64,000 nucleotides of DNA from Bacteroidota bacterium (lineage in GTDB: Bacteria; Bacteroidota; Bacteroidia; NS11-12g; UBA955): positions 372,001 through 436,000 of the forward strand of contig JAMLHC010000003.1 of the NCBI GenBank assembly GCA_023957335.1. The letters run 5' to 3'. Below are positions 1 through 64,000 of the stretch, one piece after another. A program made the translations under genes and the position numbers. Each line of letters begins with the position of its first letter. Position 1 is the stretch's first letter. Under the pieces are notes generated by a model, which searched no databases, had not been told where the DNA came from, and saw only the letters and a program-made list of their open reading frames with translations.

Positions 1-1043
1 ACAGTGGACAATCGAGCGTTTTCACTTTTGGCGGATTAAACGGCACTCAATCTCGTACCAGAAACCCGCATCCATACAATTCCGGTGTGGCTGGCTTATA
101 TACACCTGCTTATGTCAGAGCTGCCTGTGGATGCAATAACAACACAAAAGGATTAGGTTTTATTGACCCAATGACTTTGAGTATTCTTGCTAAAACAGGA
201 ATGGGATTGTTGCAAAATTTTCAAGAAAAATGTAAAGCAAACAATCCTGATTTTGTGCCACCGGTTGGACAAAACGATGCAGTAACAGAAGAAGAAGGAT
301 TCATGTCAAGTGGATTTATATTAGAGAAAATGGATTTGTTGTTTAGCAAAAATCCGGGATTTGCAGAAGAATTAAAAAAGAGCAATCCTTCCACTTCAGG
401 ATCTTCACTCCAACTGGAGGATGTTGGAGAAGAGCTTGGTAAAAAATACGATCCTAATAATTATAAAACATCCGAAAGCGTTGATAAAAAAATCAATGAA
501 ATTCAGAACAAATACAACATAGGCATTGGGGACATCATGCAATATATGAATCTCATTACAGACGATCATCAAAATGCCTATGATGGTGCCGAAGGTAAAG
601 AAGATGTTACCAACCTCGAAGGCTTGGAAAGTTACAGCGGTAAAAGCATACTCGCAAAATGGTTCACGTGGCTTCGTGATATGTGGCACAAGGTATTTCC
701 ACCACATACATGGCTCGGGAAATTGGGAACTTTCATATATGGAGGTCTTGCTTCTATCACAGACAAAGTCTGGGATGTTGTAAAAAAAGCATTCGGATGC
801 AATTCTCGCGAACTTGCCCCAGAAACTCCACCGGAGAAGAAAAGCTATACAGGTTTGATAGTTGGCGGAGCTGCTGCACTTGCTGCAGGTTTCTTCTTGC
901 TCAGACCGGTAAACAATAACAAAGCACTACCACCCGACCCTAAAAGTGGGCTAAAAGGAGTAGAAGAAAAACCTCAAAACACAAAAATCAATCAATACAG
1001 ACCAAACAAAAAATTAACCAAAATTATCAATTATGGACTATAA
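1..1043 (+). CDS. Phage membrane-associated protein, 5' end outside window
   Basis: The frame is open from base 3 with no stop, so the first in-frame GTG at 87 is probably not the true start and the gene is cut by the window. The visible protein is mostly soluble, with a Cys-Gly-Cys patch near the start, and has one hydrophobic, glycine/alanine-rich segment near the C-terminus (coding about 855-905) followed by a basic tail. That topology suits a virion membrane or membrane-anchored protein. It overlaps the next gene by 11 bp, so the two are translated from one message. I do not recognise a family. Confidence 0.7.
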   Translation, partial: SGQSSVFTFGGLNGTQSRTRNPHPYNSGVAGLYTPAYVRAACGCNNNTKGLGFIDPMTLSILAKTGMGLLQNFQEKCKANNPDFVPPVGQNDAVTEEEGFMSSGFILEKMDLLFSKNPGFAEELKKSNPSTSGSSLQLEDVGEELGKKYDPNNYKTSESVDKKINEIQNKYNIGIGDIMQYMNLITDDHQNAYDGAEGKEDVTNLEGLESYSGKSILAKWFTWLRDMWHKVFPPHTWLGKLGTFIYGGLASITDKVWDVVKKAFGCNSRELAPETPPEKKSYTGLIVGGAAALAAGFFLLRPVNNNKALPPDPKSGLKGVEEKPQNTKINQYRPNKKLTKIINYGL

Positions 1044-1665
1044 GTTTAACAAAGAGACAGCAGTGTCTAACCTCAAAACAGCAGGGGTTGTAACGGTAGC
1101 AATTATCAGTGCAAACATCGTTAAAAAGTTGCTGTTAGATGTACCAAAAGACAAAGAAAAAGGACTAGTTCCGGACAACATCTATGTGAACGCAGGAATC
1201 GCTGCAGCTTCATTAGCAGGTGCTGCACTGGTTCAAAACAACCTGCTTTCTGTTTTTCTTGGAGGTATTGCTTCTTTCTTCATCATCAGAACCATTAACT
1301 TAGCCACAGCAGAGAGCAAAGTAAAAGGTTTAGGAGATGACGAACCGGGTGAAGATAAAAAAGAAGAAAAACCGGGTGAAGATAAAAAAGAAGAAAACAA
1401 ATTCAAGAAAGCACTCCGCGACTGGATGCCACAACTTGGAGCAGTTTCTGACCCAATTCCGGGCGACAATGCCGACCAAACCGAAATCGAAAGAATTATG
1501 GCAAGAGCTATGGCAATTCCTGTTGACACACCAGAGCCATCCGCTCCGGTTAGGCAACTTCCTGCACCGGCAATTGAGCCATACAGTGTTGGCGGTGTAG
1601 CGCAAGGTGGCTACGCCCTGATGGGAATCGGGAATGTGAAACAAAGTGCTTGGGCAATGTCTTAA
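1033..1665 (+). CDS. Phage multi-spanning membrane protein
   Basis: A 210-residue protein with about three hydrophobic segments in the first 100 residues (around residues 16-32, 55-70 and 73-90). A charged linker follows, made of two tandem copies of a PGEDKKEE unit, then a soluble C-terminal part rich in proline and alanine. It overlaps the upstream membrane protein gene by 11 bp. Hydrophobic proteins encoded next to the candidate capsid gene are typical of phages with an internal membrane, but the role here is inference. No family is recognised. Confidence 0.7.
   Translation: MDYKFNKETAVSNLKTAGVVTVAIISANIVKKLLLDVPKDKEKGLVPDNIYVNAGIAAASLAGAALVQNNLLSVFLGGIASFFIIRTINLATAESKVKGLGDDEPGEDKKEEKPGEDKKEENKFKKALRDWMPQLGAVSDPIPGDNADQTEIERIMARAMAIPVDTPEPSAPVRQLPAPAIEPYSVGGVAQGGYALMGIGNVKQSAWAMS
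1345..1398 (+). repeat. 27-bp tandem duplication inside a gene
   Basis: Two adjacent copies of a 27-bp unit that differ only at the last base encode the repeated acidic/basic linker PGEDKKEE(K/N) of the membrane protein at 1033-1665. Being in frame, it lengthens the linker without breaking the gene. Confidence 0.85.
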
Positions 1666-1730
1666 TCATTAATCACAATTCAAAAATCAAAAAAGTAAAA
1701 AATTTAATTCAAACATAAAAAGTTAAAAAC

Positions 1731-2438
1731 ATGAGTAATTTATTAGTAGGCGAACAAGTTTTAAGAAACGCAATCGCATCAAACCCACAAAAGTACGGTG
1801 CAATCAAATCAGCTCTTGACCAAGGAGTGAAAACCGTAAGACAAGGAATGCATTACTTCGGCAGAAAAGTAGCTGTAAACAGCGACTTGGGCGGAGGAAG
1901 CACAATCAACCTCATCAGAACTGAGGACGTTAAGAAAGAAGGAGTTCGCTCCATAGACAAAGGAAAAGTTCCTGCAGGTTCTATCTTTGTTGCTGTTGGA
2001 TTTATGTTGGAATATGCAACTCTAAGTGCAAGCTCCGGTAAGGATGCTGACGAAGTGTTGTTTAGCAACAAAATCTACAATCCACAAGATACAAATTTTG
2101 TTGAAGCTGAAACCACTAGTGGTACCGAGTATGCCCTTTCAGTTGCAAAGCAAAGAATTCCAACCAAAGTATTGAACTCTGAAATTACTCTGAAAAGAGG
2201 AAACAACACTTATTTCTTTGGTCTATTCCAAGACTGCTGCAAAGAGAACAGCATTGATCAAGTGATTGGAACCGGATTGAACAACGCTTCTGGCGTAACG
2301 TTCCTTCCTTCTCCTATAATCTTTGATGATGAAGCTTCTTTGAAAGCTGAAATCTTGCTTCCAGTGAATGGAGCTGCAGGTACCGCTGACCACTTCTTCA
2401 GAATTCGTTGGTACGGATTTGAAGTAGCAGACATCTAA
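1731..2438 (+). CDS. Candidate phage major capsid protein
   Basis: A 235-residue soluble protein with an N-terminal helical stretch of about 50 residues and then mostly alternating beta-type sequence, ending in the strand-like FRIRWYGFEVADI. It stands alone between a 65-bp leader and a strong intrinsic terminator, the layout expected of the most highly expressed virion gene. The capsid call is inferred from position, terminator, size and beta-rich composition; I see no HK97-fold hallmark. At 235 residues it would be short for a double jelly-roll capsid protein, so a single jelly-roll or another virion role is possible. A structure prediction would decide. Confidence 0.5.
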   Translation: MSNLLVGEQVLRNAIASNPQKYGAIKSALDQGVKTVRQGMHYFGRKVAVNSDLGGGSTINLIRTEDVKKEGVRSIDKGKVPAGSIFVAVGFMLEYATLSASSGKDADEVLFSNKIYNPQDTNFVEAETTSGTEYALSVAKQRIPTKVLNSEITLKRGNNTYFFGLFQDCCKENSIDQVIGTGLNNASGVTFLPSPIIFDDEASLKAEILLPVNGAAGTADHFFRIRWYGFEVADI

Positions 2439-2476
2439 GACAAAGGTTTCTGTTTTAGCCAACAAATTAGGGGCAA

Positions 2477-2519
2477 GGCGGTATGGAGTTAAACCATTAC
2501 TCCTTACCGCCCCTTTTTT
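2477..2519 (+). terminator. Strong rho-independent terminator after the candidate capsid gene
   Basis: Arms GGCGGTA-t-GGAGT (2477-2489) and ACTCC-t-TACCGCC (2499-2511) pair around a 9-nt loop and are followed by CC and six T (2514-2519). Its position also shows that the next gene starts at ATG 2561 rather than at an in-frame ATG at 2483 that lies inside the hairpin. Confidence 0.93.
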
Positions 2520-2560
2520 GTTTTTTACTTAAAAATCAAAAATTAGAATTACACAAAAAA

Positions 2561-2953
2561 ATGAGCAAATTAACATTTAAGTACGTAACCCAGAGAGTTA
2601 CAATAGATACCAGTACTGCTGCAGGATTAAGAGATTTTTCATTCACCTTGGATAACGAGTTTAGCCATGCTACAGAAATGTACATGATTGAACGCAACAA
2701 TGGCGGAGATGCATCCGACTACAGGGTTGGAGTTAGACAAGAAGGCGGTCTGCAGATTCGCGAAATCATGCCAAAAGAAGCGTATCAGTCCCAAACCAAT
2801 ATAGCCATTGCAGACAGATATGTCCCGCTCGGAAACTCACTCGAAGCCAAAGGCAGAAAAGTAGTTGTCTCAGTCGAAACTTATGATGAAACCAGTGATG
2901 AACTTTCTTTTGACATTGTTTACAAATTAGAAAACCTAGCGGAAAACTGTTAA
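2561..2953 (+). CDS. Phage structural-region protein, beta-rich
   Basis: A 130-residue soluble protein starting MSKLTFKYV. The in-frame ATG 78 bp upstream lies in the terminator hairpin, so 2561 is chosen; it follows an A-rich leader as most genes here do. The sequence is rich in short beta-type stretches, with no membrane segment or signal peptide. With the 100-residue beta-rich protein that follows 3 bp later it may form a minor capsid, vertex or cement protein pair, which is an inference from position and size. No family recognised. Confidence 0.7.
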   Translation: MSKLTFKYVTQRVTIDTSTAAGLRDFSFTLDNEFSHATEMYMIERNNGGDASDYRVGVRQEGGLQIREIMPKEAYQSQTNIAIADRYVPLGNSLEAKGRKVVVSVETYDETSDELSFDIVYKLENLAENC

Positions 2954-2956
2954 AAA

Positions 2957-3259
2957 ATGTGTGTCAATCTGCAATATCAAGCGGTGCTGCAAAGCCAAAC
3001 TTACACCGGGTCTGACGAAGGAACTACCTTGCCTCTAAAAGGATATTTCAATATCAAAATAGAAAACGAAGGTGATGTAGATGCTCTGTTATTCAACAAC
3101 TCTGTGAGAGTTAAACCGGGTATTCCTGTTTGTTTAGGGATTGAAAATGTACAGTTTGGGCAGGACACAGTTTTGCGATTTGCACCCGACACCGGAGACA
3201 AACTCATTCGCATAACCAAATACAGTTTACAAGACAAAGAAAGCGGTTGTACAATATGA
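2957..3259 (+). CDS. Small beta-rich phage protein
   Basis: A 100-residue protein, predicted all-beta by its alternating polar/hydrophobic pattern and frequent glycines. It begins 3 bp after the preceding stop, and its TGA overlaps the ATG of the next gene (ATGA, 3256-3259), so translation is coupled. Size and location suggest a small virion component such as a single jelly-roll vertex or decoration protein. This is inference only. Confidence 0.65.
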   Translation: MCVNLQYQAVLQSQTYTGSDEGTTLPLKGYFNIKIENEGDVDALLFNNSVRVKPGIPVCLGIENVQFGQDTVLRFAPDTGDKLIRITKYSLQDKESGCTI

Positions 3260-4110
3260 CAAGTGAATCACTGACATTCAACGAGTTTATTATGAGGCAT
3301 GGAATGAATCCCAATGCCTATATAGATATTTATTCTCAAAATTCTCAGCGACTCACCACCAACCCTATCAAAGTGTCCGGACTTAATACAATATCCGATT
3401 TATCCGAATACTCAGAAAATGGTTATAGTGTAAATGTCAAATTATTACAACGTTTGGCAAACCGATATGAGCCTAAAACAGATATAGAAATACGCCTGTC
3501 AGATGTACCTGCTCCAATCAGCTTGGGCAATGCTTCTGAAGAGAAAACTCCCATTATTCCAAAGAAAAACATGAACGGAAACCAAGGAACTACCGAATTA
3601 TTGCAGTTCATAATTGCACACAAAGACACCGAGATTGAAAGACTTCGCAGAGAAAACGATTCTCTGACCGAAAGAAAAACAAAGCTCGAGGACGAAAACA
3701 GAGACTTGCGCGTGGATGTTGCTACTCTCAAAGCCAAAAACGAAATTGAACTCTTAGGTTCTAATTTACAACACAAGCAAACTCTTGGAGGCATTGTAGA
3801 AGATGTTTCCAAACCGGAGACCATATCTGCCATTGCAGATTTGGTTGCTGCAGTAAAAGGAATTGGTTCTCCTGCTCAAAACGCTTTGCCTTCTAACACA
3901 GAAAACATAAATACTGAAGCTAAAGAAGCACTGGCAGCAATCAAGGAGATAATTCTGCAAATAACAAACGGAAAACACTCCCTGAACCCGCGCTACCAAG
4001 ATGCGGACACCTTAGACAATATGCTTCAGCTGTGCTATGTTTTTGCAGAACATCCGGAGATGCCGGGGCAATTAATTGAACATTACAGACAACAAACTAA
4101 TCAGGAATAG
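3256..4110 (+). CDS. Phage coiled-coil protein
   Basis: A 284-residue protein. I place the start at ATG 3256, overlapping the upstream stop as ATGA, instead of the TTG nine bases earlier. Residues about 110-165 form a strongly charged heptad-repeat coiled coil. The N-terminal 80 residues look folded and soluble, and the C-terminal 100 residues are helical. A structural, scaffold or fibre-shaft role is possible but unproven. No recognised family. Confidence 0.7.
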   Translation: MTSESLTFNEFIMRHGMNPNAYIDIYSQNSQRLTTNPIKVSGLNTISDLSEYSENGYSVNVKLLQRLANRYEPKTDIEIRLSDVPAPISLGNASEEKTPIIPKKNMNGNQGTTELLQFIIAHKDTEIERLRRENDSLTERKTKLEDENRDLRVDVATLKAKNEIELLGSNLQHKQTLGGIVEDVSKPETISAIADLVAAVKGIGSPAQNALPSNTENINTEAKEALAAIKEIILQITNGKHSLNPRYQDADTLDNMLQLCYVFAEHPEMPGQLIEHYRQQTNQE

Positions 4111-4114
4111 AAAC

Positions 4115-4288
4115 ATGAAAATAGAAATCGAAGTACCGGCAGCCAAAGGCAGTCCACAGGCTATTGCAGCAATCGAAACTATTGCAGCAAACCTAACTGT
4201 CCAAAACCTTTTTGCAGTAGCAGAAAAGCTAAAAAACAATGCAGACAAAGTAAACAAGAAGCTCCCTACCGGACTTAAATTCATATAA
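4115..4288 (+). CDS. Small phage protein, 57 residues
   Basis: The ATG at 4115 lies 4 bp after the previous stop; an upstream in-frame TTG at 4076 lies inside the preceding gene and is disfavoured. The protein starts MKIEIEVPAAKG and is otherwise helical and alanine-rich with a basic C-terminal end. It has no membrane segment. It sits tightly between two phage genes, which supports it being real despite its size. Function unknown. Confidence 0.6.
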   Translation: MKIEIEVPAAKGSPQAIAAIETIAANLTVQNLFAVAEKLKNNADKVNKKLPTGLKFI

Positions 4289-4296
4289 ACCCACAA

Positions 4297-5253
4297 ATGC
4301 CCGAAAACCAAATTCAACATAGCAACAAAAGTCCCTTAATCATTAACCCACAGACTGCTGTCAGCCTTGGCATTATGGCAGTAGCTGCGGTTGGGGTTTT
4401 TGGTGCTTATAAAGTGATGCAGAAAATCGTTGGCGAACCGGGCAGATTCGGACAAGGAGGTGCTTCTTATGAGAATGAAAAAGATCTACAAAAAGAAATA
4501 GATAATTTAAAGACTGAAATCAAAAAAGAGGAAATCCCTCTGAATCCTATTGCTTATAAAACTATTGCAGATGCAATTTATTCCGCCTGTGTGGATGCTG
4601 CAGCCCCCATTTCTTTTACTTTTCGTTCCACCACTTTTGCAAAAATTGTTGAACAATTAAAAGGGTTAAAAACGGAGGAACTTAAACAAGTAGTCGTTGA
4701 ATTTGGAACCAGACCAAACATTTTAGTATTTGGAATTGAGTATGGAGGTGGAGGTTCTATCTTTGATTGGTTTGTTAAACTCTTCAATAGCGACCAACTC
4801 AATGCCCTGCAGATAATCTTTGCATCAACCAAACTATGGAAAATGCCACAATTTCCTGTGCTTTCTCTTTTTGGAGCAAAACAAAATAAGGAGAATGCCA
4901 AAAGATGGCAACCATGGCTTAATGCCAGCGGAAAAGCTAACGGACAATCCTTTTCTTCTTATGCCTATCCTATAGCAGGAAATACAATGGACATGTTTCT
5001 ATATGATTACAACACAAAGAGAAGAGTAGATGCATTCAGACCATCCTCATACACAGAATCCTTCTCAATAACCCTGACCTCAAACCCTGCACTAACTTTT
5101 GGGGCTCAATTTATTTTAACCAAATTCAACAAAAACATAATAGGGATCAATTCTAAACAAAACCTAAACGGAAAATCATTTTGGTTGGATACCCGCTATT
5201 TTAATCAATATGCTCCCAGTCAATCTTTTTTAGACACTTATAAACTTAAATAA
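4297..5253 (+). CDS. Phage single-span membrane protein
   Basis: A 318-residue protein with one hydrophobic segment at about residues 19-37, then a short coiled stretch and a long soluble domain. The topology is a small N-terminal end, one helix and a large domain on the other side of the membrane. It lies between the small structural-region genes and the glucosaminidase and could be a virion protein acting in genome delivery or membrane attachment. I do not recognise the family. Confidence 0.7.
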   Translation: MPENQIQHSNKSPLIINPQTAVSLGIMAVAAVGVFGAYKVMQKIVGEPGRFGQGGASYENEKDLQKEIDNLKTEIKKEEIPLNPIAYKTIADAIYSACVDAAAPISFTFRSTTFAKIVEQLKGLKTEELKQVVVEFGTRPNILVFGIEYGGGGSIFDWFVKLFNSDQLNALQIIFASTKLWKMPQFPVLSLFGAKQNKENAKRWQPWLNASGKANGQSFSSYAYPIAGNTMDMFLYDYNTKRRVDAFRPSSYTESFSITLTSNPALTFGAQFILTKFNKNIIGINSKQNLNGKSFWLDTRYFNQYAPSQSFLDTYKLK

Positions 5254-5256
5254 ACC

Positions 5257-5964
5257 ATGGCAACTCTTAGGACAGACAGAAAATTTTTAGCAGATAATGT
5301 TGCAGACGTGGTAGTTGCCAGTGCGAATACCGGAGTTTTTCCGAGCGTAAAAATGGCGCAGGCAATTTTGGAAACCGGTTGGGGAAAAAGTGATCATGCA
5401 AAATCTAATATCAACAATTACTATGGAATCAAAGCAGATCCTTCATGGAAAGGAAAAGTAGTCAGTAGCGACACATCTGAAGTAGTGAATGGGAAAAAAC
5501 AATCTTTTACCGGAACTGGTAAAATATACAAAAATAGAGATGTAGCAATTGCAGACGGTGCAAGTACTGTAACGCTCTTTAGGGTGTATAGCACTGCAAT
5601 GGAAAGCCATGCAGACCACATTCATTTTTTGAAAGTTAATTCACGCTATACCAACAATGGAGTATTTTCTGCCACTACAGCAGAAGCACAGGCACAGGCA
5701 CTGCAAACCGCAGGTTATGCAACTGCCACAAGCTATGCTTCCACGCTCATTCAAATCATCAATGACAATGGGCTCAAAGAGTTAGACAACATGATGGCAA
5801 ACCCTTCTACACTCAAAGAATTAGTGGCAGAAGTAAAAAAAAAGTCCTCCGCGGAGGTAGAGCTTCAGGAGGATATAGTACAGCAAGTGGAATTGGAATT
5901 GCCTTGCTCGCACTCGGGCTGCTCTGGAAAAATTATGGTCAAATTAGAAATAAAGCACAGCTGA
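5257..5964 (+). CDS. Glucosaminidase-type peptidoglycan hydrolase, possibly frameshifted to a membrane-anchored form
   Basis: Residues 20-170 match the FlgJ/LytG-like glucosaminidase (GH73) fold. The motif MAQAILETGWGKS carries the expected catalytic Glu; NNYYGIKAD follows, and the later SHADHIHFL and AQALQTAGYATATSYA blocks are typical. It would cut glycan strands of the cell wall during exit, or during entry if virion-borne. In the zero frame the last 40 residues are non-descript. In the -1 frame, after a nine-A run at 5835-5843, the tail is a Gly/Ser-rich linker, a hydrophobic helix IGIALLALGLLW and a basic end, stopping at 5970-5972. Confidence 0.88.
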   Translation: MATLRTDRKFLADNVADVVVASANTGVFPSVKMAQAILETGWGKSDHAKSNINNYYGIKADPSWKGKVVSSDTSEVVNGKKQSFTGTGKIYKNRDVAIADGASTVTLFRVYSTAMESHADHIHFLKVNSRYTNNGVFSATTAEAQAQALQTAGYATATSYASTLIQIINDNGLKELDNMMANPSTLKELVAEVKKKSSAEVELQEDIVQQVELELPCSHSGCSGKIMVKLEIKHS

Positions 5965-5972
5965 AGAAATGA
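5835..5972 (+). other. Candidate programmed -1 ribosomal frameshift site and alternative C-terminus
   Basis: The run A9 followed by G (5835-5844) gives the zero-frame codons AAA AAA AAG, a slippery site of the dnaX type. Immediately downstream is the perfect palindrome CCTCCGCGGAGG (5846-5857), with an alternative stem TCCTCC (5845-5850)/GGAGGA (5868-5873). The -1 frame then encodes 42 residues including one transmembrane helix. That frame is closed by a TGA about 70 bp upstream and I find no ATG, GTG or TTG in between, so the helix can only be made by frameshifting. A sequencing error or indel in the A run is the main alternative. Confidence 0.6.
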
Positions 5973-5997
5973 TCATGCACTTATCAAATAGGAAATC

Positions 5998-6135
5998 AAA
6001 ATTAGAAACAACAGAGTGCCAAAAGGCATTCACTTGTGCAGGATATACCGATGAATATCCTCTGTTGCTTCGAGCGTTTCGGGTTACCGGGACAGCACAA
6101 GTTTGTTTTTCCGTAGAGAGACCCTCACACTTTTT
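5998..6135 (-). ncRNA. Candidate small RNA R1
   Basis: On the minus strand a TATTTTTG box (complement of 6142-6149) precedes a segment carrying GTGAGGGTC, CTACGG and CCGGTAACCC. GGGT and ACCC can pair; the equivalent pair is AGGT/ACCT in R2 and R3. Near the 3' end, arms CAACAGAG and CTCTGTTG enclose smaller hairpins. The end is only moderately T-rich, so this member is the weakest of the set. Confidence 0.4.
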
Positions 6136-6175
6136 GAACTGCAAAAATACAAATTATAAATTAAGCAATAGCAAC

Positions 6176-6309
6176 AAAAAAACCGCTTCAGTGAGCGGTT
6201 TAAAAAGCAATACACTTTATAAGGGTTGTGTTTTAAGCCATACTGCTTTTGATTGGAGGTTACCGGTTTCTGACACAACACACATAGCCGTAGATAGACC
6301 TCACATTAT
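6176..6309 (-). ncRNA. Candidate small RNA R2
   Basis: The minus-strand promoter core TATCTTTG (complement of 6315-6322) has TTG 22 nt upstream. The transcript would contain GTGAGGTCTATCTACGG and CCGGTAACCTCC (GAGGT/ACCTC pair) and end at the hairpin AACCGCT/AGCGGTT (6181-6200) followed by seven U on that strand. No protein-coding frame of quality is present. Confidence 0.55.
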
Positions 6310-6335
6310 GGGTGCAAAGATAAGAAACTTAAAAA

Positions 6336-6447
6336 GAAAAAAAGCAATGTGCTTTAATCGCTTGTACTTTGAGCCACATTGCTTTATGAAAGTCGGAGGT
6401 TACCGGATTGGTACAAGGCAATTCACCGTAGATAGACCTCACATTAT
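6336..6447 (-). ncRNA. Candidate small RNA R3
   Basis: The minus-strand TATCTTTG (complement of 6453-6460) precedes a sequence nearly identical to R2 over GTGAGGTCTATCTACGG and CCGGTAACCTCC. It ends at the perfect arms AAAGCAATGTG/CACATTGCTTT (6341-6351, 6375-6385) plus a U-run. The sequence outside the shared motif differs from R2, so this is an RNA family rather than a recent exact duplication. Confidence 0.55.
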
Positions 6448-6489
6448 GGACGCAAAGATAAGAAAAAAAGGATGAAAATATTAGAAGAT

Positions 6490-6571
6490 AAAAAAAAGAA
6501 GATTTGTTAGGTAGTCCACGCGAGGGTAATAAAACCTCTCACTCGTGGCATATACCACCCAGCAAATCTTC
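6490..6571 (-). ncRNA. Candidate small RNA R4, rod-shaped
   Basis: The minus-strand TATCTTTG (complement of 6577-6584) has TTTG about 22 nt upstream. The whole transcript folds into one rod: GAAGATTTG/CAAATCTTC (9 bp), GGTGGT/ACTACC, CCACG/CGTGG, and an apical GAG-a-GGT/ACC-CTC. Eight U follow the closing stem. The apical GTGAG...GGT and ACC resemble the core shared by R1-R3. Confidence 0.6.
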
Positions 6572-6614
6572 CACCACAAAGATAAACAAAAAACATACCA
6601 AAAAAACAAACATT

Positions 6615-6740
6615 ATGGCAAAGAAAAAAGTAACAAAAAGCAAATCAACTCCCAAAACCGGAGTAAAAGCAAACGGACAATTAAAAAAAGGTTTTCGCTA
6701 TGCAAAAGGCGGAAAAGTTGTAAAAGCAAAAAAGAAATAA
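6615..6740 (+). CDS. Very basic small phage protein, 41 residues
   Basis: The start MAKKKVTKSKS at 6615 is preferred over an upstream ORF extension that runs through the R4 RNA. About 15 of 41 residues are lysine plus one arginine, with no acidic residue, and two GGK-type turns. Such proteins bind nucleic acid, and some phages package a comparable small basic protein with their genome. This role is inferred from composition alone. A hairpin follows 8 bp after the stop. Confidence 0.6.
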   Translation: MAKKKVTKSKSTPKTGVKANGQLKKGFRYAKGGKVVKAKKK

Positions 6741-6748
6741 TCTCTCTC

Positions 6749-6787
6749 GGTCATTCTGGGACCAGATCCGGAATGACCACCTATTTT
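6749..6787 (+). terminator. Weak intrinsic terminator
   Basis: Arms GGTCATTC (6749-6756) and GAATGACC (6771-6778) are complementary over 8 bp and are followed by a short T tract. It lies between the basic protein and the holin-like gene and probably gives only partial termination. Confidence 0.5.
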
Positions 6788-6809
6788 TCCAAAACTTAAA
6801 GAAAACAAA

Positions 6810-7091
6810 ATGAAGATTCAGACTCAAATAACAGGATTCATAAAAGGGATAACCGCTCCCATTCGATGGCTTGCAGACAGTTTTACTGAAAAGGACGGCA
6901 AAGCAAGTGGAAGTCGTTTGACAGCTTGGTTTTTGACCATGCTTTGCGGTTATTATATTTATGCTGACAAGATAAATGACAGCTACAACCTATACGCCTT
7001 TGTGGCTATACTCGGTAGCATTTTGTTGATTTGGGGTGTAATCACTTGGAAAGATATTGAAACTGTTTTAACCCATAAAAAGAAAGAATAA
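6810..7091 (+). CDS. Holin-like membrane protein
   Basis: A 93-residue protein with two hydrophobic segments (about residues 37-53 and 62-80), a charged N-terminal part and the basic tail HKKKE. This is the size and topology of class II phage holins, which open the inner membrane for cell lysis. Its TAA overlaps the ATG of the next gene by one base (TAATG at 7089-7093). Its place between the glucosaminidase and other lysis genes supports the call, though no family motif is recognised. Confidence 0.6.
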   Translation: MKIQTQITGFIKGITAPIRWLADSFTEKDGKASGSRLTAWFLTMLCGYYIYADKINDSYNLYAFVAILGSILLIWGVITWKDIETVLTHKKKE

Positions 7092-8281
7092 TGAGCAATT
7101 GTGCACCCATCATATATCCTAATTTTACACCAGCCCAGATATTAACCGGGCCACCGGATATTTTTGTATTCCGGGCACACAACAATATTTTTAGGAATTA
7201 TTCCATACAGGCTGGAAATGATTTCAACCTCATTCCACAACAAACCCGCAATGGTGGAACTTATCAGCTTTTGGTCAAAAAAACCATTGCCGGAGATGTG
7301 ATTGTTACACTGCCTGCCGGCAGCATAATTTTGGGAGACAAAACCGCATCGACTATTACACTATCTGGTGCACAAGATGAGCAATTCATTATTGATTTTA
7401 CATTCAGCGGAACAGGCTATATTTTCTGGATAGAAAGCAGTGGCGGAGGCTCTCAGGTTGCACCGGGACAACCTTCTGAATTTTCGCCTAATGTAGTGCC
7501 GTTTATTAACGCAAGCGGAGAGTGGGCGGAAGATTCGAAATTTACGTACTCTTCTAATTCGTTAAGAACGAGGGCTACTATAATTGGAACTGCATTAAGA
7601 TGGATGAGTGTAGAAGTACAATCAGCATCGCCTAATAACGTTCGTATGGAGTTCTATAATGGGGCAACTATAAGTACGAATCATTTTGATACGAGACTGG
7701 ACATATCGGCAATAATGACGAGAAGACTCTTGGTTCAAGGTCTTTCAGACGTTGTTGGTAATTCGTTAGAAGTTACATCTCTGACCAATATTCTGCTTAA
7801 TGTAGCCAATAGCGGTAACATAAACATAGCGCACAGGCTAATGGTGGGAGATATAGCCACTGCGCCTACTGCTACTGTTGAAATTGCAGGAGAATCATTG
7901 GTAGCCGGAGAAGCTCTACGCGTAACTTCTTCAAGTAACATTACTCCAAGATTGCTAATAGGGAACAATGGAGAACATGCCTTCAATTACGCGACTGCCG
8001 TAGGTACAGTATTGAATATCGGAAGCAAAGACCAGTCTTTTTTGTTATTGTCTTTAGATGATTTTGGCAACATGAACTTGATGAATGATTTTACACTTGG
8101 CGGAGGCGTAACCATTAATGCACCTAACGGATACGAAGCACTAAAAATAGCAAACAAGTACACTGTTCTATCCGGTTTAGACCCCAACGGTCAAATCGGC
8201 TCATTCGCATGGGATAACAACAACCTGTACGTGAGAACAGACACACAATGGAAATTAATACCACTACAAAACTTCCCATAA
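7091..8281 (+). CDS. Spike- or fibre-like receptor-binding protein
   Basis: A 396-residue beta-rich protein without a signal peptide. The N-terminal 110 residues look like a compact beta domain, then a Gly/Ser linker (SSGGGS) and a long series of short strands with repeated patterns such as ATVEIAGESLVAGEALRVTSS. The C-terminal end resembles the head region found in many trimeric fibres of Bacteroidota phages. Host binding is inferred from this architecture and from the small chaperone-sized genes that follow. It overlaps the holin-like gene by 1 bp. Confidence 0.55.
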   Translation: MSNCAPIIYPNFTPAQILTGPPDIFVFRAHNNIFRNYSIQAGNDFNLIPQQTRNGGTYQLLVKKTIAGDVIVTLPAGSIILGDKTASTITLSGAQDEQFIIDFTFSGTGYIFWIESSGGGSQVAPGQPSEFSPNVVPFINASGEWAEDSKFTYSSNSLRTRATIIGTALRWMSVEVQSASPNNVRMEFYNGATISTNHFDTRLDISAIMTRRLLVQGLSDVVGNSLEVTSLTNILLNVANSGNINIAHRLMVGDIATAPTATVEIAGESLVAGEALRVTSSSNITPRLLIGNNGEHAFNYATAVGTVLNIGSKDQSFLLLSLDDFGNMNLMNDFTLGGGVTINAPNGYEALKIANKYTVLSGLDPNGQIGSFAWDNNNLYVRTDTQWKLIPLQNFP

Positions 8282-8293
8282 AAAAACAGAAAA

Positions 8294-8695
8294 ATGAACA
8301 TAAACAGCATACAAACGAGAGAAGAATTAGACCAATACGCAAACGACTATTTGGTTGTGGATATTGCTGATAATCCAATCACAGGAAATAAACGCAAAGC
8401 CGCTTTTTTTGGCATGAACGCCAATATTTTACAACAAACAATATCCGTCCATGTGGGCGTTTTCGAGATTGATTCCGAAGGAGAATTAATAAACACAAAG
8501 GCTTTAAAGCCTTATGAAGAACTGCTCACAGCAAGCAATAACATGACGGTTAATCCTGAAACGGGCGAACCCGCAAAAGAAGGAATAGGCGAATTTGATT
8601 TTTTTGTTTTGTACACAAAAACAAACTCAACAAACCTATGGGAACTTTTTGCGCAACGAATAGAGCTATCCACAAAACTAAACACAGAAGCATGA
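8294..8695 (+). CDS. Phage protein of unknown function
   Basis: A 133-residue soluble protein starting MNINSIQTREELDQY. It has no membrane segment, no cysteine, and mixed alpha/beta character. It lies 12 bp after the spike-like gene, and its TGA overlaps the next ATG (ATGA, 8692-8695). Small proteins directly after fibre genes are often fibre-assembly chaperones, but nothing in the sequence proves that here. Confidence 0.6.
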   Translation: MNINSIQTREELDQYANDYLVVDIADNPITGNKRKAAFFGMNANILQQTISVHVGVFEIDSEGELINTKALKPYEELLTASNNMTVNPETGEPAKEGIGEFDFFVLYTKTNSTNLWELFAQRIELSTKLNTEA

Positions 8696-9006
8696 AAAAA
8701 ATAAACCTAAACACACCCATTCTTGACCTTGCAGGCAAGCCAATAGAGGGAATTTCGGAAAGCATAGGACAAACCGTTGCTTCCGTTATTGCTAATTTTA
8801 CCAATACAGACGCCTTGAAAAAACAAGGCGTGAATGTAGAAACGCTAAAAATATACGAGTGGGCTAAAACCCTTTACACAAACAAAGAACTATCGCTCGA
8901 CAGCAGCGATTTTGAAGTGTTTAAAAGCCTTGTAGAGCATACCCCGCAACTATCGCCTTTGGTTCGTGGTCAGGTGAGGGAAATACTTAACAAACTGAAA
9001 GATTGA
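8692..9006 (+). CDS. Phage protein of unknown function
   Basis: A 104-residue, mostly helical soluble protein starting at ATG 8692 (MKKINLNTPILDL), coupled to the preceding gene through an ATGA overlap; an upstream extension to 8638 lies inside that gene and is rejected. The C-terminal half carries conserved-looking PLVRGQVREILN. Its stop overlaps the TTG start of the following lipoprotein remnant. The function is unknown. Confidence 0.65.
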   Translation: MKKINLNTPILDLAGKPIEGISESIGQTVASVIANFTNTDALKKQGVNVETLKIYEWAKTLYTNKELSLDSSDFEVFKSLVEHTPQLSPLVRGQVREILNKLKD

Positions 9007-9152
9007 AAAAGCTGCTGTACATATTGCCCCTGTTCTTCCTGATCTACTCATGCTCCCCGCAAAAGCGCATGAACAGACTTGTGAGCAAGTTTCCGCACCT
9101 TGTCCGCACACTTGACAAAGACACCACCCTGCACGACACCCTGTATAGATGA
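9003..9152 (+). CDS. Truncated spanin-type lipoprotein, 49 residues
   Basis: From TTG 9003 the reading frame encodes KKLLYILPLFFLIYSCSPQKRM..., a lipoprotein signal with lipobox cysteine that closely parallels the N-terminus of the spanin at 9764. It ends at TGA 9150, overlapping the start of the nuclease-like gene. The periplasmic and C-terminal membrane parts are absent. Its base composition is visibly richer in G and C than its neighbours, as if this end came from a different phage. It may be a degraded copy or act as a short outer-membrane spanin component. Confidence 0.5.
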   Translation: MKKLLYILPLFFLIYSCSPQKRMNRLVSKFPHLVRTLDKDTTLHDTLYR

Positions 9153-9661
9153 ACGTAAATAATATAACCGATAGCCAAAGAGCTGAAGTAAACGCCATGT
9201 TTCAGAGAGTGTTTTTAGGGAAAACGCTTTCCGGACTCGATGGTTTTGATCCGCAAGAGCAATATGAACCCGAATACAAGCAGTTCAAGAACAAACCCCA
9301 AGAAGTAATCCTGCATTTGATGAAAGTCAAAAAAGGAAGATGCTCTGATGCATTGTACAGAGAAGATATAGGCTTTGTGGATATTATTTGGGGATACAAC
9401 AATCCAAAAACAAATATAGGTTTTGGGCTCAAACACATCATTGAAAAGCACGGCAAGGAAATAGCCGAAATCGGTTTTAAAGTAGAAGATTTTATTCCCT
9501 TTGTGTTCAGCGTATTGCCAAAAGCGAAGAAACAGAAAAAGCCTAAAACAAGAATAGCTTACGAAAATAAAAATTATAGGATAATCATTGCAAATGGATA
9601 TTCAGGAGATAAAAAGAAATGGATATTATCGGCTTATGATCGAATTAAAAGAAAAAGGTAA
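9149..9661 (+). CDS. PBECR-type nuclease-like protein, copy 1
   Basis: A 170-residue protein. The second half has the layout of phage-associated barnase/EndoU/colicin-E5/RelE-like domains: GFGLKHIIEKHGKE with two histidines, then FIPFVFS, then a strand pair YRIIIANGY and KKWILSAYD with a late tyrosine. Those families cut RNA or act as toxins linked to phage particles. It is about 85% identical to copy 2 at 10283 apart from the C-terminal third. It follows a truncated spanin, so lipoprotein, nuclease-like gene and small RNA form a duplicated module. The nuclease call comes from motif resemblance only. Confidence 0.55.
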   Translation: MNVNNITDSQRAEVNAMFQRVFLGKTLSGLDGFDPQEQYEPEYKQFKNKPQEVILHLMKVKKGRCSDALYREDIGFVDIIWGYNNPKTNIGFGLKHIIEKHGKEIAEIGFKVEDFIPFVFSVLPKAKKQKKPKTRIAYENKNYRIIIANGYSGDKKKWILSAYDRIKRKR

Positions 9662-9737
9662 TTAGCTACTATCATAAGGATTGACGCTGATAGTTTTACA
9701 TCTGAGACTGTGACCCAGAAAACTAAGAACCTTTTGA
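9651..9737 (-). ncRNA. Candidate small RNA R5
   Basis: The minus-strand promoter core TATCTTTG (complement of 9743-9750) is followed by an RNA whose ends pair (AAGGT-tc-TTAG with CTAA-tt-ACCTT) directly before a U-run. Inside are a hairpin CTGGG/CTCAG and an arm pair ATCA/TGAT. It shares its first 40 nt with R6, but the internal stems differ by compensating changes. Confidence 0.6.
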
Positions 9738-9763
9738 GAGTGCAAAGATAAAGAAAAAAGAAA

Positions 9764-10279
9764 ATGAAAAACAGAATTTTACTCCTAATCTCAATCCTTG
9801 TCTTAGTAGTGAGCTGTTCGCCACAAAAACGAATGAGCAGGCTGATAAAGAAATATCCGCACTTGGTCCAAGATCTGGATGTAAACTTGCTTTACAAAGA
9901 CAGTATCAGGATTCAAGACAGTGTGCGGATTCAAGACAGCATCCGCATCAAAGACAGCTTAGTGGTGCATGGTTACGGACAGGAATACAAGCTGCCAAAA
10001 GACACAATTATTGACACTGAGAAATTTAAGCTTTGGAAGATTGGCGATTCGATTGGTTTTTTTGTCAAACCACAGATTTTTTATCGCGACACCACTTTTT
10101 ATAGAGACACTACCATTTACCGCGATACCACAGTTTTTATTGAAAAAGAAATAAAAGTACCGGGCAAGGCGGTGGAGGTTAAAAATGAGCAATTATTTTT
10201 ATATAAACTGCTGAGTTTCTGCTTAGCACTTTTGTTGTTTCTTGGGTTTTTTTCCAGTGTAGCAAGAAAGAAGAATTGA
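9764..10279 (+). CDS. Unimolecular spanin (u-spanin-like)
   Basis: A 171-residue protein with an N-terminal lipoprotein signal (lipobox VVSC near residue 18) and a C-terminal membrane helix (LLSFCLALLLFLGFF) with a short basic end. The middle is periplasmic and made of repeated (I/V)RIQDS and (F/I)YRDTT units. Lipid anchor at one end and membrane helix at the other is the architecture of T1 gp11-type spanins, which fuse inner and outer membranes at lysis. The neighbouring holin-like and endolysin genes agree with this. There is no sequence-level family match I can name, so the call is architectural. Confidence 0.68.
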   Translation: MKNRILLLISILVLVVSCSPQKRMSRLIKKYPHLVQDLDVNLLYKDSIRIQDSVRIQDSIRIKDSLVVHGYGQEYKLPKDTIIDTEKFKLWKIGDSIGFFVKPQIFYRDTTFYRDTTIYRDTTVFIEKEIKVPGKAVEVKNEQLFLYKLLSFCLALLLFLGFFSSVARKKN

Positions 10280-10282
10280 GAG

Positions 10283-10801
10283 ATGAACGTAAATAATGTA
10301 ACCGATAGACAAAGAGCTGAAGTAAACGCCATGTTTCAGAGAGTGTTTTTAAGGAAAACGCTTTCCGGACTCGATGGGTTTGACCCCGAAGAGCAATATG
10401 AACCCGAGTATAAGCAGTTTAAGAATAAACCCAAGGAAGCTATCCTGCATTTGATGAAAGTCAAAAAAGGAAGATGTTCTGATGCATTGTACAGGGAAGA
10501 TATAGGCTTTGTGGATATTATTTGGGGATACAACAATCCAAAAACAAACATAGGTTTTGGACTCAAACACATCATTGAAAAGCACGGCAAGGAAATAGCC
10601 GAAATCGGTTTTAAAGTAGAAGATTTTATTCCCTTTGTGTTCAGCGTATTGCCAAAAGCAAAGAAACAAGTGAATCCTAAAAGTAAGTTAGCTTATGAAA
10701 ATAAGCTTTATAAAATAATTATATCAAACGGATATAAAGGAAATAATAAAAAATGGGTATTAACTTCTTATGATAGAATCAAAAGAAAAAAAGGTAGTTA
10801 G
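10283..10801 (+). CDS. PBECR-type nuclease-like protein, copy 2
   Basis: A 172-residue paralogue of the gene at 9149, with the same GFGLKHIIEKHGKE and FIPFVFS blocks and a diverged C-terminal third (LYKIIISNGY, KKWVLTSYD). It starts 3 bp after the spanin stop. The strong similarity at DNA level shows a fairly recent duplication of the spanin-nuclease-RNA unit inside the element. Whether it is an RNase, a toxin or a lysis-linked factor is unknown. Confidence 0.55.
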   Translation: MNVNNVTDRQRAEVNAMFQRVFLRKTLSGLDGFDPEEQYEPEYKQFKNKPKEAILHLMKVKKGRCSDALYREDIGFVDIIWGYNNPKTNIGFGLKHIIEKHGKEIAEIGFKVEDFIPFVFSVLPKAKKQVNPKSKLAYENKLYKIIISNGYKGNNKKWVLTSYDRIKRKKGS

Positions 10802-10873
10802 TTATCACCAGGACAGTTGGCATTGATGATTTTACAACTGGAACAATCCTCCAGAAAACTAAGAACCTTTTGA
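10786..10873 (-). ncRNA. Candidate small RNA R6
   Basis: The minus-strand TATCTTTG (complement of 10879-10886) has TTG 22 nt upstream. The ends pair as AAGGT-tc-TTAGTT with AACTAA-ct-ACCTT just before seven U. The internal hairpin is CTGGA/TCCAG where R5 has CTGGG/CTCAG, and ATCA/TGAT recurs. It occupies the same place after a nuclease-like gene as R5. Confidence 0.62.
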
Positions 10874-10904
10874 GAGTGCAAAGATAAAGAAAAAAGAAAT
10901 TGAA

Positions 10905-11477
10905 ATGACAATTAAAAATACAAATAACGCTTTGACCTACTTGCTTACAAGCATAGGGATTGTGTTTGGTATTACTTTAATTGTAAACAGAAAAAAGATT
11001 ATGGATTATGCTAAAATGAAAGTCTGGGATGTTATGACTGAAACAAGGATTGCTAATTTACACCCTAAAATCAGAGGCATAGCACGAACTTTTGTAAACC
11101 GAGCTGAAAAAGAACTCGGAATAAAAGTGCGGATAACTGACGGTTATCGTAGCATCGAAGAGCAAAATAAACTTTATGCGCAAGGTCGCACTACTCCCGG
11201 AAGTATTGTAACCAACGCACAGGGAGGTAGTAGCTATCACAATTATGCTTTAGCTTTTGACGTGGTTCCAATTGAAAATGGGATTGCTGTGTGGAATAAT
11301 AATAATCATTGGAATAAACTGGGGCAACTTGGCAAATCACTTGGGCTGGAATGGGGAGGAGACTTCAAAAGCATTTTGGATAAACCACATTTTCAAAAAA
11401 CTTATGGATTGACAACAGGACAGCTTTTGAGCATGTATAACACTGGCAAAACCAACCAAGGATATGTAACCGTATGA
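10905..11477 (+). CDS. Membrane-anchored M15-family peptidase endolysin
   Basis: A 190-residue protein. Residues about 8-26 are hydrophobic (N-terminal anchor or signal-arrest helix). The rest is an L-alanyl-D-glutamate peptidase/VanY-like M15 domain: VRITDGYRSIEEQNKLYAQGR, the zinc motif SYHNYALAFD and a late LDKPHFQ, giving the His, Asp and His ligands. It would cleave the peptide side chains of the cell wall, complementing the glucosaminidase that cuts glycan. An N-terminal helix before an endolysin domain suggests sec-dependent export with release at lysis. Confidence 0.88.
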   Translation: MTIKNTNNALTYLLTSIGIVFGITLIVNRKKIMDYAKMKVWDVMTETRIANLHPKIRGIARTFVNRAEKELGIKVRITDGYRSIEEQNKLYAQGRTTPGSIVTNAQGGSSYHNYALAFDVVPIENGIAVWNNNNHWNKLGQLGKSLGLEWGGDFKSILDKPHFQKTYGLTTGQLLSMYNTGKTNQGYVTV

Positions 11478-11507
11478 CAAACAAATCATTAATTAATATA
11501 TATAAAA

Positions 11508-11723
11508 ATGGAAAAGTTAGATTTAACACAAAACACATTCACCCTTGCAAAGCAAATAAGACAAGAAGGTGAAGACTGGCAAAGCGCAGTACAAAGAGCA
11601 ACACAGTTAAAAAACAGCGTGTCGCCCACCGTCACAAAAAGCAATCAATCCGGAGCGCACAAAACAGCCGACAAACTCGGCAATGCTTCTCTAGTTGGAA
11701 AAGCTCAACTTGTTTCTAAATAA
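11508..11723 (+). CDS. Small phage protein, 71 residues
   Basis: A soluble, polar, mostly helical protein starting MEKLDLTQNTFTLAKQIRQEG. Its TAA overlaps the ATG of the following small gene by one base (TAATG), supporting an expressed coupled unit. I see no membrane segment or known motif. Confidence 0.6.
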   Translation: MEKLDLTQNTFTLAKQIRQEGEDWQSAVQRATQLKNSVSPTVTKSNQSGAHKTADKLGNASLVGKAQLVSK

Positions 11724-11833
11724 TGTCTAAACCAAGTAGAAAAAAAGACAAGTTCTCTTCTCAGAATGAAGCTCCAAAAAAGCCTCCTAAGAGAAGAGGA
11801 CTTTCTACTAAAACAAAAAAAGAAAATGAATAA
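11723..11833 (+). CDS. Small basic phage protein, 36 residues
   Basis: Starting at ATG 11723 (TAATG with the previous stop), the frame encodes a Lys/Arg/Pro-rich peptide beginning MSKPSRKKDKF and containing PKKPPKRRG. It ends in TAA at 11831, overlapping the next ATG (11826). Overlap at both ends argues that it is translated. Probably a nucleic-acid or membrane-surface binding peptide; the function is unknown. Confidence 0.55.
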   Translation: MSKPSRKKDKFSSQNEAPKKPPKRRGLSTKTKKENE

Positions 11834-12113
11834 AAAAGGACTTTGGGCATTATTAGGACTGTTGGTTTCTGTCGGTTCGCTCATGGCTGCAACCAGTAGC
11901 AACGGCAAAAAAACAAACAAACTACCCGGTACCGGTTATGACGGTGATATTCTTATCACAAACCATGACGGAACTTGGGACTACAAACGCGTGAATGGAA
12001 TTTGGTTTACCAAAAAGAAAACATCTACTACCTGGATCAATATGAAAGATAGTTTGTCAACCGAGAACTACAATTTAGCAATCAGCAGGCTGGAGAAGTT
12101 TATTGGAGCGTGA
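11826..12113 (+). CDS. Small phage membrane protein, 95 residues
   Basis: The start at 11826 (MNKKGLWALLGLLVSVGSLMAA) gives an N-terminal membrane helix or signal segment at once; a longer frame from 11766 is only the overlap with the basic peptide. The remainder is soluble, with a small beta motif DGTWDYKRVNGIWFTKK and a helical C-terminus. No family recognised. It is one of several single-span proteins of this element. Confidence 0.6.
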   Translation: MNKKGLWALLGLLVSVGSLMAATSSNGKKTNKLPGTGYDGDILITNHDGTWDYKRVNGIWFTKKKTSTTWINMKDSLSTENYNLAISRLEKFIGA

Positions 12114-12188
12114 GGAATTATGAATTGTGAATGATGAGTTATGATTAATAACAAAAAGTAGAAATCCCCAAACAAACAACAAGATATT

Positions 12189-13364
12189 ATGGATACAGAA
12201 TTAAAATTAATCAGAAAGGTTATTTTGCTGAATGGCAAAATACGTAAAGTGCAATATTTGCAAATCTTATTCAACCATGCTCAAAAAATTGTGAGAATGG
12301 GAAATATTCGCCACGCTGCAGGTGTGCAAGATGTGGTGAGAGTACTTCAGGGAATCCTCTGGGAAGCAGTACAAAAAGAGGCTACCAAGGTGCGAATTAC
12401 TCTAAAACCTAAAACCCTACAATCTTTGCAACAACACATTGACAAAGCTTTAGTAAAAACAAGTATAAAGCCAAAACCCAAACAGCTTTCTCTACTCGGA
12501 AACCCATGCAAAAACCAAAAGGAAAGTTCTGCAGAACCCATTTTGCAAAAAAAAGAAGAGGAACATCCTCTACCAGAACCCGAACTAAATCTACCCGAAC
12601 CAGAAAGCATTTATGTTGAGAAAAAAACTCAGTCCCAAGCACCAGAACTGGACAAAAATCAAAAACAACCAACAAAACCAGCTGTAGAAATTCCTTCCGG
12701 GATTGAAGCTCTGATGCTCGACATGGCTGAATTGGAAAACACTGAGCCATCTGAAAATTTTGTTGTCCAAAACAAAGAAGTTGCAATGTTTCTTGGACAG
12801 ATAGAACGCAAGCCTGTTCACTCTGTTGTGATGACCTTGGACGCACCCCAAGGCACAGGAAAAACTCGTGCTGCTTTTCAGTTTATGAATGCTATTGCAG
12901 AATCAGGCTACAAATGTCTTTTTGTTTCCTTGGAGGAACATCCTCAATCGGAATTGTTCAAAAACAAGAGAGACGAATATTTAACTCCGGAGGCGATTGC
13001 AAACATCAAAGTAACTGGCGAACTACCGCAGGGCTATGACACACTCAATAAACTAACTCCTTATTTCGATGCAATCTTTATTGACAGCTGGGGCAAAGTT
13101 GCTGGAGGCAAAGGCAAAATGGACGAATTTCGCAAAAGCCACAATGGTAAATTTATGTTTATCATCTATCAAAGAACCGTTGCAGGCACTATGAGAGGTG
13201 GAGCAGACAGCCAATTTGATGCAGATATGATTTGCAAAGCTCACAAAGGAGACAACTACACCGAAAACTATCTGTACTGGGACAAAAACCGATACAATGC
13301 AGAACAATATATTTATATGATATATGAAAAAGCATGTATTGAACCAGTGAGCGAAGAGGTATAA
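12189..13364 (+). CDS. P-loop (RecA-fold) ATPase of the phage-like element
   Basis: A 391-residue protein. The N-terminal 90 residues are helical and basic, then comes a long low-complexity linker rich in Pro, Glu and Lys (about residues 95-165). The C-terminal ATPase domain has Walker A APQGTGKT (about 219-226), a RadA/KaiC-like SLEEHP after the second strand, and Walker B AIFIDSW (about 296). This could be the genome-packaging motor or a replication/recombination ATPase. The linker-plus-ATPase form does not match large terminases, and I see no nuclease domain. Confidence 0.75.
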   Translation: MDTELKLIRKVILLNGKIRKVQYLQILFNHAQKIVRMGNIRHAAGVQDVVRVLQGILWEAVQKEATKVRITLKPKTLQSLQQHIDKALVKTSIKPKPKQLSLLGNPCKNQKESSAEPILQKKEEEHPLPEPELNLPEPESIYVEKKTQSQAPELDKNQKQPTKPAVEIPSGIEALMLDMAELENTEPSENFVVQNKEVAMFLGQIERKPVHSVVMTLDAPQGTGKTRAAFQFMNAIAESGYKCLFVSLEEHPQSELFKNKRDEYLTPEAIANIKVTGELPQGYDTLNKLTPYFDAIFIDSWGKVAGGKGKMDEFRKSHNGKFMFIIYQRTVAGTMRGGADSQFDADMICKAHKGDNYTENYLYWDKNRYNAEQYIYMIYEKACIEPVSEEV

Positions 13365-13370
13365 AAAAAG

Positions 13371-13401
13371 TTGCCACATAGTGAAATATTATGTATCTTT
13401 G
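13371..13401 (+). promoter_or_regulatory. Promoter of the toxin-antitoxin operon
   Basis: TTG (13371) and TATCTTTG (13394-13401) are 20 nt apart, matching the Bacteroidota -33/-7 pattern. The box lies 18 bp upstream of ATG 13420, which supports that start over a GTG at 13381 that would place the promoter inside the gene. Confidence 0.7.
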
Positions 13402-13419
13402 TGGAGTGAAAATAAAGAT

Positions 13420-13761
13420 ATGAAATACCGAACTGTAGTATTTTATAAAGATTATTTTGATGTATTTTTTACCAAGCAAAATAAAAAGGTAAAAGCTAAA
13501 ATCGTTTGGACTTTACAATTCATTGAAAATATACAGAAAGTGCCAGAAACGTATTTAAAGCATATTGAAAGCACAAATGGTCTATACGAAATACGAGTAC
13601 AGTTAGGCACAAATATCTATCGGATCTTTTGCTTCTTTGACAAAGGTAAACTAATTGTTTTGGCAAATGGATTTCAAAAGAAAACACAAAAGACCCCAAA
13701 AAGAGAAATAGAACAAGCACTTAAAATTAAATTAGAATATGAAACCGCTAAAAAAAAATGA
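13420..13761 (+). CDS. higB: HigB-type (RelE superfamily, Gp49-like) toxin
   Basis: A 113-residue protein starting MKYRTVVFYKDYFDVFF. It shows the features of the Gp49/HigB family: KVKAKIVWTLQFIE, a conserved KHIESTNGLYEIRVQ block, then YRIFCFFDKGKLIVLANGFQKKTQKTPKREIEQA. These toxins cleave mRNA on the ribosome. The antitoxin gene follows, in the toxin-first order typical of higBA. It may serve to stabilise the element. Confidence 0.88.
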   Translation: MKYRTVVFYKDYFDVFFTKQNKKVKAKIVWTLQFIENIQKVPETYLKHIESTNGLYEIRVQLGTNIYRIFCFFDKGKLIVLANGFQKKTQKTPKREIEQALKIKLEYETAKKK

Positions 13762-13780
13762 TTCTAATAAAACAAACTCC

Positions 13781-14077
13781 ATGAGTAAGAATCTAAGTAC
13801 ACTAGAAGATTTTAAAGAAAAACACTATGGAAAAATAGGCTCCAAAAAACGGGATGAATTAGAGTCCGGATATGAGAGTTTTCAAATTGGTGCTTTACTT
13901 CAACAAGCTAGAATTAAAAAGGGATTAACCCAAGAAGAATTAGCAAAAAAAGTAGGAACCACTAAATCATATATTTCTAAAATTGAAAACAATGTAAAAG
14001 AAGTCAGAATATCCACTTTACAAAGGATTGTTGAGTTGGGTTTTAAAGGACATCTGGACCTTTCTATTAAGCTATAA
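13781..14077 (+). CDS. higA: HigA-type antitoxin (XRE helix-turn-helix)
   Basis: A 98-residue protein starting MSKNLSTLEDF, 19 bp after the toxin stop; an in-frame ATG at 13739 would overlap the toxin gene and add 14 polar residues. The C-terminal half is a clear XRE helix-turn-helix: LLQQARIKKGLTQEELAKKVGTTKSYISKIE. It would neutralise the toxin and repress the promoter at 13371-13401. Confidence 0.88.
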   Translation: MSKNLSTLEDFKEKHYGKIGSKKRDELESGYESFQIGALLQQARIKKGLTQEELAKKVGTTKSYISKIENNVKEVRISTLQRIVELGFKGHLDLSIKL

Positions 14078-14080
14078 AAA

Positions 14081-14296
14081 ATGGTCATCAAAGTAAGTAC
14101 TAAAACAAAAGCTGGTAAAACAATAATAGAATTAGCTAAGCTACTTTCTACTCAATACAAAAGTGTCCAGATTATTAAAGGTCAAAAAGAGCAATCTCCA
14201 TACGACCCCAAATTTGTAGCTATGGTCAAAAAAAGTGCTGCTAGTAAAAAAAGACTTATCTTTAATGACGTTAATGAATTATGGGAAAGTTTGTAG
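14081..14296 (+). CDS. Antitoxin-like small protein (third gene of the TA operon)
   Basis: A 71-residue protein beginning 3 bp after the antitoxin stop. It has an N-terminal beta strand, a helix KTIIELAKLLSTQYKSVQII, the block SPYDPKFVAMVKKSA and a C-terminal LIFNDVNELWESL. This resembles short Bacteroidota antitoxins that accompany RelE/ParE toxins, but its own toxin is missing here; the next gene is the convergent integrase. It may be an orphan antitoxin. Confidence 0.55.
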   Translation: MVIKVSTKTKAGKTIIELAKLLSTQYKSVQIIKGQKEQSPYDPKFVAMVKKSAASKKRLIFNDVNELWESL

Positions 14297-14343
14297 TTCC
14301 CAAAACCTAATTTAAAATAGACTTTTCCTCCTTTTTTTCAGCA

Positions 14344-14692
14344 AAAAACACAATCGCCACACTTTATCTGTGGCGATTTGTGTAATGTGTGGCAAAAAGT
14401 GTGGCGGTGGAGTTACTACTCTACCAACGTTTTACAGAGAAAAAAAGACGGTTGCCACAGTTTCCACAGTTTTTTTGAAAACTTTTATCTCACAAAAACA
14501 TAAATCGAATTTTTGCAACAAAAACACAATCGCCACACTTTATCTGTGGCGATTTGTGTAATGTGTGGCAAAAAGTGTGGCGGTGGAGTTACTACTCTAC
14601 CAACGTTTTACAGAGAAAAAAAGACGGTCGCCACAGTTTCCACAGTTTTTTTGAAAACTTTTATCTCACAAAAACGTAAATCGAATTTTTGC
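14344..14692. repeat. Tandem direct repeat, two 176-bp units
   Basis: Units at about 14344-14516 and 14520-14692 are almost identical; I see only a few substitutions. Each contains the hairpin CGCCACA/TGTGGCG and several CCACA/TGTGG words, and the second unit runs right up to the integrase stop codon. No convincing coding frame is present. Closely spaced repeats beside an integrase could be arm-type integrase or excisionase sites, or an origin. Confidence 0.9.
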
Positions 14693-15840
14693 TAAACTGG
14701 AAGAAAAATATTGTCACTAGGATCCTTTGGACATTCATCCAAATATTCTCTAATGTAAGCTTCAAAACCGCTCAAAGTAGTGTGCCCAGTAATCGCCATA
14801 ATATCTCTCATATTAGTTCCATTTTTGAACAATTCCACTGCAATCGTATGTTTCCAACCGTACAGAGTGTATTCTCTACCTAATCCAAGCTCCTTTTTCA
14901 TTCGGTGGAATTTTCTGGTAAACCAATCTCGAGTAGTTCCTTTTGGCCCGGGAATACCATCGCAGGTAAAAAAGAAATAATTTGCTGGATATTTCCATAA
15001 TTCCATTTTTTCAAAATCCTCTCTAAATCTTTCAAAAATAACCTTCACCGTTCTTTTAGCAGTCTTTTCAATAGCAGCAGGAAGTACAATTTTGAACTCT
15101 TCGGTATCAATATCCTTAACCCTAATTTGAACCGCAGCTTGCGGACGAACTCCCATCATCACAAATTTGCAAAACAGATATAAATAAGGATCGTTCTGCT
15201 CACACCAATATTTAATCCGCTTCACATCTTCTTTTCCAAACACTTTATTTCTTGTACTCCTTGCAGGCAGTTTATCTAAATGCTGGCAAATATTTGTCTT
15301 GCAATAATCCATTTTTACAAACATGCTCCAAGTGGAACGTATATCAACTATTATATTATTGACCGTTCTATTTGAAACACTTTTTTTCTCTCTTACCCAT
15401 TCGAGGAACTTATATATATGTCCGCTTTCAATCTCCGATACAAATTTCACAGACAAATCCTTTTCCTCTAGGTAATTTTTAAAATGTTTGATGTTGCTTA
15501 AATAAGGCTTAAAAGTATTTTTAGTAACAACTTGCTTTTTATAAGAAGCAATAGAATCTAAAGCAAAAAATATAGGTTGGAATCTATTGGGCAAATCAAA
15601 CTTACCGACCTCGGTTTGTCCCAAAATAAGTTGTTTAAAAATGCCGTCCCGTATTTTAACGGCACGTTGCATTTTCTCGTCAAAAGTTAGAAAAGGTTCG
15701 TTTAATCCTTTAGAGAACCTTTTAGTAATTCTTCTACCAGCTTTGTCAGAATATTGGTATCTAATCTGCCAATGCTTCTCTGGTTTGTTTCCAGCCGTAT
15801 CAATAACAGGCATGGAAAACGGTAACTTGTTATTGTACAT
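14692..15840 (-). CDS. Tyrosine recombinase (phage integrase)
   Basis: A 382-residue protein with an N-terminal arm-binding part, a SAM-like core-binding domain (about residues 75-180) and a C-terminal catalytic domain. The first catalytic Arg is in GVRPQAAVQIRV. The second box reads YGWKHTIAV, with Lys where many families have Arg, as in numerous Bacteroidota prophage integrases. It is followed by IMAITGHTTLSGFEAYI with His and the nucleophilic Tyr. It would integrate and excise the element at the neighbouring tRNA gene. Transcription is convergent with the phage operon, and the two are separated by the 176-bp repeats. Confidence 0.93.
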   Translation of the reverse strand: MYNNKLPFSMPVIDTAGNKPEKHWQIRYQYSDKAGRRITKRFSKGLNEPFLTFDEKMQRAVKIRDGIFKQLILGQTEVGKFDLPNRFQPIFFALDSIASYKKQVVTKNTFKPYLSNIKHFKNYLEEKDLSVKFVSEIESGHIYKFLEWVREKKSVSNRTVNNIIVDIRSTWSMFVKMDYCKTNICQHLDKLPARSTRNKVFGKEDVKRIKYWCEQNDPYLYLFCKFVMMGVRPQAAVQIRVKDIDTEEFKIVLPAAIEKTAKRTVKVIFERFREDFEKMELWKYPANYFFFTCDGIPGPKGTTRDWFTRKFHRMKKELGLGREYTLYGWKHTIAVELFKNGTNMRDIMAITGHTTLSGFEAYIREYLDECPKDPSDNIFLPV

Positions 15841-15954
15841 AGGGCATATTAATTAGCTCCTATGACAAACCAATAATTATCACGAATTGCAAGGATTGAA
15901 GTTAATCTTGCACGCCAATACAAAATTAACTTCTCGTAACTTGCTGATTCATAG

Positions 15955-16026
<72 letters not shown>

Positions 16027-16037
16027 ATTTGAGGGCA

Positions 16038-16045
16038 CAAAGATA
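16038..16045 (-). promoter_or_regulatory. tRNA-fMet promoter -7 box
   Basis: The minus strand reads TATCTTTG 11 bp before the tRNA 5' end. It shows that this box is a working promoter core in this genome and supports reading the same box as the promoter of the small RNAs in the phage element. Confidence 0.75.
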
Positions 16046-16126
16046 AGGCTATTTCCAACAACTGCAACACTTTCTTTCGTTTTGATTTTAATTGTAATTT
16101 CGCTTCTTGTAACACAAAGAAATTTT

Positions 16127-18175
16127 ATGAAAAACAGCATTCTTAAAACCGGAATAATTTTATTCCCTGCTTTTCTTTACACTACATGTACTACACCGAT
16201 GAAAAACAAAGAAAATACAAGCCCATTAGGCTATGACAAAAGTCTGATGGATACTAGCGCAAGCCCTTGCGAAAATTTTTACCAGTATGCTGCCGGAGGA
16301 TGGTTGGCAGCTAATCCGATTCCATCAACCGAAAGTCGCTGGGGAACATTTAATGTATTGGACAAACAAAATAACTCTAAAATTAGAAAACTGCTGGAGG
16401 ATCCTTTGAAAGAAAAACCTACAAAAGGAAGTCCGGAACAACTTACGCGTGATTTTTATCAATCTGCGATGGACTCCTCAACAAGAGAAAAATTAGGTGT
16501 TACGCCATTGAATCCTTTTTTCCAACAAATAGATGCACTCAAAACCAAGGAAGATATTTCGTCACTTCTGGGGGACTTTAACAAAAAAGGTCTATTTGGA
16601 CTTTTTAGTTTTTATATTTCAACCGATGCCAAAAATAGCGAATACTATGCAGTCTATATGGGACAAGGGGGGCTGGGTTTGCCCGACAGGGATTATTATT
16701 TGAAAGAAGATGCACATTCCCAAGAGATCAGAACAGCTTATAAAGCATTTATTGCTAAAATTCTGAACTTGGCAGGGCAAAGTAAAACAGAAGTTACTGC
16801 CGACAAAATCATGTCTATGGAAACACAGCTTGCGCAAATTTCAATGACAAAAACTGAGATGAGAGACCCTGATAAAACATACAACAAGAAGACTTATGCT
16901 AAATTTGTTAAATTATATTCTTATTTTAATTGGGATCAATTTTTTGCAAATGCAGGCGCAAAAGGCATAAACGAACTTGTAGTCTCACAAACCGATTTCT
17001 TTGCTAAATTGAAAGAGGTATTTGCAAAATACAGCTTAGAGGAATGGCAATCCTATCTGAAATGGCATATTGCACGTGGATTTGCAGGTTATCTGAATCA
17101 TGATATGGTGCAGGCAAGTTTTAATTTTTATCAAACAACATTGCGCGGAACCAAAGAAATGAAGCCACTTTGGGAAAGATCTGTGAATATGGTAAACGGA
17201 AATTTGGGAGAGCCTTTAGGGCAAATGTTTGTAAAGGCATATTTCAGTCCCGAATCCAAGAAAAGAGTGAGCGAAATGGTGGAGGAACTAAGAACATCAT
17301 TTGGTGAGAGAATCCAAAAACTGGATTGGATGAGTGCAGAAACCAAAGTAAAAGCAATGGAAAAATTAAAATCTTTCGGATATAAAATTGGCTATCCTGA
17401 AAAATGGAAAGATTATAGCATGGTTGAAATCTCAACCACTAATCTTGTACAAAACCTGGTCAATGTCAATCTTAGAGAAACAGAAATCATGCTTGCCAAG
17501 ATTGGACAACAGATTGACAAAACAGAGTGGGAAATGACTCCTCAGACTGTCAACGCATATTATGAACCAACCCGCAATGAGATTGTATTTCCTGCAGGTA
17601 TCTTACAAGCTCCTTTCTTTGACCCGAATGTGGATGATGCGTTGAATTATGGTGGAATTGGAGCTGTTATAGGACACGAATTCTCTCATGGTTTTGATGA
17701 CGAAGGAAGTAAATATGACGGAAAAGGAAACCTGTCAAACTGGTGGACAGACAAAGACAACGAGCTTTTCAGACAACGCACAAACAAAATCGTAGAACAG
17801 TTCAACAAGTTTGAAGTATTAGATAGTGTCTTCATCAATGGCGAACTTACGCAAGGTGAAAACATAGCCGATTTTGCCGGTTTAACTATTGCATATTATG
17901 CTTTGAAAAATCATATTGAAAAGCAAGGCAAACAACTAAGCTCCCCTGACGGATTTACATGGCAACAAAGGTTTTTTATGGGCTGGGCTTTGGTATGGGC
18001 AAACAATATTACCGACAAAGAATTGCGTCAGCGCGTAATAACCGACCCTCATTCACCGGGTAAATACAGAGTATTGGGACCTTTGAGCAATATGCCGGAA
18101 TTTCAAGAAGCTTTTGGATGCAAACCTGGGAGTAAAATGCACGCTGATGATGATAACAGAGTAATTATTTGGTAA
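16127..18175 (+). CDS. M13 family zinc metallopeptidase (PepO/neprilysin-like)
   Basis: A 682-residue protein from ATG 16127; an upstream extension reads antisense through the tRNA and is rejected. It has an N-terminal hydrophobic signal with a cysteine (LYTTC) that could be lipidated. It has the family's catalytic block VIGHEFSHGFDDEGSKYDG at about residue 516, the third zinc ligand in ENIADFAGL at about 577, and the substrate motif NAYYEPTRNEIVFPAGILQ. Length is normal for the family. It would degrade peptides in the periplasm or at the cell surface. Confidence 0.95.
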   Translation: MKNSILKTGIILFPAFLYTTCTTPMKNKENTSPLGYDKSLMDTSASPCENFYQYAAGGWLAANPIPSTESRWGTFNVLDKQNNSKIRKLLEDPLKEKPTKGSPEQLTRDFYQSAMDSSTREKLGVTPLNPFFQQIDALKTKEDISSLLGDFNKKGLFGLFSFYISTDAKNSEYYAVYMGQGGLGLPDRDYYLKEDAHSQEIRTAYKAFIAKILNLAGQSKTEVTADKIMSMETQLAQISMTKTEMRDPDKTYNKKTYAKFVKLYSYFNWDQFFANAGAKGINELVVSQTDFFAKLKEVFAKYSLEEWQSYLKWHIARGFAGYLNHDMVQASFNFYQTTLRGTKEMKPLWERSVNMVNGNLGEPLGQMFVKAYFSPESKKRVSEMVEELRTSFGERIQKLDWMSAETKVKAMEKLKSFGYKIGYPEKWKDYSMVEISTTNLVQNLVNVNLRETEIMLAKIGQQIDKTEWEMTPQTVNAYYEPTRNEIVFPAGILQAPFFDPNVDDALNYGGIGAVIGHEFSHGFDDEGSKYDGKGNLSNWWTDKDNELFRQRTNKIVEQFNKFEVLDSVFINGELTQGENIADFAGLTIAYYALKNHIEKQGKQLSSPDGFTWQQRFFMGWALVWANNITDKELRQRVITDPHSPGKYRVLGPLSNMPEFQEAFGCKPGSKMHADDDNRVIIW

Positions 18176-18196
18176 GTTTGTATTTTATAGCAAATC

Positions 18197-18787
18197 ATGT
18201 TGGAAATTCTTTCTAAAGAAAAGATCCTTAAAAATATACGCAAAGGGCTTGTGGTACCTTCTGAAAAGCCCTTTGCAGACATAAATCTGGATTCTCCCAT
18301 CTACAAGGAAGAAAAAGTAAAAAAAGAAGAATCTATTATTCAGGTATTTCTGCAAAATGAAAATGCTTTCTTTCTCTCTTGTAATAACAAATTTGAGTTT
18401 CTTTCGACACTTCAAAAATTAATTGAAGTAAGAAATTGGAAAGAACCGGTTTGCCAAGAAACAGCTCTTTCTCAATTACTGAATGAAAACGGCATAATTA
18501 CTCATGTTAATTCTCCATCTAAGAAACAGCCTTTTATTACGACTTGTCACAAAGCTTTGAGCAAACCCTCAGTACTTTTATTTGACTATAGGTTTCAATT
18601 TGTAAAAAAAATTCTGGCTGCTCCCATACTCATCATCGCCATGACAGAACAACAACTTTCTGTCTATCATGAAGACAAGAGTTCGCTACAGCTCAATCCT
18701 TTGGAAAATTTTACAAAATGTGCCATTCATCCTCGCATTTTACAAGACAAAGAGGTGTATTTCTTTTTCATTAACGATTCACTTTAA
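18197..18787 (+). CDS. LUD-domain (LutC-like) protein
   Basis: A 196-residue protein. The N-terminal LSKEKILKNIRKGL is typical of LutC/YkgG-type LUD proteins, and the rest fits an isolated LUD fold, with SKPSVLLFDYRFQFVKKILAAPILIIAM near the C-terminus. LutC functions with iron-sulphur LutA and LutB in L-lactate oxidation, but no such genes are adjacent; a LutB-like gene without clusters lies at 46941. It sits 21 bp after the peptidase and 3 bp before the glycosyltransferase. The exact role is uncertain. Confidence 0.65.
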   Translation: MLEILSKEKILKNIRKGLVVPSEKPFADINLDSPIYKEEKVKKEESIIQVFLQNENAFFLSCNNKFEFLSTLQKLIEVRNWKEPVCQETALSQLLNENGIITHVNSPSKKQPFITTCHKALSKPSVLLFDYRFQFVKKILAAPILIIAMTEQQLSVYHEDKSSLQLNPLENFTKCAIHPRILQDKEVYFFFINDSL

Positions 18788-18790
18788 GCC

Positions 18791-19558
18791 ATGTTGTCTG
18801 CTGTCATTCTCACTTTCAACGAGGAAAATAATATTGCAGAATGCATTGACTCCGCATTTAAGGTAGCTGATGAAGTAATCGTAATTGACAGTCATAGTAC
18901 TGACAAGACCGTCCAAATTGCACAAAACAAAAATGCAATAGTCAAATCCATAGAATGGAAAGGATGGGTTGTGAGCAGAAATGAAGCCATTCTGAACATT
19001 TCGTTCGACCATATTCTTTTTATGGATGCTGATGAAAGACTTTCTACTGGACTTATTCAATCCATCCTAACTGAAAAATCCAAAGGATTTCCGTCCAAAG
19101 TGTACTCACTACAACGACTAAATCATATTGGCAACAAAGCAATTAAACATGGGGCTTGGTTCCCTGATAATAAAATTCGTTTGTACGAGAAATCAGAGGT
19201 TATATGGAAGGGCGGACACGTACATGAATGGGCGGATTCAGATCAAATCAAAGCAGTTCCATTGAACGGCTTTTTGTTGCATTATAGTTATCAAAATGCC
19301 AGTGAACTACGCTCAAAGACTAAGAAGTATGCATTGTTGGCTGCACAATCACTACGGACTAAACCCAAAGTGTTGCTTTTGGTTAAAATGCTGTTTTCCC
19401 CACTTTTCCGTTTTGTCAGGGATTACTTTTTCAAATCAGGGTATAAAGACAACAGAGAGGGTTTTTTGATTGCTTGTCAATCGGCAAGAGAAGTTTTTTT
19501 GAAAAATAAGGCAGCTTTAACAGGAGTTCGAACTCAAGCAGAGAATAATCTTGCGTAG
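18791..19558 (+). CDS. Family 2 glycosyltransferase (WaaE/KdtX-like)
   Basis: A 255-residue protein opening with the GT2 nucleotide-sugar fold: SAVILTFNEENNIAECIDSA, DEVIVIDSHSTDKT and the acidic motif FMDADERL. Next come the HGAWFPDNKIRLYEKS and HEWADS blocks, characteristic of the KdtX/WaaE lipopolysaccharide-core branch. It probably adds a sugar to a surface glycan. The 3' end overlaps the convergent gene by 25 bp. Confidence 0.88.
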   Translation: MLSAVILTFNEENNIAECIDSAFKVADEVIVIDSHSTDKTVQIAQNKNAIVKSIEWKGWVVSRNEAILNISFDHILFMDADERLSTGLIQSILTEKSKGFPSKVYSLQRLNHIGNKAIKHGAWFPDNKIRLYEKSEVIWKGGHVHEWADSDQIKAVPLNGFLLHYSYQNASELRSKTKKYALLAAQSLRTKPKVLLLVKMLFSPLFRFVRDYFFKSGYKDNREGFLIACQSAREVFLKNKAALTGVRTQAENNLA

Positions 19559-20001
19559 TCTGATTCCGTGGGTGATTTGAGTAGATTATGTTGTATATCT
19601 GCGAGGTTTGCACAAAGCAGGTTAACAATCTTGTCTTCGGGTTCTAACCCAAAATCAGAAGCCCTATTAAAAGGAACAGAGATAATCTTATCATCGCGTA
19701 GGATATAAATGTTGTGTCTGTTATTGAGTTTAATCCCAACTTCATTTTCTAATTTAGTTACAAAGCGGCTTAATACATCCAAAGAACATCCCCCGGGCAC
19801 AGTATTGTCATCCACAACCAAAACCATAAATTGATTATTCAAAAAGAACACATCCGTTTGCAAAGGAGTTCCGTGGTAATTCCAATTGTGAAGGAATGCT
19901 TTGAATTTCTCAACGATTGTGTTTTGAATTTGTTGATCAAGAGGTGCGTCAGCCGGGTAAATATGCACCTTTGAACTCTCCGGAAGGTTTGAATTAATCA
20001 T
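19534..20001 (-). CDS. Conserved Bacteroidota protein (often mislabelled ABC transporter ATPase)
   Basis: A 155-residue protein from ATG 20001; a longer frame to 20049 would overlap the HIT gene. Recognisable blocks are VHIYPADAPL, FLHNWNYHGTPLQTDVFFLNNQFMVLVVDD and GGCSLDVLSRFV. No Walker motif exists, so the common ABC ATPase label is wrong. It follows the HIT gene by 10 bp in the same operon. The function is unknown. Confidence 0.75.
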   Translation of the reverse strand: MINSNLPESSKVHIYPADAPLDQQIQNTIVEKFKAFLHNWNYHGTPLQTDVFFLNNQFMVLVVDDNTVPGGCSLDVLSRFVTKLENEVGIKLNNRHNIYILRDDKIISVPFNRASDFGLEPEDKIVNLLCANLADIQHNLLKSPTESDYARLFSA

Positions 20002-20011
20002 AGACGCAAAA

Positions 20012-20413
20012 TTATATAAACGAACGAATGAGAGCGGCAACTTCTTCAAATTCTTCAGCTGTAAATTTAGGTCTTGGATTTGAGAAGTTCATATCAGCAA
20101 CATGATTCATGGGAATAAGATGTATATGTACATGCGGCACTTCCAGCCCAATAATTGAAAGACCCACTTTCTTGCATGGAACAGCTTTTTTGAGTGCAAC
20201 AGCAACTTTTTTGGCAAATGAATGAAGAGCACTCATCTGCTGTTCATTCAAATCAAAATAATAATCTATTTCTTGTTTTGGGATAACTAAAATATGCCCC
20301 TTTGTAATGGGCATAATATCCAAAAATGCCAAATGGTTATTGTCTTCGGCAATCTTGTAACAGGAGATCTCGCCTCTGATTATTTTTGAAAAAATACTAT
20401 CGGGATTTGCCAT
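20012..20413 (-). CDS. HIT family nucleotide hydrolase
   Basis: A 133-residue protein with the histidine triad HVHIHLIPM and the preceding SIFSKIIRGEISCYKIAED and GHILVIPK blocks typical of bacterial HINT-type proteins. It hydrolyses nucleoside phosphoramidates or related compounds in the cytoplasm. It lies 4 bp downstream of greA, so the two are cotranscribed. Confidence 0.95.
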   Translation of the reverse strand: MANPDSIFSKIIRGEISCYKIAEDNNHLAFLDIMPITKGHILVIPKQEIDYYFDLNEQQMSALHSFAKKVAVALKKAVPCKKVGLSIIGLEVPHVHIHLIPMNHVADMNFSNPRPKFTAEEFEEVAALIRSFI

Positions 20414-20417
20414 ATCT

Positions 20418-20894
20418 TTATCTTTCGATATTCATGATTTCTAATTTGATCAAACCGGCAGGCACTTGTATTTCTACAATTTCACCTTTGGATTTTCCAA
20501 TCAATCCGGCTCCAATAGCTGATTTAGAAGAAATTTTTCCTTCTTTTAAATTTGCCTCAGTTTCAGAAACAATGGTATAAGTCATTTCCTTGTTTATTTT
20601 TAAGTTCTTGACTGTAACTTTGCTCAACAATGAAATCTTAGATATATCTAATTTTGACTCATCAATGATTCTGCTGTGTGCCAGAATGTTTTCAAGTTTG
20701 GCAATTTTGGCTTCCAACAAACCTTGTGCATCTTTTGCTGCATCATATTCGGCATTTTCGGATAAATCACCTTTGTCTCTTGCCTCGGCAATTTGTTTGC
20801 TGATATTGGGTCTTTCAACCTTTTTTAAGTTTTCCAATTCATTACGAAGAGAATCCATCCCTTCCTTGGTAACATAATTCAATTCTGTATTCAT
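20418..20894 (-). CDS. greA: Transcription elongation factor GreA
   Basis: A 158-residue protein with an N-terminal coiled coil carrying ARDKGDLSENAEYDAAKDAQG, whose acidic residues at the tip enter the RNA polymerase channel, and a C-terminal FKBP-like domain ending in KGEIVEIQVPAGLIKLEIM. It rescues backtracked polymerase by stimulating transcript cleavage. First gene of a three-gene operon with the HIT protein and the conserved unknown protein. Confidence 0.97.
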   Translation of the reverse strand: MNTELNYVTKEGMDSLRNELENLKKVERPNISKQIAEARDKGDLSENAEYDAAKDAQGLLEAKIAKLENILAHSRIIDESKLDISKISLLSKVTVKNLKINKEMTYTIVSETEANLKEGKISSKSAIGAGLIGKSKGEIVEIQVPAGLIKLEIMNIER

Positions 20895-20912
20895 GATTTT
20901 TTTTATACCTCT

Positions 20913-20952
20913 TTAAAAAAAATGTTGCACTTGCCAAAGGCAAGTGCAACAT
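20913..20952 (-). terminator. Rho-independent terminator of the outer-membrane operon
   Basis: Perfect 14-bp arms ATGTTGCACTTGCC (20922-20935) and its complement (20939-20952) with a 3-nt loop are followed on the minus strand by eight T. It ends the operon formed by the PorV-like, secreted-protein and TonB-receptor genes. Confidence 0.95.
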
Positions 20953-20976
20953 TCAAATTTACTTATTTATTACTTA

Positions 20977-22110
20977 TTATTTGTGTCCTTTGCTGTCTAT
21001 ATTAATTCTCAATCCAAAAGAATGTGTTCCGCTAAATGGGTTTGTTGAACGATAAGAATAGTCAACTCCAAGCGTAGATTTATTATCAGAACCTTTTGAG
21101 CCAAGCGGTATTTCAACAGTGGCACCGGCACAAAAACCGGTCAATGCATCATTTCTTGTTTCATAGTTAAAACCACCTTGTTGGAAATTATAACCGGTTC
21201 TTATCATAAAAATCTCTTTATAAGCCCATTCTAAACCAACTGTAGTAATGTTTGGCGAGAATGCATTAAAATTATAATTAGCTGCTAATGTTAATCTGTT
21301 AAAGTACACATCTGCATCTTTGTCTAATTTAAAATCGTAGCTTCCACCAATATTAATTAACGAAGGTAATTGCACTTGATTGGCTCTGGAAAACATTGAG
21401 CTTTCGTAGCCTGCTCCCTGAATAGTTGATTTTTTGGTAAGACCATCGCCTGAAGGAGTCATATTAGGTCCAATATTTCTAAGCGAAATCCCAAATTTTA
21501 AATCATCCTTTTTAACTTTGCTGTCAGGGTTAGATGATGCTGCATATTGTACACCGGCATCAAAGCATACACCTACCATTCTTACATCAGGGATTTGTTC
21601 TTGTACAATTCGGGTAACAATACCACCGGAAATTGATTTTGTAAATTTCTTTGCATAACCAAATCCCAGATTCATAAAGGAAGGTCTATAAGTACCTAAT
21701 CCACCGTCAGGTTGTTGCACAGTTGTGATATTAATATTGCCGATTTCATAGGACATCAAACTAATACCAATTACATCGGAGCCGCTTTTTCCTATATTTT
21801 GTGTAAAAGCCACATTGTTAATACTAATACCGGTCCCGACAAGCCAAGCAGTGCGGGCAAAAATCAATTCGGTTTGAGGTGTTTTTGCTAATCCGGCAGG
21901 ATTGAAATAGAAAGCCTCAGCTCCCCTAATTCCACCAACATTGGCATTTCCCCACCCTGAACTTCTTGCCCAACCATTAATTGTTAGTTGCGGTGCACCT
22001 GCTGAACCGAAACGTGCTTCGTCAGAAGCGTTGCTTGTTGCTGTTAGCAATATTCCGGTACCCGCAAGTATAAGTCCTTTAACAAAATTCTTCATTTCAA
22101 GTTTTATCAT
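20977..22110 (-). CDS. PorV/PorQ family outer-membrane barrel (T9SS-linked)
   Basis: A 377-residue protein with an N-terminal signal peptide (ILTATSNA), the early RGAEAFYFNPAGLAKTPQTEL block of PorV/PorQ (UPF0164, FadL-like) barrels and a beta-barrel ending in HSFGLRINIDSKGHK. PorV-type proteins shuttle T9SS substrates at the outer membrane. It is the last gene of an operon with a huge secreted protein and a TonB receptor. This context suggests it serves that partner protein rather than being the general PorV. A start at ATG 22095 (MKNFVKG) is also possible. Confidence 0.85.
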   Translation of the reverse strand: MIKLEMKNFVKGLILAGTGILLTATSNASDEARFGSAGAPQLTINGWARSSGWGNANVGGIRGAEAFYFNPAGLAKTPQTELIFARTAWLVGTGISINNVAFTQNIGKSGSDVIGISLMSYEIGNINITTVQQPDGGLGTYRPSFMNLGFGYAKKFTKSISGGIVTRIVQEQIPDVRMVGVCFDAGVQYAASSNPDSKVKKDDLKFGISLRNIGPNMTPSGDGLTKKSTIQGAGYESSMFSRANQVQLPSLINIGGSYDFKLDKDADVYFNRLTLAANYNFNAFSPNITTVGLEWAYKEIFMIRTGYNFQQGGFNYETRNDALTGFCAGATVEIPLGSKGSDNKSTLGVDYSYRSTNPFSGTHSFGLRINIDSKGHK

Positions 22111-22137
22111 TGTAAAAATTTATTAGCTTTACCAATA

Positions 22138-25100
22138 TTAATATGAATCTAAATCTATAGTTCTCATTACACCATACCATTTAAGTATCTTTTCTCCTAA
22201 ATCTTTCCCATCAACATGAATGATATATAATCCGGTTGCGATAGGCACTCCTTTATTATTTTTCAAATCCCAGTCGAGCCATGTCACCTCATCGTCTTTT
22301 TTAATTCTTCTCACCAAAGTTCCGCTGAGTGTGTATATAGAAACAGTACATGTCTTAGGAAGATTAGTAATCTTAACCCTACTGTCAACAGGGCTTGTTT
22401 CGTATTCTGAATAAGCATAGTAAGGGTTGGGAACTATGTTAACCAAATCCATTGAATTAATTTTCTTTCCTGCGTTGGTTTCAGGTGCAATATCCTTAGT
22501 ATTAAAGGTATATACAGGAGGAACATTATTCAAATTAGTAGTATAGGGTTTTCTAACTCGTATTTTAATGGTTACTTCTGTAGGAGGAACCCCATTTTCA
22601 AACTCAAATCCGGGATTTACCATAGTCGGTATCACCCACATTACTTGTGATAACACACCACGTTTATTTGCTTCAAGCGGAATGGAGCCTTCATTATTTA
22701 CTTTCAAGATATTTTTATAGAATTGACCTTCATCATAAATTGGACCTTTAAAGTTTCTAAGTGCTTTTCCGGGGTAGCTACCCATGATGTAAACATAGTG
22801 TTTTCCACCGGATACAGGGTTGTTGCCATTATCACCATCAAAAAAGTTAGGAGTAGGATTCCAAATCATATCTCTTCCTCTTTGACCCACCAGATAGGAG
22901 TCTTCACCAAATGCTAGATTTAATCTTTCTCCTGTTTCAACATTAATGGCATAACCGGGGAAGTAAGAAGTTCCGGTATCTCCGGGTACAGTTTTCAAGT
23001 TTTTATCTCGAGAAGTACCCCATCTTAAGTTAAACTTAGACATTCTACCTTCGTTTAAATCTTTATTCTCACCCATTTCAAATACCACACATTTTGTCCA
23101 TTTGGATCTGTCAGGCGTAATCACAAGGTTCACACTGGCAAGTTCTTCCATCGGATTATCTGCAGTTTGGCTGGCACCCCAAGCCATTCCAAAAACTCCA
23201 TCTGCTCTTGAACATAGGGCATAGGGAGCAATTCTTCCATTCCAAATCTTTTCATAGACTTCATTAGGGTCCATTAACTCACCTTTAACACGGTTTGCAT
23301 CGGTTACACCGCTGGCAGGGTTGCTGGTAACACCACCTGAACGTATCCAGTTAAAATATGGATTTCCATTCATGTCGGGTACAGCAGTCAACCATTGTTT
23401 GCTCAAATCAGCAAACTCAACTTCGTAGCTTAAGAAACCATTACTTGGGTCTTCTTTGGGGCTATAACCGGGCACTTTTACTTGTTCTATGGTAATCGAA
23501 AGTCCCCAATCAGCCAAAGTAGGTCTGTTAACCAATTGTTTTTTGTCGGACGTTACACCTTGAACGGTTTCAAAAGGTATTGCCAACGTGGTGTCAGAGA
23601 AAACAGTATCTCCGGTAGTTTTATTAACTAAAAACCAATAGCTGCTACTGTCAATATTATCTTTATATCTAATATCGGTCATAGAAGGGTATTGTCCATT
23701 TTGGCTTCCTTTTAGCGGTTTAGTGGGGTCTTCTATGAAAACCAATTCAAACTCAGCATCAGGAACTTTAAACGGATCTACAACTTTAATCTTAACAGGT
23801 CCTGCACCGTTTAGATAGGTAACTTCTTGCACTGAATTATAAGCCAATATTCGGTCGATGGTTTCTTTAGTAAATTCCAATACATTACCACCGTTTCCTC
23901 TACCTTCAATTCGAGTAATCTTTGGACCGGAGCCGTATTTGGAGTTCAATACAGTTCCTTCATTTTCGGGTTCAGATTTATGAGGAACTCCATCAATTCT
24001 TCGTATTGTTCTACCCGCTAAAAATTGCAAGGGTTCTAATTTTAATGTATCATTAGCAGGGTATGCATAAGCATAGATCATATAATAGTACTTTTTAAAG
24101 TTAACTAAGGTTTTATTAGATGTCGTAGCAAATGCATCTTCAGTAAGGTTAAAAGTTCCAACAAGTCCCTTATCTGCTCCATCCACTTTCAGCACGGGTA
24201 TATCTTGTTGTACAATAGGGTCAAACTCCATATTAATCATTTGTCCTATTCCGTCTTTGATATCGCATTGGTAAACAATACGGGCTTTATCAATATTTTT
24301 AATATCACCTGTACTTACGGTTCCGTCTTTTAATTGATAAACAATATATCCTTGGAATCTATATTCAATAGAATCTCCGTTTTCATTGAGTACAATTTCA
24401 CTATAATCTCTTGTTTTTTGGGTGTTCAGAAACTTAAATACCAGTTCATTTTCTAATTCTTGAATTTCAATTTCAGGTGCATCAGGACCTTGTGTCAACA
24501 AGAAATTATTATTAAACAATCTTTGTGCACCATCGGAGGCTCTTTGTAATAATCCGAGTGAACCTGTAGCACCACCACTGTTAGTACGTGCCCATACCAC
24601 ACCAACAGTAACATAGTTTACGGCTCCGGGATATAATGTAAAGGGACCTGAAGATTGCAAATATCTTCTGTCACCGGGAGGATTTCCAACTGAATGTTCA
24701 CTCCAAACTTGTCCAGGAAAGTTAGGGTCTGTATCACCTGGGTACATATAAGTTGTCTCTTGTGACCCTCCAATTCCATTACCACCAAAGGTCATTTTGT
24801 TACCATTTTTCCACAATGCCCTTAAGTAGTTATAATAATGTATAGCTTGTTCTGGATTACCATTTACGGGGTTAAAGTCGTTGTTATAATACACGAATGC
24901 ATATAAGCCTAATTGATTGCCTGCAGAGTCTCTTGGACCTTCAAAGAAATCGGTACCTATAGATGGAGGATTTAAACCATAACCCAAAACACCTTCATCA
25001 AAATCATCACCATTATAGCAATATCCTAAATCTCTTGGAACATCGCATCCTACATAGTCATCAAACGCGAATCCAAGGTCGGCATCCACCCACTGTCCGA

Positions 25101-26016
25101 AATAAGTATTATCTAAGGGCTCATTACCTCTGTTAATGATTTCAGAGCGGTAGAATGTCATATTGTTAACTTCATCATTGGTTGCGAAGGCAAATGCAGT
25201 TGTTCTGATTTCAATACCAATAGGCAATCCTCCGGTTTCCGTGTGCACGTTTCCTCTATCGTTATAAACAAACCACAGCATCATATCCGGTTGGTCTTGA
25301 GGTCTGTTCAAAGCTGCCGGTCTCAAGGGATTTAAAACGGGATATTCGCCATTGAAAGGCTCATACACTCCGGGTGCTCCAAATCCGGGTCTTTCAAAAT
25401 AAGGTGCCAAATAATCGGGTTCACCGGGGTTATATTTCTGAGGTCTGTTAGAACCAGATGGCCATTCCAACAAATTAGGGCTTACATCACTCCAGCCTGA
25501 TTCTTCAGCTTGGATTAATTCGTTACGAGTAACTTTCCAAACTTTATCATAAGCCAAACATTGGTCAGCTGATGTAGATGCGAGGGCGGTATCAAGCGGC
25601 CCTGGCCAAAAGTCAGAGCCATTTTGACGATATGTCATTGCGGCAACCCTCAGGTTCCCATCACCTCGTCCAATTCCTCCAATCCACAATGCACCGGCAA
25701 AAAGTGAATGTCTTCTTACTGAGTTTGCATCGGTTACTTTAGGAATCTCATATTTTGGCAAACTTAAATCCCACCACATGTCACCACCATTTAAGATTTT
25801 GGTTCTTACGTTATTGATATCCAAGTCAGCACTTTGACTAGATGCTTTACAATCATTGGCAAAACGTCTGAAGTTGTTGCTTGGCAAGTCATTCGGGTTG
25901 GTTTGTTTTCTTTGTGGATTTTTTGAAAATCCTTGTATTTCTCTTGCCGACAAGTCATTCAAGGAGATTGTCGATACAAGAGCTAAGCAGAAAAGAATTT
26001 TAGTTGATACTTTCAT
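22138..26016 (-). CDS. Very large secreted surface protein with C-terminal T9SS/FlgD-like domain
   Basis: A 1292-residue protein with a signal peptide ending near SARE, a long extracellular body rich in GDxP and aromatic turns, and a C-terminal domain beginning VNIVPNPYYAYSEYE with TVSIYTLSGTLVRRIKKD and ATGLYIIHVDGKDLG, the pattern of T9SS type A/FlgD-like ends. It lies between the TonB receptor and the PorV-like barrel, an arrangement seen repeatedly in Bacteroidota. It is likely exported by T9SS and attached at the surface. Its ligand or enzymatic role is unknown. Confidence 0.8.
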   Translation of the reverse strand: MKVSTKILFCLALVSTISLNDLSAREIQGFSKNPQRKQTNPNDLPSNNFRRFANDCKASSQSADLDINNVRTKILNGGDMWWDLSLPKYEIPKVTDANSVRRHSLFAGALWIGGIGRGDGNLRVAAMTYRQNGSDFWPGPLDTALASTSADQCLAYDKVWKVTRNELIQAEESGWSDVSPNLLEWPSGSNRPQKYNPGEPDYLAPYFERPGFGAPGVYEPFNGEYPVLNPLRPAALNRPQDQPDMMLWFVYNDRGNVHTETGGLPIGIEIRTTAFAFATNDEVNNMTFYRSEIINRGNEPLDNTYFGQWVDADLGFAFDDYVGCDVPRDLGYCYNGDDFDEGVLGYGLNPPSIGTDFFEGPRDSAGNQLGLYAFVYYNNDFNPVNGNPEQAIHYYNYLRALWKNGNKMTFGGNGIGGSQETTYMYPGDTDPNFPGQVWSEHSVGNPPGDRRYLQSSGPFTLYPGAVNYVTVGVVWARTNSGGATGSLGLLQRASDGAQRLFNNNFLLTQGPDAPEIEIQELENELVFKFLNTQKTRDYSEIVLNENGDSIEYRFQGYIVYQLKDGTVSTGDIKNIDKARIVYQCDIKDGIGQMINMEFDPIVQQDIPVLKVDGADKGLVGTFNLTEDAFATTSNKTLVNFKKYYYMIYAYAYPANDTLKLEPLQFLAGRTIRRIDGVPHKSEPENEGTVLNSKYGSGPKITRIEGRGNGGNVLEFTKETIDRILAYNSVQEVTYLNGAGPVKIKVVDPFKVPDAEFELVFIEDPTKPLKGSQNGQYPSMTDIRYKDNIDSSSYWFLVNKTTGDTVFSDTTLAIPFETVQGVTSDKKQLVNRPTLADWGLSITIEQVKVPGYSPKEDPSNGFLSYEVEFADLSKQWLTAVPDMNGNPYFNWIRSGGVTSNPASGVTDANRVKGELMDPNEVYEKIWNGRIAPYALCSRADGVFGMAWGASQTADNPMEELASVNLVITPDRSKWTKCVVFEMGENKDLNEGRMSKFNLRWGTSRDKNLKTVPGDTGTSYFPGYAINVETGERLNLAFGEDSYLVGQRGRDMIWNPTPNFFDGDNGNNPVSGGKHYVYIMGSYPGKALRNFKGPIYDEGQFYKNILKVNNEGSIPLEANKRGVLSQVMWVIPTMVNPGFEFENGVPPTEVTIKIRVRKPYTTNLNNVPPVYTFNTKDIAPETNAGKKINSMDLVNIVPNPYYAYSEYETSPVDSRVKITNLPKTCTVSIYTLSGTLVRRIKKDDEVTWLDWDLKNNKGVPIATGLYIIHVDGKDLGEKILKWYGVMRTIDLDSY

Positions 26017-26045
26017 GTCTCTTTACGTTTTAAATGGTTAATAAA

Positions 26046-29000
26046 TTAGAAATTAAATCTTACGCCAAGTCTTGAAAAACGTGGTGCAAGGAAATTACCG
26101 GGGTTAGTTGTTAATATGCGATACAAATCATAATAAGATTGAGCACTCAATTGTTCTGAAACAGCCTGTTGACCACGAGGAGAGTTCAAAAATCCGTCAT
26201 CAACCGGTGAGCCTGTGTAGGGATATACCCCTGATATTCTTTCAAAATTAAATACATTGGTTATCCAAAGGAAAGCAGTTGCAGTAATAGGTTTTCTTTC
26301 TTTTCCTTCGCGGGTTTTGCCACGGTTGATAAGGAAGTTCTTTTGGATATTTAAATCCGCATTAAATTGCCATGGTAAGCGAGCACCAAATGGTGTTCCT
26401 TTGATATTAGCCCTGTCGGCTGAACCAATTTGAGTAGGAACATTAGTTTGAGTATAGGGCAAGCCGGAATTAGCAGTAATCACAAAGTTTGCGTTTACAT
26501 CTCTGAACACTTTCTCTCCCCAATTGCCCCAAGTAGGTCCTTGATAAGTGTATTTACCTTGGTTTCTTCCAAAATTATAATTGAAAATAACTCTTATCTG
26601 GTGGCGAATGTCCAAATCTCCTAAAGGAAATAAAGTTCTCAAATTAGGTTGTCCTGATGCAATCAAAGCACTGGCAGCATTGGGATTTGAACCGGTTCCG
26701 TCAGCAAACTGTAAGTTGTAGTTAGCTCTGAATGAAAGGTGTTCTCCTTCTAACTGATATTCAGTTGTAAAACCTTTGACTGTACTAAAGTCAATATTTT
26801 GATAACTTATATAGTTTACCGGATATGCTTGGTTATATTGGTATAACTGAATGTCATTTTTAATTTCTGCATAATAAGAGCCCAATTCAATAGAAGAATT
26901 ATCACCAATCATTTGTTTAAATCCAATCTGATATTCAGTTTTGATACGTGGCTTCAGATTAGGATTTGCCATAGCACCTGTATTACGAGTGTCCATAAAA
27001 TAGTAGTTATCTATGGTTGAAAAAGAATAGGTTGAAATTGGCTTTTGAGCTAATACATCAAAACTTGCATAAAAGTTTGCATCTTCTTTGATAGGGAATG
27101 AGAAGAGAATACGAGGCAATACATTTATTTTGGGTATAAAATCTCTAAAAGAATTACCGGTCAATTTTTGATTGGCAGGATCTACAAGATAAGGTGCTAT
27201 TCGACCGGAGTTAGTTTGGTTGGCAATAATCTCAGGATTATTAACTTCATTTCCAGAAGCATCATACCATTGGTCTCCATCTCTGTAACCTAAGATTCGG
27301 GTAGGGTTCTTCACATCATTAACATAAACTTTATAGTCCTGACCCATATTAGACGGATGGTTTACATCAATTCCATTTAATTTACCTACTTCTCCAACTG
27401 TTTTAATCGGGAAAAGTGAATATGGGTCTTTTAGCACTAATTCATTAGCATCATATCTCTCCATCCTTAATCCCAGACGGAAAATAATATCTTTATATGC
27501 AAATTTATCTTGAATCCAAGCTGCTGAATAAACTGGTTGGAAAGCACCTATAAGCCTTTTAGCAGGGTCATTGGTAAAGGCTTCAACGCTGGGTTTACCT
27601 CTCACTATATTACCTAAATGGTCATATCCATAGTAACTAACATAACTGCTTCCATTATTTAGAAGGTCATTAGCGCTGAATAGACTTAAATCAAAATCAT
27701 CGGGAGTAAAGGAGTTGATTTCAATGAAGCTTCGTTCATTGTAAAAATTACCATTCACATCTCTGATTCCTTCTTTAATAACTTTGTTACGGAAGTTTTT
27801 ATCAAAATTGGTTTGTTGCTCTGTATTAATAAATCTTTGATATTTAACAGTATCGGTAAATACACCATTTTGATCATAAGTGAGGAAAGGATGTTCTTTA
27901 TCAAGTTCTTTGAGGTGAGTGTTCATTAATTGAGGCATCAGCATCCACAAACCGGCTGCACCCAATCCATAACCTCTGTTCACCGTCTTTTCATACATAA
28001 AACCGAACTGTAGGTCATGAGGGGGTTTGATATTGCCTGATTCAGATTTTTTGTTGTTTTTAATCTGGGTTTCAAACATGGCAAATGCGGTATATCTTTC
28101 AGCCTGTCCTTTGCTCCAGTTTGCTGTAATAAATCCGGGGGTGGACCAGATTGAATATACGTTTGGAGGATTGTAGCCATTAATCAAACCTTGGCCCTGT
28201 ATTACTTGTAGTTCGTTTGAGATGTTTCCACCTCTTTCATCATAGTAATTATAAAGATTAGTAGTATAATTAGCTCTAAGCGGGTTCATGTTTTTGCCTC
28301 TGTCACCGGGAATAAATTGGTCGGCTCTGATAAATTTATAGGCAGTATCCATAAATCCGATTTGCTCATAATAGTTGCTTATATATACTGTATCTCCGTT
28401 TTGATTCACATACATTTTAGGGCTAGTGCCTGACGGGTCTGGTCTATATGTATAGTTTGGAGTTTGGTAACGTTCAAACTTCCCGATATAACCATAGTCA
28501 AAAATTCTATCTCCATGAACAGGGTCATAGGCTCTGCTGAATGTATTTTGGTAATCAACTCTGATGGTATAATAGGTGTTATTAAAAGTTACCTTTCCGG
28601 CATTTGCTCTTGCTGTATCAGAAGGAATCCTATGTGTAAATCTCAAATAAGAGCGAACTGTAATATTATTACTAATTGCATTGAGTTTGTAGTTCATAAT
28701 ATTATTACTTACAGCAGGTCCACCGGCATATTGTAAACTTGTAAAGAAACTCAAGTCCATATTTCTATTTGGGCTATAATCAATTTTACCTTGAAAGTTG
28801 CCCTCTGCAGAATGACTGTTGGGTCTAACTCTTACATTCTCCATATCGTTCATGGTCAAAAAGTTACCTGCATGTACTAATCCACCGTCAACATTAGTTA
28901 CCAATGGATGTTGTTCAATCTCGGACAATTTGGCGTCATTCACTTTATACACTCCTATATAGGAAGGGCTGGGGTCTCTGGTATAGGTTAAATTACCGGC

Positions 29001-29915
29001 AACCATATAACCCAATACCACTCTCTCTTTGGCTCCTTGACCTTTGTTCTTAATATAAAGAGGTCCTTGGGCAAATCCTTCCATTTGATTCCAATCAAAA
29101 CGGTTGGCTCTTTTGAAACGGTTATCGTTGTCAAATTTACCTTTTGTAAATTTAACAAACTCGGTGGGTGTAGAACTGGTGATTTCGAATGAGCCTTGAT
29201 GGAATCTGGAAGCACCTTTGGTAGTAATAGAAATAGCTCCTCCGGTAAAGTCTCCGAACTGAGCAGGAATACCATTTTGGTAGATAGTGATTTGACTTTG
29301 TGCAGCTTGAGTTTGTCCAAAAGCACCGATAGCTCTCACACCATCAATAAAATAAGCTGTTCCATCAGTACGAGAACCTCTAAAACTAACGCCACTTCTT
29401 GTTACGTTCACACCGGCAGTTAAACCTGCAATAGATGCAACACTTCGGGTTGGCAACACTTTAATATCTTTATCAGTAAAGGTTTTTTTCTGGTCGTCTG
29501 TCTCGATCAGTTTTTTGCCTTTGAGTCCTGAAACACTAGCAGCTCCAAGCACTTTTCCACCATCAGAAGCACCCCCGACTTTGCTCATTTTTATATCCCT
29601 GAAGATATAAGAGTCAGATGTGATAGTAACTGACACAACAGCTGTGTCATAACCAATGTAAGTTACAATTACATCATAATTGCCGGGATTCAAGGCAGCA
29701 AAGGTGAAATTTCCATCCATGTCCGAATATGAACCATCTACAAAGATTCCATTTTGTTCAAGTCGCACGGTTGCATAATCAAGAATTTTTCCTGTTAACG
29801 CATCTTTAACCGTTCCACGCAACTGACCATAGTTTGTTTGGGCTTGTGCAAATCCTGCTAAAACCATCAACAATAGCAATAATGATGTTCGTAAGTTAGT
29901 ATAAATCAGTCTCAT
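26046..29915 (-). CDS. TonB-dependent outer-membrane receptor with carboxypeptidase-regulatory-like domain
   Basis: A 1289-residue protein: signal peptide to about residue 26 (LAGFAQAQ), a CarboxypepD_reg-like domain (about 30-110; GQLRGTVKDALTGKILDYATV), a plug domain (about 145-250, with GVSFRGSRTDGTAYFIDGV) and a large barrel ending in SRLGVRFNF with terminal Phe. It would import a bulky substrate using the proton-motive force. No SusD-like gene follows; the partners are the secreted protein and the PorV-like barrel. Confidence 0.93.
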   Translation of the reverse strand: MRLIYTNLRTSLLLLLMVLAGFAQAQTNYGQLRGTVKDALTGKILDYATVRLEQNGIFVDGSYSDMDGNFTFAALNPGNYDVIVTYIGYDTAVVSVTITSDSYIFRDIKMSKVGGASDGGKVLGAASVSGLKGKKLIETDDQKKTFTDKDIKVLPTRSVASIAGLTAGVNVTRSGVSFRGSRTDGTAYFIDGVRAIGAFGQTQAAQSQITIYQNGIPAQFGDFTGGAISITTKGASRFHQGSFEITSSTPTEFVKFTKGKFDNDNRFKRANRFDWNQMEGFAQGPLYIKNKGQGAKERVVLGYMVAGNLTYTRDPSPSYIGVYKVNDAKLSEIEQHPLVTNVDGGLVHAGNFLTMNDMENVRVRPNSHSAEGNFQGKIDYSPNRNMDLSFFTSLQYAGGPAVSNNIMNYKLNAISNNITVRSYLRFTHRIPSDTARANAGKVTFNNTYYTIRVDYQNTFSRAYDPVHGDRIFDYGYIGKFERYQTPNYTYRPDPSGTSPKMYVNQNGDTVYISNYYEQIGFMDTAYKFIRADQFIPGDRGKNMNPLRANYTTNLYNYYDERGGNISNELQVIQGQGLINGYNPPNVYSIWSTPGFITANWSKGQAERYTAFAMFETQIKNNKKSESGNIKPPHDLQFGFMYEKTVNRGYGLGAAGLWMLMPQLMNTHLKELDKEHPFLTYDQNGVFTDTVKYQRFINTEQQTNFDKNFRNKVIKEGIRDVNGNFYNERSFIEINSFTPDDFDLSLFSANDLLNNGSSYVSYYGYDHLGNIVRGKPSVEAFTNDPAKRLIGAFQPVYSAAWIQDKFAYKDIIFRLGLRMERYDANELVLKDPYSLFPIKTVGEVGKLNGIDVNHPSNMGQDYKVYVNDVKNPTRILGYRDGDQWYDASGNEVNNPEIIANQTNSGRIAPYLVDPANQKLTGNSFRDFIPKINVLPRILFSFPIKEDANFYASFDVLAQKPISTYSFSTIDNYYFMDTRNTGAMANPNLKPRIKTEYQIGFKQMIGDNSSIELGSYYAEIKNDIQLYQYNQAYPVNYISYQNIDFSTVKGFTTEYQLEGEHLSFRANYNLQFADGTGSNPNAASALIASGQPNLRTLFPLGDLDIRHQIRVIFNYNFGRNQGKYTYQGPTWGNWGEKVFRDVNANFVITANSGLPYTQTNVPTQIGSADRANIKGTPFGARLPWQFNADLNIQKNFLINRGKTREGKERKPITATAFLWITNVFNFERISGVYPYTGSPVDDGFLNSPRGQQAVSEQLSAQSYYDLYRILTTNPGNFLAPRFSRLGVRFNF

Positions 29916-29964
29916 AAGTATATTTTTTCTGTTATATAAACTAAATATTTTTTGTTTTTAGGGG

Positions 29965-29978
29965 CGCCTATTTAGGCG
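29965..29978. other. Small inverted repeat upstream of the TonB-receptor operon
   Basis: CGCCTATTTAGGCG is a palindromic 14-mer about 50 bp upstream of the receptor start. It could be an operator or a 5' leader hairpin; no tract of T on either strand makes it a clear terminator. Confidence 0.35.
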
Positions 29979-30041
29979 GTGCAATTTCTGTTTTTATTTG
30001 ATAAACCACAAATCAAAATAGAATTTTTCTTTTTCTAGCAT

Positions 30042-30998
30042 CTAAAAGCTAAGCAACTGTTCAAGTTTTGCTATAATTACTTCTGCAATTTTTCGATAGG
30101 ATTCTTTTGTCCAACCTGCAATGTGCGGGGTTATGACAACATTTGGCATGGACATCAGCATACCATAAGTCTGCTTTTCTTCTTCATTCCAATTGGCAGG
30201 TTTTTCGTTTTCCAACACATCTGCACCAAAAGCCGCCATTTGACCTGTTTGTAATAATGTCAAAACATCGGCAGCTACCACAATTTTACCTCTTGACGCA
30301 TTGATTAATCCGATTGGTTTTTTGAATTTTTGTAGAAAATCTGCATTCACCATGCTCCGAGTTTCTTCAGTCAATGGAATGTGTAATGAAACCCAATCTG
30401 CTTCCTCAAAGATTCTGTCAAGTGTTGCAGCTATCGCAAAAGGTGAATCAACGGGTTTATATTTGTCATAAGCCAATACTTGCATGTCAAAACCCGAAAT
30501 TCTTTTTGCCAAAGTGGAACCAATATTTCCAAAGCCTATGATGCCCAATACCTTTCCTTCCAATTCAACACCTCTGTTTGCTTCTCTGTTCCAGCGTCTT
30601 TTTTGAACACTTTGATATGCATGACTAATATTATCAGCCAAGTTGAGCATGAGTCCTATGGTGTGTTCTGCTACAGCATTGCGATTTCCTTCGGGGGCAT
30701 TGATTATTTGTATATTTCTCAGCTTAGTTTCTTGTTCATCAATGCTGTCAATGCCTGAGCCGCCTTTTGCAATCCATTTCAGTTGTTTAGCCTTTTCAAA
30801 GAACGCCTTGTCGCACTCTATCTTACTCCTCACAATCAATCCCGAGTATTGAGCGATTTTTGCTAAAATCTCCTTTTTTTCTATTTCGGGTTGATAATCA
30901 AAATGAATTCCCAATCTATATAAACCTTCTAATAATGAAGGATGGAAATCATCGACTATCAGAACTGATTGATTTTCTTTTCTCTCATTTCTCATCAC
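30042..30998 (-). CDS. D-isomer 2-hydroxyacid dehydrogenase (phosphoglycerate dehydrogenase-like)
   Basis: A 318-residue NAD-dependent enzyme with the N-terminal catalytic-domain half (GLIVRSKIECDKAFF), the Rossmann motif VLGIIGFGNIGSTLAKRI, the Arg-containing INASRGKIVVAADVL, the Glu block GADVLENE and the catalytic His in VVITPHIAGWTKES. Length fits the short SerA form without the ACT domain. It could supply serine biosynthesis, but the substrate cannot be fixed by sequence alone. Confidence 0.85.
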   Translation of the reverse strand: MMRNERKENQSVLIVDDFHPSLLEGLYRLGIHFDYQPEIEKKEILAKIAQYSGLIVRSKIECDKAFFEKAKQLKWIAKGGSGIDSIDEQETKLRNIQIINAPEGNRNAVAEHTIGLMLNLADNISHAYQSVQKRRWNREANRGVELEGKVLGIIGFGNIGSTLAKRISGFDMQVLAYDKYKPVDSPFAIAATLDRIFEEADWVSLHIPLTEETRSMVNADFLQKFKKPIGLINASRGKIVVAADVLTLLQTGQMAAFGADVLENEKPANWNEEEKQTYGMLMSMPNVVITPHIAGWTKESYRKIAEVIIAKLEQLLSF

Positions 30999-31073
30999 AA
31001 AATTATATTACACCGGTGCAATATTAAAATGAAAATTGATGAGTGGCTGAATCTATTTAACAAGAGGTGAATA

Positions 31074-31889
31074 TCAGACTTTTTGTCGTTTCCATAGATT
31101 GTGTTCGGTCAACTTCACTTTTTTGCCGAAAAAACGATTAGCTGCTTGTTCAAATGCAGGTGTATAGTCAGAGATATAGAATTGGTGTGCCAAAGGTTTG
31201 TGCTGATTATTCTCTAAGTGAAGTTTGTTAATTACTTCTTTGACCTTAGTTGCTACAACATGGGCACTATTGACGATTGTGGTTTGTTTTCCAACAAGTT
31301 CTATGATTTGCTTCTCAATCAAGGGATAGTGAGTGCAAGCGAGAACAAGGGATTGAATGCCTTTGAGTCGTGAGTTTTCTAAATAGGCATTGATTACAGC
31401 TTTGCTGATATTATTGTTGTAAAAACCTTCTTCTATCATAGGAGCCAGCAGCGGAGTGGCAAGGCTTTGAATAGATTTGGAGGGGGCTGTATTTTTTAAA
31501 TGTTTAGGAAACACACCGGATTTAATGGTTCGTTTGGTGCCTATAAGTCCAATTTTTTTGTGTTTTTGTTTTGCGATATGCTGAACGACCGGTTCTATAA
31601 CATTGATAACCGGTATTTCCTTCGGCATCCATTTTTGAAAAGAGTTGCCAATACTTGCAGATGCGGAGTTACAAGCAATCACAATCAGTTTGCAATTTTG
31701 ATTGACCAAGAATTGCATGATTTCACGAGAATATTCTCTGATTGCTTTAGCTGACTTATCTCCATAGGGCAAGTGAGCTGTATCTCCAAAATAAATCAGT
31801 TGTTCGTTTGGCAAGAGTGCAGATATAGCATTGGCGACCGTTAAGCCGCCAATACCTGAGTCAAATATACCAATCGGACGTGATTTCAA
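31074..31889 (-). CDS. murI: Glutamate racemase
   Basis: A 271-residue protein with the opening IGIFDSGIGGLTVANAI, the two catalytic cysteines in VIACNSASA and VLACTHYPLIEKQI, and YFGDTAHLPYG. It makes D-glutamate for peptidoglycan in the cytoplasm. It lies 6 bp downstream of the OmpH-like gene and is probably cotranscribed with it, linking envelope chaperones to wall synthesis. Confidence 0.96.
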   Translation of the reverse strand: MKSRPIGIFDSGIGGLTVANAISALLPNEQLIYFGDTAHLPYGDKSAKAIREYSREIMQFLVNQNCKLIVIACNSASASIGNSFQKWMPKEIPVINVIEPVVQHIAKQKHKKIGLIGTKRTIKSGVFPKHLKNTAPSKSIQSLATPLLAPMIEEGFYNNNISKAVINAYLENSRLKGIQSLVLACTHYPLIEKQIIELVGKQTTIVNSAHVVATKVKEVINKLHLENNQHKPLAHQFYISDYTPAFEQAANRFFGKKVKLTEHNLWKRQKV

Positions 31890-31895
31890 AATGTT

Positions 31896-32498
31896 CTAAT
31901 TTCCTAATGGATTTTTTGGAATAGGCGGAGTGTCAATATCGTTTGCTCCTTCTTTTCTTTTTTTCTCGGATTCTTCTTTTGTCATTAGTTTGAGTTTGGC
32001 TCTCACTAAGTTTTCAATATCATCTGCATCGCGTTTGAAGTGCAACACAGAAGCATCAATTACCATGGAAAAACCTTTGTCTTTTGCAACGGCATCTATG
32101 GCATCATCAACCTTTTTTCTTAATGGAAGTAAGAGTTCTTCTTGTTTATTAGCTAATTTTTCTTCATTTTCCTTTTGTTGAAATTGATAAATCTGTTGAA
32201 GTTGGTCTAGTGCATATTGTTCCAATTCAATCAATCGTTTATTTTGGTTGCCCGCTTCTATTTTCTTGTTCAACTCTGTTTGTTTGGCAATATAGTCATC
32301 TTCTATTTTTTTCAAATCTTCTTGTAACTTGAGATAGAAGGACATTAAACTGTCGTTCATTGTTTTGTATTCGGGCAAATCCAAAACTACATTGCTATAG
32401 TTCAGATAACCAATCTTCATTGTTTGTGCTTTTACTCCATAAAACGAAGCCATCATTAACACAAAAACCATCGCTCTTTTCAAAATTCTACTTGTCAT
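31896..32498 (-). CDS. OmpH/Skp family periplasmic chaperone, copy 2
   Basis: A 200-residue protein with a signal peptide (to VKAQ), GYLNYSNVVLDLPEYKTMND, a long charged coiled-coil body and the terminal GFSMVIDASVLHF strand typical of OmpH/Skp. It holds unfolded outer-membrane proteins in the periplasm. The C-terminal tail is longer and more basic than in its neighbour. Tandem OmpH genes are common in Bacteroidota. Confidence 0.9.
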   Translation of the reverse strand: MTSRILKRAMVFVLMMASFYGVKAQTMKIGYLNYSNVVLDLPEYKTMNDSLMSFYLKLQEDLKKIEDDYIAKQTELNKKIEAGNQNKRLIELEQYALDQLQQIYQFQQKENEEKLANKQEELLLPLRKKVDDAIDAVAKDKGFSMVIDASVLHFKRDADDIENLVRAKLKLMTKEESEKKRKEGANDIDTPPIPKNPLGN

Positions 32499-32529
32499 AT
32501 TATGTTCTGTTATATAAATATTTTTATTC

Positions 32530-33060
32530 TTAATTTGTTGTTACACCCAGTAATTCCAATACGTTATCACTCAAGTCATATTTGGGGTCAGTAATTAAAA
32601 CCACCATATTGCCGGCTATATCAAACACGAAATCATAAGCTCCATCTTTTGCCACACTTTGAATAGCTTTAAACACTTTGTCTTGTATGGGCTTGATCAA
32701 CTCTTGACGTTTTTTGAACAATTCTCCTTCCGGACCAAACTTTTCATTCTCAAATCGCTTAGCCTCTGTCTCCATGTTCACAATTGTTTGCTCTCTTTCT
32801 TTTCTTTGGTCTTTTGTCAATAAGGGTTCTTCTGCCTTGAACTCTTTAAACTTGGCATCCAAATCAGCATACTTCTTGTCCACTTGTGTCTGCCAGTCTT
32901 TGGATAGTTCATCCAACTGTTTTTGTGCTGAACGGTATTCGGGCATTTTACCTAAAATATATTCGGTATCTACATAGCCGAATTTTTGTTTTTGAGAAAA
33001 TGCTGTGCCGGCAAATAAGACTGCAAAAGCAATTAAAAATAGTTTTTTCATGATTTTCAT
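32530..33060 (-). CDS. OmpH/Skp family periplasmic chaperone, copy 1
   Basis: A 176-residue protein with a signal peptide (MKKLFLIAFAVLFAGTAFSQ), FGYVDTEYILGKMPEYRSAQKQLDEL, a charged helical arm region and the strand AYDFVFDIAGNMVVL. It begins the operon skp-like, skp-like, murI. The extra MKI before the signal is probably not used, since MKKLFLI fits the usual start (ATG 33051). Confidence 0.92.
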   Translation of the reverse strand: MKIMKKLFLIAFAVLFAGTAFSQKQKFGYVDTEYILGKMPEYRSAQKQLDELSKDWQTQVDKKYADLDAKFKEFKAEEPLLTKDQRKEREQTIVNMETEAKRFENEKFGPEGELFKKRQELIKPIQDKVFKAIQSVAKDGAYDFVFDIAGNMVVLITDPKYDLSDNVLELLGVTTN

Positions 33061-33156
33061 TGTGGTTGAGTTATTTATAGTTTGTATTTCAAATCACATA
33101 CCAATTTTAAAGGGCGGGCAAATTTATTCTTTTTTTTGGGGGGTACAAACACTCTC

Positions 33157-33921
33157 TTACAAATAGCCTTTGACCTTGTAAATCATTGTACCAAGCCATT
33201 CTTTGCTCAACAATTCCCATTTCTGAAAACTGCGGGCATTGGGTAAAATAAACGATTCCAAGCTGTATTTGCGAATAGGTTCAAACAAAAAATGTGTCGG
33301 AAAAGGCTGAGGTGCATAACCCGCTTTGCTGAATACTTTCATTGCTCGATTCATGTGAAAGGCGGATGTAACCAACAGAATACGCGGATTGTCCAAACCT
33401 ATCAACTCTTTGGTAAATTGAGCATTCTCAAATGTATTCCGAGATTGCGATTCTATCAAAAGGCTATCTGTCCTAAAATGTCCTTCCTTCAGGTATTCTT
33501 CAACAAGTTTAGCTTCTTTTTGATTAGGATATAGTAAGCTGCCGCTTCCTCCCGAAATTACAAGTGTCCCTATTTGATGTGATTGATACAGTTTCAATAC
33601 CTGAAACAGCCTATCTGCAGATTCAGCAAATTCAACCCTGTTCAAATCATTGTCCTCGGAACAAAAACCACCCAATAAAACCGCAGTATCGGGATAGGTA
33701 TGAGAGTTTTTGGCTGCATTACGCCATTTCTTTTCTTGCAAAATACCTACCTCGTTGACCAAAACACTGTTTCCAAATAGGAACACCAATACCAGAGAGA
33801 TTAATATCAATCGTTTGCGCTTAATTATATTTTTGGTGGACAAACTCCAAAGCAGCAAAATCATTACCCAGAAAAAAGGGTTTAACAAAAAACTAAGTAT
33901 TTTACTGAATATAAAAAACAT
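33157..33921 (-). CDS. YdcF/ElyC (DUF218) family membrane protein
   Basis: A 254-residue protein starting MFFIFSKILSFLLNPF. I choose ATG 33921 because an AGGAGGGG Shine-Dalgarno-like sequence, rare in this genome, lies just upstream, while the longer frame adds nothing recognisable. It has two N-terminal membrane helices and then a DUF218 domain: AVLLGGF, LVISGGSG, EYLKEGHFRTDSLLIESQSRNTFENA and ILLVTSAFHMNRAMKVF. Related proteins influence envelope glycan and undecaprenyl metabolism. Confidence 0.88.
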   Translation of the reverse strand: MFFIFSKILSFLLNPFFWVMILLLWSLSTKNIIKRKRLILISLVLVFLFGNSVLVNEVGILQEKKWRNAAKNSHTYPDTAVLLGGFCSEDNDLNRVEFAESADRLFQVLKLYQSHQIGTLVISGGSGSLLYPNQKEAKLVEEYLKEGHFRTDSLLIESQSRNTFENAQFTKELIGLDNPRILLVTSAFHMNRAMKVFSKAGYAPQPFPTHFLFEPIRKYSLESFILPNARSFQKWELLSKEWLGTMIYKVKGYL

Positions 33922-34046
33922 AAACCCCTCCTTGAACTTCGCAAAAGTAGAAAAAAGCACTATCCTTCATCTACGTCATTTTTATTAAAATTGTGCTGCA
34001 TTACTTGTATATACTTCTAAACTACACATGTTGCCAAGTGCTACAC

Positions 34047-34682
34047 TTACTTGAGATAAGGATTATGTTTCTTCTCAAAATCAATGCTTGTATCAGCGCC
34101 ATGTCCCGGCAACACGCGGACATCACCCGGCAACACAAACAGTTTTTCTCGGATGCTGTTAAGCAAGGTTTGTTCATCGCCACCCGGCAAATCAAAACGA
34201 CCTATACTTTGCTTAAACAAAACATCCCCACCAAACAACACCTTGTACTCCGGCTGATAAAAACAAAGGCTGCCGGGGCTATGTCCGGGTGCAAAAATGA
34301 TGTCAAAAGTGAGCCCACCCACAGAAACTTTATCTCCTTCGTTCAAAAATTGCTCTGCCAAAGGCGAAGGTTCTGCAAAAATCCCCCATTGTTTGCCATA
34401 GGATTCCGCTGCTTCAATTAATTGCGTTTCAAGCTGATGATACATCGGCTTAAGCCCGAATGTATCCGCAATCAGTTTGTTGCCAAAAATATGATCGAGA
34501 TGACAATGTGTGTTGAGTAATAAAACCGGTTCGAGTTGCTGTCGGGCAATAAAATCCAATAACTCTTCTTTTTCTTCCGGCATATAACAACCCGGGTCAA
34601 TGATGGCGCAATCTCTACTTTCGTCATAAACTATATAGGTGTTTTCTGCAAAAGGATTAAAGGTAAATATTTGTATTTTCAT
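34047..34682 (-). CDS. Metallo-beta-lactamase-fold hydrolase (glyoxalase II-like)
   Basis: A 211-residue protein with the zinc motif NTHCHLDHIFG, the later APGHSPGSLCFY and GGDVLF ligands and a final LPGHGADTSIDFEKKHNPYL. This is the short glyoxalase II-like branch, which cleaves thioesters such as S-lactoyl derivatives. A stand-alone gene facing the integron-cassette region. Confidence 0.93.
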   Translation of the reverse strand: MKIQIFTFNPFAENTYIVYDESRDCAIIDPGCYMPEEKEELLDFIARQQLEPVLLLNTHCHLDHIFGNKLIADTFGLKPMYHQLETQLIEAAESYGKQWGIFAEPSPLAEQFLNEGDKVSVGGLTFDIIFAPGHSPGSLCFYQPEYKVLFGGDVLFKQSIGRFDLPGGDEQTLLNSIREKLFVLPGDVRVLPGHGADTSIDFEKKHNPYLK

Positions 34683-35380
34683 TCAGCAACAAGCGTTTGT
34701 GCAAAGCTATTAAAAGACCCATACAAAAATAGAACTAAGCATCTCCAACTTCTTCATAATGTACATTGAAACCAACTTAACTGCTGCTATTTTCATACAA
34801 AATGCTGTACCCAAATCTCATTCTTTGTCTGATGTTTACCATTTTCAAAAACCTATAATTGGCTCTCAAAGTGTTTAATTGCATCCATTCTTATTGCGTT
34901 TTTTGTATTACACAAACAGACCGTACGCAATGATTTTGATATATCATAATACAAAATGCGAAGATTGCATTTTCACCCTCAATCAACTGTATATAAATGC
35001 GTTTTAAACTTTTTATCATAAGAGATTGTAGGTTGAAATATAAGCCGTAGTATTGCAGATATTTAGGTGTTGTCCAAAATTGGCGCAACCGTTTACAGAT
35101 AAAGGTTTCAGAGGTTTTCAGTAGGCGTTTAAGGAAAAAACAAAGGATTTGTTTTCAAAGCTTTTGCAAATGAGATTTGCTGAAAGACTTGCTTTCGTAG
35201 CTAATCGCTGAAAAAGCTTTGCGAAATTATCTACAAAAACTTACAAAGTCAATTTTTGTGGATAATTTCCCTTAAACAGGCTTATTGATTTTACGCTGAA
35301 ACAACCTTAAAATGACTTCGCAAATCATCAATTTGCAAAATGATTTCTAAGGTACTTTATCGGTGTAGCCCGTTTGGCAA
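34683..35380. other. Non-coding stretch with nested inverted repeats
   Basis: No credible gene. ATTGCGT/ACGCAAT (34893-34899, 34925-34931) and TTTTGTATTA/TAATACAAAA (34901-34910, 34947-34956) overlap each other. At 35223-35269, arms GAAATTATC-t-ACAAAAA and TTTTTGT-g-GATAATTTC form a long stem. This may be the leading end of the cassette array or a decayed attC; no integrase gene or remnant is visible. Confidence 0.5.
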
Positions 35381-35520
35381 CTTCGTACAACTGCCAGATT
35401 TGCAAAAGTTGCGTAGTATAGCGTTGGTTTAGAAGTTTTGTTTTAGTTTTGACAAGCGTTTGTCTGGTAGTGGAGGCTGTGTTTGTGCAACCTTCGCAAA
35501 TCTGTCGGACGTTATAGGGC
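35381..35520 (+). other. attC-like recombination site 0
   Basis: Box GTACAAC (35385-35391), arms CAGATTTGC-aaaa-GTTGC and GCAAC-cttc-GCAAATCTG, and box GTTATAGGGC (35511-35520). The aaaa and cttc internal loops recur at the same places in the next site. Confidence 0.65.
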
Positions 35521-35541
35521 ATTTTAAAAGACGACAGAAAA

Positions 35542-36078
35542 TTGACAAGAAAATTAATAACAATATTGATAATTGTAGTTTTTAGTTCTTGCGGGACAGG
35601 ACTGAAAATTAGTAAAAGTGATTTCTCTCCAATTGACAATAGTTTTAAAGGAACTTATGAAAACAAATCTCTATTAACAAAGGGACGAAATAACTACAAC
35701 TCAAAGACAACAATTTTGGACTTTTTTGAAATTTACAAATCAAATGCTGACTCTATTCAAATGCATTTTGACGCGAATAACAATCTTGTATTGACTTTCA
35801 GAGACAGTTTAGGAGTTAGGACAGAAACATTTAATGGACAGTTCAAAAAAAAGGGATACTATGAAATATATATAAGAAAATATAGAAAAGAAATTCCTCC
35901 ATTTTTTCCAATTATATATGGAACTCGTGACATTAAAAGACTACGAATTGGCTTAACTAAACAAATGGAATTGGTAATTGACAATAAATGGGCAAGAGAC
36001 GGAAATATATTTATTCTTGCAGGTGGTGGAAGTGGACGTTACAGAAGCCACTTTAGACAAATAACAATACGACAATGA
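35542..36078 (+). CDS. Cassette-borne putative lipoprotein
   Basis: A 178-residue protein from TTG 35542, the only start that keeps the whole signal TRKLITILIIVVFSSCG with lipobox Cys; it begins 22 bp after the attC box, as expected of a cassette gene. The mature part has no recognised domain: a beta-type stretch, YYEIYIRKYRKEIPPFFPIIYG, and a Gly/Ser-rich end. Its stop lies 11 bp before the next attC box. It is likely a surface or periplasmic protein of unknown role. Confidence 0.65.
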   Translation: MTRKLITILIIVVFSSCGTGLKISKSDFSPIDNSFKGTYENKSLLTKGRNNYNSKTTILDFFEIYKSNADSIQMHFDANNNLVLTFRDSLGVRTETFNGQFKKKGYYEIYIRKYRKEIPPFFPIIYGTRDIKRLRIGLTKQMELVIDNKWARDGNIFILAGGGSGRYRSHFRQITIRQ

Positions 36079-36088
36079 CGAGAAAAAC

Positions 36089-36225
36089 GCCCTATAACAG
36101 CCGTTTTGCAAAAGCGGGGGTTTCGTGCTTCTATGACAGTGAAGTGCTAGATTCAAGCTTTGTGCATCTAATGAAATTTAGTGCTAAAAATCCCCGCCTT
36201 CGCAAAGCGGCAAAACGTTACAAGC
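36089..36225 (+). other. attC-like recombination site A
   Basis: GCCCTATAAC (36089-36098), arms CGTTTTGC-aaaa-GCGGGG and CCCCGC...GCAAAACG, and GTTACAAGC (36217-36225). The centre, GGGGTTTCGTGCTTCT and GACAGT, is shared with site B, showing a common family of sites. Confidence 0.8.
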
Positions 36226-36401
36226 AAGGCTATGACAACCATGCGAACAACGAAAAACAGAAGGCTGACGAGAGACAGAAGGCCACCAAGACAAGCATAG
36301 GTTTGTCTGACAGACCATATTTTGTCCTCTTGAAAAGCAAACTGACTTGGAGGAAAAACGAAGTCTTGTTTGTAAAATCAAATATATTAATACATTACAA
36401 A

Positions 36402-38414
36402 ATGAAACATTTAAATTTAAAAATGAGCTTATTGGCTCTAATAATCGGAATTAGTTCAACAATATTTGGACAAACTCCAACTCTACATAATCCCAACAAT
36501 ACTTTCATCAACGCAAGAGTTGAGGAAAATAATGCAATGGGACTACTTTGGTGGAAATGTGACTCTATGAGTCCTTTCCAGTTATTTACCACATACAAGG
36601 CACATACTGGATTAACAATCAACGATAGTATGGCAATTGTTAGACAATGGGACGACCAACAAGTATGCTTACAGCATGTTCTTTATCAACATTATTATAA
36701 AGGGATATTAGTGGAAAGTTCTGAGTTTAGAGAACATTTTGACCCTGTCGTTAACAAAGTTGTTTTATCTAATGGCAGGTATGTTGAAAATCTCGAATTA
36801 TCAAAGATTCCATTAGTTTCAGAAGAATCCGCCCTTTCTAATGCTTTAGCACACTCAAATGCAGAATTGTATGCTTGGCAAGATGATAGCTTGGAGTATT
36901 ATTTGCAATTGGATTCAGTGCCTGAAATGTCAACCTACTATCCGAAAGGTGAATTAGTTTATGCGCTAATTGGCGACCAGGCAATTATCCCTGCTAATTA
37001 TAAACTTGCATGGAAGTTTAGGATATTAGCCATTACACCTAAATTTAATAAATATATTTACATTGATGCCTTAAATGGAAATGTAATAAAGGAGTTTGAA
37101 AATACTTGCAATGGGGATTTCAATCATGTATATTATGGCAATAAATTTATTGATACTCGGTGGTATGGTGGACTAAAACGTAAATTTTTCTTACAAGCAA
37201 ATGATAATGGAAGAAATATACTTACGAAGGATGATAATGATCAATATGGAAGTTACGCATTAAGAAAATTACCTGATGATAAAGATGATAACTGGGGTAA
37301 TTCGCATTGGGGTGCAACATCATGTCACCATGTTGTTCAGGAGTCATGGTCTTTTTTCCAAAACACATATTCTAGACACGGCTTCAATAACTCAAATAAA
37401 GAAATACGGGTGATTGGTAATGATGCTTTTTGGTCTGGAGCAAATGTAAATGCATTCTTTGAACCTTCAAATTCTAAATTCGATTATATGGGATTTGGAA
37501 GCACTTCACAAGGGAATCTACTAGCAACTTATGATATTGGAGGTCATGAATTTACTCATGGAGTTTCACATCATACTGCAAATTTTAATAGATTTGGACA
37601 TGCCGCCTCATTAAACGAATCCTTTTCTGATATTTTTGGACTAATGACGGAAAGATTTGCAAAAGGTGGTTCATTTAATTGGACAATGGGAGAAGATGCA
37701 AATTTCACTATAAGAGACATGCAAAACCCTAATTCATTAGGGCATCCTGCATGGTTTGAACAACCTGGTTTTTGGTCTACAGGTAGTGCTCCTCATCCAA
37801 ATGCAGGAGTACAAAATCGATATTTTTATTTATTAAGTCTGGGCGGTACTCAATTAGGAAGATGGGTACAAGGTGTTGGTGTTGATATAGCAGCCAATGT
37901 TTCATATTATAGTTTAACCAATTTAACAGGTTCTGCTGAAACATATCCACTAGCAAGAGAACATGCAGTTGCAGCTGCTAGAATTTTGTATGGTCGTTGT
38001 TCATATGTTGAAAATCAAGTTTGTAGGGCTTGGAGTGCTTGTAACATAGGTCCATATTGTGAGCCATGTGCAATTGCTTATCCTTGTTGGACTTATGGTT
38101 GTGGTAATTCTCAAATGCCAATGATGGGTATAGAAGATTTAAGCAACAGAATAAGCAAAATTGAACTTTATCCTAACCCTGCAACAGATGTTTTGAATAT
38201 CAAATTCAATGAATTAACTAATTTTGAATTGGAAAATGGAATTTTCAACATAGTTATTTTAGATATGCTAGGGCGTGCCCAAATCTCAAAAACACTTTCA
38301 AGTGATGACTTTAAAAATGGATTATCGATTTCTCATTTAACATCAGGAGTATATTCAATTGTAATATCAAATAATAGTGGTTTTAGTCAGTCATTAAAAT
38401 TTGTTAAGCAATGA
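36402..38414 (+). CDS. M4 (thermolysin-like) metalloprotease with T9SS sorting domain
   Basis: A 670-residue protein from ATG 36402 (signal peptide LIIGISSTIFGQ); upstream in-frame sequence runs through the attC site and is rejected. It has an FTP/propeptide region, the zinc motif HEFTH at about residue 382 and the third ligand in SLNESFSDIFG at about 405, then a Cys-rich stretch. The T9SS type A end is ISKIELYPNPATDVLNIKF. It would be a secreted protease bound to the cell surface. At about 2 kb it is unusually large for an integron cassette gene. Confidence 0.92.
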   Translation: MKHLNLKMSLLALIIGISSTIFGQTPTLHNPNNTFINARVEENNAMGLLWWKCDSMSPFQLFTTYKAHTGLTINDSMAIVRQWDDQQVCLQHVLYQHYYKGILVESSEFREHFDPVVNKVVLSNGRYVENLELSKIPLVSEESALSNALAHSNAELYAWQDDSLEYYLQLDSVPEMSTYYPKGELVYALIGDQAIIPANYKLAWKFRILAITPKFNKYIYIDALNGNVIKEFENTCNGDFNHVYYGNKFIDTRWYGGLKRKFFLQANDNGRNILTKDDNDQYGSYALRKLPDDKDDNWGNSHWGATSCHHVVQESWSFFQNTYSRHGFNNSNKEIRVIGNDAFWSGANVNAFFEPSNSKFDYMGFGSTSQGNLLATYDIGGHEFTHGVSHHTANFNRFGHAASLNESFSDIFGLMTERFAKGGSFNWTMGEDANFTIRDMQNPNSLGHPAWFEQPGFWSTGSAPHPNAGVQNRYFYLLSLGGTQLGRWVQGVGVDIAANVSYYSLTNLTGSAETYPLAREHAVAAARILYGRCSYVENQVCRAWSACNIGPYCEPCAIAYPCWTYGCGNSQMPMMGIEDLSNRISKIELYPNPATDVLNIKFNELTNFELENGIFNIVILDMLGRAQISKTLSSDDFKNGLSISHLTSGVYSIVISNNSGFSQSLKFVKQ

Positions 38415-39115
38415 AAACTTTTCTGACAATCGTTATTTCAATGATTGGAATAGTATCAGCACAAGCCGATACTATTCCATCTTTTAAACTACCTAAAAAT
38501 CAAATTGAATTTAGTTTATCCAGCATAAATTATATGGATGGATATGGTTATAAAACTTCAAGCATATATGATAAAGAGATTCGTTTTGGTGACATTTGTT
38601 TATCTTATACTAGGCACTTTGAAAATAAATATTTTGCAACTTTATCTTATTTTCGATACAGTAGAAATAATTATATGCAAATTAGAAATCAACGCAATCA
38701 TTTAGATATAAATAAAGGTGAAATACTTCGTAAATACTCTTACTATTTAAATCTAAAATTTGGTCAAATACAACTATTATCTTTGTCAAAAAATTTACAA
38801 GGATATATTAAACCAAGCATTGAACTACTTTATGGATATGGTTCAGATCATATATTTCTTGCATCATATCCAGCTCCAAACCCTTTTGATTTTGCATCGG
38901 TTGGAGTAGAAACTAAAGGTTTTGGTTTAGGAATAGGAACAGAATTAGGATTGATTTTTTACAAACATTTTTCATTTAGTACATCTTTTAATTATACCTA
39001 TATTTTTGAAAGAGGAAAGTATGAAGAATTATCGCCACCTAATCCTGAATATTATAAATATACCCCATCTCGAAATATATTGATTTTCCAACCAAAAATT
39101 GGATTTTTATTTTGA
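38411..39115 (+). CDS. Small outer-membrane beta-barrel protein
   Basis: A 234-residue protein with a signal peptide (IVSAQA), alternating aromatic strands and the terminal sequence FQPKIGFLF ending in Phe, as in small outer-membrane barrels. It is coupled to the protease gene by an ATGA overlap (38411-38414) and lies in the same cassette. A role in handling or anchoring the protease is plausible but unproven. Confidence 0.7.
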   Translation: MKTFLTIVISMIGIVSAQADTIPSFKLPKNQIEFSLSSINYMDGYGYKTSSIYDKEIRFGDICLSYTRHFENKYFATLSYFRYSRNNYMQIRNQRNHLDINKGEILRKYSYYLNLKFGQIQLLSLSKNLQGYIKPSIELLYGYGSDHIFLASYPAPNPFDFASVGVETKGFGLGIGTELGLIFYKHFSFSTSFNYTYIFERGKYEELSPPNPEYYKYTPSRNILIFQPKIGFLF

Positions 39116-39154
39116 AGAACATTAAACTATATGACAATACAAAGAGGAAGCCCA

Positions 39155-39287
39155 GCTTGTAACATCAGCTATACGCAAGCAGGGGTTTCGTGCTTCTTAG
39201 GACAGTAAAGTGGTAAATTTAAAGTTCAGTTCTTCGTAGGAAGTTCAATGGTAAAATGCCCTGCCTGCGTATAGCTGAAAACCGTCA
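39155..39287 (+). other. attC-like site B, interrupted by an IS element
   Basis: GCTTGTAAC (39155-39163) is followed by arms CAGCTATACGCAaGCAGGG and its near-perfect complement ending at 39276. The closing box GTTAGCAG is found only at 40999-41006, on the far side of the IS1182-family element. Confidence 0.75.
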
Positions 39288-39291
39288 AACT

Positions 39292-40990
39292 GTCTAAAAA
39301 CCCCTTTTCCACACTTAACTATTTGATTGTTAACAACTAAACACCTAATTATTATGCTTACATGCTGATAATCAGTAGTTTTACAGCATGAAGTTTGTTA
39401 AAGGAGAAAACCGAGATCAAATGCAATTCTTTTGCTTGGAGCAGGCTGTTGACCGAGATAATGAAGTTCGACTTATTGAACTCTTTGTCAATGCATTACT
39501 ACTAAAAGACTTCGGATTCAAATCTGAATTTGATGAAAATGGTCGTCCTGCTTATCATCCTGCGGATCTGCTAAAGCTGTTTATTTATGGCTATTTAAAC
39601 CGTATTCGCTCTTCTAGGCAGTTGGAAAAAGAGTGTAAAAGAAATCTTGAATTGATGTGGTTAATGAGAAGGCTTGCGCCCGACCACAACACCATTTCTA
39701 ATTTCCGAAAAGACAATCCAAAAGCAATCCAAAAAGTATTTAGAGCAACCGTACAACTGGCAAAACATTTCGAACTGATTGGAGGCAAACTCATTGCCGG
39801 TGACAGCACAAAAATGAGAGCGCAAAATTCCAAAAAGAACAATTTTAACCCAAAGAAAATCGAAAGACACATTGCCTATATTGATGCCAAACTAGAAGAA
39901 TATTCAGGCATATTAGCTGCCGAGGATGGAGATCCTGCTCAGAAAAAAGAAGCACAAGACAAAATCCAAAAACACTTGAATCAACGCGACAAATACGAGC
40001 AAATGAGGCAGGAATTAACAGAAACGGGCGACACACAGATATCAACTTCCGACCCCGATAGTCGCCAAATGATTACCCGAAATAATATTACAGAAGTTGC
40101 CTACAACATTCAATCCACAGTAGATGCCAAACACAATATTCCCATTGATTTTAAAGTAACCAACCAAAACGATTCAAAAGCCATGGGAGCTATGGTGCGA
40201 AGAGCCAAAACCATTCTTGGGAAAACTGATTTCACCGCCCTTTACGACAAAGGTTACCACACAGGGACAGAGTTTGATTATGCTCACAAACACCAGGTTG
40301 AAGTGATTGTAGCTTTTCCCGATGTGGCCTCTCACGCTCCCGATTTAGCCTTTGATGTGGAACATTTTGATTACAACATAGACCTAGACCAATACACTTG
40401 CCCAGCAGGACAAGTGCTCACCACCAACGGACGATGGTACAACAAAGCTAGCGGCAAAACAATGAATCGAATGAAGCATTACAAAACCAAAGTCTGCCTT
40501 ACCTGTCCTCTTTTCCAAAGCTGTACAACAAACAAAAAAGGAAGACTAATTGAACGCTCTGAACACCAAAACCTGATTGATGCAAACAAAAATCGACTCA
40601 ATGAAAATATGGAACTATACCGAAGGCGACAAGCTATTGTGGAACATCCTTTTGGAGTCATTAAACGGCAGTGGGACTTCTACTACATCATGACTAAAAA
40701 GACCATAAAACATGCCCAAGCAGATGTTGGAATCATCTTCACAGCCTACAACCTACGCAGAATCTTTAATATCATTGACAAAAAACTGCTCCAAAGCTAC
40801 TTAAAAGAGCTTGGGCTTTTGTTTTTAGCCATTAATCTCCTTTTAAAAGCTATTTTAAACCTATTTAAGCCGTTTTATTTTTCCAAATTCAAAATGGCAA
40901 ATTCTTAAAGCTTCAAATTTAAATGCCTCTAAAATCATCTCGTAAATTCCTTTTGTCCTATTTTTGAAACCGAAACAGAGGTTTTTAGAC
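39292..40990 (+). mobile_element. IS1182-family insertion sequence
   Basis: The terminal inverted repeat GTCTAAAAACC (39292-39302) is complemented by GGTTTTTAGAC (40980-40990). AACT lies next to or within one base of both ends (39288-39291, 40992-40995) and may be the target duplication. One complete transposase gene occupies it. It is inserted inside attC site B. Confidence 0.88.
39388..40908 (+). CDS. IS1182-family DDE transposase
   Basis: A 506-residue protein with the N-terminal FKSEFDENGRPAYHPADLLKLFIYGYL block, GGKLIAGDSTKMRA with catalytic Asp, FTALYDKGYHTGTE with the second Asp, a zinc-binding-like cysteine region (YTCPAGQVL, CLTCPLFQSC) and the catalytic Glu in VEHPFGVIKRQW. Full length with no frameshift, so likely functional. 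Confidence 0.95.
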   Translation: MKFVKGENRDQMQFFCLEQAVDRDNEVRLIELFVNALLLKDFGFKSEFDENGRPAYHPADLLKLFIYGYLNRIRSSRQLEKECKRNLELMWLMRRLAPDHNTISNFRKDNPKAIQKVFRATVQLAKHFELIGGKLIAGDSTKMRAQNSKKNNFNPKKIERHIAYIDAKLEEYSGILAAEDGDPAQKKEAQDKIQKHLNQRDKYEQMRQELTETGDTQISTSDPDSRQMITRNNITEVAYNIQSTVDAKHNIPIDFKVTNQNDSKAMGAMVRRAKTILGKTDFTALYDKGYHTGTEFDYAHKHQVEVIVAFPDVASHAPDLAFDVEHFDYNIDLDQYTCPAGQVLTTNGRWYNKASGKTMNRMKHYKTKVCLTCPLFQSCTTNKKGRLIERSEHQNLIDANKNRLNENMELYRRRQAIVEHPFGVIKRQWDFYYIMTKKTIKHAQADVGIIFTAYNLRRIFNIIDKKLLQSYLKELGLLFLAINLLLKAILNLFKPFYFSKFKMANS

Positions 40991-41025
40991 GAACTGCCGT
41001 TAGCAGTAATGATATCTGACAAAAT

Positions 41026-41679
41026 ATGAAAATAGTAATAAGCTGTTGTGACAGCAAAAATGGAAATCCATTCACATACAATCAAGAGACAATAAATTTT
41101 GTTTCACATGTGAATGCGGCTTTACAGAATAATGAACTGTATTTTCACCCTGACGATTTAATACCTAATGAAAATAATACATGGCGTGACTTAATAGCTC
41201 AACAAGAAGAAGCTTATAATTTACTCCATGCTTATAATCTATATAGACCTAATATTTATGCTGATCTATTTGAAAACTATGGCAATGACTTATTTATATT
41301 CTCTGCTGGTTGGGGAATTATTAGAGCAGATTTCAGACTTCCAAAATACAACATAACATTTTCCAATAACAGAAACATTCCTAATTATGCAATTAGGAAT
41401 AATATTGATATTTTTCATGACTTTAACCATTTAGAAGGAGTTGAAGCAAATGAACAAATTTTATTGATTGCAGGAAGTGATTATGTTTTACCCTTCTGTC
41501 AACTCACTGCAAATTTGCCTAATGAGAAAATAATTATTTATAAAAATCAAGCTCTGTTAAATAACAATCCGTATCTGAACAACAACAACTTTCAATTCAA
41601 TTACTATCAGACAAATAGACGCACAAACTGGCATTATGAATTTGCACAACGTCTAATAAACAATGAAATTGAAATATGA
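41026..41679 (+). CDS. DUF6884/YaaA-like protein in an integron cassette
   Basis: A 217-residue protein opening MKIVISCCDSKNG, followed by NLYRPNIYADLFENYGNDLFIFSAGWGIIRADFRLPKYN and ending in a region rich in Asn. The cysteine-containing start and the SAGWG(I/L) plus PxY motif match the DUF6884/YaaA-like fold found near DNA-modification and defence genes. It is coupled to the next gene by overlap (ATG 41676 before TGA 41677). The function is unknown; nucleic-acid binding or base processing is a guess from family resemblance. Confidence 0.62.
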   Translation: MKIVISCCDSKNGNPFTYNQETINFVSHVNAALQNNELYFHPDDLIPNENNTWRDLIAQQEEAYNLLHAYNLYRPNIYADLFENYGNDLFIFSAGWGIIRADFRLPKYNITFSNNRNIPNYAIRNNIDIFHDFNHLEGVEANEQILLIAGSDYVLPFCQLTANLPNEKIIIYKNQALLNNNPYLNNNNFQFNYYQTNRRTNWHYEFAQRLINNEIEI

Positions 41680-42203
41680 TGACAGTTTCAGATATTAGAA
41701 TTCAAGATATTAGAATCACAAATGAACCGATTGTTTACTATTGGTGGTTCAAGATAAATTGTTTTGACAACTTATTAAATTTACTAAACACAGAAACTGA
41801 CTTTGAAAGAATTCTCATTAGAGAAATTAACGGAGAAGATTATGGACTTTTATACATAGGTAAAGGTAAAAAAGGACACGATAGACTTGTTAAATACCAC
41901 ATTCATGACAGCCAAAATTTTCACACAACTGGGGTTCAAAACGGACGGCTTTCATCATTAAGACAAACACTTTGCGGATTATTGCAACTCCAAATGTCAA
42001 CGAGTAAATTTGAGATTAATAGATTTATGGACAACAACTGCATAGTTGAATTTGAAACTTGTAGTTTGCAAAACTTAGATTCAATTGAACATGAAAAAAT
42101 TACGACCAATTATTTACCTCTAAACTATCAAAATACTAAAAACATCTTGTCTTCAAGACACCGTAAAATATTAAGTGAATGCAAAAAAAGAATGAGACAA
42201 TAA
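41676..42203 (+). CDS. GIY-YIG-like nuclease domain protein in an integron cassette
   Basis: A 175-residue protein. YGLLYIGKGKKGHDRLVKYHI resembles the first strands and Arg/His of the GIY-YIG nuclease fold, followed by NGRLSSLRQTLCGLL, a block seen in GIY-YIG relatives. A Glu in the late SIEHEKITTNYLPLNYQ could be the metal ligand. It is translated from the same message as the DUF6884-like gene. The pair in a mobile cassette suggests a defence or toxin function, which is inference. Confidence 0.58.
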   Translation: MMTVSDIRIQDIRITNEPIVYYWWFKINCFDNLLNLLNTETDFERILIREINGEDYGLLYIGKGKKGHDRLVKYHIHDSQNFHTTGVQNGRLSSLRQTLCGLLQLQMSTSKFEINRFMDNNCIVEFETCSLQNLDSIEHEKITTNYLPLNYQNTKNILSSRHRKILSECKKRMRQ

Positions 42204-42204
42204 T

Positions 42205-42269
42205 CACTACTGCTAACAGGCGTTTGGCTCAATGGCGGGTGAAGTGGTTAATTGAACATTCTACCTCGC
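42205..42269 (+). other. attC-like site C, left half only
   Basis: CACTACTGCTAAC (42205-42217) matches the start box of its cassette, and the left arm GGCGTTTGGCTCAATGGCGG follows. The right half is missing: the site stops at the IS3 element, and no complementary arm appears after it. Confidence 0.68.
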
Positions 42270-42320
42270 TGTCTTGTCCTGAAATAAGTTTACACATTTT
42301 AACCTTTAAAAAAGTAAACT

Positions 42321-42743
42321 ATGACAGACAAAAAAACAGAAAATCAGTTGTTTAAAAAGCAAAAAAGAACGCTTACTTTTCACGATGACGAATTCAAAAG
42401 AAAAGTTATTGCAGAGTATTTGGATGGTAACGCTTCCAAAGAATCAATTCAAAAAAAGTACGGTATTAAAGCAGACAGTGCCATTACCCGTTGGATGCGA
42501 AAATTTGGAATTGTAGATCCTTTTGCAAAAACGCCTTACCTTGGCTTCGTGAAAGAACATCATTTAAAAAAGAAAGACCCGGGCAAATTGGAGCTTGAAA
42601 ACAAAGCGCTTCAGAAAAAAATCAGAGACCTGGAAGCCAAACTAACACAAGAAAAACTGCGTGCAGAAATGTATGCCAGAGTGATAGAAAAGGCTGAAAA
42701 TGAAATGAATATCCCTATCTTAAAAAAGTCAGACACCAAGTAA
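42321..42743 (+). CDS. IS3-family transposase OrfA
   Basis: A 140-residue DNA-binding subunit: TFHDDEFKRKVIAEYLDGNASKESIQKKYGIKADSAITRWMRKFG is the helix-turn-helix, followed by a leucine-zipper-like LENKALQKKIRDLEAKL. It ends 8 bp before orfB rather than overlapping it, so a fused OrfAB by the usual -1 frameshift looks unlikely in this copy unless it slips near the end. Confidence 0.9.
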   Translation: MTDKKTENQLFKKQKRTLTFHDDEFKRKVIAEYLDGNASKESIQKKYGIKADSAITRWMRKFGIVDPFAKTPYLGFVKEHHLKKKDPGKLELENKALQKKIRDLEAKLTQEKLRAEMYARVIEKAENEMNIPILKKSDTK

Positions 42744-42751
42744 TCCTTGAG

Positions 42752-43651
42752 ATGAAAATGACCTATTCGCAACATAGCCTAAGCGATTATTGTCGGTTAT
42801 TTGGTGTTTCCAGGCAATCGTTCTATCAGCATTTTAGAACAAAAGAACATAAAAGTTTCCACAACGAAATGATTCTACAACAAGTCAAAATGATTCGGGA
42901 AGAACATCCACGATTGGGTACCAGAAAACTCATGGTTTTGCTGTACCCTTTCCTCCATGAACATCAAATTACATTAGGCAGAGATGCTCTGTTTGACCTT
43001 CTGGGGCATCACAAAATGCTTGTTAAAAAACGAAAAAGACAGGTACAAACAACCTTTTCTAAACACTGGATGCGCAAGTGGCCCAACCTTGTAAAAAACT
43101 ATGAGGCAGACACCATAAACCACCTTTGGGTTAGTGACATCACTTATTGGAAATCCGGCAACCACACCTTTTACATTAGTTTGATAACCGATGTGCGTTC
43201 ACGTAAAATCATCGGATACAGCCTGGATAATAACCTAAAAGCTCAATCAAGTCTGGAAGCCTTAAATATGGCTATCTGCTACAAACCCCATCAAACCGCC
43301 CACATCATCCATCACTCAGACAGAGGCTCTCAATACTGCTCTGCCGAATATGTAGCCAAGCTCCTAGAAAACAACATCAAAATAAGCATGACCGAGTCAG
43401 GCGAACCCACAGACAATGCCTACGCTGAAAGAGTAAATGGAATTTTAAAAGAAGAATACCTTTACCAATACAACCCTAAAAACATGGCTCAAGCTAAAGC
43501 TATTTTGGCTCAAACTATTCAACTTTACAACCAAAAAAGACCTCATTTGAGTTTAGAAAATCAAACCCCAAACCATGTTTTTAAAACCCATACACGAAAG
43601 TTTAATAGACTTTGGAAATCCTATCAAAAAACTAATTTTGTAAACCCATGA
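42752..43651 (+). CDS. IS3-family transposase OrfB (DDE integrase)
   Basis: A 299-residue catalytic subunit: HTH_21 region HPRLGTRKLMVLLYPFL, then the rve core with Asp in HLWVSDITYWKSG, Asp in IIHHSDRGSQYCS and Glu in NAYAERVNGILKEEYL, and the terminal YNQKRPHLSLENQTPNHVF. Complete and apparently intact. Confidence 0.95.
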   Translation: MKMTYSQHSLSDYCRLFGVSRQSFYQHFRTKEHKSFHNEMILQQVKMIREEHPRLGTRKLMVLLYPFLHEHQITLGRDALFDLLGHHKMLVKKRKRQVQTTFSKHWMRKWPNLVKNYEADTINHLWVSDITYWKSGNHTFYISLITDVRSRKIIGYSLDNNLKAQSSLEALNMAICYKPHQTAHIIHHSDRGSQYCSAEYVAKLLENNIKISMTESGEPTDNAYAERVNGILKEEYLYQYNPKNMAQAKAILAQTIQLYNQKRPHLSLENQTPNHVFKTHTRKFNRLWKSYQKTNFVNP

Positions 43652-43706
43652 CAGGATGTAAATATTATTGTAAACTTGTATCAGGATTTAGCAACACAAA
43701 CTGTAA

Positions 43707-44819
43707 ACTTTTTTTAGGACGAGACAGTGTCCAAATCTGTCTATTACAGATTTAACAGGCATTGAAGCGTTTACGTCCTTAACAACATTATATTGTTTCC
43801 AAAATCAATTAACCTCATTGGATGTTTCTGCGAATACCGCATTAACCGTCTTGCATTGCTACACCAATACGTTAACAAGTTTAAATGTTTCTGCAAATAC
43901 GAATTTAACTGTGTTATGGTGTTTTTCTAACACATTAACCGCATTAAATGTTTCTGCAAATACAGCTTTGATTTCACTCAGATGCGGTAATAATAACTTA
44001 TCGGCTTTGGATGTTTCTGCGAATACTGCTTTGACTGAGTTACTTTGTAACGAAAACAACTTAACAGCTATAGATGTTTCTAAAAATATTGCATTAACTA
44101 ACTTCGATTGCGGAAGTAATAACTTAACTGTTTTGGATGTTTCTGCAAATACAGCATTAACTTACTTAAAATGTAGCTATACTGTCTTAACTGTTTTGGA
44201 TTTAAGTGGTAATATTGCTTTGCAATATTTAACTTGTGATGGTTGTATTATGACTACTCTGAATCTATCTTCAAACGCAGCTTTGATTAATTTACATTGT
44301 TTCAGTAGTAAATTTACCACCTTGGATCTTTCTGCGAATACAAATCTTACTCATTTGGACTGTAGAAATAGTAAATTATCTAGTTTAAATCTTAAAAATG
44401 GAAACAATACCAAATTCATATCTCTCCATGCTACTAGTAATCCCAATCTTACCTGCATTCAGGTAGATGATGCAGCATACAGCACTACAAACTGGACAGG
44501 GGCTAATTTTAAATTTGATGCAACAGCAAGTTTCAGTGAAAACTGTGGGGGGACAACAAGTATTAATGAGAATAAAACAGTTTTAGCTTCTTCCATCTAC
44601 CCCAACCCAAGTAATGGCACGTTTACTATCTCTTTGGACAAAAACTACAGCCAAGCAAGCATGCAAGTAGTGGATGTTCTGGGTAAAGTGGTGCTTTCGA
44701 CTACGCTCAATCACCAAATAAATACTATTGAAATGAATAATGCTCCAAAAGGCGTTTACTTTGTGAAGTTGCTTACTTCAGAAGGTGCACAAAGCATTAC
44801 GAAAGTGGTGGTAGAATAA
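43707..44819 (+). pseudogene. Leucine-rich-repeat T9SS surface protein, 5' end removed by IS3
   Basis: From the IS edge the frame reads ITDLTGIEAFTSLTTLYCFQNQLTSLDVSANTALTVL and continues in repeats of about 21 residues, then a T9SS type A domain (SIYPNPSNGTFTISL ... GVYFVKLLTSEGAQ). No ATG precedes the repeats; the first start-like codon is TTG 43818 inside them, so the signal peptide and N-terminus are lost. Intact relatives are secreted surface proteins with an N-terminal signal. A fusion transcript from the IS is possible, but export is unlikely. Confidence 0.85.
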
Positions 44820-44849
44820 ATTTTAATGAATATTCATTTTTTTGAAAAT

Positions 44850-44880
44850 AACTCCGGTAGTATTATCGGAGTTTTTTTTA
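44850..44880 (+). terminator. Rho-independent terminator
   Basis: AACTCCG and CGGAGTT pair around a 10-nt loop and are followed by about eight T, just after the leucine-rich-repeat gene. Confidence 0.9.
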
Positions 44881-45087
44881 ACCTTTATTAATTCTAAACA
44901 CTCATCGCCTCTTGCTCCTGACACCAAAGTTTCATGATGTTTTAAAATCATCACAAAAAGTACCTCAACATCATACTATGCATTATTTATAGCAATGCTA
45001 ATCATGAGTGTCATGTAAGGGCATAGCAATCAGTTTTCATACTTCAAAATCTCCTAAATTCGCGAGCCCTAAGACTAACAGATTATT

Positions 45088-46836
45088 ATGTTCAGAACAC
45101 ACACTTGCGGAGCATTGAGATTAGCTGATATTAACAAAGAGGTTACACTCAGCGGCTGGGTAGCTAATTCCAGAGATTTTGGTTCGCTTACTTTTGTCAA
45201 TTTACGCGATAGATATGGTATTACACAGCTTGCTTTTAATGAAGAGATAAACAATAATTTGTTATTACAGGCACGCACACTCGGACGTGAATTTGTGGTT
45301 CAGATTAAAGGCAAAGTAGCAGAAAGAAGCAATAAAAATCCCAAAATTCCAACCGGGGAGATTGAGATTATTGTAAGCGATATCAAGGTATTAAATGTAT
45401 CAAAAACTCCTCCTTTCACGATTGAAGAAAACACAGATGGAGGAGAAGATTTGCGAATGCAATATCGCTATCTGGATTTGAGAAGAGAATCGGTGAGAAA
45501 AAAACTTGAACTCAGACACCGTGTGGCTCAATACACACGAGAGTATTTGTCAAGGGCTGATTTTTTGGAGGTTGAAACCCCCGTTTTGATTAAATCCACA
45601 CCCGAAGGTGCGAGAGACTTTGTGGTTCCCAGCAGAATAAATGAAGGTGAGTTTTATGCTCTGCCACAATCTCCTCAGACCTTCAAACAATTGTTGATGG
45701 TGGCTGGGTTTGATAAATATTTTCAAATAGTCAAATGTTTTAGAGATGAAGATTTAAGAGCAGATAGACAGCCCGAATTTACTCAGATAGATTGCGAAAT
45801 GTCCTTTGTAGAACGCGAAGATGTATTGCAGACTTTTGAAGGATTAGTGAAGTATCTTTTCAAACAGGAAAAAGGCATTGAAATCACTCAAATTCCCAGA
45901 ATGTCTTATGCTGACGCTATGAAAAACTATGGTTCGGACAAGCCGGACACGCGGTTTAGCATGACATTTAATTATTTGGATAATATTGCCAAAGGAAAGG
46001 GGTTTGGCATTTTCGACAATGCAAAAAGCATCATTGCAATTTGTGCTAAAGGTGCGGCAAACTATACCCGCAAACAAATTGACGAACTTACGGATTATGT
46101 AAAACGACCTCAGATAGGTGCTAAAGGATTGATTTGGTGTCGCTTTGGCGAAGATGGTCTGAAATCCTCAGTGGACAAGTTCTTTAGCACGGAAGATTTG
46201 CAAAAATGGGCGGACGTATGCGGAGCAAGCCAAGGCGATTTGATGCTAGTATTGAGCGGAGATACCATTGCAACACAAAAACAAATGAATGAGTTACGTC
46301 TGTATTTGGCTACACAACTCGGATTAAGAGACAATACAGTGTATAGCCCTTTGTGGGTAATAGACTTCCCCTTACTCGAATGGAATGAAGATGCACAAAG
46401 ATTTTTTGCCATGCACCACCCATTTACTGCGCCTAATCCTGAGGATATGGCAAAATTAGACTCTGCCCCGGCAAGTGTAAACGCCAATGCGTATGACCTT
46501 GTCATTAACGGAGTTGAAGTGGGTGGAGGTTCTGTGCGAATCTTTGACAAAGAACTCCAGTCAAAGATGTTCAAAATTCTTGGTTTTACTCCGGAAGAAG
46601 CCCAAAAACAGTTTGGATTTTTGATGAATGCTTTTGACTATGGTGCACCGCCCCACGCGGGTATTGCTTTTGGATTTGACAGACTGTGCTCCCTCTTTGG
46701 CGGCTCCGATTCAATCAGAGACTTTATTGCTTTCCCTAAGAATAACAAGGGTAGAGATGTGATGATTGATGCTCCTTCTTCTATCTCTCAAGAACAGTTG
46801 AAAGAACTTAATCTTCATATTGCTGAATCTAAATAA
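45088..46836 (+). CDS. aspS: Aspartate--tRNA ligase
   Basis: A 582-residue class IIb synthetase: N-terminal OB anticodon domain ([26 protein letters not shown]), motif 2 [18 protein letters not shown], a GAD insertion domain, the DFPLLEW block and motif 3 [15 protein letters not shown]. Normal bacterial length. A stand-alone gene between the cassette region and the LutB-like/panC operon. Confidence 0.98.
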
Positions 46837-46940
46837 GAAGCTCTATATTGACTCTTATGTAGTTTGATACTCACAGACAACGGAAGTATGCGCTTGTGAG
46901 TTTTAGAGTTGCTCTCACAAAACCGAGTGAACAAATTCAA

Positions 46941-48080
46941 TTAAATCTTTCTCTTATTATAGGTATATTGCTCAATAAAAGACTTTTCAGTATTGTTTTT
47001 GGGTTTGAAATTAGGGGGCATTATTTTGTCTTGCAGAAATGACACAAATTTTCTAACCGGCATTTTTGTTTTAGGTTCTAAAAAAGATTTGACATAATTC
47101 TTTTTAGAGAGTTTTCTAAAGAAATTGGATTTTTTGCTATCAGCAAATGCAATTCGAGAACGAATATAATAATCAAACATATCCAGTTTGATTGGTAAAA
47201 ATTCAGATAAGCGATTGTATCCGTTATGTGTAAAAAGAAATCTTTTGTTTCGATTACTCCCATTCATCAATGGGTCTGTAATATAGAACTGAAAAGGGTG
47301 AGCAACCGGTGTGTTTGCAATTGGCTTCCAAAGTATCCTCGCCACTTCTTTGGGTAATTCAAAATTCAGTAAAGGGAAAAACTTTCTATCAAGGTTTTTT
47401 TCAAGTAAATTGGTTCTGCCATGGTCAACCAAGAGTAAATGAACTTGTTGTGTAAAACGATTATCAGGTTTGCCTGCTTTTAAAAGCATTTCCATAGGAT
47501 AACCAAACTGACCTATTTCATAGGTGCTAAAAAGGTTTTTTGCAAGTTCAAGTTCAACACCATTATGAACCAAGCTTTCAACCCCGGCAAGAAATAACAA
47601 GGTTTTTGCATTGTTTACTGCTTCAAACTCCTTGCGACTATTTGTGCAGTAATAGATATGACCTGAATTTAACACAAGAAACTTGGCATGTACTATCAAA
47701 AAATCAGGAGTCTGTCCTTTGTGTGAATTTTGAAACTCCTCCAGAGACGGGACGTTACAAGCCGAACTAATCTCAACTTCATCAGAAATCTTGGATGGCG
47801 CATAAGCCACTCTTGCATTAGTAGTTAATAAATTCTTAATAATATTAACAGAATCGGCAGTTTCGTATCCCCATAAAACATTGCCTCCGGTTCTTTTAAC
47901 AGCATTTTCAAATTCGAGTATATTTTTATCTAACTCTTCTGTGGTTTTCCATCTGTAAAAAAGTAGGCGCTTCCTTGCAAGCTCAGCGTCTTCAAAGTAG
48001 CTCAAAGCATGTTTAAATCTTGAGATAAATTCCTCAAAAGTTAATTCTTCATCAGTCAATATTTCAGATGGCAAACGCAA
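46941..48080 (-). CDS. LutB-like LUD-domain protein lacking iron-sulphur motifs
   Basis: A 379-residue protein. The middle resembles a LUD domain of the LutB type: GGNVLWGYETADSVNIIKNLL, PDFLIVHAKFLVLNSGHIYY and KTLLFLAGVESLVHN. The ferredoxin-type CxxCxxC clusters that follow in true LutB are absent; only isolated cysteines remain. The C-terminal 130 residues are basic and lysine-rich. It sits 1 bp downstream of panC in the same operon. A role in lactate oxidation is doubtful. Confidence 0.6.
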   Translation of the reverse strand: MRLPSEILTDEELTFEEFISRFKHALSYFEDAELARKRLLFYRWKTTEELDKNILEFENAVKRTGGNVLWGYETADSVNIIKNLLTTNARVAYAPSKISDEVEISSACNVPSLEEFQNSHKGQTPDFLIVHAKFLVLNSGHIYYCTNSRKEFEAVNNAKTLLFLAGVESLVHNGVELELAKNLFSTYEIGQFGYPMEMLLKAGKPDNRFTQQVHLLLVDHGRTNLLEKNLDRKFFPLLNFELPKEVARILWKPIANTPVAHPFQFYITDPLMNGSNRNKRFLFTHNGYNRLSEFLPIKLDMFDYYIRSRIAFADSKKSNFFRKLSKKNYVKSFLEPKTKMPVRKFVSFLQDKIMPPNFKPKNNTEKSFIEQYTYNKRKI

Positions 48081-48081
48081 A

Positions 48082-48918
48082 TCAGTTCAAAAAAAGGTTG
48101 TCAATCAGTCTCACAGACTCAATATACACGGCAGCTAAGATAATATACTTTTTGTTCTTTTCCCATATTATTGGATTGCGCAGAGTTTCGGCTTCTACTA
48201 TTTCAAGATATTCAACTTCCAATCCTTGTTTTTTGAATTCAGCTTTTCCTTTTTCAATAATATTCAGAGGCGATTCTGCCGGATAAAGAGACCTGCAATA
48301 GATTAATTTTCGATATATCTCCGCGGCTTCCTTTTTGCCTTCAAGGCTCAATCGCTGATTGCGAGAACTCATAGCCAACCCGGATGCTTCGCGCATAGTA
48401 GGCTCAAAAAATAATTGTATATCAGAGAAATATGTATCAACTAATCTTTTTACAACCAAACATTGCTGATAATCTTTCAACCCAAAAAATGCCTTTTGAG
48501 GATTTATCAGAGAAAACAGTCTATGCAACACCTGAACAACACCCTGAAAGTGCCCTTTCCTCATTTTGCCTTCCATGACCGATTCCAAATCCTTAATGTC
48601 TAATTCAATATTGGGAACTCCTTGAGGGTAAATATCATCAACAGAAGGTGCAAAAAGCAGGTTACATCCGGAATTTTCCAGTAGTGCAATATCTCCTTCT
48701 ATATTTCTCGGATATTTTTCTAAATCTATGGGGTTGTTAAATTGAAGTGGATTGACAAAGAGTGATACCACAACATAATCTGTTTGGCTACTTGCAGCCT
48801 TGACCAAAGATAAATGCCCCGGGTGCAATGCCCCCATAGTGGGAACAAAACCTATATTGACCTCTTTATTTTGGGTCATAAATTGTGCTAACTCGTTGAT
48901 GTTCTTAGCAATTTTCAA
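48082..48918 (-). CDS. panC: Pantoate--beta-alanine ligase
   Basis: A 278-residue protein with the HIGH-type motif GFVPTMGALHPGHLSLV, VSLFVNPLQFNNPIDLEKYPR, FGLKDYQQCLVVKRL and SSRNQRLS. It joins pantoate and beta-alanine for coenzyme A. It is transcribed divergently from the glycogen-synthase-like gene, a gene order found in many Bacteroidota. Confidence 0.97.
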   Translation of the reverse strand: MKIAKNINELAQFMTQNKEVNIGFVPTMGALHPGHLSLVKAASSQTDYVVVSLFVNPLQFNNPIDLEKYPRNIEGDIALLENSGCNLLFAPSVDDIYPQGVPNIELDIKDLESVMEGKMRKGHFQGVVQVLHRLFSLINPQKAFFGLKDYQQCLVVKRLVDTYFSDIQLFFEPTMREASGLAMSSRNQRLSLEGKKEAAEIYRKLIYCRSLYPAESPLNIIEKGKAEFKKQGLEVEYLEIVEAETLRNPIIWEKNKKYIILAAVYIESVRLIDNLFLN

Positions 48919-48967
48919 TCAGCAAGAGAAATTTAATGAGACGGCAAAGAAAACTTCTAAAAGGTAA

Positions 48968-49002
48968 TTTGGCAAATTACCGGAAAAAATATATTATCTT
49001 TG
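48968..49002 (+). promoter_or_regulatory. Promoter of the glycogen-synthase-like operon
   Basis: TTTG (48968-48971) and TATCTTTG (48995-49002) are 23 nt apart and lie about 30 bp before ATG 49034, in the divergent gap with panC. Confidence 0.7.
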
Positions 49003-49033
49003 CAGTGCTTTAACAACCAACTCATAAACATAT

Positions 49034-49852
49034 ATGGCAATTACAGGAAAAAAAGTATTATTTGTATCATCGGAGATGAGCCCGTTCTTAGAAGAATCTC
49101 CGGTTTCAACTATCGCAAGACGCCTGCCACAGGCAATTCAAGAACATAATAATGAAATCAGGGTTTTAGTACCTCGTTTTGGTATTATCAATGAGAGAAG
49201 AAACCGACTGCATGAAGTTGTCAGACTTTCAGGTATTAATATTTCCATAGGAGATAATGACAACCCCTTGGTTATTAAAGTGGCTTCTATACCCGGAACA
49301 AGAATACAAGTGTATTTCCTTGACAATGAAGATTTCTTTCACCGTAAGCATTTGTATCACAATGAAAATCAAGAGTTTTTTGATGATAATGACGAAAGAA
49401 CAATCTTTTTCTGCAAAGGAGTTTTAGAAACCGTAAAAAAACTTGGCTGGGCACCGGATATTATTCATTGCCAAGGATGGATGACAAGTTTGATACCTCT
49501 TTATGTAAAAACCATCTATAAGGATGAACCGGTTTTCAAAAATGCCAAAGTAATATATTCTGTTTTCAAGGAATCAGACAATGCTTGTCTGGGAGAAGAT
49601 TTTTCGCATAAAGCAAGTCTTAACGAGCTTACAGACAAAGATCTCGAGTGTTTTGGCAAAGCCGATTTCAAGGGCATGCACATTGGTGGCATCAACTATT
49701 CCGATGCAGTTATCACTTGTTCTGACTGCTTAGATCCGGAAGTGAAAAAACATATTCAGGACAAACCTAGTTTAGCCCACCCTGCCGAAGACATCGAGCA
49801 TTACACCGACAAGTATGTCGAATTCTATAATGCTATCCTACAAAACTCTTGA
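49034..49852 (+). CDS. Glycogen/starch synthase-like protein, N-terminal half only
   Basis: A 272-residue protein matching only the first Rossmann half of GT5 glycogen synthase: KVLFVSSEMSPFLEES, EIRVLVPRFGIINERR, FFCKGVLETVKKLGWAPDIIHCQGWMTSLIPLY and GGINYSDAVITCSD. The second half with the donor-binding site is absent, as is the usual KxGGL motif near the start, so catalysis is doubtful. Half-length homologues beside panC are a recurring Bacteroidota feature. It could be regulatory. Confidence 0.82.
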   Translation: MAITGKKVLFVSSEMSPFLEESPVSTIARRLPQAIQEHNNEIRVLVPRFGIINERRNRLHEVVRLSGINISIGDNDNPLVIKVASIPGTRIQVYFLDNEDFFHRKHLYHNENQEFFDDNDERTIFFCKGVLETVKKLGWAPDIIHCQGWMTSLIPLYVKTIYKDEPVFKNAKVIYSVFKESDNACLGEDFSHKASLNELTDKDLECFGKADFKGMHIGGINYSDAVITCSDCLDPEVKKHIQDKPSLAHPAEDIEHYTDKYVEFYNAILQNS

Positions 49853-51213
49853 TTTGTCAGAACATTTTGAAACACATTATTAATAAACAATTTTTTTTAT
49901 GGGTCTGCATTTTGCAGACCTTTTTAATTGTATTCATATCCGGATGCAAAAAAAGAGATGACCTTATCTCATTAAATACCGGCACAATCGAACCTACTGA
50001 CCTTTTCTATACTGACACACTTACGGTATTAAGTTCAACAGTACGCGAAGATTCTATTCCATCGCGAATGTCAAGCAATCAGCAGCTTGCCGGTAAAATG
50101 AATGACCCGCTATTCGGCATGAGCGAATCGTCTATCTATACCCAAGTCAGACTTGCAATTCTTAACCATATTATTGACGTGGGTTCAGGAGCAGACTCAG
50201 CTTTTATTTATCTGACTTTTACCTCCGAAATTGCCTCCTACGGAAACCTGAATTCTACACAGAACCTATCGGTATATGAACTCAATGCCGATATAGATGC
50301 AGCTAAAACCTATTATTCCACTGACAGTATTACATACCTGCCTATAGAAATTGGTTCATTCTCAGGCACATTTAATTTAACAGACAGCATTCCTGTGAAA
50401 GATTCGGTTATGAGAAATACCGCACCGGGAATCAAAATTGCACTCACCAAAGACTTTGCAAACAAATTGATTAATGCGGCACCGGGTGACATTAATACTC
50501 AGACTTCTTTTGCCAACTATTTGAAAGGAATATGTATCAAGCCCACCGGAAATCCGGCTTCGGGAGAAGGAGCAGTAGTAGGGTTTAATTTCAAAGCAGC
50601 GAGCACTCAAATCCACGTTTATTATGACGGAAATAAGCATATCAACTATTCACTTGATTCTGCTGCTGTGAAGTTCTCTCAATATAAATTCTCTCAACAG
50701 CCTGCCAATATTAGCCTTCAGAAGAATAACCCTCTATTGAACTATGACACAACGTACGTTCAAGCTTTGACTGGTGCTAAAACATTTTTCCAATTTCCCA
50801 ACCTGTTCTCGCTCGCCAATAACAACAAAATTTTTATCCATAAAGCCGAACTGATTATTCCGGTATATAAAGATGCTATAAACTCAAAATACAAAGCTCC
50901 CACACGCCTGCTTCTTAACCAACCGGATGAAAAAACCAGAATTAATCTTCCAATAATTGACCTTTTCTCTTCAGAAAATACCTATGGTGGCAAATATGAC
51001 GAATCATTGGGTCAATACAAGTTTACAATTACACGGCATATTCAAGATTTATTTGACTCCTATTTGAATAACGGAGATAATTTTAATTTTGGATTATATC
51101 TTACCAACACTATCGACCTGCCGATTACGGCTGCGAGGGTTTTGATTGATTCCAGAAAAAGTAACCCGATAGAACAAAAACTCCGATTAACTATCATTTA
51201 CTCTAAACTTTGA
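49849..51213 (+). CDS. DUF4270 family lipoprotein
   Basis: A 454-residue protein with a hydrophobic leader and lipobox VFISGCKKR. The start is probably TTG 49849, overlapping the previous stop; no ATG precedes the signal region. The mature part contains the DUF4270-typical DLFYTDTLTVLSSTVREDSIPS, LAGKMNDPLFG and late GLYLTNTIDLPITAARVLIDSR. A surface lipoprotein of unknown function, regularly found next to this glycogen-synthase-like gene. Confidence 0.85.
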   Translation: MICQNILKHIINKQFFLWVCILQTFLIVFISGCKKRDDLISLNTGTIEPTDLFYTDTLTVLSSTVREDSIPSRMSSNQQLAGKMNDPLFGMSESSIYTQVRLAILNHIIDVGSGADSAFIYLTFTSEIASYGNLNSTQNLSVYELNADIDAAKTYYSTDSITYLPIEIGSFSGTFNLTDSIPVKDSVMRNTAPGIKIALTKDFANKLINAAPGDINTQTSFANYLKGICIKPTGNPASGEGAVVGFNFKAASTQIHVYYDGNKHINYSLDSAAVKFSQYKFSQQPANISLQKNNPLLNYDTTYVQALTGAKTFFQFPNLFSLANNNKIFIHKAELIIPVYKDAINSKYKAPTRLLLNQPDEKTRINLPIIDLFSSENTYGGKYDESLGQYKFTITRHIQDLFDSYLNNGDNFNFGLYLTNTIDLPITAARVLIDSRKSNPIEQKLRLTIIYSKL

Positions 51214-51222
51214 TTATTGTTC

Positions 51223-52083
51223 ATGGAAAACAACCGCAAACCTTATCAATTAGTGAGCCTCGACTGGAAACAGGAAAGAACTGTTTTTTCAGTAAAAGGC
51301 GTTGAAATCGGTGGCGACAACTTCAATGTAATTGCCGGTCCTTGTGCTGTAGAAACCGAAGATCAGATTAACACCATTGCTACTTTTCTATCCAAAAAAG
51401 GAGTTAAAATACTTAGAGGCGGAGCATACAAACCCAGAACCTCACCTTATTCCTTTCAAGGATTACGGGAAGAAGGTCTCAGATATTTGAAAGAAGCTGC
51501 CGATCGCAACAACATGGCGGTCATTACAGAAGTTATGGACACTAATTTGGTTGAAAAGGTGTATGAATATACAGACATCTTTCAGGTAGGAACCCGCAAT
51601 ATGCAGAATTTTCAGTTGCTTAAAGCACTGTCCAAAACCGACAAACCGGTAATGCTTAAAAGAGGGTGGAGTAGTACAATAGAAGAATGGTTACTTGCTG
51701 CCGAGTATTTGTTATTGGGTGGAAATCCACACGTTATCTTGTGTGAAAGAGGCATCAGAACCTTTGAAAATTCAACACGCAATACATTAGACTTAAATGC
51801 AGTAGCCTTAATAAAAACATTGTCTCACTTACCCATATTTGTTGACCCGAGCCAGGCAACCGGTGTCAGAAATATTGTTCACCCTATGAGCATTGCATCT
51901 ATGGCTGCGGGTGCTGATGGCGTGATGATTGAAATTCATAATCAGCCACAAGAAGCGCTTTCGGACGGAGACCAATCTCTTTATTTTGATCAATTTGACA
52001 AAATTCTGGAAGACTTGTATTCCTTGTCAAGCCTTGTAAACAAAAGCACTGACTATGGAAAAACAATAAAAATCCAAGGCTAA
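51223..52083 (+). CDS. aroF: 3-deoxy-7-phosphoheptulonate (DAHP) synthase, type I-beta
   Basis: A 286-residue protein from ATG 51223. Family blocks are VIAGPCAVE, LRGGAYKPRTSPYSFQG, PVMLKRGWSSTIEEWL, VILCERGIRTFE and FVDPSQATG, giving the metal and phosphoenolpyruvate ligands. It makes the first shikimate-pathway intermediate. There is no fused regulatory domain; a separate chorismate mutase domain is encoded 1.4 kb away at 53528, and in related enzymes that domain gives feedback control. Confidence 0.94.
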   Translation: MENNRKPYQLVSLDWKQERTVFSVKGVEIGGDNFNVIAGPCAVETEDQINTIATFLSKKGVKILRGGAYKPRTSPYSFQGLREEGLRYLKEAADRNNMAVITEVMDTNLVEKVYEYTDIFQVGTRNMQNFQLLKALSKTDKPVMLKRGWSSTIEEWLLAAEYLLLGGNPHVILCERGIRTFENSTRNTLDLNAVALIKTLSHLPIFVDPSQATGVRNIVHPMSIASMAAGADGVMIEIHNQPQEALSDGDQSLYFDQFDKILEDLYSLSSLVNKSTDYGKTIKIQG

Positions 52084-52167
52084 AAATATTTTTAAATCAG
52101 GGTTGCAAAGTTTTTATTCAATGTATATCTTCGCGCCCTCTTAAAGAGAAAGTTCTCATAGATAAAC

Positions 52168-52244
52168 GGTCTGGTAGTTCAGCTGGTTAGAATACGTGCC
52201 TGTCACGCACGGGGTCGCGGGTTCGAGTCCCGTCCAGACCGCCA
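52168..52244 (+). tRNA. tRNA-Asp (GTC)
   Basis: The 7-bp acceptor stem GGTCTGG/CCAGACC, anticodon loop CTGTCAC with GTC, T-loop TTCGAGT and an encoded CCA end make a complete cloverleaf. Confidence 0.97.
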
Positions 52245-52251
52245 AGTTTAA

Positions 52252-52280
52252 AGCCTTCTCTGCACAGAGAAGGCTTTTTT
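52252..52280 (+). terminator. Terminator after tRNA-Asp
   Basis: Arms AGCCTTCTC and GAGAAGGCT around a 6-nt loop are followed by six T. Confidence 0.95.
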
Positions 52281-52416
52281 ATTTATTGTACTTTTTAGTT
52301 TGGCACAAATTCTTCTTAAAAAAAATTCCACTTAATACTACCCAAGCAATGTTTTATTTACTTTTGAAAGTAGATTCAGTCAAAAGTAAAATTACTATTT
52401 ATTAATATCTATCTAA

Positions 52417-53523
52417 ATGAAAAAACTACTCATTCTTGCATTGGTTTGTTTTGCATCTGTAAGACTTTCAGCTCAAATCACCATTACAGCGGCTGATATG
52501 CCGGTTGCTGATGACACCTTGTATTATTCTACAGCTAATCCTATAGGTAGTGGCTTTAATGCCGGGGATAGTGGTGCCTCAGCTATTTGGGATTTTAGCA
52601 CTTTATCCAAAATCATCTCCGGGACGGATACTTATCAGAAAGCTGCCAAGGTAAACATCTTGTATGCTGCTCTCATCGGACCTACTGCTTATGGGTACAA
52701 AATAGGCGATTCTATACCCGGTATTGGCGCAATGCTGCCTATTTCTATCAATGATATTTATAACTTCTATAATAAAAAGAATGCCCCTTCTCGCTTTATA
52801 ACAGAAGGATTTGCTGCTAAAATCGCTGGTGTCCCCACTCCTTTGCAATATGCAGATGAAGATGAAATTTACTATTTTCCTCTCCAATATGGAGACAGCT
52901 CAAAAAGTACTTTCTTGCTGAACATACCAATACCTACCATTGGCACTCTCAGAATGAAGGGTACACGAACTACTAAGGTGGACGGATGGGGCACTATCAC
53001 AACTCCTTATTTTACAACCCCTGTTAATTGTATCAGAGTGAGAAGTGAGATTGATGAAATAGATTCTTTCATTACCAATTTTATAAAAACAGGGATTCCG
53101 CGCAAAACCGTTGAATATAAATACCTTGTGAAAGGAGAACATTATCCCGCAGTGTGGGTAACTGCCAATATTATAGGCAATACCGAAACCATTTCAAGTA
53201 TTCGCTTTAAAGACAGTTTGCCATCACAACCTATTGATACTACAGGCAATGGTCACAACACCGGAGTAAATGTTAATCCTTATAGCAATCTTAATCTGAA
53301 TATTTATCCCAATCCGGCTGACAAAGAAATGGTAACTATTGATATTCCTCAAAATTGGAATGAATATGTTGTGTCTGTGTATGATGCACAAGGTCGCTTG
53401 GTTTTAACCCAACAAAATTCCAATCATGTGGATTTGCGCACTTTACAATCGGGTTATTTTATAGTACAGATTATCAGTAATTCAGGGTTTGGATATGGAA
53501 CTGTACTCAATCAAGGAGAGTAA
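52417..53523 (+). CDS. Secreted T9SS type A sorting-domain protein
   Basis: A 368-residue protein with signal peptide MKKLLILALVCFASVRLSAQ, a beta-rich body of unknown family, and a C-terminal sorting domain LNLNIYPNPADKEMVTIDI ... VVSVYDAQGRLVLTQ ... LQSGYFIVQIIS. It would cross the outer membrane through T9SS. A single gene after tRNA-Asp. Confidence 0.9.
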   Translation: MKKLLILALVCFASVRLSAQITITAADMPVADDTLYYSTANPIGSGFNAGDSGASAIWDFSTLSKIISGTDTYQKAAKVNILYAALIGPTAYGYKIGDSIPGIGAMLPISINDIYNFYNKKNAPSRFITEGFAAKIAGVPTPLQYADEDEIYYFPLQYGDSSKSTFLLNIPIPTIGTLRMKGTRTTKVDGWGTITTPYFTTPVNCIRVRSEIDEIDSFITNFIKTGIPRKTVEYKYLVKGEHYPAVWVTANIIGNTETISSIRFKDSLPSQPIDTTGNGHNTGVNVNPYSNLNLNIYPNPADKEMVTIDIPQNWNEYVVSVYDAQGRLVLTQQNSNHVDLRTLQSGYFIVQIISNSGFGYGTVLNQGE

Positions 53524-53527
53524 GCCC

Positions 53528-54142
53528 TTATTTTTTTAACTGAGAAAGTACCGAAGCTATATGCACTGCTTTAATCAGCGTTTGCAGATATTGAACATCG
53601 GCTTTGTTCTTGATTGCAAACTCTTTCATTGATTGTTCTATTTCTCTAAAGCGCTCGGGCTGAAAGACCGGCAAATGATAGCTGTCTTTTATCTTGCTGA
53701 TTTGTTTAACTAACTGATGTCGCTCGTTGGCAATACCCAAGAGTCTATCATCCAATGCATCTATCTGACCTCTTAGATTGCTGAGTAATTGCAAATCGGT
53801 GGATGTGAGTTTAGTGTGTCCGGATTGGGTTATTCTTTTAGAAATTGTGTTTGTTTGTTTTGTATCAAAATTTTCATCGAATACAATTCCGTCAATGCCA
53901 GCTTTAATAAGCTTGTCTATCAGATTTTGACTGCTTGTATTGCTTGCAAGATAAAACACTTTGGAGTTTTGGAAATGTATTTTGAGGTCAATAAAAGAGC
54001 GAATAATCCACTCCAAATTATCACCTTGCAAAACCACATCAAATGTGGCTTGTATCTCATTGTATATTTTTTTGGCAACAGCTAAGGCATCAGAGCCTTC
54101 GGCAATAGAATATACCGGAGCTTTGCTTATTTTCTTTGTCAT
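53528..54142 (-). CDS. Chorismate mutase (AroQ type) with an extra N-terminal domain
   Basis: A 204-residue protein. Residues about 118-204 form an AroQ helical domain: LLSNLRGQIDALDDRLLGIANERHQLVKQISKIKDSYHLPVFQPERF, with the conserved Arg, Asp and Lys positions. Residues 1-110 form an unfamiliar alpha/beta domain (VYSIAEGSDALAVAKKIY, SKVFYLASN, GIDGIVFDEN). The mutase converts chorismate to prephenate. The nearby DAHP synthase suggests a partnership. Confidence 0.75.
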   Translation of the reverse strand: MTKKISKAPVYSIAEGSDALAVAKKIYNEIQATFDVVLQGDNLEWIIRSFIDLKIHFQNSKVFYLASNTSSQNLIDKLIKAGIDGIVFDENFDTKQTNTISKRITQSGHTKLTSTDLQLLSNLRGQIDALDDRLLGIANERHQLVKQISKIKDSYHLPVFQPERFREIEQSMKEFAIKNKADVQYLQTLIKAVHIASVLSQLKK

Positions 54143-54163
54143 AATATTAGGATACTAAGATTA

Positions 54164-54982
54164 TTATAGGTCAGTGTGATTTAACTTGCACATATTCAAA
54201 CCAACTTCAAACAGATGTTCAGGCTTCAAGGGTCTTACCATGAGTTCTGCCTTGAGCGGCTCTTTTGTGTAAATTGCACATTTGGTATGAGCAACCTGAT
54301 ATAAGTATTGGTGTTCGTTTGCTGGTACCGCGTCTAATATTGCTTGCAAAATTTCCCAACGAATATTTTCAGGTGAATAACCGTAATCATGCCAAACGAT
54401 TATGCTTTGGTCATTTCTGCGCATGGCAAGTGCATTCTTACTGTCGGATACCACATTAGAGTAGTGATGGTCGCCATCTACAAAGATTAAATCACAAGCA
54501 TTATTCCATTCTGAAAAATCATAGTGCAGGCTGTCTCCATAAATTTGTTTAACATGGCTGCTTTCATTGGGCAACAACATTCCGGACTGTTTAATATATT
54601 CGGGGTTCGCACCGCGTTTTTTTAATTCTTCTTGTGACAAGTTCATAGTAAAAGCCTTGTCAACAAAGGGTGCAACATTCATTACACTTTCTCCGCGCCA
54701 AGTACCAATTTCAAAATAGGTTTTCACATCCGTTCTTTGTGCTAATTGTGCCAAAAGAAACAAATCCGTAGGAAGTGAGCCTCCTTCTAAAAAGAAATAG
54801 GGGGAAACCTTATGTTCGGGCTTGATAATAAAATGCTGTAAAGACACGATAGGCAAGCCATGTGGGAGATTGTATTTTTTAAGAATCTGAATCTTAGCCT
54901 CATCATCATTAGGGTTGAGAACTCTCAGCAAAGTTTTTGGGTTGGAAATAATCGTTTTGAGGATGAGAAACAATCGTTTCAT
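54164..54982 (-). CDS. Class I SAM-dependent methyltransferase-like protein
   Basis: A 272-residue protein with the SAM-binding glycine motif YFEIGTWRGESVMNVAPFV, LIFVDGDHHYSNVVSDSKNAL with the acidic second motif, and IIVWHDYGY. This matches the Methyltransf_24-type family, which often modifies small molecules or glycans. It lies 11 bp downstream of xerD and is probably in the same operon. The substrate is unknown. Confidence 0.8.
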   Translation of the reverse strand: MKRLFLILKTIISNPKTLLRVLNPNDDEAKIQILKKYNLPHGLPIVSLQHFIIKPEHKVSPYFFLEGGSLPTDLFLLAQLAQRTDVKTYFEIGTWRGESVMNVAPFVDKAFTMNLSQEELKKRGANPEYIKQSGMLLPNESSHVKQIYGDSLHYDFSEWNNACDLIFVDGDHHYSNVVSDSKNALAMRRNDQSIIVWHDYGYSPENIRWEILQAILDAVPANEHQYLYQVAHTKCAIYTKEPLKAELMVRPLKPEHLFEVGLNMCKLNHTDL

Positions 54983-54993
54983 GGCGTGCGAAG

Positions 54994-55896
54994 TTACTTT
55001 CTTTTGGCTCTCGGGTGAAATTCGTCAATGGTTTTTCGTAAAAAAGTGCGATCAAGATGCGTGTAAATCTCGGTGGTTGTAATACTCTCATGACCAAGCA
55101 TTTGCTGAACCGCTCTTAAATCTGCACCGTTTTCTACCAAATGAGTAGCAAAAGAATGACGAAATGTATGCGGACTTATGTTCTTCTTGATACCGGCTTT
55201 TGTTGCCAGGTCTTTAATCATTGTAAAAACTGCCACCCTGCTGATTTGTGTTCCTTTGCTTTGATTGATAAAAACAACATCTTCGGCTTCTTTTGCTACA
55301 TGCCAATGTGTTCTGATACGGTGTATGAAATGAGCAATCTGCTCAAGTGTATGCGGGTCTATGGGAACCAACCTTTCTTTATCGCCTTTTCCTCTGACTC
55401 TGATAAACTCTTCTGTAAAAAATATATCTGAAATTTTGAGTCCGGTCAGCTCACTCACTCGTAATCCGCACGCATAAAGGGTTTCAATCATGGCAAGGTT
55501 GCGTTCTCCATCTCTTTTGCTGCGGTCTATGCAATTGAGCATACGCACAATTTCTTCATAAGATAGTACCGTGGGTAGTTTGCGCGGATTTTTGGGTAAC
55601 TCGATGCTATCCATAGGATTGCGCTCGGTTAAATTTTCCAAAATCAGATATTTATAAAACTGCCTTAAACCTGATATAATACGCGCTTGACTTGTGCCAC
55701 TAATGCCAATTTCATTCAAAAATGTGATAAATCCTTTGAGGTCTTTTGCGGTTAATTTTTCCGGACTTTTACTTTCGTTTATATACTGAATCAACTTGCT
55801 GACATCCTGTAAATAGGCTTGAACTGAATTCTTTGAAAGGGACTTTTCGAGCGTAAGATAGTGAGAAAAACCTTTATAGACAGTAGCCCAACTCAT
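54994..55896 (-). CDS. xerD: Site-specific tyrosine recombinase XerD
   Basis: A 300-residue protein with SAM-like core-binding domain (residues 5-90) and catalytic Arg in YACGLRVSELTGLKISD, His/Arg in SPHTFRHSFATHL, and His/Tyr in MLGHESITTTEIYTHL, so all catalytic residues are present. Length and the terminal HPRAKR fit XerD, which resolves chromosome dimers at dif. Confidence 0.93.
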   Translation of the reverse strand: MSWATVYKGFSHYLTLEKSLSKNSVQAYLQDVSKLIQYINESKSPEKLTAKDLKGFITFLNEIGISGTSQARIISGLRQFYKYLILENLTERNPMDSIELPKNPRKLPTVLSYEEIVRMLNCIDRSKRDGERNLAMIETLYACGLRVSELTGLKISDIFFTEEFIRVRGKGDKERLVPIDPHTLEQIAHFIHRIRTHWHVAKEAEDVVFINQSKGTQISRVAVFTMIKDLATKAGIKKNISPHTFRHSFATHLVENGADLRAVQQMLGHESITTTEIYTHLDRTFLRKTIDEFHPRAKRK

Positions 55897-55905
55897 CCGG
55901 TATTA

Positions 55906-56772
55906 TTAGTGGAGTGGAATTTCTTCTACTTGAATGACGGAATTATCGCTCTCGTCCAATACTACCGCCACAAGACTACAAGAATTTCTAACCCAGTCTT
56001 TGTTCCAGTCAAATTCAAAATCTTTTTCAAATATTCTGCCTTTGACTAAAGGTTCGCCTAATCTGCTACCCAGAGCATTGCCTATGGAGCCTCTCAGCAC
56101 ATGGTTGAATTCGTAATCTTCAATATAGGGTGATTTGCCCGGTTCATTGGTTGATTGTTTGCCAATAATTCCATTTTCAATAATATAAAGAGCCAATTTG
56201 TGGCTTTCGTTACTCTTGTCTTCGGTATAGGTGAGTTTGGTTCGCAAAATAATTTTATTATTAGCAAGGTTTTCGAAACTAAGCGTAATAATAACGGGAG
56301 AAGTTCCTCTTCTTTGTTTATAAGAAGTTTCCCATTGATTGATTACTAAGGCTGCATTGGAACCAAATTTGAATCTGTCTATGTAGCCTCCCGGTAGTCC
56401 CACGGGCATTCCAATCGCGTTTGCAATTTCCTCAGCAGCATCGGTTCTTAAATCTGCATTTCCTGCCCATGGATCGGAATAGATGGGCAGGGATTTGATA
56501 TAGATTGCCATGGGCACAATGGTGTCCCCATATTTATTCTTTAGTCTGACAGATTCTTCTGCGGCTTTGGGACAGTTCACACATCTCACACCCGTAATAT
56601 CTTCAATCAAAATCTTTTTATAAACAGAAGGAATATTGTCTAATACAATATAAGTTGTGTCTTTAAGCGTAGCGGGGGCGTTTTTTTGATTTAAAATCCC
56701 ATGATCTTCTTCTTTGCAGCCAAATAACAATACGGAACAAATAGAAATCAGAATAATGGTTCTCATGTGCAT
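55906..56772 (-). CDS. Omp28-like outer-membrane lipoprotein with thioredoxin-like CxxC motif
   Basis: A 288-residue protein with lipobox LLFGCKEED, the early block ILIEDITGVRCVNCPKAAEESVRL (CxxC in a thioredoxin-like setting) and an Ig-like C-terminal half, as in Omp28-related proteins. Likely in the outer membrane facing the periplasm or surface. It lies 9 bp upstream of xerD. Confidence 0.85.
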   Translation of the reverse strand: MHMRTIILISICSVLLFGCKEEDHGILNQKNAPATLKDTTYIVLDNIPSVYKKILIEDITGVRCVNCPKAAEESVRLKNKYGDTIVPMAIYIKSLPIYSDPWAGNADLRTDAAEEIANAIGMPVGLPGGYIDRFKFGSNAALVINQWETSYKQRRGTSPVIITLSFENLANNKIILRTKLTYTEDKSNESHKLALYIIENGIIGKQSTNEPGKSPYIEDYEFNHVLRGSIGNALGSRLGEPLVKGRIFEKDFEFDWNKDWVRNSCSLVAVVLDESDNSVIQVEEIPLH

Positions 56773-56962
56773 GGTACAAAAATAATCTTAATTATTATTT
56801 GCTTATTAAGGAAGTGATTTTATCTCTTAAAATCTTTATTTAAAAACGATAGACATGACAAAGTGAGTTCAAGGGTTACGGCACGTCATTATAAATAACT
56901 GTTTAAATAGACTCTTGCAATAATCACCGCCTATAAAAATTTATAGCCAGAATATTGTCTGT

Positions 56963-58798
56963 TTACTCTACTGTAACGCTCTTAGCCAGATTTCTGGGTT
57001 GATCCACATTACAACCACGCATAACCGCTATGTGATATGACAGTAATTGAAGAGGAATAACAGTCAGAATAGGTGAAAAAATCTCTGCTGTGTCAGGAAC
57101 TTCAATAATATAATCAGCCATTTTCTTCACTTGTTCGTCACCTTCCGTAACAATGGCGATAATAACTCCTTTCCGTGCTTTCACCTCCTGAATATTGCTT
57201 ATAACCTTTTCGTAGTGTGGGCTTTTGGTAGCAATAAATACAACAGGCATTTGTTCATCAATCAGCGCAATTGGTCCGTGTTTCATTTCAGCGGCAGGAT
57301 AACCTTCTGCATGGATATAGGAAATCTCTTTGAGTTTGAGCGCTCCTTCCAAAGCAACGGGGAAGTTTACGCCTCTGCCTAAATAAAGGAAATTGTGAGA
57401 GTCTTTGAATTTGCGGGCTATTTCAATGATTTTTTCATTGAGTTTCAGTGTGGCTTCCACTTTGGCAGGAATCTGTTCCATTTCTGTAAGATATAATGCT
57501 AACAAAGACTTACTGATAGTACCTCTGATATCAGCCAGTGCTAATGCTAATAGTGACAATACAGTAACCTGCGCTGTAAATGCTTTGGTAGAAGCTACAC
57601 CAATCTCAGGACCTGCGTGTGTGTATGCACCTGCATCACTCAAGCGTGGAATAGAAGAACCTACTACATTGCAAACACCAAAAACAGTTGCGCTGTGACT
57701 CTTTGCCAATGTCATTGCCGCCAGAGTGTCTGCGGTTTCACCGCTTTGTGAGATTGCTATATACAAATCATCCTTGCTAATAACCGGATTTCTGTATCTG
57801 AATTCGGAAGCATATTCTACTTCCACTTGAATACGTGCTAATTCTTCAAACAAATATTCGGCAACCAAGCCGGCATGCCAGCTTGTTCCACAACCCAACA
57901 TTACAATACGGTTAATATTTCTAAGTTTTTCTTCGTATTCTTGTAAGCTTCTCATCATAAATCGACCGGTTGCAGGGTCAAACCTGCCTCGGAATGAATC
58001 TAGAATGGATTTAGGTTGTTCATTGATTTCTTTTAACATAAAATGCTCATAGCCGCCTTTTTCTATTGCATCAAGATTGATTTCTAATTCTTGAATAAAA
58101 GGAGATTTCTCAACATCTTCTATGGTTTTAATAGTCAAAGTACCATCTTTGATGAAAACCATTTCACCATCGTTCAGATAAGTAACTTTTCTTGTGTATT
58201 CAACAATGGGTGTGGCATCAGAAGCTAAAAAGTATTCACCTTGTTCACCATATCCAATCACCAAAGGGCTTCCTTTACGTGCGGCAATGAGTTTGCTGGG
58301 CTCATCACGTGATAATATCACAATGGCATAAGCGCCAACTACCTGATTTAAAGCCAGTCTTACAGCTTCTTCTATCGAACAATTTTCTATTTGTTTAATT
58401 TCTTCAACTAAGTGAATCAACACTTCAGTATCGGTATCACTTTGGAAAACGTGTCCTTTTTGTTCAAGAGCTTCTTTGAGTGAGCCGTAATTTTCAATAA
58501 TTCCGTTGTGTATGACAGCCAAGTCACCGCTTTGGCTCAAATGCGGATGTGCGTTGACGTCATTGGGTGCACCATGAGTTGCCCAGCGGGTATGCCCCAT
58601 TCCAACCTTTTGCGGCATCTTGGGCGGAATGATGTTTTCTAAGTCTACTACTTTGCCTTTGGTCTTAAAAATATGAAGTTTGTTGTCCAAAAGCGCAACT
58701 CCCGCACTGTCATAACCTCTGTATTCAAGCCTTTTGAGTCCCTTGATGATGATAGGAAGGGCTTCTCTGTGCCCAATATAGCCAACAATTCCACACAT
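56963..58798 (-). CDS. glmS: Glutamine--fructose-6-phosphate transaminase (isomerizing)
   Basis: A 611-residue protein: MCGIVGYIG with the N-terminal Cys nucleophile, GMGHTRWATHGAPNDVNAHPH and the two SIS domains (GCGTSWHAGLVAEYL, SQSGETADTLAAM; GRGVNFPVALEGALKLKEISYIHAEGY), ending in LAKSVTVE. It makes glucosamine-6-phosphate for wall and lipid A. I see no glmS ribozyme-like leader; metK ends 1 bp from its start codon on the upstream side. Confidence 0.98.
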   Translation of the reverse strand: MCGIVGYIGHREALPIIIKGLKRLEYRGYDSAGVALLDNKLHIFKTKGKVVDLENIIPPKMPQKVGMGHTRWATHGAPNDVNAHPHLSQSGDLAVIHNGIIENYGSLKEALEQKGHVFQSDTDTEVLIHLVEEIKQIENCSIEEAVRLALNQVVGAYAIVILSRDEPSKLIAARKGSPLVIGYGEQGEYFLASDATPIVEYTRKVTYLNDGEMVFIKDGTLTIKTIEDVEKSPFIQELEINLDAIEKGGYEHFMLKEINEQPKSILDSFRGRFDPATGRFMMRSLQEYEEKLRNINRIVMLGCGTSWHAGLVAEYLFEELARIQVEVEYASEFRYRNPVISKDDLYIAISQSGETADTLAAMTLAKSHSATVFGVCNVVGSSIPRLSDAGAYTHAGPEIGVASTKAFTAQVTVLSLLALALADIRGTISKSLLALYLTEMEQIPAKVEATLKLNEKIIEIARKFKDSHNFLYLGRGVNFPVALEGALKLKEISYIHAEGYPAAEMKHGPIALIDEQMPVVFIATKSPHYEKVISNIQEVKARKGVIIAIVTEGDEQVKKMADYIIEVPDTAEIFSPILTVIPLQLLSYHIAVMRGCNVDQPRNLAKSVTVE

Positions 58799-58799
58799 G

Positions 58800-60098
58800 T
58801 TATTTGATATTAAATTCTTTTTTAAAGATTTTTACGTGATTTAACTCCTCCCAAGGAAAAAGCTTCACTTTTACTTTCTTGATTTCAATTTTGCCGAAAG
58901 TGGGGCGTTCAAATATTTTTTCTACTATCTGAGTTTCTCTCCCCATGTGTCCGTATGAAGCTGTTTCAGCGTAAATAGGAGTTCTGAGATTGAACATTTT
59001 TTCAATGCTGTATGGTCTCAAATCCATTATTTTCAAAATCTTTTCTGCAATCTTCCCATCGCTCAGCTTCACTTTGGAAGTGCCATAGGTATTTACATAT
59101 AAACCTACGGGGTCTTTTTCGCCAATAGCATAGCCCACTTGCACCAATATTTCATCTGCTATTCCGGCAGCTACCATATTTTTGGCAATATATCTCATAG
59201 CGTAAGCAGCAGAACGGTCCACTTTGGAAGGGTCTTTTCCACTAAATGCACCACCACCATGCGCACCTTTGCCCCCATACGTATCTACAATAATTTTTCT
59301 GCCTGTCAATCCGGTATCTCCGTGTGGTCCGCCAATCACAAACTTGCCGGTTGGATTAACAAGGTATTTTACTTTCTTGTCAAAGAAGGGTTTGAAATAT
59401 GGAAACTTCTTCAACACTCTCGGAATCAAAATATTAATCACATCTTCCTTGATTTTGCTTTGCATTTCTTTATCAGCTTTGTCAATATCTGCACCTTTGT
59501 TTGATTTTGCTTTAACAAATTCATCGTGTTGCGTAGAAAGTACAACAGTCTCAACCCTCTTGGCTTTGTTGTCATCTCCATACTCGACTGTAACCTGAGA
59601 TTTAGAATCAGGGCGTAAATAGGTCATTTTTTTGCCTTCTCTTCTAATTTCGGCAAGTTCTCTCAGCAAACAATGTGAAAGGTCAAGTGAAAGGGGCATG
59701 TAATTGTCGGTTTCATTGCATGCATACCCGAACATGATTCCTTGGTCACCGGCACCTTGGTCTTCCGGTTTTTTGGTGTCAACACCTCGGTTGATATCGG
59801 GTGATTGCTCATGAATAGCGGAGAAAATACCACATCCGTTGGCTTCAAACATATATTCTGATTTGGTATAACCAATTTTTGCGATGACATCTCTCGATAT
59901 CTTTTGAACATCGATATAAGTATCTGATTTTACTTCTCCGGCTAACACTACCTGACCTGTTGTAACCAATGTTTCGCATGCAACTTTTGATTTTGGGTCC
60001 CATGCAAGAAAATTATCAAGTAGAGCATCTGAAATCTGGTCTGCTACTTTATCCGGATGTCCTTCTGAGACGGACTCTGAGGTGAATAAATATGACAT
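58800..60098 (-). CDS. metK: S-adenosylmethionine synthetase
   Basis: A 432-residue protein with [31 protein letters not shown] and [19 protein letters not shown]. Slightly longer than the E. coli enzyme, as usual in Bacteroidota. It is 1 bp upstream of glmS, giving a metK-glmS operon. Confidence 0.98.
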
Positions 60099-60122
60099 TT
60101 TGAATTTTTTTTATGAGTTGCG

Positions 60123-60130
60123 CAAAGGTA
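60123..60130 (-). promoter_or_regulatory. metK promoter -7 box
   Basis: The minus strand reads TACCTTTG about 24 bp before the metK start codon, matching TAnnTTTG. Confidence 0.6.
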
Positions 60131-60181
60131 ATGAAAAACAAAGATGAAAAATTACAAGCGACATTAGGGTTATTTATCAAT

Positions 60182-61405
60182 TTACAGTTTGCCTGCAATA
60201 CCTTCCCCTGCAATGTATCCGCATGTCCAAGCTGCTTGAAAATTAAAACCGCCCGTGATGCCGTCAATATCAATAACCTCACCAGCAAAAAACAGATTAG
60301 GATGCAACTTGCTTTCCATAGTTCTGAAATCAATTTCTTTTCTACTGATGCCGCCACAAGTTACAAACTCATCCTTAAAAGTGGTTTTGCCTTGGGACTC
60401 AAACTTGCTTTGATATAGTTGTTGAGCCAATTCCGACAGTTTTGCATTTTGACAGTCTGCCCATTTGGTTTCATGGGACAAGTGAATACTATCTAAAAAA
60501 TAATCCCACAAACGCTGAGAAATGTTGTCAAACGGCTTTCTTCGAAGACTTGTTTTTGTACTCTTTTGTTGTTTTAACAGATCAAAAATATTGTCTTGTG
60601 ACAAATTAGGCAGCCAATTTACTTCAACCGTATAGCGATATCCACAGTCATGAAGTTTGCGAGCTGCAAAAGCAGATAATTTCAAAACCGCAGGTCCGCT
60701 CAATCCCCAATGGGTGATTAATAAAGGACCTCTGAACTCTTCTTTGTGTTCAGGCAAAGTTACAATAGCATCGGTAACCGACACTCCGGGTAATTGACAA
60801 ATAGGATGCCTGCGTAAGTTAAAGGTAAATAAAGATGGTACAGGATTTTCAATTTTGTGTTTGAAATGGTCAAGATATCCGAAATTCTCTCTTTTAGGGT
60901 GTCCACCAGTGGCTATCAGCAGGGTCTTACAAGCAACTCTGTCGGATTCATCCAGCAAAAGCAGAAACCCGGCATCTGTTGATTCGATTTTTTCAACTTT
61001 TGTGCGAATACTGATTTCAACTCCGAGTTGTTGTGTTTCTTTGAGCAAACAATCCATGATGGTTTGAGAGTCGTCTGTTATAGGAAACATTCTTCCGTCT
61101 ATCTCGGATTTGAGAGCCACCCCTCTGGATTCAAACCACTTGACTGTGTCTGCAGTGTTAAAACGATAAAAACAACCCAATAATTCCTTGCTTCCGCGCG
61201 GATAGTTTTCTGACAGTAGTTTGTTATCAAAACACGCGTTGGTAACATTGCATCTGCCACCCCCTGAGATTTCGACTTTTGCAAGTAACTTGGAAGTTTT
61301 TTCCAAAATAAGAATAGACGCTTTGGGTTTGAGCTCAGCTAATCTGATAGCAGCAAAAAAACCCGCAGCTCCTCCGCCCACAATAATGGTGTCAAATGTT
61401 TGCAC
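60182..61405 (-). CDS. HI0933/YhiN-family FAD-dependent oxidoreductase
   Basis: A 407-residue flavoprotein with the dinucleotide motif TIIVGGGAAGFFAAIRLAEL, KVEISGGGRCNVTNAC, GGHPKRENFGYLDHFKHKI and the C-terminal GEVIDIDGITGGFNFQAAWTCGYIAG, characteristic of this family. The start is GTG 61405, only 4 bp after a TACCTTTG promoter box, which implies a leaderless message. Substrate unknown. Confidence 0.92.
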   Translation of the reverse strand: MQTFDTIIVGGGAAGFFAAIRLAELKPKASILILEKTSKLLAKVEISGGGRCNVTNACFDNKLLSENYPRGSKELLGCFYRFNTADTVKWFESRGVALKSEIDGRMFPITDDSQTIMDCLLKETQQLGVEISIRTKVEKIESTDAGFLLLLDESDRVACKTLLIATGGHPKRENFGYLDHFKHKIENPVPSLFTFNLRRHPICQLPGVSVTDAIVTLPEHKEEFRGPLLITHWGLSGPAVLKLSAFAARKLHDCGYRYTVEVNWLPNLSQDNIFDLLKQQKSTKTSLRRKPFDNISQRLWDYFLDSIHLSHETKWADCQNAKLSELAQQLYQSKFESQGKTTFKDEFVTCGGISRKEIDFRTMESKLHPNLFFAGEVIDIDGITGGFNFQAAWTCGYIAGEGIAGKL

Positions 61406-61409
61406 GGGA

Positions 61410-61417
61410 CAAAGGTA
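61410..61417 (-). promoter_or_regulatory. Promoter -7 box of the FAD oxidoreductase gene
   Basis: The minus strand reads TACCTTTG-TCCC-GTG, so transcription should start at or next to the GTG start codon. Confidence 0.6.
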
Positions 61418-61500
61418 TGAGTTTAGTCATGCAATTGATGAAGTATGAGAGGAGTATTCCATCCGTAATCAATACGTTTTTAATAGGAATATACATAGAA

Positions 61501-61974
61501 CTAAGTATTTTCATTCAAGACATCCACAATCATATCAGACTCATAACCCTTTGACATCAATGCACTGATAATCTTTTGTTTTTTTTGCCAGTCTTTGACA
61601 CCGATGCCTTTGTATTTTATTTTGAGTTTTTCAATCAAACTAATCAGTGTCTTTTCATATTCATAAGGGTCAATTTCTTGCAAACCAATTTTGATATTGC
61701 GTTCACTGATTTTACGCATCTTTAATTCTCTCATTATTTTGAGCCTACCCCACTTTTTCTGTCTAAACTTTCCTCCACAATATGCTTTAGCAAACCTTTC
61801 CTCATTCAAAAAACGGTATTGAATCAACTCCGAGATGATTTCCTCCACGTCATCTGAAATCAACCCGTATGAATATAGCTTTGACCTGACTTCTTCTTGA
61901 TGTCTTTCTTGATAGGCACAGAATTTTTCAATTTTTTTTCGCGCTGCCGAAGGTGTCAGTTTTTCTGTTTGCAC
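61501..61974 (-). CDS. recX: RecX regulatory protein
   Basis: A RecX family protein with repeats of the three-helix module: KIEKFCAYQERHQEEVRSKLYSYGLISDDVEEIISEL, RFLNEERFAKAYCGGKFRQKKWGRLKIMRELKMRKIS. I choose GTG 61974 (VQTEKLTPSAARKKIEKF), 5 bp after a TACTTTTG box; a frame extension to 62022 would place the promoter inside the gene and begins with unlikely hydrophobic residues. RecX modulates RecA filaments. Confidence 0.88.
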   Translation of the reverse strand: MQTEKLTPSAARKKIEKFCAYQERHQEEVRSKLYSYGLISDDVEEIISELIQYRFLNEERFAKAYCGGKFRQKKWGRLKIMRELKMRKISERNIKIGLQEIDPYEYEKTLISLIEKLKIKYKGIGVKDWQKKQKIISALMSKGYESDMIVDVLNENT

Positions 61975-61979
61975 AAGGG

Positions 61980-61987
61980 CAAAAGTA
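61980..61987 (-). promoter_or_regulatory. recX promoter -7 box
   Basis: The minus strand reads TACTTTTG-CCCTT-GTG, almost the same arrangement as the FAD oxidoreductase gene upstream region. Confidence 0.55.
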
Positions 61988-62110
61988 AGCAGAATGGATG
62001 CACCAAAACATGCCGTCATCATTGTGATAAGTTTTCTTGGTATCTAAATTTAGCACGTCCTGCTTATTTCTTTTGTCTAATCCTCATTTCTGCGCACTTC
62101 AGCCGAGTGC

Positions 62111-62146
62111 ATGACAAATATCATATACCCCTATGACAACAATCAT
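62111..62146. promoter_or_regulatory. Tandem palindromic operators upstream of the nirK locus
   Basis: ATGACAAATATCAT (62111-62124) and ATGACAACAATCAT (62133-62146) share the frame ATGACAAnnATCAT and are 22 bp apart centre to centre, two helical turns. Such ATGA-N6-TCAT palindromes fit Crp/Fnr-family regulators that control denitrification genes. They lie 55-90 bp upstream of the porin start. Confidence 0.65.
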
Positions 62147-62200
62147 TGTGCATTATAATTTCCTGCTTCAACTTTGTCCCAAGTTTAAATCAACTATATT

Positions 62201-63541
62201 ATGAAAGCAAAAAAATTAACAACCCACCTTTTATTAGGTGCTTTTTTTTGCGCTTCTTCTCTCATCATCACAGACCTGAAAGCACAAGAAAATTCAGTTT
62301 CAGAAAACTCAATCAATATTTCTTACCAACTACGTCCTCGCATAGAGTTTCGCGATGGTAATTTTACACCGGCAAATAAAAATACGGCTCCGGCAGCACT
62401 TATCAGCCAAAGAGACCGCCTTAGTATAGATTATAAATACAAAGATTTATTAACGGTACATTTTGCACCTCAAAGCGTGAGTATTTGGGGTCAGGCAAAC
62501 ATGGTGCAGGGCGCTGAGATGAGTGCTAATCAAATTTCTATGTTTGAATCTTGGGCGCAACTAAAACTTCATTCATTCTGGAATGTAAAGTTTGGTCGTC
62601 AGATTATTTCCTTAGACGATGAGCGATTTTTTGGTGCCTTGGACTGGGCACAAGGAGCAAGAGCACACGATGCATTGTCTTTCGGGTTTCTCAATAATAA
62701 ATATGAGTTAAAAGGATTTTTTGCCTTTAACCAAAATTACAAAACCTTGTATGGCAACAATCTCAACAATCCTGCGGGCAATTTATATAGTCCGGCAGAC
62801 GCACTTCCATACAAAACGATGCAAACCTTATGGGGAAACATTCCTATCAATGAATCCATGAAGGTTACGCTTTTGGCAGCCAATCTTGGAGTTCAGAATG
62901 CTGTTAGCCCTTTGGATTCAGTCAAAACTACTTATATTCAAACCTATGGTTTCAATTTTATTGAAAACGGGAAAAGTTTATCTTTGATAGTTTCCGGTTA
63001 TTATCAAATGGCAAAAAACACCCAAGCATATATGGGTTCAGTGTTTGCAGATTATGCTGTTAATTCTGCTTGGAATATCGGGCTTGGGAGTGATTTAGTG
63101 AGCGGAAACGACTTTGGGAGTCCTGTCACTGAAAACGCAATTTTTAATCCATTTTTTCACACCGGACACAAATTCTATGGCAGCATGGATTATTTTTACG
63201 CAGGGAATGGACACGGAGGAGTTGGATTGTCTGATAACTATGCTAAAATAAACTTCAAATCCGAAAAAGGATATAGCGTAAACCTTGCTATCCATCAGTT
63301 TATAACACCTAACAAAGTAAAAACCCCAAGCAAAGAATACGATTCCAACTTAGGACAAGAAATAGATTTAACAATAAACTATAAAATCAATAAGTTTGCA
63401 AGCCTTGTGGGAGGGTACTCTTTCTTCCTGAACACACCTACTTTGAATGTACTCAAAACCAAACCGAATGCAAAGGATTATCAGCAATGGGGATGGTTAT
63501 CCATCAACCTCAACCCAACAATATTTAAAACAAATTTCTAA
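62201..63541 (+). CDS. Alginate-export-like outer-membrane porin
   Basis: A 446-residue protein with a signal peptide (FCASSLIITDLKAQ) and a barrel opening SYQLRPRIEFRDGNFTP, with HSFWNVKFGRQIISLDDERFFGALDWAQGARAHDAL, typical of alginate_exp-like porins. In Bacteroidota such porins frequently accompany respiratory or nitrite-reduction genes. It is 19 bp upstream of nirK, so it may admit a substrate or copper; this is inference. Confidence 0.85.
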   Translation: MKAKKLTTHLLLGAFFCASSLIITDLKAQENSVSENSINISYQLRPRIEFRDGNFTPANKNTAPAALISQRDRLSIDYKYKDLLTVHFAPQSVSIWGQANMVQGAEMSANQISMFESWAQLKLHSFWNVKFGRQIISLDDERFFGALDWAQGARAHDALSFGFLNNKYELKGFFAFNQNYKTLYGNNLNNPAGNLYSPADALPYKTMQTLWGNIPINESMKVTLLAANLGVQNAVSPLDSVKTTYIQTYGFNFIENGKSLSLIVSGYYQMAKNTQAYMGSVFADYAVNSAWNIGLGSDLVSGNDFGSPVTENAIFNPFFHTGHKFYGSMDYFYAGNGHGGVGLSDNYAKINFKSEKGYSVNLAIHQFITPNKVKTPSKEYDSNLGQEIDLTINYKINKFASLVGGYSFFLNTPTLNVLKTKPNAKDYQQWGWLSINLNPTIFKTNF

Positions 63542-63560
63542 TTTAAAATAAAACAAAAAA

Positions 63561-64000
63561 ATGAACAAAAAACATTTTATTATCGGTGCAGCAGTCACAA
63601 TGACTTTCGCACTATGGAGTTGTAATTCGGGCAACAATGCTCAGAACAAAACCAAAGCCATTGACATGGAAGCAACCGGAGACTTTGAAGTAGCCGAAAT
63701 TACTGCGGCTCCCAATGTCCCTGCTCCTATTGGCAAAAGAGGACCCAAAAAATTAATTATTAATCTTGAAACCACAGAGATTGAATCCATCATTGCAGAC
63801 ACTTTCAGTTACACATTCTGGACATTCAACAATATTGTACCAGGTAGCTTTATGAGGGTAAGAGAGGGTGATGAAATCCAATTAAACCTAACAAACGCTG
63901 CAAACAGCATTCTTCCCCATAATATTGACTTACACGCTGTAAACGGACCCGGTGGTGGTGCAGAAGCTACTTTTGCTTCTCCCGGACAAAAGGCATCTTT
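63561..64000 (+). CDS. nirK: Copper-containing nitrite reductase, 3' end outside window
   Basis: The frame from ATG 63561 is open to the window edge (146 residues visible). It starts with a lipoprotein-like signal (FALWSCNSG), then a cupredoxin domain with FNNIVPGSFMRVREGDEIQLNL and PHNIDLHAVNGPGGGAEATFASPGQ, where the His residues are copper ligands of NirK-type enzymes. It reduces nitrite to nitric oxide in the periplasm. The lipid anchor is usual in Bacteroidota versions. Confidence 0.9.
   Translation, partial: MNKKHFIIGAAVTMTFALWSCNSGNNAQNKTKAIDMEATGDFEVAEITAAPNVPAPIGKRGPKKLIINLETTEIESIIADTFSYTFWTFNNIVPGSFMRVREGDEIQLNLTNAANSILPHNIDLHAVNGPGGGAEATFASPGQKAS

Follow-up and report, generated by a model that had tools for sequence, protein, structure and literature searches.

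The nine-adenine tract near the 3' end of the lysin gene described here is very probably a site of programmed recoding. It is conserved among temperate Bacteroidota viruses of one group, and through it a single gene would give both a soluble and a membrane-anchored lysin. Read without slippage, the gene would encode a soluble lysin that ends shortly past the catalytic domain; a slip of one base (net −1 frame) would extend the same enzyme at its C-terminus by a transmembrane anchor and a basic end. We regard this as a conserved arrangement and not as an indel, because relatives that were gathered by means of a different gene repeat the out-of-frame anchor. The preliminary description of this DNA had proposed one gene, a frameshift, and a soluble and a membrane-anchored lysin, and this core is strongly supported by the related lysins. 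We infer from sequence the slippage itself, the level at which it would occur, and its rate.

The lysin gene, the A9 tract, and the −1 frame

All positions without a locus name refer to the window, i.e., the whole stretch of 64,000 nucleotides of contig JAMLHC010000003.1 that was analyzed. Read without a frameshift, the lysin gene (5257 to 5964, forward strand) encodes 235 amino acids, the predicted soluble form. Its catalytic domain (residues 20 to 172; 5314 to 5772, forward strand) matches the Pfam glucosaminidase family PF01832 (E = 7.5e-28, 98.1 bits against a gathering cutoff of 30.2), and its matches in PHROGs are endolysin families. The slippery tract (5835 to 5844, forward strand), which is kept in relatives, consists of exactly nine A residues (5835 to 5843) and G5844, with the tract length known from one assembly. 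The 0-frame codons are GTA AAA AAA AAG, which contain an in-phase X_XXY_YYZ heptamer.

The 0-frame tail of the lysin is charged, and a −1 shift exchanges it for VLRGGRASGGYSTASGIGIALLALGLLWKNYGQIRNKAQLKK. This extension (5844 to 5972, forward strand; stop codon TGA at 5970 to 5972) comprises a linker, a transmembrane helix, and a basic tail, in agreement with what had been noted from the sequence at the outset, and the same layout recurs in relatives. The helix, ASGIGIALLALGLLW (5883 to 5927, forward strand), has a hydropathy of 1.57 over 18 residues; here and in the relatives, transmembrane helices were assigned from hydropathy only. The open stretch of the −1 frame starts after a TGA at 5763 and contains neither ATG nor GTG. 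Its sole TTG, at 5904, falls inside the helix, so that the earlier statement that this frame has no independent start codon is in effect correct. No AGGAG-like motif was seen by eye immediately 5' of 5835 in the window, and the anchored lysin has no recognizable export signal.

The palindrome said to follow the tract is also present: the 12-nt sequence CCTCCGCGGAGG at 5846 to 5857 is perfect, although as a hairpin its central bases cannot all pair. The predicted RNA stem that adjoins the tract (5844 to 5874, forward strand) contains this palindrome and consists of a 7-bp stem (GUCCUCC/GGAGGAU) that closes a 4-bp inner hairpin, with a folding energy of −15.7 kcal/mol. Its z-score is −2.7 to −2.9, and −1.9 over 60 nt. 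Across 27 lysins, however, the mean z-score downstream of the site is −0.46, and only 4 of the 27 fall below −2. Folding of the relatives thus rules out the stem as an essential element, and the proposal that a GC-rich stem is part of the signal did not hold.

Prophage setting and candidate capsid proteins

The window carries a prophage of approximately 32.8 kb that is integrated in a tRNA-Met gene. The attachment-site repeat, which is the 3' end of the tRNA-Met (15953 to 15996), adjoins the gene for the tyrosine integrase of the prophage (14692 to 15840, reverse strand; Pfam PF00589), and a 44-bp copy of it lies at L040:3238 (G000:C3:355238). The genes located 5' of the lysin encode, among other products, a membrane protein, two jelly-roll proteins, and a transglutaminase-like protein of 1209 residues whose N-terminus matches PF04473. 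Immediately 5' of the lysin is a conserved gene (4297 to 5253, forward strand), recognized by its syntenic homologues, whose product has an N-terminal transmembrane segment. Several proteins of the operon show hydrophobic segments when inspected by eye.

The candidate major capsid protein (1731 to 2438, forward strand; AlphaFold2 pLDDT = 84.6) is predicted to take a fold similar to a vertical single jelly roll. The best matches of the model among solved structures include the capsid proteins of SPV1, HHIV-2, P23-77 (VP17), HCIV-1, and SH1 (Z-scores of 6.8 to 8.1), but the unrelated mammalian enzyme PHM scores almost equally, and the Foldseek E-value is about 3e-3. The second candidate jelly-roll virion protein (2561 to 2953, forward strand; pLDDT = 90.4) is modeled with eight strands and matches the capsid or cement proteins of Pam1, KHP40, and KHP30 (Z-scores of 7.6 to 8.1). 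Structural matches with Z-scores of about 7 to 8 are only suggestive of the identity of a jelly-roll capsid, and on these models a virion with an internal membrane is plausible but weakly supported. The capsid candidate had no matches in phages, and single-sequence searches with the virion proteins returned nothing in viral_contigs. The fF4-like prophages of Flavobacterium were considered as members of the same group and set aside, as the literature gives them as myoviruses.

Other genes of the prophage were recorded in passing. Two genes, at 9149 to 9661 and 10283 to 10801, form a near-identical pair. A second peptidoglycan hydrolase, an M15-type peptidase (Peptidase_M15_4/VanY; 10905 to 11477), is hydrophobic near its N-terminus and could contribute to lysis alongside the lysin. 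A DDE transposase gene also lies within the prophage (L040:13869-15473).

Collection of related elements

Close homologues of the window lysin were not found; the searches gave only matches of 33 to 41% in unrelated contexts (viral_contigs and phages) and host glucosaminidases in the family, none of which is informative about the tract. The neighboring genes were for this reason used as search markers; the searches began with the first capsid candidate and with the gene that precedes the lysin, and went on to an alignment of the N-terminus of the transglutaminase-like protein. The tract was not used in any search for relatives. Two sets were assembled, a discovery set and a second set that was gathered later with the same kind of marker; the relatives are not independent samples, and for several subgroups no lysin was found in the locus stretches examined.

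The transglutaminase-like marker was present in 47 of the 395 genomes sampled from the class. The hosts belong to several Bacteroidota orders and include isolates, and nearly all of the named relatives are labeled as Bacteroidota or as a group inside Bacteroidota. Gene order is conserved, and in the loci that were read, the lysin lies closely 3' of the homologue of the gene at 4297. The marker had no match in phages and partial matches on Persicobacter plasmids. The related elements on Persicobacter records called plasmids (L133, L134, L135, and L136), two of which are circular with sizes of 48 to 49 kb, may be extrachromosomal prophages. The transglutaminase-like protein of one relative (L051:1121-3445) has six LxGxG motifs, which recall the cleavage sites of viral maturation proteases; there are hardly any in the proteins of the window. 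Another relative (L045:964-5595, reverse strand) encodes a 1543-residue fusion of an SNF2-like helicase and a zeta-toxin-type kinase near an N6-methylase.

Tract and anchor in the related lysins

In 29 elements, a slippery site precedes a readable anchor that is out of frame; these comprise 19 with A9, 4 with A10, 3 with T9, 1 with T12, and 2 with a bare heptamer. In the discovery set, the anchor is out of frame behind A9 in 16 distinct lysins (the window included), behind T9 in 2, and behind T12 in 1; it is in frame behind T10 in 2. The second set added 3 readable lysins with A9, 4 with A10, and 1 with T9, each of which has an out-of-frame anchor, as well as 1 A9 lysin cut by the end of its contig and a single T10 lysin with the anchor in frame. 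A9, A10, T9, or T12 with an out-of-frame anchor thus occurs in 26 lysins besides that of the window. The shift needed to reach the anchor is −1 in all 29 elements except the T12 case (L054), in which the full anchor requires the opposite shift. The two bare heptamers, GCA AAA AAG in L181 (stem z-score of −2.3) and CCA AAA AAC in L120, have six A residues and are followed by a −1-frame helix and a basic tail.

The conserved feature is the length of the run, at nine or ten identical bases of either A or T, and all three codon phases (0, 1, and 2) are found. The comparison of homologues suggested in the preliminary description thus bore out the A run, in this broader form, and the −1-frame helix, but not the stem. 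Isolates with the tract include Flavobacterium profundi TP390, Flavobacterium sp. J27, and Hymenobacter metallilatus 9PBR-2 (about 60% GC); the tail of the last, completed from the genome, reads KLGFVVALGGLAAWFLYQQHAARQAAQPLQQLPR in the −1 frame.

The catalytic domains that precede a slippery tract and anchor vary and include glucosaminidase (PF01832), GH108, GH19, SLT, and an unnamed family. L121 (GH108) and L122 (unnamed family) have unrelated catalytic domains and a similar tail of A9 plus helix, and the likeness of these tails suggests that the tract and the anchor move as a unit, with the catalytic domains being exchanged. The unnamed hydrolase-like family (motif NNPGN, no Pfam match) was observed in the lysin position at L095:17132-17731 and similar loci. 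In a group of Marinilabiliaceae-type elements, lysins of this family have an N-terminal helix instead (read in L095; homologues exist), and those of L122 and L133 have a C-terminal one.

In ten relatives (L130, L133, L134, L198, L200, L202, L204, L205, L208, and L209), the anchor is fused in frame without a tract. These fusions count against the two-form model to the extent that not every member would need two forms. Single-frame homologues had been named beforehand as the observation that would point to an indel in the window; they exist in some relatives, but as alternative states of the same anchored architecture, and every readable A tract is out of frame. L194 has no anchor, and L080 has none fused. 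In a Bizionia relative (L123:13186-13896), the lysin stop is followed in the same frame (TAA CAA ATG) by a small helix-encoding ORF with an ATG start, MASLISKIALGVVVSLTTAYILGRKKL; this anchor may be a separate gene or may be reached via stop readthrough. As read from these loci, a predicted anchored lysin is the common architecture among the relatives, and a putative slippery site is the commonest route to a C-terminal anchor.

Selection on the −1 frame and rarity of the tract

Comparison of related tails indicates that the −1 frame is under purifying selection as a protein. There are 18 synonymous and 7 nonsynonymous changes between the −1-frame tails of L073 and L086 (pS = 0.63, pN = 0.08), and the values are pS = 0.81 and pN = 0.20 for L073/L077 and pS = 0.14 and pN = 0.01 for L061/L075. 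The signal is weaker for L070/L074 (0.44 and 0.33, respectively), and by pairwise pS/pN, the tail is mostly less constrained than the catalytic domain. The tract remains intact in these comparisons, whereas only 21 to 64% of the conserved lysine positions outside it have AAA in both partners. In 14 lysins (phase 2), the first base of the run is at the third codon position, and it matches the run in 14 of 14; the product of the codon-usage chances, 1.2e-8, overstates the case, since the lysins are related and were listed for having a run of nine.

The equivalent operons of 20 elements, 194 kb in total, contain only 4 other A or T runs of at least nine; across 1.33 Mb there are 58 runs of exactly nine and 10 longer ones. 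Dismissal of A9-G as a common and meaningless sequence was considered, as it occurs 27 times genome-wide (22 for the reversed pattern), but it is nearly absent elsewhere in these operons. Of the control positions, 0.1% gave a tail in the shifted frame that combined a hydrophobic helix with a basic end, and the figure for the helix alone was 2%.

Level of slippage and other explanations

The first set of loci pointed to purely transcriptional slippage, and L181 and L120 led to a more cautious division. We consider slippage of RNA polymerase on the A9 (or T9) run probably to be the main process in the window and the most likely level of recoding. It is favored because the run length appears to be selected across codon phases, because T runs occur as well as A runs, because of the T12 and T10 cases, and because there is no conserved stem. 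In bacteria, selection against slippage usually becomes apparent at runs of nine A or T residues (PMC1088944).

A lesser but real possibility is ribosomal frameshifting into the −1 frame on the A-AAA-AAA/G heptamer, either as the only process or alongside polymerase slippage. In its pure form, of the type known from dnaX and insertion sequences, tandem Lys tRNAs would slip on A-AAA-AAG (or U-UUU-UUN), a downstream stem would assist in some members, and the long run would merely raise efficiency; we rate this form, too, as possible and not as the leading reading. All A-tract cases have an in-phase heptamer and the same −1 direction, and L181 and L120, with six A residues too short for efficient polymerase slippage, retain the −1-frame helix. 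On the other hand, a heptamer needs only 6 to 7 A residues, yet all other cases carry runs of 9 or 10, which occur in three codon phases; the stems are not conserved; and L054 would need a shift in the opposite direction. The dnaX-type ribosomal signal that was originally proposed therefore retains its in-phase heptamer, but a run that is conserved in any phase points at least equally to RNA polymerase slippage. Polymerase and ribosomal slippage would yield the same proteins, and both may act.

An alternative in which the tract is a hypermutable contingency locus, with replication slippage toggling the anchor between cells (phase variation), is improbable. Homopolymer tracts mutate fast, and relatives with T tracts occur in either state (T9 and T12 off; T10 on). 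However, random switching would leave about a third of the tracts in frame, and the 23 readable A tracts of at least nine, with two lengths and three phases, are all in the same off-by-one state (23/23); on this ground, replicative phase variation was rejected for the A tracts.

An indel or assembly error in a pseudogenized or misread lysin is very improbable: homopolymers are error prone in long-read assemblies and the assembly of the window has few contigs (7), but MAGs and isolates from many families repeat the out-of-frame state and have a −1 frame under purifying selection. Equally improbable is a separate small holin-like gene with an internal start, for which the in-frame TTG and the small Bizionia ORF could speak, since the only start in the window falls within the helix, the helix frame in relatives meets the lysin at the tract, and ten relatives have the helix fused in frame.

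Comparison with known systems and proposed function

Recoding is known in replication, tail-assembly, transposase, and secretion genes. Our search of the open-access literature found no recoding of a lysin, and hence none that would choose between a soluble and a membrane-bound lysin. The dnaX gene of Thermus thermophilus resembles the lysin gene in having nine A residues in the coding strand, on which it slips (PMC1088944), and two products that differ at the C-terminus; however, the long product is the unslipped one in dnaX and the slipped one in the viral lysin. E. coli dnaX and insertion sequences, with −1 frameshifting on A-AAA-AAG/C, share the in-phase heptamer and the −1 direction, and two relatives have exactly that heptamer with six A residues. 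Unlike those systems, the lysins have no conserved downstream stem, and most keep 9 to 10 A (or T) residues. In Citrobacter rodentium tssM1 and Shigella mxiE, a homopolymer likewise precedes a premature stop, and slippage gives a longer protein in which a functional C-terminal part is restored. The A11 run of tssM leads to two functional lengths, both of which are needed (PMC4256274). These are bacterial secretion genes, whereas the lysin would gain a membrane anchor on a peptidoglycan hydrolase.

The nearest known parallel to a lysin with two roles is the muramidase P15 of PRD1, a membrane-containing virus; P15 is described as virion associated and as part of the lysis system, with no two-form recoding recorded for it in that source (PMC6356626). 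P23-77, SH1, HHIV-2, and HCIV-1, which are single-jelly-roll membrane viruses, and SPV1 provide the best solved matches of the first capsid candidate, but with Z-scores of only 7 to 8, without a sequence match, and from another host phylum. The prophage of the window also differs from these viruses in its integrase and in the transglutaminase-like gene of its virion operon.

We infer, with evenly balanced confidence, that the anchored form resides in the internal membrane of the virion, where it would breach the cell wall during entry, and that the soluble form acts at lysis. This division between entry and exit is the likeliest role, because the operon encodes proteins with hydrophobic segments together with jelly-roll capsid candidates of the membrane-virus type. 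The virus group itself is apparently widespread and undescribed. Somewhat more tentatively, we propose that these are tailless viruses of Bacteroidota in which a homopolymer slip divides the lysin into a soluble exit enzyme and an entry enzyme anchored in the virion membrane, with the cassette of tract plus anchor being kept and the catalytic domains swapped.

A gene caller that works in a single frame would overlook the anchored form. The lysins, which include members with A9, A10, T9, T10, T12, and a bare heptamer as well as fused and unanchored members, provide a comparative system for polymerase and ribosomal slippage. If expressed as predicted, the two forms would explain how a virus with an internal membrane obtains its entry and exit hydrolases from one gene.
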